DNA of 33,844 nucleotides from Bacteroidales bacterium (GTDB lineage: Bacteria; Bacteroidota; Bacteroidia; Bacteroidales; P3). Every line of letters begins with the position of its first letter. Within the stretch, counting starts at the first letter, position 1. Positions 1 to 33,844 of the stretch are shown here, piece by piece. Made by a program: the position numbers and the translations under genes. The stretch spans positions 1-33,844 of the forward strand of contig JAKSMQ010000023.1 of NCBI GenBank assembly GCA_024400565.1. Reading direction: 5' to 3'. Under the pieces are notes generated by a model. It saw only the letters and a list, made by a program, of their open reading frames with translations, was not told the origin of the DNA and did not search any database.

Positions 1-44
1 TGAAATGTGAAATGTGAAATTGTGAAATGTGAAATGTGAAATTG
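1..44 (+). repeat. 22-bp tandem repeat built from TGAAATG heptamers
   Basis: Two perfect copies of a 22-bp unit occupy 1-22 and 23-44. Each unit is three heptamers (TGAAATG, TGAAATG, TGAAATT) plus a G. The array runs directly into a small hairpin, AATGC-AAAC-GCATT at 46-59. Related sequence occurs at 31605-31645 (minus), 32408-32440 (minus) and 33752-33778 (plus). The window begins inside the array, so the true copy number is unknown. Confidence 0.85.
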
Positions 45-160
45 CAATGCAAACGCATTTTTTATGAGTCGGTCGTTCTTGGTCGGTTTGTTTATGTTGT
101 CGTTACTTGCTTTCCTGTAGCCGCCCTTTGGGCGTGCGCCTACGGCTTCTCCGCTATCGC
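45..160 (+). repeat. Dispersed intergenic element, copy A (GCAATGCAAACGCATT type)
   Basis: Downstream of the heptamers come a hairpin (46-59), an ATGAGTCGGTC segment (65-75) and a GTGCGCCTACGGCT segment (about 134-147). The same three blocks occur in the same order on the minus strand at about 31645 to 31561. There the middle part is about 50 bp shorter and ATGAGCCGGCC and GTGCGCCTGCGGCT replace the variants seen here. This copy also has a GCCC-TTT-GGGC palindrome at about 123-133. No transposase or protein product is visible, so this is a non-coding repeat of unknown role. Open frames crossing it only translate the repeat. Confidence 0.6.
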
Positions 161-340
161 TATCGAAAAGTACACTGTACTTTTCTTCATACCGGAGGCT
201 TATCAATGCTATCGCTATCGATTTGTTCTCCGCTTCGCTATCAAAAAGCCCACTGGGCTTTTCTTCATACTGTACTTTTCTTCATGCTATCGAAAAGTCC
301 ACCGGACTTTTCTTCATACAGGACTTTTCTTCATGTCGAA
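160..340 (+). repeat. Cluster of 21-nt palindromes flanked by CTATC and TTCAT
   Basis: Three 21-nt inverted repeats lie at 165-185, 243-263 and 292-312. The first two are preceded or followed by the shared flanks, and the third has both CTATC and TTCAT. The left arms read GAAAAGTACA, AAAAAGCCCA and GAAAAGTCC. The right arms are TGTACTTTTC, TGGGCTTTTC and GGACTTTTC, so arm changes are matched on both sides. Two right half-copies without a left arm lie at 271-286 and 320-335. A fourth full-length relative is at 33134-33154. The unit resembles a REP-like palindromic repeat. I see no gene here. Confidence 0.75.
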
Positions 341-475
341 CACCAACAAACAGATAATTGAATTTTTAGAGCCTATCTAAAAAAATGATATGTCTCCGCA
401 CAATAATATATAAATAGTTTCGTTAATTAATAATTACTGTCTTTGAACAGTTGTAACTAACGAAATTTATAGCTT
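341..475 (+). promoter_or_regulatory. Leader of the polyferredoxin operon with nested inverted repeats
   Basis: Directly upstream of the start at 476, TTTCGTTA (418-425) and TAACGAAA (458-465) form an 8-bp inverted repeat. It encloses a second one, ACTGT (436-440) with ACAGT (447-451). This could be an RNA stem in the 5' leader or an operator. I see no convincing TAnnTTTG box. It does not match the fluoride riboswitch pattern I know, although a fluoride channel is in the operon. Confidence 0.35.
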
Positions 476-1984
476 ATGTTAAAAAGAATACGCATTATCC
501 TGGCAACGATCTGCTTTGTGGCTATTACGTTGCTTTTTCTGGATTTTACGGGCGTAATCCAGACCTATTTCGGATGGATTGCACGCCTTCAGTTCCTTCC
601 TGCCGTGCTGGCGGGCGATGTGTTGGTAATTGGGGTTACCCTGCTGATGACCCTCATTTTCGGTCGCTGGTATTGCTCTGTTATCTGCCCTATGGGTGTT
701 ATGCAGGACATCTTTTATGTCGGCGGACTTAAATTCCGCAAAAAACATCCCAGGAAGGATGCTGCAAACGGAACCAAGAACCGTGTCTGGCTCAGACTCT
801 CGGTCCTAGTACTTTTTGTAGTGTTAATGCTTGTCGGTTTGAACTGGTTGGCCATCCTTATAGCTCCCTATAGCGCTTATGGCCGTATAGCCTCATCTAT
901 GTTTCAGCCTGTTTATATGTGGGTCAATAATCTTTTTGCCAGAGTGGCCGAGCATTACGACAGCTATGCCTTCTATAGTGTAGACGTATGGCTGAAGAGT
1001 GGCGTTACGCTTGCTGTCGCTGTGGTTACCTTCCTGGTGATAGGTTTTCTCTCCTGGCGTGGAGGTCGCACATGGTGCAATACCATATGCCCTGTAGGAA
1101 CCGTGCTGGGGTGTGTGGCTAAATATTCCTTCTTCAAGCCTGTGATTGACGAAAGTAAGTGTCTGGCTTGCGGAAAATGTGCCCGCAACTGCAAGGCTTC
1201 CTGTATCAACGCCAAAGACAAGAAAATCGATTATAGCCGTTGTGTAGGATGTATGGATTGCATCAGCGAGTGCAATCAGGGTGCTGTACAGTATAAATAT
1301 GTGGGTGTTAAGCAGACTGGTGCTACAACCTCAGCTGCTTCAACCGACACCACCCGCCGCAGTTTTATTCTTACAACAGCTGCTGTTGCTGCCGCATCGG
1401 CAGTAAAGGCCGAAGAGAAGAAAGTCGACGGAGGTCTGGCTGTAATCGAAGACAAGCAGATTCCCGTTCGCAAAACTCCCATCAAGCCTGCAGGTTCGGT
1501 AAGCGTGAAGAATTTCTCTAATCATTGTACAGCCTGTCAGCTTTGTGTTAGCGCCTGTCCTAATGGCGTGTTGCGTCCCTCCTCAGAGTTGGGCACTCTC
1601 ATGCAGCCTGAGATGAGCTATGAGCGAGGCTATTGCCGTCCCGAATGTACCCGATGTGCAGATGTATGTCCCGCAGGCGCCATCAAGCATATCTCCAAAG
1701 AAGAGAAGATAAACTACAAGATAGGTTTGGCTATCTTTGTGGCCGAAAACTGTATCGTCAATCGCGATGGTGTGAATTGCGGTAATTGTGCCCGCCATTG
1801 TCCTGCAGGGGCTATCAATATGGTACCTAAGAACGCCGGCGAGGATCCTGAACTTCCTCTCACCCTCAAGATTCCTACCGTAGACGAAAGCCGTTGTATC
1901 GGATGCGGAGCATGCGAGAATCTTTGTCCCTCGCGTCCCTTCAGCGCCATCTATGTAGAAGGAAGGGAGGACCACCTTGTTTAG
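476..1984 (+). CDS. Membrane polyferredoxin, NapH-like domain fused to a NapG-like ferredoxin domain
   Basis: A 502-residue redox protein with about five hydrophobic segments in residues 1-220. Membrane-side CxxxCP motifs lie at C67/C71 and C201/C205, as in the NapH/NosR/YccM family. A dicluster ferredoxin follows (C229, C232, C235, C239; C256, C259, C262, C266). After a short linker there is an internal twin-arginine stretch (TTRRSFIL, about 292-299) with a hydrophobic Ala-rich run. A second Fe-S domain then carries four CxxC-type sites starting at C351, C387, C426 and C474. This is the arrangement of NapH followed by NapG in one chain. Inference: quinol oxidation, with electrons passed outward through Fe-S clusters. 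It opens a close-packed unit with fluC (8-bp overlap) and the reductase. The physiological partner is unknown; 4Fe-4S binding itself is near certain. Confidence 0.88.
   Translation: MLKRIRIILATICFVAITLLFLDFTGVIQTYFGWIARLQFLPAVLAGDVLVIGVTLLMTLIFGRWYCSVICPMGVMQDIFYVGGLKFRKKHPRKDAANGTKNRVWLRLSVLVLFVVLMLVGLNWLAILIAPYSAYGRIASSMFQPVYMWVNNLFARVAEHYDSYAFYSVDVWLKSGVTLAVAVVTFLVIGFLSWRGGRTWCNTICPVGTVLGCVAKYSFFKPVIDESKCLACGKCARNCKASCINAKDKKIDYSRCVGCMDCISECNQGAVQYKYVGVKQTGATTSAASTDTTRRSFILTTAAVAAASAVKAEEKKVDGGLAVIEDKQIPVRKTPIKPAGSVSVKNFSNHCTACQLCVSACPNGVLRPSSELGTLMQPEMSYERGYCRPECTRCADVCPAGAIKHISKEEKINYKIGLAIFVAENCIVNRDGVNCGNCARHCPAGAINMVPKNAGEDPELPLTLKIPTVDESRCIGCGACENLCPSRPFSAIYVEGREDHLV
1961..1970 (+). 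promoter_or_regulatory. Strong Shine-Dalgarno sequence for the TTG start of crcB
   Basis: GGAAGGGAGG ends six bases before the TTG at 1977. Strong Shine-Dalgarno sites are uncommon in Bacteroidota, so this supports the non-ATG start inside the end of the preceding gene. Confidence 0.6.
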
Positions 1985-2333
1985 AAACCTGCTCATAGTA
2001 GGAATGGGTGGCGCCCTGGGCAGTATGGTCCGCTATGGCATCTCGATGCTCGCAGCCGCTATGGCCTGGTCGCCTCTGTGGGGAACGCTGACAGCCAATG
2101 TGATGGGATCATTCCTCATAGGTATCGGCTTTGCAGCCTTCAATCAAGGCTCGTGGCAACTCTTTCTTACAGTAGGCGTCTGTGGCGGTTTTACAACATT
2201 TTCCACTTTCTCAAGCCAAAGCCTTTCGCTTATGGATCAAGGCAGAATGGGAATGGCTATGCTTTATATCCTGGGCTCTGTTGCCGTCTGCATAGCCTCC
2301 GTATGGCTGGGAAAAGTTTTGTTTACACATTAA
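1977..2333 (+). CDS. crcB: Fluoride-specific ion channel FluC/CrcB
   Basis: A 118-residue protein of normal family length with four hydrophobic helices. The family signatures are present: GGALGSMVRY at 11-20, NVMGSFLIG at 41-49 and GGFTTFSTFS at 70-79. These channels export fluoride and work as antiparallel dimers in the inner membrane. The TTG start at 1977 overlaps the end of the polyferredoxin gene by 8 bp. It is preceded by an unusually strong ribosome binding site for this phylum (GGAAGGGAGG at 1961-1970), which favours TTG over the internal ATG nine codons in. The next gene starts 16 bp after its stop, so it is probably co-transcribed. The functional link of fluoride export to the surrounding redox genes is unclear. 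Confidence 0.93.
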   Translation: MFRNLLIVGMGGALGSMVRYGISMLAAAMAWSPLWGTLTANVMGSFLIGIGFAAFNQGSWQLFLTVGVCGGFTTFSTFSSQSLSLMDQGRMGMAMLYILGSVAVCIASVWLGKVLFTH

Positions 2334-2349
2334 TCAGAAAAACATTATT

Positions 2350-3792
2350 ATGAATTCAGATACAATCAATCGTCGTCAGTTTCTAAAACGCTTAGGTCTT
2401 GGTAGCGCAGCCGTAGCTGCTGTTGCTACAGGATGTTCTTCACCCAATGAGACTCAAGTAGAGGGTGTTGCCCTTGGAGAGGTTCCTACCGATAAGATGA
2501 CCTATCGCGAAGATCTTCATGGACAGAAGGTTTCGCTGTTAGGCTATGGATGTATGCGCTTTCCGACAGTTGCCGGAGAGAGCGGACGCGAACACGAAGA
2601 AGACCTCGACCAGGATAAGATTAATGAACTTATCGACTATGCCATTGCACATGGCGTTACCCTCTTTGATACCGCACCTCCTTACTGCAAAGGCCGTTCC
2701 GAACATGCCGTCGGTATAGCCCTCAGCCGTCACAAACGTAGCGAGTATCTGCTCAGCACCAAATGTTCCAACTTTGCCGCTTCTACCTGGAGCCGCGAAG
2801 CTACTATAGAGATGTACCATAAGTCGTTTAAGGAGCTGCAAACCGACTATCTCGACTATTATATGCTCCACGCAATCGGTCAGGGCGCCAAGACAGCCGA
2901 CGGTAATCGTCTCACAGGTATGGAAACATTAAAGGTACGTTATATCGACAACGGCATACTAGATTTTCTTGTCGAAGAACGTGCGGCAGGCCGTATCAGG
3001 AACCTCGGCTTTTCCTACCATGGCGATATTGAAGTGTTTGACTATCTGCTCTCTCTTCACGACAAATATCATTGGGATCATGTCCTCATCCAGCACAATT
3101 ATGTAGACTGGCATCATGCCAAGCAGATGAGTGAGGTTAATACCAACTCAGAATATTTGTACACAGAGTTGGAAAAACGCAATATCCCTATATTCGTTAT
3201 GGAGCCGCTCCTTGGTGGTCAGCTTTCAAAGCTTAGCGAACATGCCACCGCCCAGCTAAAGAGCCGCGACCCGCAGTCAAGTGTTGCTTCGTGGGCATTC
3301 CGCTTCTCGGGCAATCAGCCTCGTATCCTTACTGTGCTCAGCGGTATGACTTATATGGAGCATCTGCAAGACAATATCCGTACCTATAGTCCTCTCAAGC
3401 CTCTAACCGACGATGATTTGGTGATGCTCGAAGAACTGGCAAAAGAGATAGCTTCTCATGACCTGGTTCCTTGCACAGCATGCAAATATTGTATGCCATG
3501 CGAGTATGGTATTGATATTCCTGGCATTTTCAGCCATTACAACAAATGCCTCAATGAAGGTCAGCTTATCAACGACGATGACCTGATGGATACAAATGCC
3601 GACCGCAAAGCATTCCGCAAGCAGAAACGTGCGTTCCTCGTGGGCTACGACCGTTCTGTACCCAAGTTGCGTCAGGCTAATCACTGTATAGCGTGCAACA
3701 AGTGTCTCTCTCATTGTCCTCAAGGTATCAATATTCCTGAGAAGATGCAGATGATAGACCAATATGTAGAAAAGATAAAAACCCTAGTCTGA
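2350..3792 (+). CDS. Tat-targeted lipoprotein aldo/keto reductase with C-terminal dicluster ferredoxin domain
   Basis: A 480-residue protein. The N-terminus has a twin-arginine motif (RRQFLKR, 8-14), a hydrophobic run and a lipobox-like Cys at 29 (ATGC). This predicts Tat export and lipid anchoring. Residues about 50-365 form an aldo/keto reductase barrel with the expected tetrad D107, Y112, K138 and H174. The C-terminus binds two 4Fe-4S clusters (C375, C378, C381, C384 and C446, C449, C452, C456). NADPH is absent outside the cytoplasm. Electrons may therefore come through the clusters, perhaps from the polyferredoxin encoded two genes upstream; that step is inference. Its stop overlaps the next start by 1 bp (TGATG). 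The substrate is unknown. Confidence 0.9.
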   Translation: MNSDTINRRQFLKRLGLGSAAVAAVATGCSSPNETQVEGVALGEVPTDKMTYREDLHGQKVSLLGYGCMRFPTVAGESGREHEEDLDQDKINELIDYAIAHGVTLFDTAPPYCKGRSEHAVGIALSRHKRSEYLLSTKCSNFAASTWSREATIEMYHKSFKELQTDYLDYYMLHAIGQGAKTADGNRLTGMETLKVRYIDNGILDFLVEERAAGRIRNLGFSYHGDIEVFDYLLSLHDKYHWDHVLIQHNYVDWHHAKQMSEVNTNSEYLYTELEKRNIPIFVMEPLLGGQLSKLSEHATAQLKSRDPQSSVASWAFRFSGNQPRILTVLSGMTYMEHLQDNIRTYSPLKPLTDDDLVMLEELAKEIASHDLVPCTACKYCMPCEYGIDIPGIFSHYNKCLNEGQLINDDDLMDTNADRKAFRKQKRAFLVGYDRSVPKLRQANHCIACNKCLSHCPQGINIPEKMQMIDQYVEKIKTLV

Positions 3793-4904
3793 TGAAAAGA
3801 GTATTCCTCCTATTGCTGATAGCTTCTTTGACTGCTCCCCTTTATGCGCAGCTTCAGCCTATTAACGTTGAAAAGGATAACAGCGAATTGCTGATTCCTT
3901 TCCGTAGTCTGGCTCTCGAATGCAAGGGGCAAGATGAAGCTTATCAGAAGAGTGTTGTGGCTGCAGGCCTGGCTTATCTCAATTCCCGATTGGCCGTAAC
4001 CCACAACAAGTTTGTCGTTGCATCGCGCTATCGCAATCTTGAACAGATGCGACTTATGGCAGACGAGGCTGCCAAGCTGTTTGCCCAGCAGGAGAAGCTG
4101 ATGAGAAGCTGTTCGAGCTATCTTTATAAGAATAATACCACCATGTTTGCCGGCAAGCTGAATTGCAATGTTGCTCCCTCATTCCTTTTTGCATATGAGG
4201 ATGCTATTGAGGCCGTCCGCAACAATACTCCCATAAAACCTATGGAGATTCTGGCGCTGTCAAATTGCAAGTATCCAACTAGAACTAAGGGTAAACTCCA
4301 CAAGATAAGCTGGGATCTGGCTACCTGTTATACCGATTTTGAAGGCGAATCACTCTATAACTATGTAAAGAAGATATTCCCCCGAGCCACCCTGCAGGAC
4401 ATCTATAAGAGTGCCTTCCAGGATCAGTTTGGTCCCGCTCATATTGTGAGCGATTCCGCCAGCGCAGCAGCTTATATTACAAAAGAACTTGAGCGGGTTC
4501 CCGACAATTGTACTACTCCCATCTTTGATATCACAGGAGTCCATTCTAACTATATCCGTGTCAACCTGTCGTTGGTAAAAGGTGGTATCATCTCCGTTGG
4601 GGAACTCACCAATGCCCTTATGCGAAGCGCTGTAGCCCCCAAGGAGGACGATCTCTCCCAATGGGCATGTCGTTGGTCGATGCTGCTCGAGGAGATGCCC
4701 CGTACGGCTAAATATCTCGACAATTACCGTCAGGATAGCACAGATATCTCCAATATGCTTTCAAAGGGACAGTATGTGATTCATCATAGCCAACAGTTCA
4801 ATCAGGCTTACGATTATCATTACCGTCTTATCCGCAGCGATATCTTTTTCAAGGAACTGTGGCCTCGCATCGTGGAAAAATACAAAGAGGAGGAATCCAA
4901 ATAG
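3792..4904 (+). CDS. Secreted protein of unknown function, last gene of the redox operon
   Basis: A 370-residue protein with a clear signal peptide (MKRVFLLLLIASLTAPLYAQ, cleavage near residue 19-20). I do not recognise the family. Residues 40-150 look helical and contain several Cys (C44, C108 and others). The second half is mixed and has a Trp/Cys patch (QWACRWSMLLEE, about 288-299). There is no membrane helix after the signal, no CxxC cluster motif and no lipobox. The ATG overlaps the reductase stop by 1 bp, so translation is probably coupled and the product probably works with the exported reductase in the cell envelope. A nuclease S1/P1-like fold was considered, but the N-terminal metal ligands of that family are not visible. 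Confidence 0.8.
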   Translation: MKRVFLLLLIASLTAPLYAQLQPINVEKDNSELLIPFRSLALECKGQDEAYQKSVVAAGLAYLNSRLAVTHNKFVVASRYRNLEQMRLMADEAAKLFAQQEKLMRSCSSYLYKNNTTMFAGKLNCNVAPSFLFAYEDAIEAVRNNTPIKPMEILALSNCKYPTRTKGKLHKISWDLATCYTDFEGESLYNYVKKIFPRATLQDIYKSAFQDQFGPAHIVSDSASAAAYITKELERVPDNCTTPIFDITGVHSNYIRVNLSLVKGGIISVGELTNALMRSAVAPKEDDLSQWACRWSMLLEEMPRTAKYLDNYRQDSTDISNMLSKGQYVIHHSQQFNQAYDYHYRLIRSDIFFKELWPRIVEKYKEEESK

Positions 4905-5092
4905 ATGAGGGATAATAGATGCTTTGTGGGTAATAGATGCATATCTGTTGCCCCAAGGCCAGGTGAGAATGAGAAGAAGACCTGATAGGATTTGCAGAAG
5001 GATTTCTACTGATTAGAATTCTAATAATTAGAAGTTCTTAGCGATTTGAAGAATAACTATCATTTAGAAGAATACAAAATACAGCAATAAAC

Positions 5093-6448
5093 GTGTTTCA
5101 GAAGATAATTAATGGATGTGTGCGCGTCGTTCAGCGCTGGCTCCCCGAGCCTTTTATCTTTGCAATCATCTTGACTTTTGTGGCTGCTATTCTGGCTATG
5201 CCCATCTGTCATCAGACCCCCATCGAGGTAGTTGAACATTGGGGTGGGGGCGTGTGGAATCTTCTGGCCTTTGCCATGCAGATGGCTTTGGTATTGGTTT
5301 GCGGAAGCGCTTTGGCAGCAGCACCCATTATCAAGAGAGGAATATCAGCATTGGCCTCTTTGCCTAAGAATCCCGCAGGTGCTATTGCGCTGGTAACAGG
5401 TATTTCAGCCATTGCATGCTGGCTCAATTGGGGATTCGGGCTCATAGTGGGCGTTATCTTTGCTAAAGAGATTGCCCGCAAGATGAGTGGAGTCGATTAT
5501 CGGTTGCTCATCGCTTCTGCATATAGCGGATTTGTCGTTTGGCATGCTGGCCTTTCCGGTTCTATTCCTTTAACTATGGCAACTCCAGGAGAAGCTTTGT
5601 CCAAGGCCACCAACGGCATTCTGACATCGCCTGTAGCTATTACAGAGACTATATTCGATTATCATAATCTCGTCATCTGTGTCATAGTGGTCATGGCTCT
5701 TGTCGTGGTCAACTCCCTGATGCATCCCAAGGCTGATAAGGTTATTGCTATCAATCCTGCTCTATTGGATGAAGAATCCGATGCTCCCGTTCAGACCAAA
5801 GGTAATACTCCTGCCGAAAAACTTGAGAATAGCCGTGTACTCGGTTGGTTGCTCGCAATTCTGGGATTCAGCTATCTGACAATCCATCTCTTTGTCCGTG
5901 GAGGAAGTTTTGATCTCGGGTCTGTCATTATGCTGTTCCTCTTTCTCGGACTGGTATTGCATGGAACTCCTCTGGCCTATGTCAGGGCTTTCGGTAAAGC
6001 AGCAACAGGTGCAGCTGGAATCATACTTCAGTTCCCCTTCTATGCCGGTATTATGGGTATTATCACAGGCATCGGAGAGAGCGGTATCTGCTTCGGAACG
6101 GTTATCAGTAATGCATGCATCTCCATCAGTACCCCCACAACATATCCTCTGCTTACATTCCTATGTGCTGCATTACTCAATCTCTTTGTTCCCTCGGGAG
6201 GAGGTCATTGGGCTATTCAGGCACCCATTATGTTTGCAGCAGGAGCCAATCTTGGCGTAGACCATGGTCTCACCGGAACGGCTATTGCATGGGGTGATGC
6301 CTGGACCAACCTGATTCAGCCTTTCTGGGCGCTTCCGGCATTGGCTATCGCCAAACTCAATGCCAAAGATATTATGGGATTCTGCTTGATAGATCTTATT
6401 GTGACAGGTCTTATTATTTGTGGAGGTTTGCTCTGGTGGGCTATGTAG
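5093..6448 (+). CDS. Short-chain fatty acid transporter, AtoE family
   Basis: A 451-residue polytopic inner-membrane protein, close to the length of E. coli AtoE (about 440). The N-terminus with QRWLPEPFIFAIILT and the GTP/SGGGHWAIQAP-type segment near residue 370 match the family. About 11-12 hydrophobic stretches are separated by a charged loop near residues 215-250. Members move short-chain fatty acids such as acetoacetate or butyrate across the inner membrane. The chosen start is GTG at 5093. The next upstream in-frame region is AT-rich, and the family normally begins just before this motif. A 188-bp gap separates it from the redox operon, and HydE follows after 112 bp. Direction of transport and substrate are not readable from the sequence. 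Confidence 0.88.
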   Translation: MFQKIINGCVRVVQRWLPEPFIFAIILTFVAAILAMPICHQTPIEVVEHWGGGVWNLLAFAMQMALVLVCGSALAAAPIIKRGISALASLPKNPAGAIALVTGISAIACWLNWGFGLIVGVIFAKEIARKMSGVDYRLLIASAYSGFVVWHAGLSGSIPLTMATPGEALSKATNGILTSPVAITETIFDYHNLVICVIVVMALVVVNSLMHPKADKVIAINPALLDEESDAPVQTKGNTPAEKLENSRVLGWLLAILGFSYLTIHLFVRGGSFDLGSVIMLFLFLGLVLHGTPLAYVRAFGKAATGAAGIILQFPFYAGIMGIITGIGESGICFGTVISNACISISTPTTYPLLTFLCAALLNLFVPSGGGHWAIQAPIMFAAGANLGVDHGLTGTAIAWGDAWTNLIQPFWALPALAIAKLNAKDIMGFCLIDLIVTGLIICGGLLWWAM

Positions 6449-6560
6449 AACAACCGGCTGATTATTGAATAGCAGGCATTAATGAGACTAGAAGAAGGGA
6501 AAAACATTCCTTACGGAATAAGAATAGTTTAGAGGAAGGCGGATTGTCTTGAGTTGAACA

Positions 6561-7610
6561 ATGAATCTCGAAAAAGAAGATATTGTAAGATTGCTCTCTT
6601 CTACCGGAGACGAGGAACAGGCGTTATTGGATAAGGCTTTGTCCTGCAAGCTGGAACATCTCGACAATAAGGTGCATCTGCGAGGTCTTATCGAGTATAG
6701 TAGCCGTTGCTCTAAAGATTGTCTCTATTGCGGTCTGCGTCGTTCCAATTCTCATGCTACGCGCTATGCCATGACCGACGAAGATGTCGTGAACTGCGCC
6801 CTTCAGGCTATGGAACTCCATTATGGAAGTGTGGCTATCCAATGTGGCGAACGAAGCGATAAGGCCTTTACAGACAAGATAGCCCATCTGTGTCGCGAAA
6901 TCAAGAGAGTCAGTGACGGAAAACTGGGTATTACCCTCTCATGCGGAGAACAGACCGAAGAGGTTTACCGCCAATGGAAAGAGGCCGGCGCTCATCGATA
7001 CCTCTTGCGCATAGAGTCCTCCAGTCGGGATCTCTATTACAAGATTCATCCGCACGACGATTGTCATTCATTTGAACGTCGGATCTCGTGCATAGAGACG
7101 CTTCTTCGCCTAGGCTATCAGACGGGAACCGGTGTTATGATAGGTCTGCCGTTCCAGACTCTCGATCACCTGGCCGACGATTTACTCTTTTTCAAGCGTA
7201 TGGGTGTTGCTATGGTAGGCATGGGGCCTTTCATACCCCATCCTGATACCCCACTGTGGGAATACCACAATCAGATTCCTTCTCCCGAAGATCGGTTACG
7301 CCTCACGCTCAAGATGATTGCTGTCCTTAGACTGATGATGCCTAAGATAAATATGGTATCAGCTACAGCCAATCAGACTATCAATCCCAGGGGGCGCGAA
7401 CAGGCTATACTGGCTGGTGCCAATGTCATTATGCCCAATCTTTCTCCTTCTGACTACAGAAAAGAGTATCTTATCTATCCCGACAAGCCTTGCGTGAGCG
7501 ATACGGCCCAGCAATGTGCTTCTTGTCTTGACCTTAAGCTCAAGTTGACTGGCCACGAAGTCCTTTACGACGAATGGGGAGACAGTCTGGCATTTACGTC
7601 GGCCCAATGA
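6561..7610 (+). CDS. hydE: [FeFe]-hydrogenase H-cluster maturation radical SAM enzyme HydE
   Basis: A 349-residue radical SAM protein of usual HydE length. The cluster motif C50-x3-C54-x2-C57 sits in RGLIEYSSRCSKDCLYCG, which is characteristic of HydE. The GTGVMIGLPFQT (189-200) and MGPFIPHPDTPL (221-232) blocks also fit. The optional second cluster motif C311-x7-C319-x2-C322 is kept. HydE acts in the cytoplasm with HydG and HydF to build the diiron subcluster of [FeFe]-hydrogenase. Neither hydF, hydG nor a hydrogenase gene is in this window, so they must lie elsewhere if the enzyme has its canonical role. PylB and BioB relatives were considered, but the motifs fit HydE best. Confidence 0.92.
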   Translation: MNLEKEDIVRLLSSTGDEEQALLDKALSCKLEHLDNKVHLRGLIEYSSRCSKDCLYCGLRRSNSHATRYAMTDEDVVNCALQAMELHYGSVAIQCGERSDKAFTDKIAHLCREIKRVSDGKLGITLSCGEQTEEVYRQWKEAGAHRYLLRIESSSRDLYYKIHPHDDCHSFERRISCIETLLRLGYQTGTGVMIGLPFQTLDHLADDLLFFKRMGVAMVGMGPFIPHPDTPLWEYHNQIPSPEDRLRLTLKMIAVLRLMMPKINMVSATANQTINPRGREQAILAGANVIMPNLSPSDYRKEYLIYPDKPCVSDTAQQCASCLDLKLKLTGHEVLYDEWGDSLAFTSAQ

Positions 7611-7763
7611 GAATAGTTGATATAAAACCATCTATTCGAGGGTAATCATTTGTTGCAGATAATTTCTCTGTAGAATAATTTCTCAACGTAGTGGGTAGAG
7701 GACAATAAAAGCACGTTACAAAGAACTGTCAATATAAATATAGCCCCTTCATAAAAATCAGCA

Positions 7764-7786
7764 GGGCCTATCCTTTCGGAAGGCCC
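7764..7786 (-). terminator. Intrinsic terminator between hydE and the type IX cargo gene
   Basis: GGGCCT (7764-7769) pairs with AGGCCC (7781-7786), with an inner TCC/GGA stem. On the minus strand the hairpin is followed by ATTTTTAT, so it best terminates the minus-strand gene ending at 7813. On the plus strand the T-run is weak, but the hairpin could also stop hydE transcription. Confidence 0.7.
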
Positions 7787-7812
7787 CGCCTTTGAATGAT
7801 ATCAGAGAGTGT

Positions 7813-9282
7813 TTAGTGTTTCAAAATCCGGGTGGCAGCGTTGCCCTGGCGTAGAATATAGAATCCTGCAGGATAGGGTGTGAGGTCTACGCTGGTAGAG
7901 TTGCTCTGGGTGTTGATGATGTTAAGTATTCGGCCTTGGATGTCTATCAGATAGAGAAGATCGTTCGATGAAGTCTCTACATTGAGAATGCCACGGGTGG
8001 GGTTGGGATAAACTGTCATCTGAGTTGCGTCTACGTTGGAGATTCCTTCGAGAGCAACGAAGAAGGCTGTAAAAGAGGTGTCGCAAGTCAGCGTTACCAT
8101 GCGGGGATTGCAAGTGTCTCCATCGTTCCAATGCAAGAAACGGTATCCGTTGAGAGGGAATGCTTCAATCTGCTGTTCGGTACCCTCGTCAAAGAATCCG
8201 CTTCCGCTCACGTTGCCCATAGTGCTGTCGGCGCTATGAACGGTCATCTGATACTGAGGTGTGGGCCGTTCGGTGTGTTCTACGAGACAGTAGATATGAT
8301 AGTCCTTTGTGGTTTCCTGATCCTCTGCAACTATGTGTAGGGTGTAGTGTCTTCCTTGGCGTTCTTCCTCGAAAAAGTCAATGCTATCAAGGGTTACGGT
8401 AGCATCGGATGCTTCGAGAGTATAGTCGATACTAATGCCATTGAAGGATGTGTCGACATATCCGTCCAAGGTGTATACGAAGTTGCTCTTTGAGAAATCT
8501 TCCAATGGTGTGCCATCTACAGCGATTCCGTTCAGCCATGCACTGTATATGAATACTATATCGTCTACAGAGAGTGAGTCGTTAGCCGATCCGCCACCGG
8601 GAGTCTGATTGGTGGCAATGGATACCAGGTTGTACATAGGGGCAGTCGTTCCGTCATAGATGAAGGGTACTTTTATCTGCTCCCATACATACTGGTTCTT
8701 GGAGGTCGTGGTTCGGTTGAATCGGGCTTTGGCATATCCGCAATATTTGGTGGTGTCGGTCCAGTCGTTAGGGTCAACAAAGTCGAAGTCGCCGTGGATA
8801 TATGATGTTATGGCGCCTACGCTGTTTTCCGAAGCGGCATAGTAGGACACCCATACGTACATTGAGTCGGGTGTGCCAGTAAAGGGACAACTGTGGTCAG
8901 CGTTGCTGCGCTGGGTATAGTTGTAGTTCGACGACGACGATGCGCTCATGGCTCCTGCATGGATGCGGCCTGTGGTGAGATTGCCGTTTGCCTTGATGCC
9001 GAGGATACTCTTGGTCCAGATTGTTACAAACGAGCTTCCTGTGGTGCCGGGACGACCGCCCGAGCGATGTGCGTGATGGTTCGAGCTGGCCATAGAGGCA
9101 AAGGAACCGTCGCTGGTCGAAAATGTGTTCCAATGAGTGGGCTCAGAGGCATTGTTACCAGTAAGAGTGGTACCGTCCCAAACTTCAAAATCGGCGTTGG
9201 GAAGCTGGTAGACCTGTGCATGGAGCATGGAAGTAAGAATCATGGCTCCAACAAAGGCGAATAGTATTTTTTTTACGTTCAT
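7813..9282 (-). CDS. Secreted PCMD-like protein with type IX secretion C-terminal sorting domain
   Basis: A 489-residue protein with a signal peptide (residues 1-22, ending LHAQ). Residues about 25-250 resemble the PCMD (putative carbohydrate metabolism) domain, with LPNADFEVWDG at the start and PFTGTPDSMYVWVSYY in the middle. A beta-rich domain follows (about 250-340). A divergent InlB B-repeat-like domain (about 345-405) is recognisable by GYRFLHWNDGDT. The C-terminal 70 residues are a type A sorting domain (MTVYPNPTRGILNVE, then IDIQGR and PAGFYILR). It should be exported by Sec, then moved across the outer membrane by the type IX system and anchored or released. The gene stands alone, with a likely promoter near 9426-9434 and a terminator at 7764-7786. 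The ligand is unknown. Confidence 0.88.
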   Translation of the reverse strand: MNVKKILFAFVGAMILTSMLHAQVYQLPNADFEVWDGTTLTGNNASEPTHWNTFSTSDGSFASMASSNHHAHRSGGRPGTTGSSFVTIWTKSILGIKANGNLTTGRIHAGAMSASSSSNYNYTQRSNADHSCPFTGTPDSMYVWVSYYAASENSVGAITSYIHGDFDFVDPNDWTDTTKYCGYAKARFNRTTTSKNQYVWEQIKVPFIYDGTTAPMYNLVSIATNQTPGGGSANDSLSVDDIVFIYSAWLNGIAVDGTPLEDFSKSNFVYTLDGYVDTSFNGISIDYTLEASDATVTLDSIDFFEEERQGRHYTLHIVAEDQETTKDYHIYCLVEHTERPTPQYQMTVHSADSTMGNVSGSGFFDEGTEQQIEAFPLNGYRFLHWNDGDTCNPRMVTLTCDTSFTAFFVALEGISNVDATQMTVYPNPTRGILNVETSSNDLLYLIDIQGRILNIINTQSNSTSVDLTPYPAGFYILRQGNAATRILKH

Positions 9283-9425
9283 AATCCTTTTTTAGTTAGA
9301 CATAGAATGGCGAAAGATTGCGGCTAGTGTTGGGTGGGGAGAATCGTTTCGACAGGACTCATTATTACAGTCAGTCTTGTCGGTATTGAAGGATATCCGC
9401 AGTCTGTCGGTATCTGTATTTTTGT

Positions 9426-9434
9426 GCAAAGATA
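9426..9434 (-). promoter_or_regulatory. Bacteroidota -7 box (TATCTTTGC) for the type IX cargo gene
   Basis: On the minus strand the sequence reads TATCTTTGC, a perfect TAnnTTTGC box about 145 bp upstream of the start at 9282. The -33 TTTG is not clear in the AT-rich region at 9450-9460. The implied leader is about 135 nt long and contains a direct repeat of GTCGGTAT. Confidence 0.5.
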
Positions 9435-9811
9435 AGTAAAAAATAATTTTTAGAATAAATTTTTGTGATTCTGAATTATAGAAGTGTTGGGAGTTCTTGT
9501 TTTATTGTAAATAAAATATTGAATATTATTATATTCTGATTTAATTTGTCAAATGTAATTTTTTAGGATGCATGACGTAAGATTGTTGATTAGCCATCCC
9601 TCACAGGAAAAATACGAAAGAATTTGCCCCGGGCAAATAGGTCTCATCTTGATTTCTACGCATGATAGCCCTAACTTATGTTGCTGGAATGGCGATATGC
9701 TATTCGTATCATTTTCCGGCATTAAAAACCTCAATACACACTTTTTTTCTTTTTTCACAATAAAAACAGAATTCCTCCGTTTTTATATCATAACATTAAA
9801 ACAAATTTTCT
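9435..9811. other. Gene-free AT-rich intergenic region with a 17-bp palindrome
   Basis: This divergent intergenic stretch shows no believable gene; the open frames are short and rich in Phe/Ile. The one notable element is a perfect palindrome, ATTTGCCC-C-GGGCAAAT, at 9622-9638. It could be a protein-binding site or a short hairpin upstream of the gene at 9812. Confidence 0.45.
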
Positions 9812-10225
9812 ATGAAAAACTTATTTCTAACCCTTCTTTTTGCGCTCGTCGCAGTCCCTGGTCTTTTCGCCCAGAATGTCAAGAAAAACATCCCAATGAT
9901 TATTGAGGACAAGAATGTTGATATCCGTGAACGTTCCGAGAGAGACCTTACTTTCGGTTATCGGTTTACCAACAATAGCGATAAGACGGTCGCTTATGTT
10001 GTTTTGATAAAAGCCGACGGAAGAACACTTGTACAGTCAGTACTTGAACGTGGGGAGAGTGGTGTCTGCTATCTCCAGGCAGATATGGCTTCTATCAACC
10101 CCTGTCTCGTCGTGCGGGAGATGAAAATTGAGTATAAGGACGGTACCAGTATTACGCTCTACAATCTTGAAGACTATTTCCGATCCAATCTCGAGAAAGC
10201 TAATCTGATAGAACCCGAGGAATAG
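9812..10225 (+). CDS. Small secreted protein of unknown function
   Basis: A 137-residue protein with a signal peptide (MKNLFLTLLFALVAVPGLFAQ, cleavage near residue 20). The mature part looks like a single beta-sandwich. Its pattern of a Thr-Asn-Asn-Ser turn followed by YVVLIKADGR recalls FxLYD-type extracellular domains, but I do not claim membership. Two Cys are present (about C90 and C101) and could form a disulfide. The gene is single, has no clear TAnnTTTG box upstream, and ends at a strong intrinsic terminator (10269-10304). The preserved signal peptide and clean terminator support a real gene. Confidence 0.75.
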   Translation: MKNLFLTLLFALVAVPGLFAQNVKKNIPMIIEDKNVDIRERSERDLTFGYRFTNNSDKTVAYVVLIKADGRTLVQSVLERGESGVCYLQADMASINPCLVVREMKIEYKDGTSITLYNLEDYFRSNLEKANLIEPEE

Positions 10226-10268
10226 ATCTGTTTTGAAATACGCCTATGATCTTCTTTAGGTCAATCCC

Positions 10269-10304
10269 AATGGCCTCCCAGATACTGAGGAGGCCATTCT
10301 TTTT
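10269..10304 (+). terminator. Strong intrinsic terminator
   Basis: A perfect 10-bp stem, AATGGCCTCC (10269-10278) with GGAGGCCATT (10289-10298), has a 10-nt loop and is followed by CTTTTT (10299-10304). It lies 44 bp after the stop of the small secreted protein gene. Confidence 0.88.
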
Positions 10305-10383
10305 ATGTGCTGTTGGTAGTATACTCGGCTTTATTGAAAACTAGCTTGTTGTAATGAGAAATACTAGGAAATATTAATCCGAT

Positions 10384-11007
10384 TTATTCGTTTTTATTTC
10401 CTATCAGTTCTTTACGTTGAATTCTTGGGCCACCGAGACCAAGACGATTTCTTGTCGCTTCAGTATGTTGGCTATAATTACTGAAATCCGTGAATTCGAT
10501 GTTGAGATAATATACTGTTCCGGAGTTCCCCTTTGACACGCTGATATACAGGTTGACAGAGCCCATGCACTTGTCCAATACAAGCTCGTTGGTTTTTTCT
10601 GTCATAACGTATACAATCAGCGATTCTCTGTTGCTCATTATGCTGTCATGACAGATGGCATTCTCATAACGGTTCTTCAATAGGTTCTTCATTGTTGCAT
10701 ACAGGTTCAATGTTGCTCCCAGGTTGCTGCCTTTTATAGTAGCCTTCCCTCTGTATACGACCTTGGATTGTGGGTTGAAGAATATGCGGAATGTAGAAAC
10801 GTAGCCCTCATAGAATCCTTCGTACAAGCGCAGACCTGCGGGTGCTTTTGCGTTATACTCCTCATCGGGGAATATCCCTCTGGTTTCCATCATGGACTGG
10901 AAGTTGTCAATCGTTCCGTCCAGGGTCATGTCCATCATGCTCAGATGCTGTTGTGCGCCGGCACTCATTGCCACAAGAATGAATAGTATGGTAAAGATCT
11001 TTTTCAT
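10384..11007 (-). CDS. Secreted protein of unknown function
   Basis: A 207-residue protein with a signal peptide (MKKIFTILFILVAMSAGAQ, cleavage near residue 18-19). I do not recognise the family. The mature chain appears alpha/beta with a Met-rich beginning (LSMMDMTLDGTIDNFQSMM, 22-40) and a basic tail (about 190-207). Two Cys (about C119 and C146) might pair outside the cytoplasm. The gene is transcribed towards the terminator of its neighbour at 10225, and its upstream side faces the long gene-free region at 11008-11708. The start is supported by the signal peptide directly after the ATG. Similar short secreted proteins of unknown role are common in Bacteroidales. Confidence 0.72.
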   Translation of the reverse strand: MKKIFTILFILVAMSAGAQQHLSMMDMTLDGTIDNFQSMMETRGIFPDEEYNAKAPAGLRLYEGFYEGYVSTFRIFFNPQSKVVYRGKATIKGSNLGATLNLYATMKNLLKNRYENAICHDSIMSNRESLIVYVMTEKTNELVLDKCMGSVNLYISVSKGNSGTVYYLNIEFTDFSNYSQHTEATRNRLGLGGPRIQRKELIGNKNE

Positions 11008-11708
11008 AATAATCAGTTTTTAAATTAGATGATGGTAATTTTTGTGTAAGAAAATTTCAATATTATGTTTTCTATAACGAAACAATATCTGTTTTATTGT
11101 CCTGTATTGTGATATGAGTCTGAATGTAATTACTTTTGCCTTTAGATTGGATACTGGGACCGACAGATCTGATATGTGCTATGATTTAAGTTGCTGTTTA
11201 TAGGGTTTGAAAAAAAAGAGAATTGTATCTTCGAAAACGGATGCAAAGTTCCGATTTACATCGCAGACCTAGCGCCAATGGATCGGTTCTGCTGGTCCAG
11301 CCACCCACAAGGGTCGCGAAAAAAAAGTTATTTGCGACACAAGTCCGTCTCTTGGAGGAGAAATTCGCGACCTTGATGAGACGCAACTATGTTAAAATTA
11401 AGAACTTCTTTTTCTTAATATTTTAATGATGAGTAGATATATGCCAGCATTTCAGTTTTTTATCCGACCTGTTTGTTTACAACAGAAATTGATGTCGGCC
11501 TGCCTCTTGTTTTGGATCGGAGAATTATATTTACTCTTTAAATTGAATAGAGCAGAAATTTGGACTCCGTTCCGAAAAGTTATAGTTTTATTTGGCTGGA
11601 ATTGAGTGTGGTATGGTGGGTTGTTGATAACTTGTTATTGGTCTTGGGTTGAATAGTAGGTTTTATTAAGGAATTATTGGTAAATTTGCATTTTGAAATA
11701 ACACTATT
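11008..11708. other. Long gene-free divergent region with alternative stem-loops
   Basis: No convincing gene is present. The core (about 11270-11425) has unusual structure. GGTCGCGAA (11312-11320) can pair perfectly with TTCGCGACC (11364-11372), or partly with TTTGCGAC (11331-11338). CGTCTC (11346-11351) can pair with GAGACG (11378-11383), which overlaps the first stem. An AT-rich stem follows (TTAAAATTAAGAA at 11391-11403 with TTCTTAATATTTTAA ending at 11426). These could be part of a structured RNA or a decayed repeat. A TAAATTTGC box (11681-11689) near the right end probably serves the sialidase. Confidence 0.4.
11681..11689 (+). promoter_or_regulatory. -7 box (TAAATTTGC) upstream of the sialidase gene
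   Basis: TAAATTTGC fits TAnnTTTGC and ends 19 bp before the ATG at 11709, predicting a very short leader. No good -33 TTTG is seen at the usual 19-bp distance, so the site is moderate. Confidence 0.5.
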
Positions 11709-12866
11709 ATGAAACATTCACTTAATCTCTTTTTCGCTGTAGTTGTGGCATCTATGGTTGCATTCGGATGTAAGAAACCATCCGACAATCCCCAACCCGA
11801 ACCTCTGGAACCTTTCTTCGAAGTATGCCTCTTTCATCCGGGCGACTACCAGTCAAGCCATTGGCGCATTCCTGCCCTTCGCTGTCTTAGCGACGGCTCG
11901 TTGCTGGCCTTCTCCGATAAACGCAAATATAACAACACAGACCTTCCTGAAGATATTGATATCGTGGTGCGTCGCAGTACTGACTGCGGCAAGAGCTGGA
12001 CGGAGCCGATGACCATGGCAGAAGGCACGGGCTACAAGCACGGATTTGGCGACTGTGCAGTTGTAGAAGCCCAAAACGGCGATGTGGTGTGTGCCTATGT
12101 GGGTGGCAATGGGCTGTGGGCTTCTACGGCAAGCGACCCTCAACGGTCGTATATTCAGATTAGTCACGACGGCGGCAAGAGTTTTGAACCCCGTACCGAT
12201 ATTACCTCCCAGCTGTGGGGAATCCGGGCTCTCAATAGTGCCTGCAGGACCTATACCAGCTCGTTCTTCGGCTCGGGCAACGGATTGTTGCTGAAGCGCG
12301 GAGCTCACAAAGGACGAATCATGTTTGTGGCAGCCATGGTGAAGAACGGAACCCTCGACAACTTTGCTGTCTATAGCGACGACAATGGCAAGAGCTGGAA
12401 TGTGTCGCAGAAGGCTTATACAGGTGGCGACGAAGCCAAGGTGGTAGAGCTGAAGGATGGCAGCGTGCTGATGAGCATCCGTCAGTCGGGCGCCCGTGGC
12501 TACGCAGTCTCTCACGATGGTGGAGAAACCTGGGAACCTCAGGGCCGCTGGCCTGAGATGACTACCAACGCCTGCAACGGAGACATGATCCGTTTCAGCG
12601 CTACGGATATGGGCGGTAAACGCGATATTCTGCTCCACTCGGTTCCCAATTCGATGGAACGTGAGAATGTGAGTATTTTCGTTTCTTACGATGAGGGTAC
12701 AAGCTGGCAGCTGGCCAAAAGTATCTGTCCGGGAGGCTCGTGCTACAGTTCTCTCACGGTTTTGCCCGACGGCAGAATAGGTTTCTACTATGAGAAAGGA
12801 CCCACTTCGGCCTACGAGCTGTGGTACTGCTGCTTTACCCTGGAGTGGCTGCTGGGAGAAGAATAA
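11709..12866 (+). CDS. Sialidase lipoprotein (GH33-type beta-propeller)
   Basis: A 385-residue protein with a lipoprotein signal peptide (lipobox-like VAFGC, Cys21). It has the RIP motif (R53-I-P) and five Asp-box repeats of the SxDxGxxW type at about 90-97, 152-159, 223-230, 268-275 and 326-333. Candidate active-site residues in family order are R53, E247, R258, R318, Y346 (CYSSL) and E362 (YYE). Exo-alpha-sialidases release terminal sialic acid from host glycans. This one should sit on the cell envelope, facing the periplasm or outside. No sialic acid catabolism or transport genes are nearby. A 385-residue length means a bare catalytic propeller without added lectin domains. A non-sialidase Asp-box hydrolase is the main alternative. 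Confidence 0.88.
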   Translation: MKHSLNLFFAVVVASMVAFGCKKPSDNPQPEPLEPFFEVCLFHPGDYQSSHWRIPALRCLSDGSLLAFSDKRKYNNTDLPEDIDIVVRRSTDCGKSWTEPMTMAEGTGYKHGFGDCAVVEAQNGDVVCAYVGGNGLWASTASDPQRSYIQISHDGGKSFEPRTDITSQLWGIRALNSACRTYTSSFFGSGNGLLLKRGAHKGRIMFVAAMVKNGTLDNFAVYSDDNGKSWNVSQKAYTGGDEAKVVELKDGSVLMSIRQSGARGYAVSHDGGETWEPQGRWPEMTTNACNGDMIRFSATDMGGKRDILLHSVPNSMERENVSIFVSYDEGTSWQLAKSICPGGSCYSSLTVLPDGRIGFYYEKGPTSAYELWYCCFTLEWLLGEE

Positions 12867-13005
12867 TAAAGGTTTTTTTTAAGCAAGTATGAGTCGGTAT
12901 TTCCTCTCATTATTGCTTTGTTGTTTGAAGATGTTCCGCAATCATCCGAACTCGTAGCTATGCTGAATTCCTCTACATCAGAAAGGGTAGGGGTGTGTCC
13001 AGACA

Positions 13006-13082
13006 GCATATAAACAGCATACAAGCAGCATATAGACGGCATATAAACAGCACACAGACTCCACACAGGCAGCATATAACCT
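13006..13082 (+). repeat. Seven tandem 11-bp units
   Basis: Starting at 13006 the units are GCATATAAACA, GCATACAAGCA, GCATATAGACG, GCATATAAACA, GCACACAGACT, CCACACAGGCA and GCATATAACCT. Each is exactly 11 bp. The 11-mer TAAACAGCATA at 13011-13021 recurs at 23263-23273, and as its complement at 23201 and 23245. Confidence 0.8.
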
Positions 13083-13115
13083 CTATGAGAAGGTCTCAAA
13101 GTGCTGCCTGTGTGG
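13061..13115 (+). repeat. 14-bp inverted repeat in the arcA leader region
   Basis: CCACACAGGCAGCA (13061-13074) is perfectly complementary to TGCTGCCTGTGTGG (13102-13115). The 27-nt loop holds a small GAGA-AGG-TCTC hairpin. Pairing continues imperfectly outward. There is no T-run, and the inverted repeat lies about 110 bp before the promoter, so its role is unclear. Confidence 0.65.
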
Positions 13116-13202
13116 ACTCTATATGCTTTTCAGGAGCTAGTTCTGTATAGAGGAGATGGAATCTTATCAACCCGATATGTTGATAAATTTCCTATTATTT
13201 TA

Positions 13203-13233
13203 TTGCTGTTCCAAATAAAAATCGTATCTTTGC
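13203..13233 (+). promoter_or_regulatory. Bacteroidota promoter for arginine deiminase
   Basis: TATCTTTGC at 13225-13233 is a perfect -7 box. A TTG at 13203-13205 lies 19 bp upstream, as expected for the -33 element. The ATG at 13301 follows about 68 bp after the box. Confidence 0.72.
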
Positions 13234-13300
13234 AAATTGCTATATGCGAAGTGTTGTGCTACAATGCTCAGCATATTAGTTTATTATAACTAAAAAGATT

Positions 13301-14548
13301 ATGACAACCGTAAATCTACGTTCCGAAATAGGCCGACTCAATGCTGTGCTGCTTCATAAACCTGGCGTTGAGATTGAGGCTATGACTCCCGAAAATGCAG
13401 GCAAGGCACTCTATAGTGATATTCTGAATCTTGATATCGTAAATGGCGAATATGCCAATTTCAGCGGCGCTCTTTCTCAGGTAGCAGAAGTCTATTATGT
13501 TGAGGATATCCTGGCTGAACTGATGGACAACCATGAGGTGAGAGAACAGCTGGTACGTCAGTCGTGCCAGTTTGACGGATGCGAGTTCCTCGTAGACGAG
13601 CTGATGAGTCATGAGAGCAAGGTTCTGGCCAACGAACTCATTGAAGGATTCCTGTATCGCAAAGGCGTAGACCCTCAAGAATACGAACAGGTACGCTACA
13701 TACTGAAACCGCTCTACAACCTTTTCTTCACCCGCGACGCTTCGAGCTGTCTCTACAATAAAGCGCTCATCAACTCCATGTCGTTTGACGTGCGCAGCCG
13801 TGAGAGCCTTATCTACAAGGCAATCTTCGAGCAATATTTCAAGGCTGAGACTTTGTGGGCCCAGAAGGCCGACAACGAAGCCCGTACCGAAGGTGGCGAC
13901 ATCCATGTGGTAAAGGATGGTCTGCTCGCTATCGGAAACGGTATCCGCACCAATGTGAAGGGTATTGAATACCTGATCAACAGACTCGGAGCCGAACAGG
14001 GTAGGTTCAATGTGATTGTACAGGAGTTGCCCCATACTCCCGAATCGTTCATCCATCTCGATATGGTACATACCTTCCTCGGACCTCATCACAGCATGGC
14101 CTATGAGCCGATGATCAGGAAGAGCGGCATCTTCAGCAATATGCATACCTATCTGCTGAGCTACGACAACGGAACCATCCGCCGCAACGAATATTCCAAT
14201 ATCCTCGAGGCGCTCAAGACTCAGGGTATAGACCTGAAGCCTATCTTCAACGGAGGCAGCGACGAGTGGAACCAGATGCGCGAACAATGGCATAGCGGAA
14301 GCAACTTCTTCTCGTTCGGCGAGAACCATATTATCGGATACCGCCGCAACCGCCACACTATCGAAGCTCTGAATAATGCAGGATTCGAGGTGCTGATGGC
14401 CGAAGACGTATGCGCTGGCAAGGTGAAGCCTTTCGACTATGAGAAGGCTGTGGTAACCTTTGGGGCCAGCGAATTGCCCCGTGGAGGTGGTGGAGCACGC
14501 TGTATGACTTGCCCCATCAATCGTAATGAGGTAAATTGGAACCTATAG
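13301..14548 (+). CDS. arcA: Arginine deiminase
   Basis: A 415-residue protein of normal family length. It converts arginine to citrulline and ammonia in the cytoplasm. Guanidino-modifying enzyme motifs are present: LFFTRD (141-146), EGGD with E197, FIHLDM with H252 and D254, and the nucleophile C401 in GGGARCMTCPI. The catalytic Cys loop ends CMTCP where many family members have CM-x-MP, a small variation. No ornithine carbamoyltransferase, carbamate kinase or arginine/ornithine antiporter is in this window, so a complete deiminase pathway is not shown here. The gene appears monocistronic, with its own promoter (13203-13233) and a TACTTGC/GCAAGTA inverted repeat after the stop (14565-14601). 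Confidence 0.93.
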   Translation: MTTVNLRSEIGRLNAVLLHKPGVEIEAMTPENAGKALYSDILNLDIVNGEYANFSGALSQVAEVYYVEDILAELMDNHEVREQLVRQSCQFDGCEFLVDELMSHESKVLANELIEGFLYRKGVDPQEYEQVRYILKPLYNLFFTRDASSCLYNKALINSMSFDVRSRESLIYKAIFEQYFKAETLWAQKADNEARTEGGDIHVVKDGLLAIGNGIRTNVKGIEYLINRLGAEQGRFNVIVQELPHTPESFIHLDMVHTFLGPHHSMAYEPMIRKSGIFSNMHTYLLSYDNGTIRRNEYSNILEALKTQGIDLKPIFNGGSDEWNQMREQWHSGSNFFSFGENHIIGYRRNRHTIEALNNAGFEVLMAEDVCAGKVKPFDYEKAVVTFGASELPRGGGGARCMTCPINRNEVNWNL

Positions 14549-14688
14549 AGAATTGATGTTGGTTTACTTGCAAAATTAACAGATGAATAAATAAGCAAGT
14601 AGAACGTCGATTTAGCTCAAGAAACCAATACAGAACAGACATTTGGTAAGAACAGAAAAAGAAATAAATTATAAAATCAGAAACAATA

Positions 14689-17600
14689 ATGAAACAGTAT
14701 CGTTTGATTAACAACGTCATCGGTTGGTTGATTGGTATAGCCGCATGTGTGGTCTATATCATGACTGCTGAGGCAACTGCCAGCTGGTGGGATTGTGGCG
14801 AATATATCGCTACTGCAGTTAAACTCGAAGTAGGCCATCCTCCTGGAGGTCCTACTTTCCAATTGCTTGGACGTATCTTTGCAATGTTCACCACACCCGA
14901 GAATGCAGCCTATGCAATCAATGTGATGAGTGCAGTAGTATCCGGATTGGGTATTATGTTCCTATATTGGACTATTACTCTACTCGGTAAGCTTATAATG
15001 CGCGATCCGGAGCCTTCGGTAAAAAATCCTCGCACCTGGGCTTTGTTCTTCTCGGGCATCGTAGGCGCTATGGCATATTGCTTCAGCGATACTTATTGGT
15101 TCTCTGCTGTCGAAGGTGAAGTATATGCTATGTCGTCGTTCTTTACGGCTGTAGTATTTTGGGCTATCCTGAAATGGGAAGAGCAAAGCGAAGATCCTCA
15201 TTCTCTGCGTTGGCTCATCTTGGTTTGCTTCCTTGTAGGATTGGCTATCGGTGTCCACCTACTCAACCTCTTGACCATTCCCGCAATTGTTTATGTTGTT
15301 TATTTCAAAAAATGGAAACAGACAACAGCCAAAGGATTTATCCTTAGTGGCATAATCTCATTGGTAATCCTTGCTGTAGTGCTTTGGGGTATTATCCCTG
15401 GCATAGTAAACCTCAGCAGTTCGTTCGACGTATTCTTTGTAAATACTCTCCATATGGGGTTCAACACAGGTACCATCGTTTACTTCCTGCTGATTGCTGC
15501 GGCAATAGTATGGGGCCTTTGGTATACTGGCACAAAGAAAAAGAACAAGCCCGTCATCAACGCCGCCATCCTCGGATTCCTGATGCTTGTAATCGGATAC
15601 AGCACTTTCTTCATCCTCGTTATCCGTTCCAACACCAATACTCCTCTCAACGAGAATGCTCCCAAGGATGCTGTGGCTTTGCGCGCATACCTGGGCCGCG
15701 AGCAGTATGGTCAGACTCCTCTGCTCTATGGTCAGTACTATACCGCAGGCTATCCTATCGGCAACGACGAGGGCTATACCAAATATGTAAAGGGTAAAGA
15801 CGAAAACGGCAAGGATGTCTATATTGCCAAGGCACATGCTCAGACTCCTGTCTACAACAAGCAGCATTGTGGAGCTTTCCCCCGCATGTACAGCAACGAT
15901 GAGTCCCAGTCCCGCCAGCATCCCCAGTTCTACAAACTCTGGGCAGAAGGCGGCCCCTCGGCAGGTCAGAAACCTTCGATGAGCCAGAACTTGAAATATT
16001 TCAACCGCTATCAGCTGGGCTGGATGTACTGGCGCTACTTTATGTGGAACTTTGCCGGTCGCCAGAATGATATTCAGGGACATCATTTCAACGATGACGG
16101 TTCTATCGATTATATGAACGGCAACTGGATTAGCGGTATCAAGTTCATTGATGCCATGCGTCTGGGTCCCCAGGATAACATTACCGACAATATGAAGGCC
16201 AATAAGGCAAGAAATACCTATTTCCTTCTTCCCTTGCTGCTTGGTATCATCGGTCTCGCTTTCCATTGCAAAGAAGACAGACGTGGTGCATTTGTCAACT
16301 TCATCATGTTCTTTATGACCGGTCTGGCAATTGCTATCTATCTTAATATGCCTCCCCGTCAGCCCCGTGAGCGTGACTATGCCTTTGTGGGTTCCTTCTA
16401 TTTCTATGCGGTATGGATCGGACTCGGCGTGATGGCTCTCTGCGATTGGATTGGCAAACTCGTCAAGAACGAGAAGGTTCGTATGGCCGTAAATGTGGCT
16501 GTATTTGCACTCTGCTTTGTGGCTGTTCCCGTTCGTATGTGTGCCGAGAACTGGGACGATCATGACCGTTCGGAGAAGACTGCTGCCCGCGACTTCGCCA
16601 AGAACTATATGGGCAACCTCAACAAGCAGGGTATTCTCGTTTCGTTTGGCGATAACGACACATTCCCCTTGTGGTATGCTCAGGAGGTAGAAGGCTTCCG
16701 TACCGATGTACGTATGCTCAACTACACTCTCTCAGGTATGCATTGGTACATAGAGCAGCTTTACAACAAGCTCTATGAAAGTGATCCTATCAAGCTCACG
16801 CTGCCTTATGAGGAATTCTATGGTCTGGGTCACGATGCCATCCTGATTAATGCCAATGGTACACAGGATTATCTTGAGGTCGAAGATATGCTTAAACTGC
16901 TCCGCGACCACAAAGAGCGTTTTACCACCACCGTAAGCTATGGCGGTAAGACCGAGCAGATGTATTATCTCCCCACCAAGAACTTCAAGATTACTATCGA
17001 CAAGAAGAAACTGGTAGAAAAGGGTGTAATACCTGCAGATATTGCTAACGAAATCGACTCTGTGATCCGTTTCACCATCAACTCCGGTCAGCTGTATCGT
17101 CACACCCTTATGATGCTCGACCTGATAGGAACCAATCATTTCGAGCGCGACCTCTATGTAATGGGTCCCGGTCATATCAAGGATGCGTTCCCCATCGTGG
17201 AGACCTACTGCATGCAAGACGGTCTGGTATACAAGATTGTTCCTTTCCAGACTCGCCCCGATACCCGTGCCCACATTCCTTATACCGACAACAGCTACGA
17301 TTATTTCGTGAATGGCTATGGTGATGGCAAGACCAAGACTCCTCTCGCTTGGGGTAATCTGGCTGCCAACATCTATGTGGATCCCATCTCGAATAATATG
17401 GGTGTCGTTCAGCGTCAGAATTTCATCACTATGGCTGAAGAGCTCCTCTTTAAGAATGATACAGCCAAGGCCCGCACAATTCTTGAAATAGCTGACAAGA
17501 ACTTCCCCAAGACCAACTTCCCCCACGATAAGTATTGCATATACTATATTAATGTATATAATGCAGCATTCGGAAAAGAGAAGGCGCTCGAGATCTGGAA

Positions 17601-17820
17601 TGACGTCTACGAATATTATAAGCAGGATCTGGCCTACGTGGCTCAGTACCAGAGTTCCAAGAATCGTAACTACGCTCAGGGAACACGTCACCAGTTGCAG
17701 GAAGATTGCAGTATTCTCTACACCCTGGCTGACTATGCTCGTAAACAATTTAAGGACGAGGCTCTTGCCAAGAAGGCAGAAGATCTCATCGCTCCTTATT
17801 CGTATATGTTTGCACAATAA
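14689..17820 (+). CDS. DUF2723 / TMEM260-type polytopic membrane protein
   Basis: A 1043-residue protein typical of Bacteroidota DUF2723 proteins. The N-terminal half has about 12 hydrophobic helices. Shortly after the first helix is an acidic WWDCGE motif (33-38), followed by GHPPGGPTFQLLG, at the position of the catalytic acidic pair in GT-C glycosyltransferases. The C-terminal half (about 600-1043) is mainly soluble, with a helical, TPR-like end. Eukaryotic TMEM260 is an O-mannosyltransferase, so a role in envelope protein glycosylation is plausible but inferred. It starts a run of plus-strand genes, with the ribbon-helix-helix gene 21 bp downstream. Confidence 0.9.
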   Translation: MKQYRLINNVIGWLIGIAACVVYIMTAEATASWWDCGEYIATAVKLEVGHPPGGPTFQLLGRIFAMFTTPENAAYAINVMSAVVSGLGIMFLYWTITLLGKLIMRDPEPSVKNPRTWALFFSGIVGAMAYCFSDTYWFSAVEGEVYAMSSFFTAVVFWAILKWEEQSEDPHSLRWLILVCFLVGLAIGVHLLNLLTIPAIVYVVYFKKWKQTTAKGFILSGIISLVILAVVLWGIIPGIVNLSSSFDVFFVNTLHMGFNTGTIVYFLLIAAAIVWGLWYTGTKKKNKPVINAAILGFLMLVIGYSTFFILVIRSNTNTPLNENAPKDAVALRAYLGREQYGQTPLLYGQYYTAGYPIGNDEGYTKYVKGKDENGKDVYIAKAHAQTPVYNKQHCGAFPRMYSNDESQSRQHPQFYKLWAEGGPSAGQKPSMSQNLKYFNRYQLGWMYWRYFMWNFAGRQNDIQGHHFNDDGSIDYMNGNWISGIKFIDAMRLGPQDNITDNMKANKARNTYFLLPLLLGIIGLAFHCKEDRRGAFVNFIMFFMTGLAIAIYLNMPPRQPRERDYAFVGSFYFYAVWIGLGVMALCDWIGKLVKNEKVRMAVNVAVFALCFVAVPVRMCAENWDDHDRSEKTAARDFAKNYMGNLNKQGILVSFGDNDTFPLWYAQEVEGFRTDVRMLNYTLSGMHWYIEQLYNKLYESDPIKLTLPYEEFYGLGHDAILINANGTQDYLEVEDMLKLLRDHKERFTTTVSYGGKTEQMYYLPTKNFKITIDKKKLVEKGVIPADIANEIDSVIRFTINSGQLYRHTLMMLDLIGTNHFERDLYVMGPGHIKDAFPIVETYCMQDGLVYKIVPFQTRPDTRAHIPYTDNSYDYFVNGYGDGKTKTPLAWGNLAANIYVDPISNNMGVVQRQNFITMAEELLFKNDTAKARTILEIADKNFPKTNFPHDKYCIYYINVYNAAFGKEKALEIWNDVYEYYKQDLAYVAQYQSSKNRNYAQGTRHQLQEDCSILYTLADYARKQFKDEALAKKAEDLIAPYSYMFAQ

Positions 17821-17841
17821 TATCTAGTATCTGACAATAAG

Positions 17842-18108
17842 ATGAATAGACCTGTATCAAAGCAGAAGAAGTTCAGCAAAGGCAAGAAAGTGTCGATGAC
17901 TCTGTCTCATCGCGATCTTGCTGTATTGCAGCGTTTTGCAGAGCAGGAAGGCTTAACCCGGGCTGTCGCCCTTCGTCATCTCGTAAAAGAAGGACTGAAG
18001 GAGGTGGCTGCCAATATGCCAGATCCTACTTCCAAAAACCAGCTGGATATCTTCGATTCGATGCAGATAGATATCTTCAACAACACTTCTAAGACTGACA
18101 ACCTTTGA
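17842..18108 (+). CDS. Small ribbon-helix-helix-like protein with two C-terminal QxDIF motifs
   Basis: An 88-residue protein. A basic N-terminus (KQKKFSKGKK, 7-16) leads into a strand-helix-helix unit, VSMTLSHRDLAVLQRF and then a second helix (about 17-55), as in MetJ/Arc DNA-binding proteins. The tail carries two copies of the same short motif 9 residues apart, QLDIF and QIDIF. Both resemble the QL(S/D)LF beta-clamp-binding pentapeptide. This suggests, but does not prove, contact with the replication clamp. The stop codon lies inside a UUCG-capped hairpin (18102-18125), and atpB starts 54 bp on. No toxin gene is adjacent, so an antitoxin role is not supported. Confidence 0.78.
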   Translation: MNRPVSKQKKFSKGKKVSMTLSHRDLAVLQRFAEQEGLTRAVALRHLVKEGLKEVAANMPDPTSKNQLDIFDSMQIDIFNNTSKTDNL

Positions 18109-18125
18109 GGCTTCGGCCTCAAAGG
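18102..18125 (+). terminator. UUCG-capped hairpin spanning a stop codon
   Basis: CCTTTGAGGC (18102-18111) and GCCTCAAAGG (18116-18125) form a perfect 10-bp stem with a TTCG loop. The TGA stop of the ribbon-helix-helix gene (18106-18108) is inside the left arm. There is no T-run afterwards, so it may be a weak terminator or an mRNA stability or processing hairpin rather than a full intrinsic terminator. Confidence 0.55.
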
Positions 18126-18162
18126 CGGTAGTCTGAGAGATTAACACCTTCAATACTGAGTA

Positions 18163-19305
18163 ATGAAAAAATTGATTCATACCATGATACTTCTAACCAT
18201 TATGGCTGTTACTATGCCTATGATGGCTAACGAAGATGTCTCTTCCCCAACCGATACTTCATCGGTATCACAGGTTACGGAGGACGCTGAAGGATCGTTA
18301 AATCCCGGTGCTGTGATTATCGGACACATTGCAGACATCCATTCGTGGCATCTCTTTGACTACTACGATAAGCAGGGAGTAGAACATGCTGTGGCTATTC
18401 CTCTGCCCATTATTCTCATAAACGATGGCCATGTGGATATGTTTATGAGCAGCCGTTTCCATCATGGACATGCAACCTATAAAGGTTATGCCCTGATAGG
18501 CGGCGGACAGGAGAAAGAAGAGATAGTCTGTGTGGACGGAGAGGGTAACATTATCCTGAACGAAGACGGTTCCCAGAAGAAACCTATCGACCTCTCTATC
18601 TCCAAGATTCCTGCTGCTATCATGATAGCTGTGGCTCTTCTGATAGCTATTGTACTCTATTCTGCCCGACAGTATAAGAAGCGTGGCACCGAAGCTCCTC
18701 AGGGTGTACAGTCTCTGGTAGAGATGCTGGTCTGTCATGTTCGCGACGATATGGCTAAACCCATGATAGGTCACAAGTACGAAAAATACTTGCCCTACCT
18801 TCTGACCCTATTCTTCTTTATCTTTTTCTGTAACATATTGGGCATTATACCATTCTTCCCCGCAGGTGCCAATATTACCGGCAATATTGTTGTGACAGGA
18901 GTATTGGCTCTCATTACATTCCTGATATGCAACCTCAGCGGCAATAAGCACTACTGGAAGGATATTTTTAATACACCAGGAGTCCCCGCTTGGCTGAAGA
19001 TTTTCCCACTGATGCCTGTAGTGGAACTGATAGGTGTGTTTACCAAGCCTATTGTGCTGATGATACGTCTGTTTGCCAATATGACAGCAGGGCATATCGT
19101 TATCCTGGGCTTCGTAGTCATTATCTTTATCCTTTCCAATACTTTTGGTCCTGCAGTAGGTGGTTCGATTAGTGTGATATCAGTTCTATTGTCTGTATTT
19201 ATCAGCGCACTCGAATGCCTTGTAGCCTATATTCAGGCTTATGTATTCACCATGCTTACTTCATTATATATTGGTATGGCAGTAGAAGAACCCGAGGCAG
19301 AATAA
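18163..19305 (+). CDS. atpB: ATP synthase F0 subunit a
   Basis: A 380-residue protein. It has the signal-peptide-like N-terminus and extended extracytoplasmic segment (about 20-150) seen in Bacteroidota AtpB, followed by five to six membrane helices. The essential arginine is R302 in IRLFANMTAGH, and the last helices contain ISALECLVAYIQAYVFTML. Subunit a carries the proton or sodium half-channels next to the c-ring. Oddly, no other ATP synthase gene is adjacent: a ribbon-helix-helix gene lies upstream and pgk starts 61 bp downstream. In many relatives atpB is followed by atpE, atpF, atpH, atpA and atpG. The reading frame is intact with no missing key residue, so it is probably functional with partners encoded elsewhere. 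Confidence 0.95.
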   Translation: MKKLIHTMILLTIMAVTMPMMANEDVSSPTDTSSVSQVTEDAEGSLNPGAVIIGHIADIHSWHLFDYYDKQGVEHAVAIPLPIILINDGHVDMFMSSRFHHGHATYKGYALIGGGQEKEEIVCVDGEGNIILNEDGSQKKPIDLSISKIPAAIMIAVALLIAIVLYSARQYKKRGTEAPQGVQSLVEMLVCHVRDDMAKPMIGHKYEKYLPYLLTLFFFIFFCNILGIIPFFPAGANITGNIVVTGVLALITFLICNLSGNKHYWKDIFNTPGVPAWLKIFPLMPVVELIGVFTKPIVLMIRLFANMTAGHIVILGFVVIIFILSNTFGPAVGGSISVISVLLSVFISALECLVAYIQAYVFTMLTSLYIGMAVEEPEAE

Positions 19306-19366
19306 CCAGGAATAGCAATACTTAGAATAAACATCAATACATTATTACATAAAATAACAATTAACC

Positions 19367-20557
19367 ATGCAATCAATCAAAGACATTAATTTCGCAGGCC
19401 GTAAGGTACTTCTCCGCGTGGACTTTAATGTGCCCGTTGACGAAAATAAGAACATTACCGATGACACTCGTATGCGCGAGTCTCTCCCCACTATCACCAA
19501 ACTACTCAACGATGGTGCAGCTATTATTATTATGGCTCACTTTGGTCGTCCCAAGGGTGGTTTTGATGCAGATCTGTCTCTTGCTCCTGTAGCAAAACAT
19601 CTGGAAGAACTCATCGGACGTCCCGTAGTATTTACCCAGGAACTTCTTGGTCCTAAGGTAAGTGAGATGGCTCAGGCCCTCAAAGGTGGTGAGGTAATGC
19701 TCCTCGAAAATATCCGTTTCTATCCCGAAGAAACCAAGGGTGGCGTTGAATTAGCAGAACAACTCTCCAAACTGGGCGATTGCTACATCAACGATGCATT
19801 CGGTGCAGCACACCGCGAGCATAGCTCTACCGCCGTCATCGCCCGTTTCTTCCCCAATGACAAATATTTCGGATTCCTTATGGAAAACGAAGTCCGCAAC
19901 CTTGAGAAGCTGATGCAGAATCCCGCACGTCCCTTTACCGCTATCATCGGTGGCTCTAAGGTAAGCAGCAAGATTGGTATTATCGAAAACCTTCTCAATA
20001 AGGTAGACAACATCGTTATCATCGGAGGTATGCGTTATACCTTTACTAAGGCTATGGGCGGACAGATCGGAAAGAGCATCTGTGAGGATGATAAGATGGA
20101 TCTCGCTCTTGATTTGATGAAGCGTATGGACGCCAAGGGTGTGAAATATTTTATTCCTACCGACAGTCTTATCGCTGATGATTTCTCCAATAATGCCAAT
20201 ACCAAGATTGTTCCCGCCGGCGAAGTTCCCGCTGATTGGGAGAGTATGGATATAGGTCCTGACAGCTGCAAGATGCTTCGCGATGTGATTATGCAGAGCA
20301 AAGCTATTCTATGGAATGGCCCTGCGGGTGTATTTGAGATTCCTGCTTTTGCTAATGGAACCAAAGAGATTGCTACCTATGTTGCCGAAGCTTGCAAGCA
20401 GGGTTGCTTTGCAGCAGTAGGTGGTGGCGATAGCGTGGCTGCTGTTAAGCAGATGGGTATTGCCGACCAGATGAGCTATGTATCTACCGGTGGTGGTGCT
20501 ATGCTCGAATATCTTGAAGGGAAAGTTCTTCCCGGTATCAAAGCTATTCAGGAATAA
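19367..20557 (+). CDS. pgk: Phosphoglycerate kinase
   Basis: A 396-residue glycolytic enzyme of usual length. It transfers phosphate between 1,3-bisphosphoglycerate and ADP in the cytoplasm. Hallmarks are KVLLRVDFNVP (13-23), the substrate-binding AHFGRPKG stretch (about 57-64), the AAHREHSS loop (near 146-153), the nucleotide-binding GGSKVSSKI segment (about 195-203) and the C-terminal GGGDSVAAV and STGGGAMLEYLEG. It lies 61 bp after atpB without a visible promoter box, so the two may share a transcript. A hairpin at 20575-20600 follows its stop. Confidence 0.97.
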   Translation: MQSIKDINFAGRKVLLRVDFNVPVDENKNITDDTRMRESLPTITKLLNDGAAIIIMAHFGRPKGGFDADLSLAPVAKHLEELIGRPVVFTQELLGPKVSEMAQALKGGEVMLLENIRFYPEETKGGVELAEQLSKLGDCYINDAFGAAHREHSSTAVIARFFPNDKYFGFLMENEVRNLEKLMQNPARPFTAIIGGSKVSSKIGIIENLLNKVDNIVIIGGMRYTFTKAMGGQIGKSICEDDKMDLALDLMKRMDAKGVKYFIPTDSLIADDFSNNANTKIVPAGEVPADWESMDIGPDSCKMLRDVIMQSKAILWNGPAGVFEIPAFANGTKEIATYVAEACKQGCFAAVGGGDSVAAVKQMGIADQMSYVSTGGGAMLEYLEGKVLPGIKAIQE

Positions 20558-20574
20558 TAATTATTACCTATAGA

Positions 20575-20600
20575 AAGGGCGGCTCATTGCGGTCGCCCTT
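20575..20600 (+). terminator. Terminator-like hairpin after pgk
   Basis: AAGGGCG (20575-20581) pairs with CGCCCTT (20594-20600), with further inner pairing. The downstream tract CTTCTATTTC is only moderately T-rich. It lies 17 bp past the pgk stop and 20 bp before the next gene. Confidence 0.65.
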
Positions 20601-20620
20601 CTTCTATTTCATATTCTATT

Positions 20621-21019
20621 ATGCAGAAAGCGTTGGATTTTCTTGATACTCATCGCGATGTAGCCTTTGCTACAGTAGGAGACAATCGCCCTCAGATACG
20701 TGTGTTTCAGATAATGAAACGTAGGGATAATGATCTCTTTTTTGCTACTTCAGCCAAGAAAGAAGTCTACTTTCAACTGCAGCAGAATCCTGCTGTCGAG
20801 CTTCTGGCTATGGAGGGAGACCTGTCAGTCCGAGTGAAAGGTGAGGCACACTTTGATGTAGATGATACAACGAGTCAGGAAATATACAACGGAAATGACA
20901 TTCTGAAGAGGTTATACTCCGACTATAGAGCAATGGTTTATTTCCGTATACCCATCAGCTCTATGGACTACTACGATTTGCAGCCCACTCCTCCTGTGCT
21001 GGAACATTATACTTTATAG
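20621..21019 (+). CDS. Pyridoxamine 5'-phosphate oxidase-family (FMN-binding split barrel) protein
   Basis: A 132-residue single-domain split-barrel protein. The opening LDTHRDVAFATVGDNRPQIRVF is typical of small PNPOx-like flavin-binding proteins, and the FFATSAKKEVYFQLQQNP block also fits. Such proteins are dimers that bind FMN or F420/heme-like cofactors and often act as oxidoreductases. The true pyridoxine-pathway PdxH is longer and has extra C-terminal residues that are absent here, so a PdxH function is unlikely. It lies between pgk and a YgiQ-type gene (53 bp downstream). The substrate is unknown. Confidence 0.85.
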   Translation: MQKALDFLDTHRDVAFATVGDNRPQIRVFQIMKRRDNDLFFATSAKKEVYFQLQQNPAVELLAMEGDLSVRVKGEAHFDVDDTTSQEIYNGNDILKRLYSDYRAMVYFRIPISSMDYYDLQPTPPVLEHYTL

Positions 21020-21072
21020 ACAAGAACTCATAGGAAAATCTATCCGATTACAGCAATTATATCTACACATTA

Positions 21073-22851
21073 ATGCATTTTCTCCCTATTACATTAGAAG
21101 AAGTCAAGCGTCTGGGCTGGTCAGAAGTCGATGTTATCATAGTATCGGGTGATGCTTATGTGGATCATCCTTCATTCGGAACCGCTGTTATCGGTCGTTC
21201 TCTTGAGGCTGCCGGTTATCGTGTGGCTATCATCCCACAACCTAACTGGCGTGATGATTTGCGCGATTTCCGCAAGTTTGGTGCCCCCAGACTATTCTTC
21301 TGTGTAACATCAGGCTGTATGGATAGTATGGTCAACCACTATACCGCAGCCCGTCGTCTGCGTCACGATGATGCCTATACCCCTGGCGGAGAATCGGGAT
21401 TTCGTCCAGATAGAGCTACTTATGTATATTCTCGCATTCTCAAACAACAATATCCCAATGTTCCAGTTCTTATTGGTGGCATAGAGGCATCTATGCGTCG
21501 TCTGGCTCATTATGATTATTGGGACGACAAGCTGTTTCCTTCTATCCTGGCTGATACTCCAGCCGATATTCTTACTTACGGAATGGGTGAGAAACTGATA
21601 GTAAAGATGGCTCAGATGATAGATTGCGGAGAATCTATCGAGTCGTTGCAGCAGTTGCCTCAACAGGCATACATTACAGATAAGAAACCTCAGATAGAAG
21701 GAGCTATCTGGCTGCATAGTTTTGAAGAGTGTCAGAAGTCGAAACGCAAACATGCTGAGAACTTTCATCATATTGAAAAGGAGAGTAACAAGATAATAGC
21801 ATCCACTCTCATTCAGCCGCATGGCAATAAGTGGGTTGTAGTCAATCCTCCTGATATGCCCTTTACTCAGGATGAGATAGATGCATCCTTCGACCTTCCT
21901 TATCTCCGTCAGCCTCATCCCAAGTATAAGAAACGTGGTCCTATTCCTGCTTTCGAGATGATTAAACATTCTATCAATAGTCATAGAGGATGTTTTGGAG
22001 GCTGTTCCTTCTGTACAATTAGCGCCCATCAGGGTAAACAGATAGTTTCGCGTAGCGAAGAAAGTATTCTCAAAGAGCTGGAACTTGTGGTTTCTATGCC
22101 CGATTTCCATGGAACCATCAGCGATCTGGGAGGTCCTTCCGCCAATATGTACCGCATGCAGGGAAAGGATAAAGAGCTTTGCAAGAAGTGCTCCAGATAC
22201 TCTTGCATTCAACCCAACCATTGTGCCAACCTACAGAGCGACCATAGTCATATTGTAGATCTCTACAAAAAGGTGTCTTCTCATCCTAAGGTGAAGCACC
22301 TTTTTATCGGAAGTGGTATCCGTTACGACCTTTTTACTGAGCGTAATGGAGGCTTCCGCTATTTCAAAGAGGTTGTTCTGCACCATGTGAGTGGCCGACT
22401 CAAAGTGGCTCCCGAACATACCTCCAGCGAGGTTCTCAAGATTATGCGCAAGCCGTCTTTCGATCTTTTCATTCGTACCAAACGCGATTTCGATGAAATA
22501 TGTCGCCAGGCAGGATTGCGCTATCAGCTTATTCCTTATTTCATCTCTTCTCATCCTGGGTGCAGACTCAGCGATATGGCAGATTTGGCTGTCCAGATGA
22601 AGAAGCTGGGTTATAGACTTGAGCAGGTTCAAGATTTTACTCCCACACCTATGACGCTTGCAACAGAGATGTATTACACGGGTATTAACCCTGAAACGAT
22701 GCAGCCTATCTATGTTGCGACTCATCCTAACGAGAAGAAAGAGCAGAATCTACTCTTCTTCTATTATAAGCGAGAGTTGCATCCTGCTATCAAACAGGCT
22801 TTGGTCAAGAGTCATAATCAGCATTATCTTGCTAAGTTGGGTATCCGATAA
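21073..22851 (+). CDS. YgiQ-family (UPF0313) radical SAM protein
   Basis: A 592-residue protein. The N-terminal part (about 1-290) has the YgiQ signature beginnings (LPITLEEVKRLGW, then SGDAYVDHPSFG). The radical SAM motif C307-x3-C311-x2-C314 lies in HRGCFGGCSFCTISAHQGK. A Cys-rich segment with CKKCSRYSC and a later HHVSGRLKVAPEHTS match the family. The enzymatic reaction of YgiQ proteins is not established. The protein is full length and cytoplasmic. The start at 21073 is supported by the conserved N-terminus. It is the last gene of the plus-strand run and faces a convergent gene across a repeat-bearing gap. Confidence 0.92.
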   Translation: MHFLPITLEEVKRLGWSEVDVIIVSGDAYVDHPSFGTAVIGRSLEAAGYRVAIIPQPNWRDDLRDFRKFGAPRLFFCVTSGCMDSMVNHYTAARRLRHDDAYTPGGESGFRPDRATYVYSRILKQQYPNVPVLIGGIEASMRRLAHYDYWDDKLFPSILADTPADILTYGMGEKLIVKMAQMIDCGESIESLQQLPQQAYITDKKPQIEGAIWLHSFEECQKSKRKHAENFHHIEKESNKIIASTLIQPHGNKWVVVNPPDMPFTQDEIDASFDLPYLRQPHPKYKKRGPIPAFEMIKHSINSHRGCFGGCSFCTISAHQGKQIVSRSEESILKELELVVSMPDFHGTISDLGGPSANMYRMQGKDKELCKKCSRYSCIQPNHCANLQSDHSHIVDLYKKVSSHPKVKHLFIGSGIRYDLFTERNGGFRYFKEVVLHHVSGRLKVAPEHTSSEVLKIMRKPSFDLFIRTKRDFDEICRQAGLRYQLIPYFISSHPGCRLSDMADLAVQMKKLGYRLEQVQDFTPTPMTLATEMYYTGINPETMQPIYVATHPNEKKEQNLLFFYYKRELHPAIKQALVKSHNQHYLAKLGIR

Positions 22852-23291
22852 CCCCCAAATAGCAAGACTCTCTACCCGTTTTCCTAAGTAAAATAAGCAA
22901 CTAGAAATCTTCTTTGTTTCTAGTCTGTTGTTTCTATCGTGCATTATTGGCTATTAAGAGGAATCCTTCCTAGCGGAGAAACGTGTGTTCTTGAAAGTAT
23001 ATTATCTTATCGCCAGGAGATGTTAGATTCAAGGTTCATAGTATAATAGTACCACTCTCACTCGGTATAGACAATGTTTTATTAATCTAATTTCCCACAA
23101 GGGTAAGATAGAAACTATGGGATGACTTCCTTTAATTAGCATGATACAACTTCCAGGAAGGCAGGTTGCAAGGCTTTATTCTCGGTTGGTATTATGTTAC
23201 TATGCTGTTTATGTCCCCTAACCATGCTGTTTAATAGGACTAAATATGCTGTTTAGAATGTCTAAACAGCATACTTTGTAGAAAGGAAATG
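22852..23291. other. Gene-free convergent intergenic region
   Basis: This 440-bp gap between convergent genes has no believable gene. The left 340 bp look featureless. The right end holds three 22-bp repeats and a perfect 13-bp inverted repeat (23201-23273). Confidence 0.6.
23201..23273 (+). repeat. 22-bp tandem repeats ending in a perfect palindrome
   Basis: TATGCTGTTTA (23201), CATGCTGTTTA (23223) and TATGCTGTTTA (23245) are spaced exactly 22 bp apart. The last copy forms a perfect 13-bp inverted repeat, TATGCTGTTTAGA (23245-23257) with TCTAAACAGCATA (23261-23273) around ATG. It could act as a bidirectional terminator for the convergent genes, but it lacks GC richness and T-runs. The 11-mer is shared with the array at 13006-13082. 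Confidence 0.8.
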
Positions 23292-23948
23292 TTAATCTGG
23301 AATTGTCTGTTGAACTTTCTTCTCTGGGAATAGTTTATTGATAACAATCATCACCCAGCCGACACCCAATGCATTGATAATGGTTCCTTCTCTGATTCCC
23401 TCTATCCGTTGGAAGAACCAGAGCGAAAAGACTATGGCAATAACCAATAGGGAGCAGTCTACCCATATCTTTACTCTGTCGTATGGATGGCGTGAAACCT
23501 GGCTGATGGCCATCATAAGACCTTCTCCAGCGATGAATATGAGATTTGCTCTCACCTCCATTACCACTCCAATAGCAGTAACTATTACTCCGGCTACCAT
23601 CAGTAGCAGCTGCTGCAGATAGTTGGTAGGTATGAGTGTCTGGGTAATCAGCATTCCGAAATCGATAAAATAGCCGAAAAGGAATGCCAACACCAATTGA
23701 ATCAGCTGCTTCTTCTCAAAATTCTTCCTGAGTAATGCAATCTGTATTCCCACAAAGAGGAAATGCATCATAATGGTAAACTGACCCACTGTGATTGCGG
23801 GAAACCTCAGACTGAAAACAAGCGGGGGACATGTTATAGGCGTAATTCCTAAGTCGCTGCGAATACTTAGGGCTACTCCGATGCCTATAATAAAGATTCC
23901 CGCTACGAGAAGCAGACTACGTCTAAATATGTTGGAGCCTGACTCCAT
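23292..23948 (-). CDS. YczE/DUF6198-type integral membrane protein
   Basis: A 218-residue protein with about five or six hydrophobic helices. The beginning (RSLLLVAGIFIIGIGVALSI, then RSDLGITPI) and the middle repeat (GVIVTAIGVVMEVRANLIFIAGEG) resemble YczE/YitT-like membrane proteins, in which the two halves have similar G-rich first helices. Function in the family is not established; transport has been suggested. It follows yajC by 6 bp and so is probably in the same transcript. The ATG at 23948 is well placed, with a charged N-terminus before helix one. Confidence 0.8.
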   Translation of the reverse strand: MESGSNIFRRSLLLVAGIFIIGIGVALSIRSDLGITPITCPPLVFSLRFPAITVGQFTIMMHFLFVGIQIALLRKNFEKKQLIQLVLAFLFGYFIDFGMLITQTLIPTNYLQQLLLMVAGVIVTAIGVVMEVRANLIFIAGEGLMMAISQVSRHPYDRVKIWVDCSLLVIAIVFSLWFFQRIEGIREGTIINALGVGWVMIVINKLFPEKKVQQTIPD

Positions 23949-23954
23949 TGCTGT

Positions 23955-24257
23955 TTATTTCTTTTCTTTTGGGGTGGGGATGGGGGTAATGTTGCTTTTG
24001 CCGACTTTCATGCGAACACCAGGAGCTACTTCAAGTTCTACGAAACCGGGCATAGTGTTGTGGATGGTTCCGTGAATACCACCAAGAGTCATCACTCTGT
24101 CACCTTTCTTAAGGCTGTCACGATATTCCTGCTCTTTCTTACGCTGCTGAGATTGAGGGCGGATAAGGAAGAAATAGAAAACAAGAATCATGAGTACAAT
24201 CATGATAACAGTCTTGGCGCTGTTGGGAATAGCGAGAATGATAAGAGGAAGTGTCAT
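23955..24257 (-). CDS. yajC: Preprotein translocase subunit YajC
   Basis: A 100-residue protein with one N-terminal membrane helix (about 14-34). The family motif FFLIRPQSQQRKKEQEY follows at about 29-45. A small beta-rich cytoplasmic domain contains KKGDRVMTLGGIHGTI (about 50-65). YajC associates with SecDF and the Sec translocon in the inner membrane. secDF is not adjacent here. It lies 43 bp downstream of terC and 6 bp upstream of the YczE-type gene on the minus strand, suggesting one transcript. Confidence 0.93.
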   Translation of the reverse strand: MTLPLIILAIPNSAKTVIMIVLMILVFYFFLIRPQSQQRKKEQEYRDSLKKGDRVMTLGGIHGTIHNTMPGFVELEVAPGVRMKVGKSNITPIPTPKEKK

Positions 24258-24300
24258 TGTTGTTGTGATTATTAGTTAAGTTTAGATGTTTATTTCGGGT

Positions 24301-25353
24301 TTATTGATTGGCTACTTCTTTGTCTTTCTGCGGAAAGATAATGCTGAAGAGGATGCTGAACAGCAGTATGCCGAGAATGACGCATAGTGATATTCCGGTT
24401 GAAATATGTATGTTCAGAAATTCAGCAATAATCATTTTTACGCCGATAAAGGTCAGCAAAGCTCCCAGACCATAGCTGAGCAACCAGAACATATCTTTTA
24501 TGTTGCTGAGCAGGAAGAATAGAGAGCGCAGACCCATGATGGCGAAGATGTTCGAGAAGTATACGATAAAGGGATCTGTCGTAACAGAGAATACAGCCGG
24601 GATAGAGTCAACGGCAAAGATAATATCGCTGAATTCGATAACAATCAGAACAATGAATAGGGGAGTGATGTATTTCTTGCCGTCAATCTTAGTAAAGAAA
24701 TTGTGGCCATCCATCTTGGGTGTTACACGAAAATATTTAGAACAGAAGCGGACAGCGGGGTGGTTCTCAGTATCAATATTCTCGTCGTCTTTCTTTCTGA
24801 ACATCTTGATACCGCTCCAGATAAGGATAACGCCGAAGATAGCCAATACCCAGGAGAACTTAGTTACAATCGAGCCCAGCGCAAAGATAAAGACAAATCG
24901 CAGAATAATAGCTCCCATAATGCCCCAGAAGAGCACTCTATGGTAGTATTCCTTCTGTATGCCGAAGCTTACGAATATCATTATCATTACGAAGATATTG
25001 TCGATGGAAAGGCTTTCTTCAAGAAAATAACCGGCCAGATATTGTGAGAAAAGCTCTTTCCTCAGCAGGTCGAGATTAGATGCAAACGAGTTGGTGGCAT
25101 CTATGATTCCTTCCAGGTGGTATTCCTTAAGGTAAGCCAGCAGCCCTTCGTTGTCGCTTATGCCCAGCATCCATTCTCCTTTCAGTCGAATAAAAAGCGC
25201 AAGTACCATCGATAGGACAATCCATATTGCTGTCCAGAATCCAGCTTCCTTCATCTTTACTTCGTGGTCCTTCTTGTGGAAAACGCCCAAGTCCAGAGCC
25301 AGCATAACGAAGATGAAGAGCAGAAAAATGCCGAAAAAGAGAAATCTTGACAT
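24301..25353 (-). CDS. TerC-family (Alx-like) integral membrane protein
   Basis: A 350-residue protein with nine to ten hydrophobic helices. TerC family features are the first helix with LDLGVFHKK (21-29), the SLSIDNIFVMIMIF segment (about 112-125) and the VVIEFSDIIFAVDSIPAVF motif (about 235-253), both with conserved acidic residues in the membrane. Family members are linked to manganese export, metalation of exported proteins or tellurite resistance; the exact ion here is inferred. A minus-strand TATATTTGC box at 25473-25465 implies a leader of about 105 nt. That leader can form an 8-bp stem (25398-25405 with 25435-25442). Confidence 0.9.
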   Translation of the reverse strand: MSRFLFFGIFLLFIFVMLALDLGVFHKKDHEVKMKEAGFWTAIWIVLSMVLALFIRLKGEWMLGISDNEGLLAYLKEYHLEGIIDATNSFASNLDLLRKELFSQYLAGYFLEESLSIDNIFVMIMIFVSFGIQKEYYHRVLFWGIMGAIILRFVFIFALGSIVTKFSWVLAIFGVILIWSGIKMFRKKDDENIDTENHPAVRFCSKYFRVTPKMDGHNFFTKIDGKKYITPLFIVLIVIEFSDIIFAVDSIPAVFSVTTDPFIVYFSNIFAIMGLRSLFFLLSNIKDMFWLLSYGLGALLTFIGVKMIIAEFLNIHISTGISLCVILGILLFSILFSIIFPQKDKEVANQ

Positions 25354-25397
25354 CTGTTTTTATTTATTGTTACTAAATATTTTTTTACAGAAAAGTT

Positions 25398-25473
25398 AGA
25401 ATGGCTCTGCAAATTACTGATTCTGCGAATTGTTGCCATTCTTTCCTTTGCTGCGTACACGATTGCAAATATA
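25398..25473 (-). promoter_or_regulatory. Promoter and structured leader of the terC gene
   Basis: On the minus strand TATATTTGC (25473 to 25465) fits TAnnTTTGC, and a near-match TCTG sits at -33 spacing (25496-25493). The leader has AGAATGGC pairing with GCCATTCT (plus-strand 25435-25442 and 25398-25405). Some TerC relatives elsewhere are controlled by a manganese riboswitch; its known conserved core is not visible here. Confidence 0.4.
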
Positions 25474-25553
25474 CGAAATATTTTGGATTCAACAGAAGAT
25501 TGTTGTGCTTTTCTATGCTAAAAAATGTTACCCTCATTACAATAAATTGAGGG

Positions 25554-26105
25554 ATGCTCAGTTATTTTGTTATGACATGTCTGCAACTCTTCGCATCTTT
25601 TTTCCGGATAGGCACCTTCACTATTGGTGGTGGCTATGCTATGATTCCACTCATGGAAGAGGAGTTGGTCGCAAAGCGCAAGTGTCTCTCCCGGGAAGAG
25701 TTTCTTGATATGCTGGCGCTGGCTCAGGCTATGCCTGGAGTCTTTGCCGTCAATATGGCAACATCGGTGGGCTATAAGCTTCGCGGATTCATGGGTGCAG
25801 TCTGCGCCATTGTGGGCAATGTTCTTGTTCCTGTTGTGTGTATTCTGCTGCTGGCGATGCTGTTCAGTCAGTTCAAGGATAATGTATACGTAGAGAATGT
25901 CTTTAAGGGAATCCGTCCTGCTGTGGTGGCTCTTATTGCAGCTCCGGTATTCCGGTTGGCCAAAACAGCAAAGCTCTCGTGGCGCAACTGCTGGATTCCC
26001 ATCCTGGCTGTAGTCCTGATCTTTTTTATCTCGCCCGTATGGGTTATCCTGGCTGGCGTGCTGCTGGGCATTTTCCTGCCGTCCGTGATTACGAAGAATA
26101 AATAA
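25554..26105 (+). CDS. Chromate transporter family protein, first half
   Basis: A 183-residue CHR-domain protein. Family blocks are FRIGTFTIGGGYAMIPLMEEELV (split here as FRIGTFTIGG then GYAMIPL; about 18-40) and LAQAMPGVFAVNMATSVGY (about 55-73). Five or six hydrophobic segments follow. In split systems two short CHR proteins together make the unit that is fused in long ChrA. The partner starts 25 bp downstream. Substrate in anaerobes is often uncertain despite the chromate name. The ATG at 25554 is used; the ATG six codons later (25572) is a reasonable alternative. Confidence 0.88.
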   Translation: MLSYFVMTCLQLFASFFRIGTFTIGGGYAMIPLMEEELVAKRKCLSREEFLDMLALAQAMPGVFAVNMATSVGYKLRGFMGAVCAIVGNVLVPVVCILLLAMLFSQFKDNVYVENVFKGIRPAVVALIAAPVFRLAKTAKLSWRNCWIPILAVVLIFFISPVWVILAGVLLGIFLPSVITKNK

Positions 26106-26130
26106 ACTTAATTCCAATCGGTCCGTTAGT

Positions 26131-26712
26131 ATGATATTTCTTCAACTCTTTCTCGTGTTTCTCAAGATTGGCATCTTCACTTTCGGTGGAGGCTATGCCA
26201 TGATTGCGCTTATCGAGAACGAGGTTGTAGGCAAGTATCATTGGCTTTCTACCCAGCAGTTCACAGACCTGGTGGCTATCTCCCAGATGACTCCCGGCCC
26301 TATCGGCATCAATACTGCGACTTATGCCGGTTATGAAGCCGTCTTCAGCGCAGGCTACTCTCAGCCTTGGGCTGTACTTGGGGCTCTGGTTGCTTCGTTT
26401 GCAGTAGTCCTGTTGCCTGTGGCTCTAACCTTGATAGTCTACAGATTTCTGCTTTGCTATAAGGATAATCCCGTAGTCCAAAGGGTGTTGGCGACGTTGC
26501 GGTTGGTTATTGTCGGCCTTATTGCTTCGGCCGCTCTAACCCTTCTCAATGGGGCAAACTTCGGCTCGGATCTCCGTCAGGTCTTTATCTCAGTTGTCAT
26601 CTGCCTTGCCGTATTCCTTCTCTCCGTCTGGCCTAAGAAAGAAGGCAGTAGGCGACCTGGCCCTATCGCGCTTATCCTGATGTCGGGAGCGTTAGGACTG
26701 ATACTCTATTGA
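26131..26712 (+). CDS. Chromate transporter family protein, second half
   Basis: A 193-residue CHR-domain protein homologous to the preceding one. The shared core is FTFGGGYAMIALIENEVV (about 16-33) followed by AISQMTPGPIGINTATYAGY (about 49-68). This second member keeps the MTPGPIGIN form, whereas the first has AMPGVFAVN, the usual asymmetry between the halves. It lies 25 bp after its partner on the same strand, so co-expression and hetero-oligomer formation are likely. Anion transport across the inner membrane is the expected activity. Confidence 0.88.
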   Translation: MIFLQLFLVFLKIGIFTFGGGYAMIALIENEVVGKYHWLSTQQFTDLVAISQMTPGPIGINTATYAGYEAVFSAGYSQPWAVLGALVASFAVVLLPVALTLIVYRFLLCYKDNPVVQRVLATLRLVIVGLIASAALTLLNGANFGSDLRQVFISVVICLAVFLLSVWPKKEGSRRPGPIALILMSGALGLILY

Positions 26713-26753
26713 GACAAGTCCTCAATCTCAATCTTTCTTATTTTTTACAGGAA

Positions 26754-27671
26754 TTATTCCTTTGACTCAGCCGGTTTAGCTGCACGGCTGTTGTTTACTA
26801 TGGTCAGTCCGGCGATTACCATTATCACAGCTAATCCTTTCTGCCAGGTCATGAGGTCGGTTCCTATGCAGATGGCAACGATTGTGGCTATGATGGGCTG
26901 CAGATAGCCGTAGAGGCTGATCAGGGTAGGACGTATGCGTTTCTGCGCCATAGGCAATAGGAAATAGGCCAGGAAGGTGGCAAAGAAGATGAGGTAGCCT
27001 ATCTTCCACCATACATCGCCGGGAATCATTCCGAAATCTGTCTTTGTCAGACTTCCTATCGATAAGGGCAACGACTCGAATATTACAAACAGAAAGGCCC
27101 ATTTCATAAAGGTAACCACGCTGTATTTTGAAACCAGCGGACGGAAAATACCCAGATACATCGCAAAAGTAAAGGTGTTGAGAATAAGCAGGAGCACGCC
27201 TATCGGGTCGGTGTGGTCAACACCTCCTGTCGCTCTCACCGAGTTGAGTATAAGCAATATCACGCCTCCGAAACTGATGGCTACTCCGCCGGCCTTCTTC
27301 AGAGTGATAGGCTCTTTGAGAAAGATAGCCGCCACAAACATGGTCATAATAGGAGTCAGCGACGAGAGAATAGAGGTATCGATGGTGGTGGTATGCTCAC
27401 AGGCCGAGAGGAAGGTAAGCTGCGGAATGAAGAGCCCCATCATTGATGCCAGGAGTATCCGCAGATAATCTTTGCGTTCCACCTTTTCCTTGGGCAGAAA
27501 GAGCGAGAGTGTCCAAAACAGAGCCGTTGCTCCTATAGCGCGCATGGTGGTAAGCGCAATGGGGGCTATGCAGTCTGCACTAGCTATTCCCTTGCAGAAA
27601 ATGATGTTGAATCCGAAGATGGCGTAGGTGGCAAAGGCGGTCAGATGGCCCGAAAACGACTGCTTGTTCAT
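26754..27671 (-). CDS. EamA/DMT-superfamily transporter
   Basis: A 305-residue inner-membrane protein with ten predicted helices arranged as two EamA repeats (about 8-145 and 160-295). It begins MNKQSFSGHLTAFATYAIFG. An open frame continues 60 codons upstream to 27851, but that part lies inside the M16 gene and lacks membrane or family character, so the ATG at 27671 is chosen. This leaves only 4 bp after the M16 stop. Members export metabolites such as amino acids or purine derivatives; the substrate here cannot be told. It is the last gene of the TonB receptor-M16-EamA unit and converges on the chromate genes. Confidence 0.88.
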   Translation of the reverse strand: MNKQSFSGHLTAFATYAIFGFNIIFCKGIASADCIAPIALTTMRAIGATALFWTLSLFLPKEKVERKDYLRILLASMMGLFIPQLTFLSACEHTTTIDTSILSSLTPIMTMFVAAIFLKEPITLKKAGGVAISFGGVILLILNSVRATGGVDHTDPIGVLLLILNTFTFAMYLGIFRPLVSKYSVVTFMKWAFLFVIFESLPLSIGSLTKTDFGMIPGDVWWKIGYLIFFATFLAYFLLPMAQKRIRPTLISLYGYLQPIIATIVAICIGTDLMTWQKGLAVIMVIAGLTIVNNSRAAKPAESKE

Positions 27672-27675
27672 GGTC

Positions 27676-28929
27676 TTATTTCTTTTCCGGTCCGACAACC
27701 ACTTCCAGCAGGTTCTCTCTGACAAACAGTTTCTTTGCAATTGCCTGCAACTGCTCGGGAGTTGTACTTCTGATGGCTTCGAAATAGTTGCGGGTAAAAT
27801 CCTCGTTAATGCCCGAAGCCGACATCTGGCGGAAGCGTTCGCTGCGTTCAAATATTCCGTCTATGCTGCGTATGAAGTCGCCTTCGAGAAAATTGCATAC
27901 TCGCTCAATCTCCTCCTCGGACACAGGCTCGTTGCAGAGTCGCTCCATCTCCTTGTATACCTCATCGATGGCGGGCTGGATTACCTCGGCTCCTACGTCG
28001 CTCATCACCTGGAACAGACAGCCCTCTCTGAGCATCTGAATGGCCGAGGAGATGCCGTAGGTATAGCCCTTCTCTTCGCGTATGTTCTGCATGAGGCGCG
28101 AACCGAAATAGCCGCCCAATATGGTGTTGAGTATAAGGGTGCGGGCAAATTCTATGCTGTCCCACTTGTAGGGAATGAAACCGCCTATGCGAAGGGTGCT
28201 CTGCACAGCAGTAGGCAAGGTATGATGGCAGGGGGTAAAGTCCGGGTGGATGGCCGTATTGGGTTGCGGACGTTGGTTTCCGGGACTCATGCTGTGGTGA
28301 CCGAATATCTGATCCAGCAGCTTTACTGTCTCGTCGTCATAGCCTCCCGATAGGACGCATTCGGCCTGCGACAGGTTGTAGTTCTTATAGAAGAACGCTT
28401 CCACATCGTCTCTCTTCAGTGTCTCGAAATCGCTTATCTGTGCGAATTTTCCTTGTGGATGGTCCTTGCCGAACAGCTGTTCGAAGAAGATGTTGCGAGC
28501 AACGTAGCGTCCCTTCTGCATGCTGTCCATCAGCAATTGGCGTCGTTTGCCGAACAGCACATCAAACTCCTTCTGCGAGAATGCGGGTTCGGTCAGCATT
28601 TCGTGCACCAGCGGAAACAGGTCTGCTGCATATTTCTTGAGCATATATACCGAGAAATTAGCTACATAAGTATCAATATTCTTGTCGAGAGCAATTCCTC
28701 TGAAATCGAGAAATTCAGCTATCTCGTCTGCTGTATGGTGACGGGTGCCTTCGCTGATAAGGCTGTTGGCAAAGCCCGAAACAAGCATCCGTTCCTGGTA
28801 GGCCGATCCTGCTTCAAAGCCGAAGTCCAACTTGATGATCTCAAGCGAGGGGTCGGGGAAGAGAAACAGCGTCTGGCCGTTTGAGAGTGTAGTGGTTTGT
28901 GGTTTGAGCGATTCGATGTCTATATTCAT
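27676..28929 (-). CDS. M16-family protein lacking the HxxEH zinc site
   Basis: A 417-residue protein with the insulinase-like fold: an N-terminal M16 domain (about 15-150) and an M16_C domain (about 170-345) containing the usual REEKGYTYGISS segment. Where active members have HxxEH, this one has N55 and then I58/S59 in GFANSLISEGT, so the metal ligands are missing. Such inactive members usually pair with a catalytic M16 subunit, but no partner is in this window. No signal peptide is visible, so a cytoplasmic location is likely unless it is exported another way. It lies 19 bp after the TonB receptor and 4 bp before the EamA gene. Confidence 0.87.
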   Translation of the reverse strand: MNIDIESLKPQTTTLSNGQTLFLFPDPSLEIIKLDFGFEAGSAYQERMLVSGFANSLISEGTRHHTADEIAEFLDFRGIALDKNIDTYVANFSVYMLKKYAADLFPLVHEMLTEPAFSQKEFDVLFGKRRQLLMDSMQKGRYVARNIFFEQLFGKDHPQGKFAQISDFETLKRDDVEAFFYKNYNLSQAECVLSGGYDDETVKLLDQIFGHHSMSPGNQRPQPNTAIHPDFTPCHHTLPTAVQSTLRIGGFIPYKWDSIEFARTLILNTILGGYFGSRLMQNIREEKGYTYGISSAIQMLREGCLFQVMSDVGAEVIQPAIDEVYKEMERLCNEPVSEEEIERVCNFLEGDFIRSIDGIFERSERFRQMSASGINEDFTRNYFEAIRSTTPEQLQAIAKKLFVRENLLEVVVGPEKK

Positions 28930-28948
28930 GGTTGTGCTTGTTTTCAGT

Positions 28949-31471
28949 TTAGAACAGTAGCGATAGCTTGAGGTTTATCTGTCTTCCTGTGAGGTAGTTG
29001 GGTATCTTGTATGGAGCGTCGTTGTAGTCGGCTACCCAGGTGTACGATACAGCGTTGTGGTAGTCGAGCAGGTTGTACACCTCTACCGTCAGGTTCAGGT
29101 CCTTCACATGGCGGAAGAATGCCGAGTTCTTGAATCGGTCGAATTTGGCAAACTCTATGGTGTTGGCCCAGTCTATTCTGTAGTAGGCTGGCATTCTGAA
29201 GGTCTCGGAGCGGTCTTTCTGGCGGGGCGAGGTGTAGGGCATACGGCTTCCGAACACCAGGTTGAGGCTCATCCTCCAGAAAGGGAAGGAGGGCACGTAA
29301 TCCTGAAGGAATACCTTCAGCGAGAATCGTTGGTCGGTTGGGCGTGCCAGCCATCCCAGCGTGTCGCCAAGCAGATCTTCCCGGGTTTGCATCAGCGACA
29401 GACTTGCCCACGATTCCAGTCCTTTCACCAGTTCGCTGCTCAGTCGCAGGGAGAGACCGGTGGCATAGGCCCTGGCGTCGTTGGTGGCGTCATAGCGGGT
29501 GCGCAGGTTGTCTATGCGGTAGGCCACCAGGTTGTCGATATACTTATAGTAGAGGTCGGTGGTGAGATGGCAGGGGCGGTCTTTGAGTGTAAAGTTCCAG
29601 TCCGAGGTTCCCATCACCTGGTACGAGGTCATAGGCTTGAGGTTGAAATTCAGGCTGCCGTCGTCGTGGCGGTATTCTCTGTAGAAGGGCGGCTGCTGAT
29701 AGATGCCTGCAGCCAGTCGGTAGGTTACGTCGTTTTTGCCGTGAGGACGGATACTGAGGCTGGCACGGGGCGAGATGATGAAGTCGTTCTTCATCAGCTG
29801 GTAGCCTTCCAGCGATGAGGCGTCCGCTATCTCAAAACTCTCCCAGTTACCCGTAGAGTAGGGCAGGGCATAGAGCGAATAGATCTGTCCGCGAACACCT
29901 GCCTGAATGATGTAGTCTCTCTTCTCGGTGACAATCTCGCGGCTGTGCTGCACGTAGGCCAGGTATCTGTTGGTTGCAATTCCGTTGTGGGCTGTGCAGA
30001 AATTCTGCAGCAGAGGAGCCTGAGGCTCGTTCGTGGGGTCGCCTGGCGTGCCGTGGTCCGATGGCGGGTAGGCAAAGCCGGCCGAGTCTATCCAGCGCCA
30101 TTCTCTTACTTTGTCGTTCACAATCTCCCGCTGTGCCTTCAGCCCCATGTCCCACTTGCCTCTTTCGGCCAGCCGGGTGGCTTTCAGTTCCGACGACAGT
30201 ATTGTCGACGTGAGGTAGTTGCGGGCATGTTCCAGGTAGGTGCCTACGCCGCGTTCAAAGCGTCGGTCTTCCTCGTTGGTGGCGCCGATATTCACTTCGT
30301 AGAGCCAGTACTGGCATTGTATGTCGTAGATCTCCCGTTCCACGTTCTGCTGCACCGAGTTTATCCATCTCACCCTCCACGCGTCGCTGGGACGGTAGTC
30401 GAGTGTTACAGCGCCCAGAGCGGTACGATAGCGGTCCTGCTCCTGGCCGTCAAAATAGCCCTGGAATTCCATTGTCTCGAAGAATCCGCCCGTTAGGGTA
30501 GTCTGCGATTCGGGAATAAGGCCGTATATGTTGCGCGAGAAGATGCCCAGGGCAGAGATCTCCGTCTTGTCGTTCACACGGTAGAAGAGCAGCGTCTGGA
30601 AGTCTGTGTAGTTGGTCTGGTAGGTGCCGCGGGTGTCGAGCGACCTGAAGAGGTAGCTGTTGGAGTGCTGCCTGAATCCTGCCGCATAGGCCAGCCGCTC
30701 CTCTTTGCCCAGGGTTCCCTGCACCGAGGCTGTTGCTCCCAGCAGGCTCGCCGACACCTTGGCCTTGAATTCGGAAGGACGGGCGTAGGTGAGGTCGAGA
30801 ACCGACGACATCTTGTCGCCATACGAGGCCTCGAATCCTCCGGGCGAGAAGCGTATCTGGTCCACCATGTCGGGGTTAATGATACTCATTCCCTCCTGCT
30901 GTCCGCTGCGTATCAGCATGGGTCGGAACACCTCTACGTCGTTCACATACACCAGGTTCTCGTCAAACGAGCCGCCTCTCACCGAGTAGGTCGACGAGAG
31001 TTCGTTGTTCGATTGCACGTCGGGCAGTGTTTTGATGATGGCCTCCACTCCGTTGCTGGGGCCTGCTATCTTCTCCATCTCTTCGGTACCTATCTCCGTG
31101 AAGGCTGTCGTGCGGTCTTTCTCTCCGTGCACGATCACTCCCTCCAGGTTCACCACCGAGGCCGCAAAGCGGAGAGTGGTGTCGAGGATGGCACCTTTCT
31201 TCAGCTTTATCTCAATGTCGAAGGTAGGGTACTCCACGCTGCTTATTCGCAGGGTCAGTTTCTTGTCCGATGGCAGCTGTAGCGAGAAGAATCCCCTCTT
31301 GTCGGTCGAAACGCCGATGGTGGGTGTGTGGTCGAGAAGCACCACGTTAGCCAGCTCCACGGCCACACCTTTGTCCGACACTACCTTACCGCGAAGGGTT
31401 CCCTGTCCCATCGCCATCGAAGCCAGCATCAGCAAAGGCAGAAATATCGCGATATTTAACTTGTTTCTCAT
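28949..31471 (-). CDS. TonB-dependent outer-membrane receptor with carboxypeptidase-regulatory-like domain
   Basis: An 840-residue receptor. From the ATG at 31471 it has a signal peptide (residues 1-22), a carboxypeptidase-regulatory-like beta-sandwich (24-100, GTLRGKVVSDKGVAVELANV), a plug domain (about 115-225, with YSVRGGSFDEN near 162-172) and a long beta-barrel ending in a terminal Phe (NLKLSLLF). An in-frame extension to 31600 runs into the dispersed repeat and has no signal peptide, so it is rejected. No SusD-like partner follows; instead an inactive M16 protein and an EamA transporter are co-directional and close. The absence of SusD argues against a classical polysaccharide locus. 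The ligand could be a peptide, siderophore or other small molecule. Confidence 0.9.
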   Translation of the reverse strand: MRNKLNIAIFLPLLMLASMAMGQGTLRGKVVSDKGVAVELANVVLLDHTPTIGVSTDKRGFFSLQLPSDKKLTLRISSVEYPTFDIEIKLKKGAILDTTLRFAASVVNLEGVIVHGEKDRTTAFTEIGTEEMEKIAGPSNGVEAIIKTLPDVQSNNELSSTYSVRGGSFDENLVYVNDVEVFRPMLIRSGQQEGMSIINPDMVDQIRFSPGGFEASYGDKMSSVLDLTYARPSEFKAKVSASLLGATASVQGTLGKEERLAYAAGFRQHSNSYLFRSLDTRGTYQTNYTDFQTLLFYRVNDKTEISALGIFSRNIYGLIPESQTTLTGGFFETMEFQGYFDGQEQDRYRTALGAVTLDYRPSDAWRVRWINSVQQNVEREIYDIQCQYWLYEVNIGATNEEDRRFERGVGTYLEHARNYLTSTILSSELKATRLAERGKWDMGLKAQREIVNDKVREWRWIDSAGFAYPPSDHGTPGDPTNEPQAPLLQNFCTAHNGIATNRYLAYVQHSREIVTEKRDYIIQAGVRGQIYSLYALPYSTGNWESFEIADASSLEGYQLMKNDFIISPRASLSIRPHGKNDVTYRLAAGIYQQPPFYREYRHDDGSLNFNLKPMTSYQVMGTSDWNFTLKDRPCHLTTDLYYKYIDNLVAYRIDNLRTRYDATNDARAYATGLSLRLSSELVKGLESWASLSLMQTREDLLGDTLGWLARPTDQRFSLKVFLQDYVPSFPFWRMSLNLVFGSRMPYTSPRQKDRSETFRMPAYYRIDWANTIEFAKFDRFKNSAFFRHVKDLNLTVEVYNLLDYHNAVSYTWVADYNDAPYKIPNYLTGRQINLKLSLLF

Positions 31472-31560
31472 TATAATTAATAATAACGCCATCCGTAGGG
31501 AAATATTGTGTTGGAGGAATATTATTTTCTTTCCGGTATGGAGATGGCTTCCCGTAGAGA

Positions 31561-31645
31561 ACTCCGATAGCCGCAGGCGCACGGCTGCAGGCCGGCTCAT
31601 TCAAAATGCGTTTGCATTGCAATTTCACCATTTCACTTTTCACCT
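31561..31645 (-). repeat. Dispersed intergenic element, copy B, upstream of the TonB receptor
   Basis: On the minus strand this reads: heptamer-like GTGAAA repeats, then GTGAAATTGCAATGCAAACG, then CATTTTGAATGAGCCGGCC, then GTGCGCCTGCGGCT. It matches copy A at 1-147 block for block. The hairpin AATGC-GTTT-GCATT (plus strand) is at 31605-31618. It lies about 90 bp upstream of the receptor start, pointing into the gene. Confidence 0.65.
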
Positions 31646-32017
31646 TTTTAGACTTTTTAATACTTTTCGGAGTAAATCCATTTTGCCTTTTTTTACGAAA
31701 AATTTCACCTTTTTGGGGTGTTTTTGGGGGTGTTCTTTTTGTGGTGTAACAGACGTCCCGATACCCCTTGCGGGGCGAAGCGATCAGCAGCTGGTGGCTC
31801 CCTTAAAAATGGTTGATTATCTTCAGACCTATAACTGGTGTAAGTTGATTCTTTGTCAATAATATCCTAAGTTCCAATAAGAAATGCAACTTTTGAGAAA
31901 GAAAAGCACGAGAAAAAAGATTGGTTTCAAGTTGCCGTATCAAGAATTTTTTCTACATTTGCAGGAGTAGTTGCATTTTGGTCTGGAATCTACAGGGACA
32001 AGAAAATGAAGAAATAT
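31646..32017. other. Gene-free region between divergent genes
   Basis: AT-rich sequence with long T-runs at 31685-31745 and a CCCC-TTGC-GGGG hairpin at about 31762-31773. CGAAGCG follows the hairpin, a motif echoed at 32570-32600 and 33776-33790. I see no gene. Confidence 0.5.
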
Positions 32018-32049
32018 TTTGCTATTTGTTACAAATTTCGTATCTTTGC
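32018..32049 (+). promoter_or_regulatory. Full consensus promoter for the pentapeptide-repeat gene
   Basis: TTTG at 32018-32021 and TATCTTTGC at 32041-32049 are separated by exactly 19 bp. This is the best promoter in the window. Transcription should begin only a few bases before the ATG at 32058, so the mRNA is nearly leaderless, and the in-frame ATG at 32019 cannot be used. Confidence 0.78.
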
Positions 32050-32057
32050 ACTTGAAT

Positions 32058-32333
32058 ATGATAGAGATAAAGAACATACAAGGAGAAACTATCGCAACTG
32101 TAGAGGGTGATGACACAAGGTTTGCAAAACTATCGGAACTTGACCTGAGAAATGCAGATCTTAGAGGTTGGAAGTTGACATTTGCATATCTAAGAGACAC
32201 AAAACTCGAAGGCGCAGACCTCAGAGGTGCAGACCTTAGATGTGCCGATTTTTCCGAGTATCAAATAAGCTTGGCTACGACAGACAGCACGACACTACTC
32301 CCAGAGGAAGAGCATTGCCACGCCTGCGTATAA
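32058..32333 (+). CDS. Small pentapeptide-repeat protein
   Basis: A 91-residue protein. After a short N-terminal strand region (MIEIKNIQGETIATVEGDD) it has about eight pentapeptide units of the A(D/N)Lxx type: LSELDLRNADLRGWKLTFAY, then the units around LEGADLRGADLRCADF. These fold into a right-handed square beta-helix. The tail (about 75-91) is polar and contains a CHAC motif. The family includes DNA mimics and proteins of unknown role. An upstream in-frame ATG at 32019 lies inside the promoter, so the ATG at 32058 is chosen. It is the only convincing gene in the right-hand repeat island. Confidence 0.72.
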   Translation: MIEIKNIQGETIATVEGDDTRFAKLSELDLRNADLRGWKLTFAYLRDTKLEGADLRGADLRCADFSEYQISLATTDSTTLLPEEEHCHACV

Positions 32334-32407
32334 GTAATAGACATACCTAACAATAAACAAAACGGAGAGGCCGTCAAGGTCTTTCCGTAGCGAAAAATCA
32401 TTCTACA

Positions 32408-32440
32408 TTGCAATTTCACATTTCACTTTTCACCTTTTTC
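32408..32440 (-). repeat. GTGAAAT-type element, copy C
   Basis: On the minus strand: GGTGAAAAGTGAAATG followed by TGAAATTGCAATG. It matches copies A and B up to GCAATG and then diverges, so only the heptamer part is shared. Confidence 0.65.
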
Positions 32441-32777
32441 GGCTAACCGCTGAGGAACTGAATTTTTTTAGCTGTTTTAATATTGGTTGTTTAGTTTTTT
32501 TTAACACAAACCGGGATCCTTGTGGGGCCTTTTTTAAACACAAACCAAGATAAACCTCCTTTGGCAAGGCTTCTTTTCGAAGCTGCTTCGCATCTTCGAC
32601 ATATATGAGCCCATATTTGCCCGAGAGCAAGCTCTCATCCAAATAAGTCCCCATATCTGCCAAGCCCCGCCAAAGGCGATAAACCTAAATAAACCCGGGT
32701 TGCTTGTTGTCGTATGCTGTTGGCTTCGAAAAATCCCAAACTAAAAATCTTATTTGTCGACCCCTCTTTTTTAGTAT

Positions 32778-32813
32778 GGATTTTTATACGGATTTTTGTA
32801 AGGATTTTGAGGA
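32778..32813 (+). repeat. Three 12-bp GGATTTT repeats
   Basis: GGATTTTTATAC, GGATTTTTGTAA and GGATTTTGAGGA follow each other without gaps. Related copies lie at 32864-32876 and 32877-32890. Confidence 0.6.
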
Positions 32814-33133
32814 GCGTAGCGACGACCATCTGAAAAAGATTTTCCCTCCCTATTTTTCTATTAGGATTTTAAGTAAGGATTTTTAAATCCCACAAATCCC
32901 GGCCTTGCGGGAGAAGGCGTTAAGAAAATGAGGACGAAGGCCGTTAAGAAGTTCAAACTGTCTGAACATTACCTGGGAGGGGTTTTGGAATACATCAGAG
33001 GTTTGGAAGAAAGGGATTTGTGATGGTTGCTGACAAAAGATTGAGTTTTTGAACTTTAGGACTCTGTGCTCATTTTTAGCCTTCGGATGCTCAGCCTTGA
33101 ACTCTTTGCTTTTATTCTCCAGCTTCGCCTATC

Positions 33134-33154
33134 GCAAAGCCCCTGGGGCTTCGC
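33134..33154 (+). repeat. 21-nt palindrome, right-island copy
   Basis: GCAAAGCCCC (33134-33143) and GGGGCTTCGC (33145-33154) flank a central T, with one mismatch. The 21-nt length and the flanking CTATC (33129-33133) and TTCA (33155-33158) match the left-island palindromes at 165-312. Confidence 0.75.
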
Positions 33155-33229
33155 TTCACTCTTTCAAGAGAAAAATGAAGAGAAAAGAAAATGAAGAGGG
33201 GAGGATAAGAAGGAGGCCTCCTTGTTTAG

Positions 33230-33353
33230 TTGCCGTCGTAACCGCCTCCAATTCCACAGGTAGGTGCATAGGCCTTGATAATGTTGCTGTTGAGAAGAGT
33301 CGCCTACCGAGCCTGAGATTGAACTGGGAGCAGTTCCGATAATTTTACCCATG
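33230..33353 (-). pseudogene. Possible decayed small Gly-rich reading frame
   Basis: On the minus strand an ATG at about 33352 starts MGKIIGTAPSSISGSVGDSS and then continues in a composition unlike a protein. A neighbouring frame carries LLNSNIIKAYAPTCGIGGGY and a stop near 33229. Joining the two by a frameshift near 33295 would give a small Gly/Ser-rich peptide. It may be a broken remnant of a short gene, or coincidence. It is not a recognised family. Confidence 0.2.
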
Positions 33354-33454
33354 ATGAAAAAAATTGAGTGTGAAACAATAATTATTTGGGTCAGTACTGA
33401 TTTCGTTGTAACAAAGCTATGCTTTTATCTTTTCTTTACCCCTGGGGCTATAGT

Positions 33455-33498
33455 CAGTGTAGTACCAGTGTACTACCAGTGTACGACCAGTGTAAATA
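33455..33498 (+). repeat. Four tandem 11-bp units
   Basis: CAGTGTAGTAC, CAGTGTACTAC, CAGTGTACGAC and CAGTGTAAATA are consecutive 11-bp units. The sequence is unrelated to the arrays at 13006 and 23201, but the period is the same. Confidence 0.8.
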
Positions 33499-33751
33499 AA
33501 AATAATATATATAAAGCATCTTCATAGCGCATCAACTGTTTTGAAAACGATTGCAAAGATACGCCAAAAACACGCAACGACAAAGTGTGTTAATGTTTTT
33601 TAACTTAAACTTTAACAAAAGGGTAAAGGATTTACGTTTATTTTAACATTCCTTAACTGCGTAAATATATATATAAAGAGAAATTGCGAAAAAGAGGGTG
33701 GAATTTACGAAAATTCGGTCTTTTTTGCGAACTGCCTGAAAAAAACGAAAA

Positions 33752-33778
33752 AATGTGAAATGTGAAATGTGAAATTGC
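33752..33778 (+). repeat. GTGAAAT-type element, copy D
   Basis: Three TGAAATG-type heptamers end in TGAAATTGCG, then GAAGCGGAGCG. It resembles the array at 1-44 but diverges after ATTGC. Confidence 0.7.
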
Positions 33779-33844
33779 GAAGCGGAGCGAAAAAAATATA
33801 TAAATAAATTAAGTAATATTATTAATAATTATATATACATATAT

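Follow-up and report, generated by a model that had tools for sequence, protein, structure and literature searches.

A genuine family of short, REP-like, two-hairpin palindromic elements in a Bacteroidales genus

The palindromes clustered at the start of a Bacteroidales contig are probably copies of a short, non-autonomous, REP-like mobile DNA element, which we infer to be moved in trans by a Y1 transposase of the RAYT type. The element family itself is genuinely REP-like. Its copies are dispersed over the genomes of one genus, the arms of their hairpins covary, and many copies stand in multiplets; some lie in frame within genes whose orthologs have empty sites, and in one genome the element is fused to a hairpin that is enriched at Y1 genes. 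A REP-like or otherwise mobile palindromic element had been proposed in a first-pass annotation of the sequence, and the genus-wide dispersal, the two-sided changes in the arms, the multiplets and the empty orthologous sites all support that proposal. REP and RAYT biology is founded mainly on proteobacterial GTAG repeats, and the present genus, known here from assemblies alone, shows the habits of REPs without the GTAG foot.

The window, that is, the whole stretch of DNA that was analysed, is one entire contig of 33,844 bases (C16) from a MAG of 1.89 Mb in 57 contigs with a completeness of 71.6%. A search for perfect inverted repeats with arms of at least 9 bases and a loop of 1 or 3 returned five rows at four sites in the whole window, three of them in the cluster near the contig start and the fourth at 23249. 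Sixty dinucleotide shuffles gave 0.3 such rows on average and never more than 4. The palindromes are thus commoner than expected by composition, and the chance abundance that the first-pass annotation had named as speaking against itself is not what was found. Its four palindromes are present exactly where it had placed them. Those at 165-185, 243-263 and 292-312 are near-perfect, and their units fold as single-stranded DNA with z-scores of -4.9, -3.7 and -5.4, respectively. The palindrome at 33134-33154 has one broken pair and belongs to a divergent copy, which is unremarkable by folding alone (z -0.6, 51 of 200 shuffles as good) and is still matched by the covariance model. The features of the window are the following.

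1 to 95, + strand: companion module with a (TGAAATG)n heptamer tract, TTGCAATGCAAACGCATTTTT and a GTCGGTC/GGTCGGT region
117 to 147, + strand: companion module GTAGCC-GCCC-TTT-GGGC-GTGC-GCC-TAC-GGCT, preceding the unit
147 to 190, + strand: copy 1, with tag, hairpin 1 (loop one base longer), TATCG, hairpin 2 and CTTCAT; 61.4 bits, E = 2.2e-12
165 to 185, + strand: hairpin 2 of copy 1, arms GAAAAGTAC/GTACTTTTC
191 to 210, + strand: half-copy of a sister palindrome, adjoining the TTCAT end of copy 1; found by a junction-specific search
226 to 268, + strand: copy 2; 67.6 bits with the covariance model, E = 8.4e-14
within 243 to 263, + strand: hairpin 2 of copy 2, arms AAAAGCCC/GGGCTTTT
269 to 285, + strand: half-copy that starts at the hairpin-2 loop and adjoins the TTCAT end of copy 2, with an arm unlike that of copy 2; from sequence and an unbiased scan
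278 to 317, + strand: copy 3, with truncated tag; 39.6 bits with the covariance model, E = 2.2e-7
junction of copy 3, + strand: CTATCG and hairpin 2 (292-312) directly after the TTCTTCAT end of the preceding half-copy
318 to 334, + strand: half-copy that starts at the loop and adjoins the TTCAT end of copy 3; from sequence and an unbiased scan
33115 to 33159, + strand: divergent copy at the other contig end, hairpin 2 at 33134-33154, ending in CTTCAC; 24.4 bits, E = 6.7e-4

The complete unit reads TTCTCC, hairpin 1, TATCG, hairpin 2 and CTTCA[T/C], and comprises 43 nt by the model, while the net gain per inserted unit is 45 nt at two sites. The pattern CTATC-N21-TTCAT recognised earlier is correct as to the core of the unit and falls short in extent, as the unit starts at TTCTCC and includes a second small hairpin. 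The 21-nt core as the whole unit was rejected as too short, the tag and hairpin 1 being visible only from the flanks of relatives. Hairpin 1 has 2-4 bp and a loop that is mostly TNC, with variants such as GC-TTC-GC, GT-TTC-AC, GCC-TTC-GGC, GCCC-TTGC-GGGC, GTCC-TGC-GGAC and GCAC-CTC-GTGC, and hairpin 2 has arms of 7-9 bp around ACN.

Pairing in both hairpins is clearly conserved while the letters change. Among 29 distinct ungapped units, which had been preselected for at least 7 of 9 pairs so that the percentage of pairing is inflated but the double changes as such are not, 95.9% of the cells are paired against 81.0% after shuffling, double changes are found at 6 of 11 pairs (3.4 in shuffles) and 51 cells are doubly changed (14.8 in shuffles). 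The covariation score of this set is 0.417, compared with 0.119 for shuffles and at most 0.086 for slid structures. When the pair filter is dropped, at least 8 of the 9 positions are paired in 37 of 40 occurrences of the tag, and one of the other three is masked; this check is not fully independent, since many of its loci had been fetched by the hairpin pattern. At least 8 hairpin-2 positions are paired in 193 of 222 unique tagged copies. Two larger sets of 109 and 80 distinct model-fitted rows are paired at 96.1% and 96.3% and contain 162 and 122 doubly changed cells (42.2 and 34.1 in shuffles), and only in one of five covariation measures, the number of further pair types, was the observed value reached by the shuffles (39 and 128 of 500, respectively). 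The matched changes in the arms, originally seen in four copies, therefore hold well beyond these. G-U cells are rare throughout (2 of 319 in the 29 units, 23 of 1156 and 11 of 862 in the 109- and 80-row sets), and their scarcity, together with the abundance of doubly changed cells, would be more in keeping with a DNA palindrome than with an RNA stem.

The family appears to be confined to the genus in the genomes that were searched. A scan of GTDB genomes with an exact pattern yielded 22 stretches, of which 19 belong to seven MAGs with Bacteroidales or Bacteroidetes in their titles; the titles of four of these MAGs point to goat stomach or red deer samples. The other three stretches (L029, L035 and L039; from Aquimarina, Crocinitomix and Bacteroidetes bacterium GWF2_33_16) were discarded as chance matches with unpaired arms and no tag. 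In the MAG of the window, a pattern search with up to 3 mismatches found 22 places, compared with 7 when the pattern was reversed. Eleven of the 22 match exactly and 3 with one mismatch, two of the remaining eight (C35:5250 and C35:5288) look real too, and the covariance model finds at least 20 copies. When the best 54 candidates per genome were scored under strict filters, copies were found in at least 61 of 71 same-genus genomes, the present one included, and none was detected in the other 10, while the covariance model found none among the best 54 candidates per genome in 47 genomes of other genera in the order. Four copy-rich relatives have at least 54, 47, 44 and 38 copies and many genomes of the genus have 1-5, these numbers being lower bounds. 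Six MAGs reached through the loci of the GTDB scan, with 150 candidates scored in each, have 96, 92, 72, 55, 12 and 10. Tens or more of dispersed copies, as is usual for REPs, are thus present in the window's own MAG, in the four relatives and in four of the six MAGs. No copies were found in plasmids or phages, nor, with the exact pattern, in viral contigs, and no description of the family was found in the open-access literature on REPs and RAYTs in Bacteroidetes, on palindromic repeats, on palindromes inside genes or by stretches of the tag, for which the paper listed was a virus transcriptome study without relation to the element.

The arrangement of the copies was followed in a set of 237 that are unique by their 20-base context, a sample consisting of the best-scoring matches plus extra regions in which genome G005 is covered most densely. 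In this set 112 copies have a neighbour at most 250 bp away, and the neighbours within 200 bp include 51 direct, 14 inverted with the tags inward and 1 inverted with the 3′ ends inward. Units in tandem arrays are separated by 0-3 bases. Such tandem and inverted arrangements are REP- and REPIN-like habits. By mechanical and rough gene calls, ORFs of at least 100 aa contain 52 of 141 unique copies, compared with a coding fraction that averages 0.80, so that depletion from coding sequence is found alongside the compensatory variation of the arms, both of which are marks of REPs.

Inside genes, the element can be compared directly with empty sites. In a gene of the Pfam family DUF2461 the element is inserted in frame (QVDEEKSSGLFDSEAENKKGL) in two species and adds 15 codons; among 22 orthologs extracted from 31 loci, with nine left out, 2 are filled and 20 are empty, the latter reading QED-YGL and the like. 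In lysS, 2 of 32 loci are filled (in G077 and G094), 29 are empty and 1 was unparsed, and 15 codons are likewise added in frame. The closest filled and empty lysS proteins are identical at 541 of 547 residues outside the single 15-residue gap, and the G094 protein is about 88% identical to both of them, which makes gain, precise loss and exchange all possible. In-frame insertion into conserved protein-coding genes, the habit of RPE-like elements, is therefore seen in DUF2461 and lysS together with empty orthologs. No target-site duplication is evident by eye at these two empty sites. The two filled lysS copies (L126 and L128) have common flanks, and their hairpin-2 arms differ by one paired change between the two species. 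Presence or absence in near-identical genes makes gain or loss directly testable, and the lysS and murC copies offer natural experiments on how essential proteins receive peptide segments from selfish DNA.

Further in-frame copies with Pfam support are located in genes for murC, a beta-eliminating lyase, a ketoacyl synthase, an fn3 protein, and KilA-N and Bro-N proteins. The frame xE[E/G]xSS[G/E]xxDS[E/A]AEN is the one read in murC, lysS, DUF2461, the lyase and the ketoacyl synthase, in all of which the element lies antisense to the gene; in the KilA-N and Bro-N genes, the copies spanning residues 153-167 and 269-283 are read in the other open frame, KKxPVxxSIAKRRT. Five of the six frames are open in 156 of the 237 units and four in 67, which explains part of the tolerance within genes. 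The KilA-N gene has the in-frame element at identical residues in L113 (G086) and L114 (G079), and in L113 a second copy follows after about 100 bases. The distance to nifJ is no more than a few kb for L114 and L127, and no tie to nifJ was found for L113; the three KilA-N and Bro-N genes may share the island beside nifJ described below and are not counted as independent cases. Several candidates for in-gene copies were set aside: L119 (pyruvate:ferredoxin oxidoreductase) and L205 (rsgA), in which the genes look damaged; L131, L203, L214 and L267, in which the element is at the N-terminus and the start may be miscalled; and L229, L235, L256 and L260, which have no Pfam match, as well as L281, which is below the Pfam cut-off.

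The candidate mobiliser is a Y1 HUH transposase (RAYT). It would recognise the unit as single-stranded DNA folded into a hairpin and move it in trans, either alone or in composites with RAYT-linked hairpins, and such recognition would preserve the pairing while the letters of the arms drift. The first-pass annotation had suggested looking for a REP-associated transposase, with a divided outcome. No PF01797 (Y1_Tnp) match is present in the 71.6% complete MAG of the window, and among 37 same-genus genomes the number of Y1 genes does not correlate with the number of copies (Spearman 0.15, p 0.38); on the other side, Y1_Tnp is found in 8 of 9 other copy-bearing genomes (all except G066) and in 46 of 61 relatives, the window's own genome included. 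The element occurs in the fetched flanks of 2 of 49 Y1 loci (L069 and L076). These were considered as a REPtron and rejected, as other flanking hairpins fit better as the own repeats of those Y1 genes, and with these the likelier REPs of the two genes, the RAYT keeps the standing of a putative mobiliser of the present element.

One of the hairpins at Y1 genes, CCCTACGGGG, is found at 9 of 49 Y1 loci (56 matches in 150 kb) compared with 2 of 90 control loci (2 matches in 373 kb), where L064 and L100, with 13 matches each, are one place and are counted among the nine. In a tree of 38 Y1 proteins, the seven CCCTACGGGG loci and the five loci of a second hairpin family, CCCCACAC/GTGNGGGG, each require one change, with only 12 rows labelled, and L076 stands apart from the other six CCCTACGGGG loci. 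The hairpin families at Y1 genes largely follow the Y1 clades, with CCCTACGGGG at L064, L076, L089, L090, L093, L094 and L102 and the second family at L068 and L077-L080. In G005, CCCTACGGGG or a near variant is located just 3′ of 51 of 55 copies by a loose motif and the strict form CCTACGGGG follows 46, the total of 55 excluding L049, which belongs to RGIG3337. A CCGTGGG/CCCACGG-type hairpin or a GTGCGGGGTTA variant is found 5′ of 30 of these copies, and 28 have hairpins on both sides. In G005, then, the element has spread within RAYT-linked composites; among the 182 copies from elsewhere, the strict CCTACGGGG is found behind one.

A variant of this reading would make the unit a two-hairpin passenger that has no transposase itself and travels between RAYT-linked hairpins, inserts linkers of about 15 residues in frame and, through copies of the nifJ 5′ end with its promoter and start (nifJ heads), acts as a gene-capture junction in the manner of gene-cassette leaders. 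As a complete account it seems doubtful. The observations closest to it are the G005 composites, the in-frame copies and a variable island beside nifJ. Single genes stand behind element-bearing copies of the nifJ head in three species, namely RhuM and Bro-N in G018 (L372), Fic in G071 (L373) and Bro-N and ORF6N in G092 (L374), and in G092 an HNH gene lies behind a bare copy of the element. The heads in G018 and G092 consist of the palindrome CTTAAACGTTTAAG, the start ATGGCAAAA and mostly TTTATGAC, with the element just after ATGGCAAAA, while the G071 head was detected by the pattern ATGGC..AAA/TTTATGAC. Heads without the element are present in the same G018, G071 and G092 stretches, and in L372 three heads are filled and one is empty, which is a further comparison of filled and empty sites within one genome. 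The arrangement suggests that element-bearing heads have been duplicated together with single genes. The nifJ of L378 is a pyruvate:ferredoxin oxidoreductase by Pfam, and rmuC is found on the other side of the island in G018 and G071. A new attachment site was considered for the long direct repeats that flank RhuM, Bro-N, Fic and ORF6N and was rejected, since these repeats are copies of the nifJ 5′ end; no recombinase was found among the ORFs scanned at the island.

The duplicated heads also count in favour of an unlikely explanation in which the hairpin modules are passive sequence. Such modules would have been copied by slippage, template switching, gene conversion and recombination, and inverted-repeat correction, not a hairpin-selecting enzyme, would have kept their arms paired. 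Nearly all changes in the arms are double, which such correction would produce, and the closely spaced tandem arrays, mosaic composites and half-copies would be natural products of these processes. The half-copies were reported earlier at 271-286 and 320-335; they exist, with the coordinates 269-285 and 318-334, and a third, derived from the sister palindrome, is added to them at 191-210. The initial search, which demanded the TTCAT/loop junction, listed 8 half-copies with it. An unbiased scan for TTTCTTCA[TC] in own-genome loci found 29 sites, of which 18 have a 5′ arm of their own. The 11 sites that lack one comprise 4 half-copies, all starting from the loop and adjoining a TTCAT end, 1 mosaic copy and 6 seemingly unrelated sites; in G082, 2 of 22 sites are half-copies starting at the loop. 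The four in the own genome and two of the sister type have an arm or loop unlike that of the full copy before them, and both G082 half-copies are identical to theirs. Precise joining, or precise deletion of the tag and 5′ arm from a tandem neighbour, would both fit. Passive multiplication leaves unexplained this repeated junction of TTCAT with the loop as well as the clean insertions into unrelated genes on many contigs.

A role as RNA hairpins selected at the RNA level, whether as transcription terminators, attenuators or mRNA processing sites, is quite improbable as the primary identity of the palindromes, although the first-pass annotation had put processing or termination signals next to a mobile element. 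It would agree with the 89 of 141 copies outside ORFs of at least 100 aa, with the good folding of three of the four window units and with the AAAAG...CTTTT palindrome, which could work on both strands. Against it, the AAAAG copies have a T run of just 4 bases, which is part of the stem, Watson-Crick pairs with both members changed are frequent where G-U cells are rare, and no Rfam family matches the window at the gathering score. Moreover, copies stand in frame in apparently intact murC, lysS, DUF2461 and beta-eliminating lyase genes, and lysS orthologs that are nearly identical differ in having a copy or not. A MITE of a DDE-type insertion sequence is very unlikely: the element is short, dispersed and present or absent at orthologous sites, and the own MAG has no partner gene of the one family searched (PF01797), but its ends TTCTCC and CTTCAT are not inverted repeats of each other, no target-site duplication was seen by eye at the two empty sites, and there is no transposase among the 20 ORFs between neighbouring copies, 17 of which have a Pfam family.

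As a REP-like element, the family resembles the GTAG REPs, BIMEs and REPINs with their RAYT (TnpA_REP) partners in being made of short dispersed palindromes with covarying arms that occur as singlets, tandem clusters, inverted pairs and mosaics, and the Y1 genes of the genus are likewise flanked by repeated hairpins. It differs from them in lacking the GT[AG]G foot, the feet being CTATCG and mostly CTTCA[T/C], and in having two hairpins, of which the first is very small and variable; its RAYT partner is a candidate, and its copy number is independent of that of Y1 genes. GTAG- and CGTC-tagged REPs, some of them within genes, are described in PMC3733652, which gives the CGTC class no dedicated transposase and places the Rickettsia elements RPE-4 and RPE-6 in it. 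The CGTC REPs including RPE-4 and RPE-6 are similar in being palindromic, in having no evident dedicated transposase and in adding a short peptide when in genes, but neither end of the present unit has CGTC, the sequence is unrelated and Rickettsia belongs to another phylum. As neither the GTAG nor the CGTC signature was found, the family is placed in neither class, although it is REP-like in behaviour. Subclass 2.6 of TnpA_Y1, as outlined in PMC6006769, is mostly from Bacteroidetes and is flanked by atypical hairpins without GT[AG]G. Those hairpins, compared by description only, share with the present element the phylum, the absence of GT[AG]G and copies elsewhere in the genome, and the family may belong to the same type. 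The P. gingivalis MITE with a minisatellite (PMC4596501), a MITE by the title of that source and also compared by description only, is another small dispersed repeat of Bacteroidales.

The sequences around the unit are themselves repeated. A module of the 117-147 type lies 5′ of the unit at 9 of the 11 own-genome loci listed, with a variant at a tenth, and parts of the 1-95 module match other places in the own genome, the match ending before the palindromes. The sister palindrome recurs in the own genome (191-210; L023-L028), in a fuller form CCTCCACTGGAGGCTTATCAATGCT, and at several places is directly 5′ of the unit. Heptamer tracts of TGAAATG or its complement are found near both contig ends, at 1-44, 31622-31648, 32405-32437 and 33751-33775, and a TGAAATG-type tract also stands 5′ of several composite repeats elsewhere in the own genome. 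Finally, short tandem repeats of 11 bases are present at 33455-33494 and 13000-13079 (CAGTGTACTAC; ACAGCATATAA).
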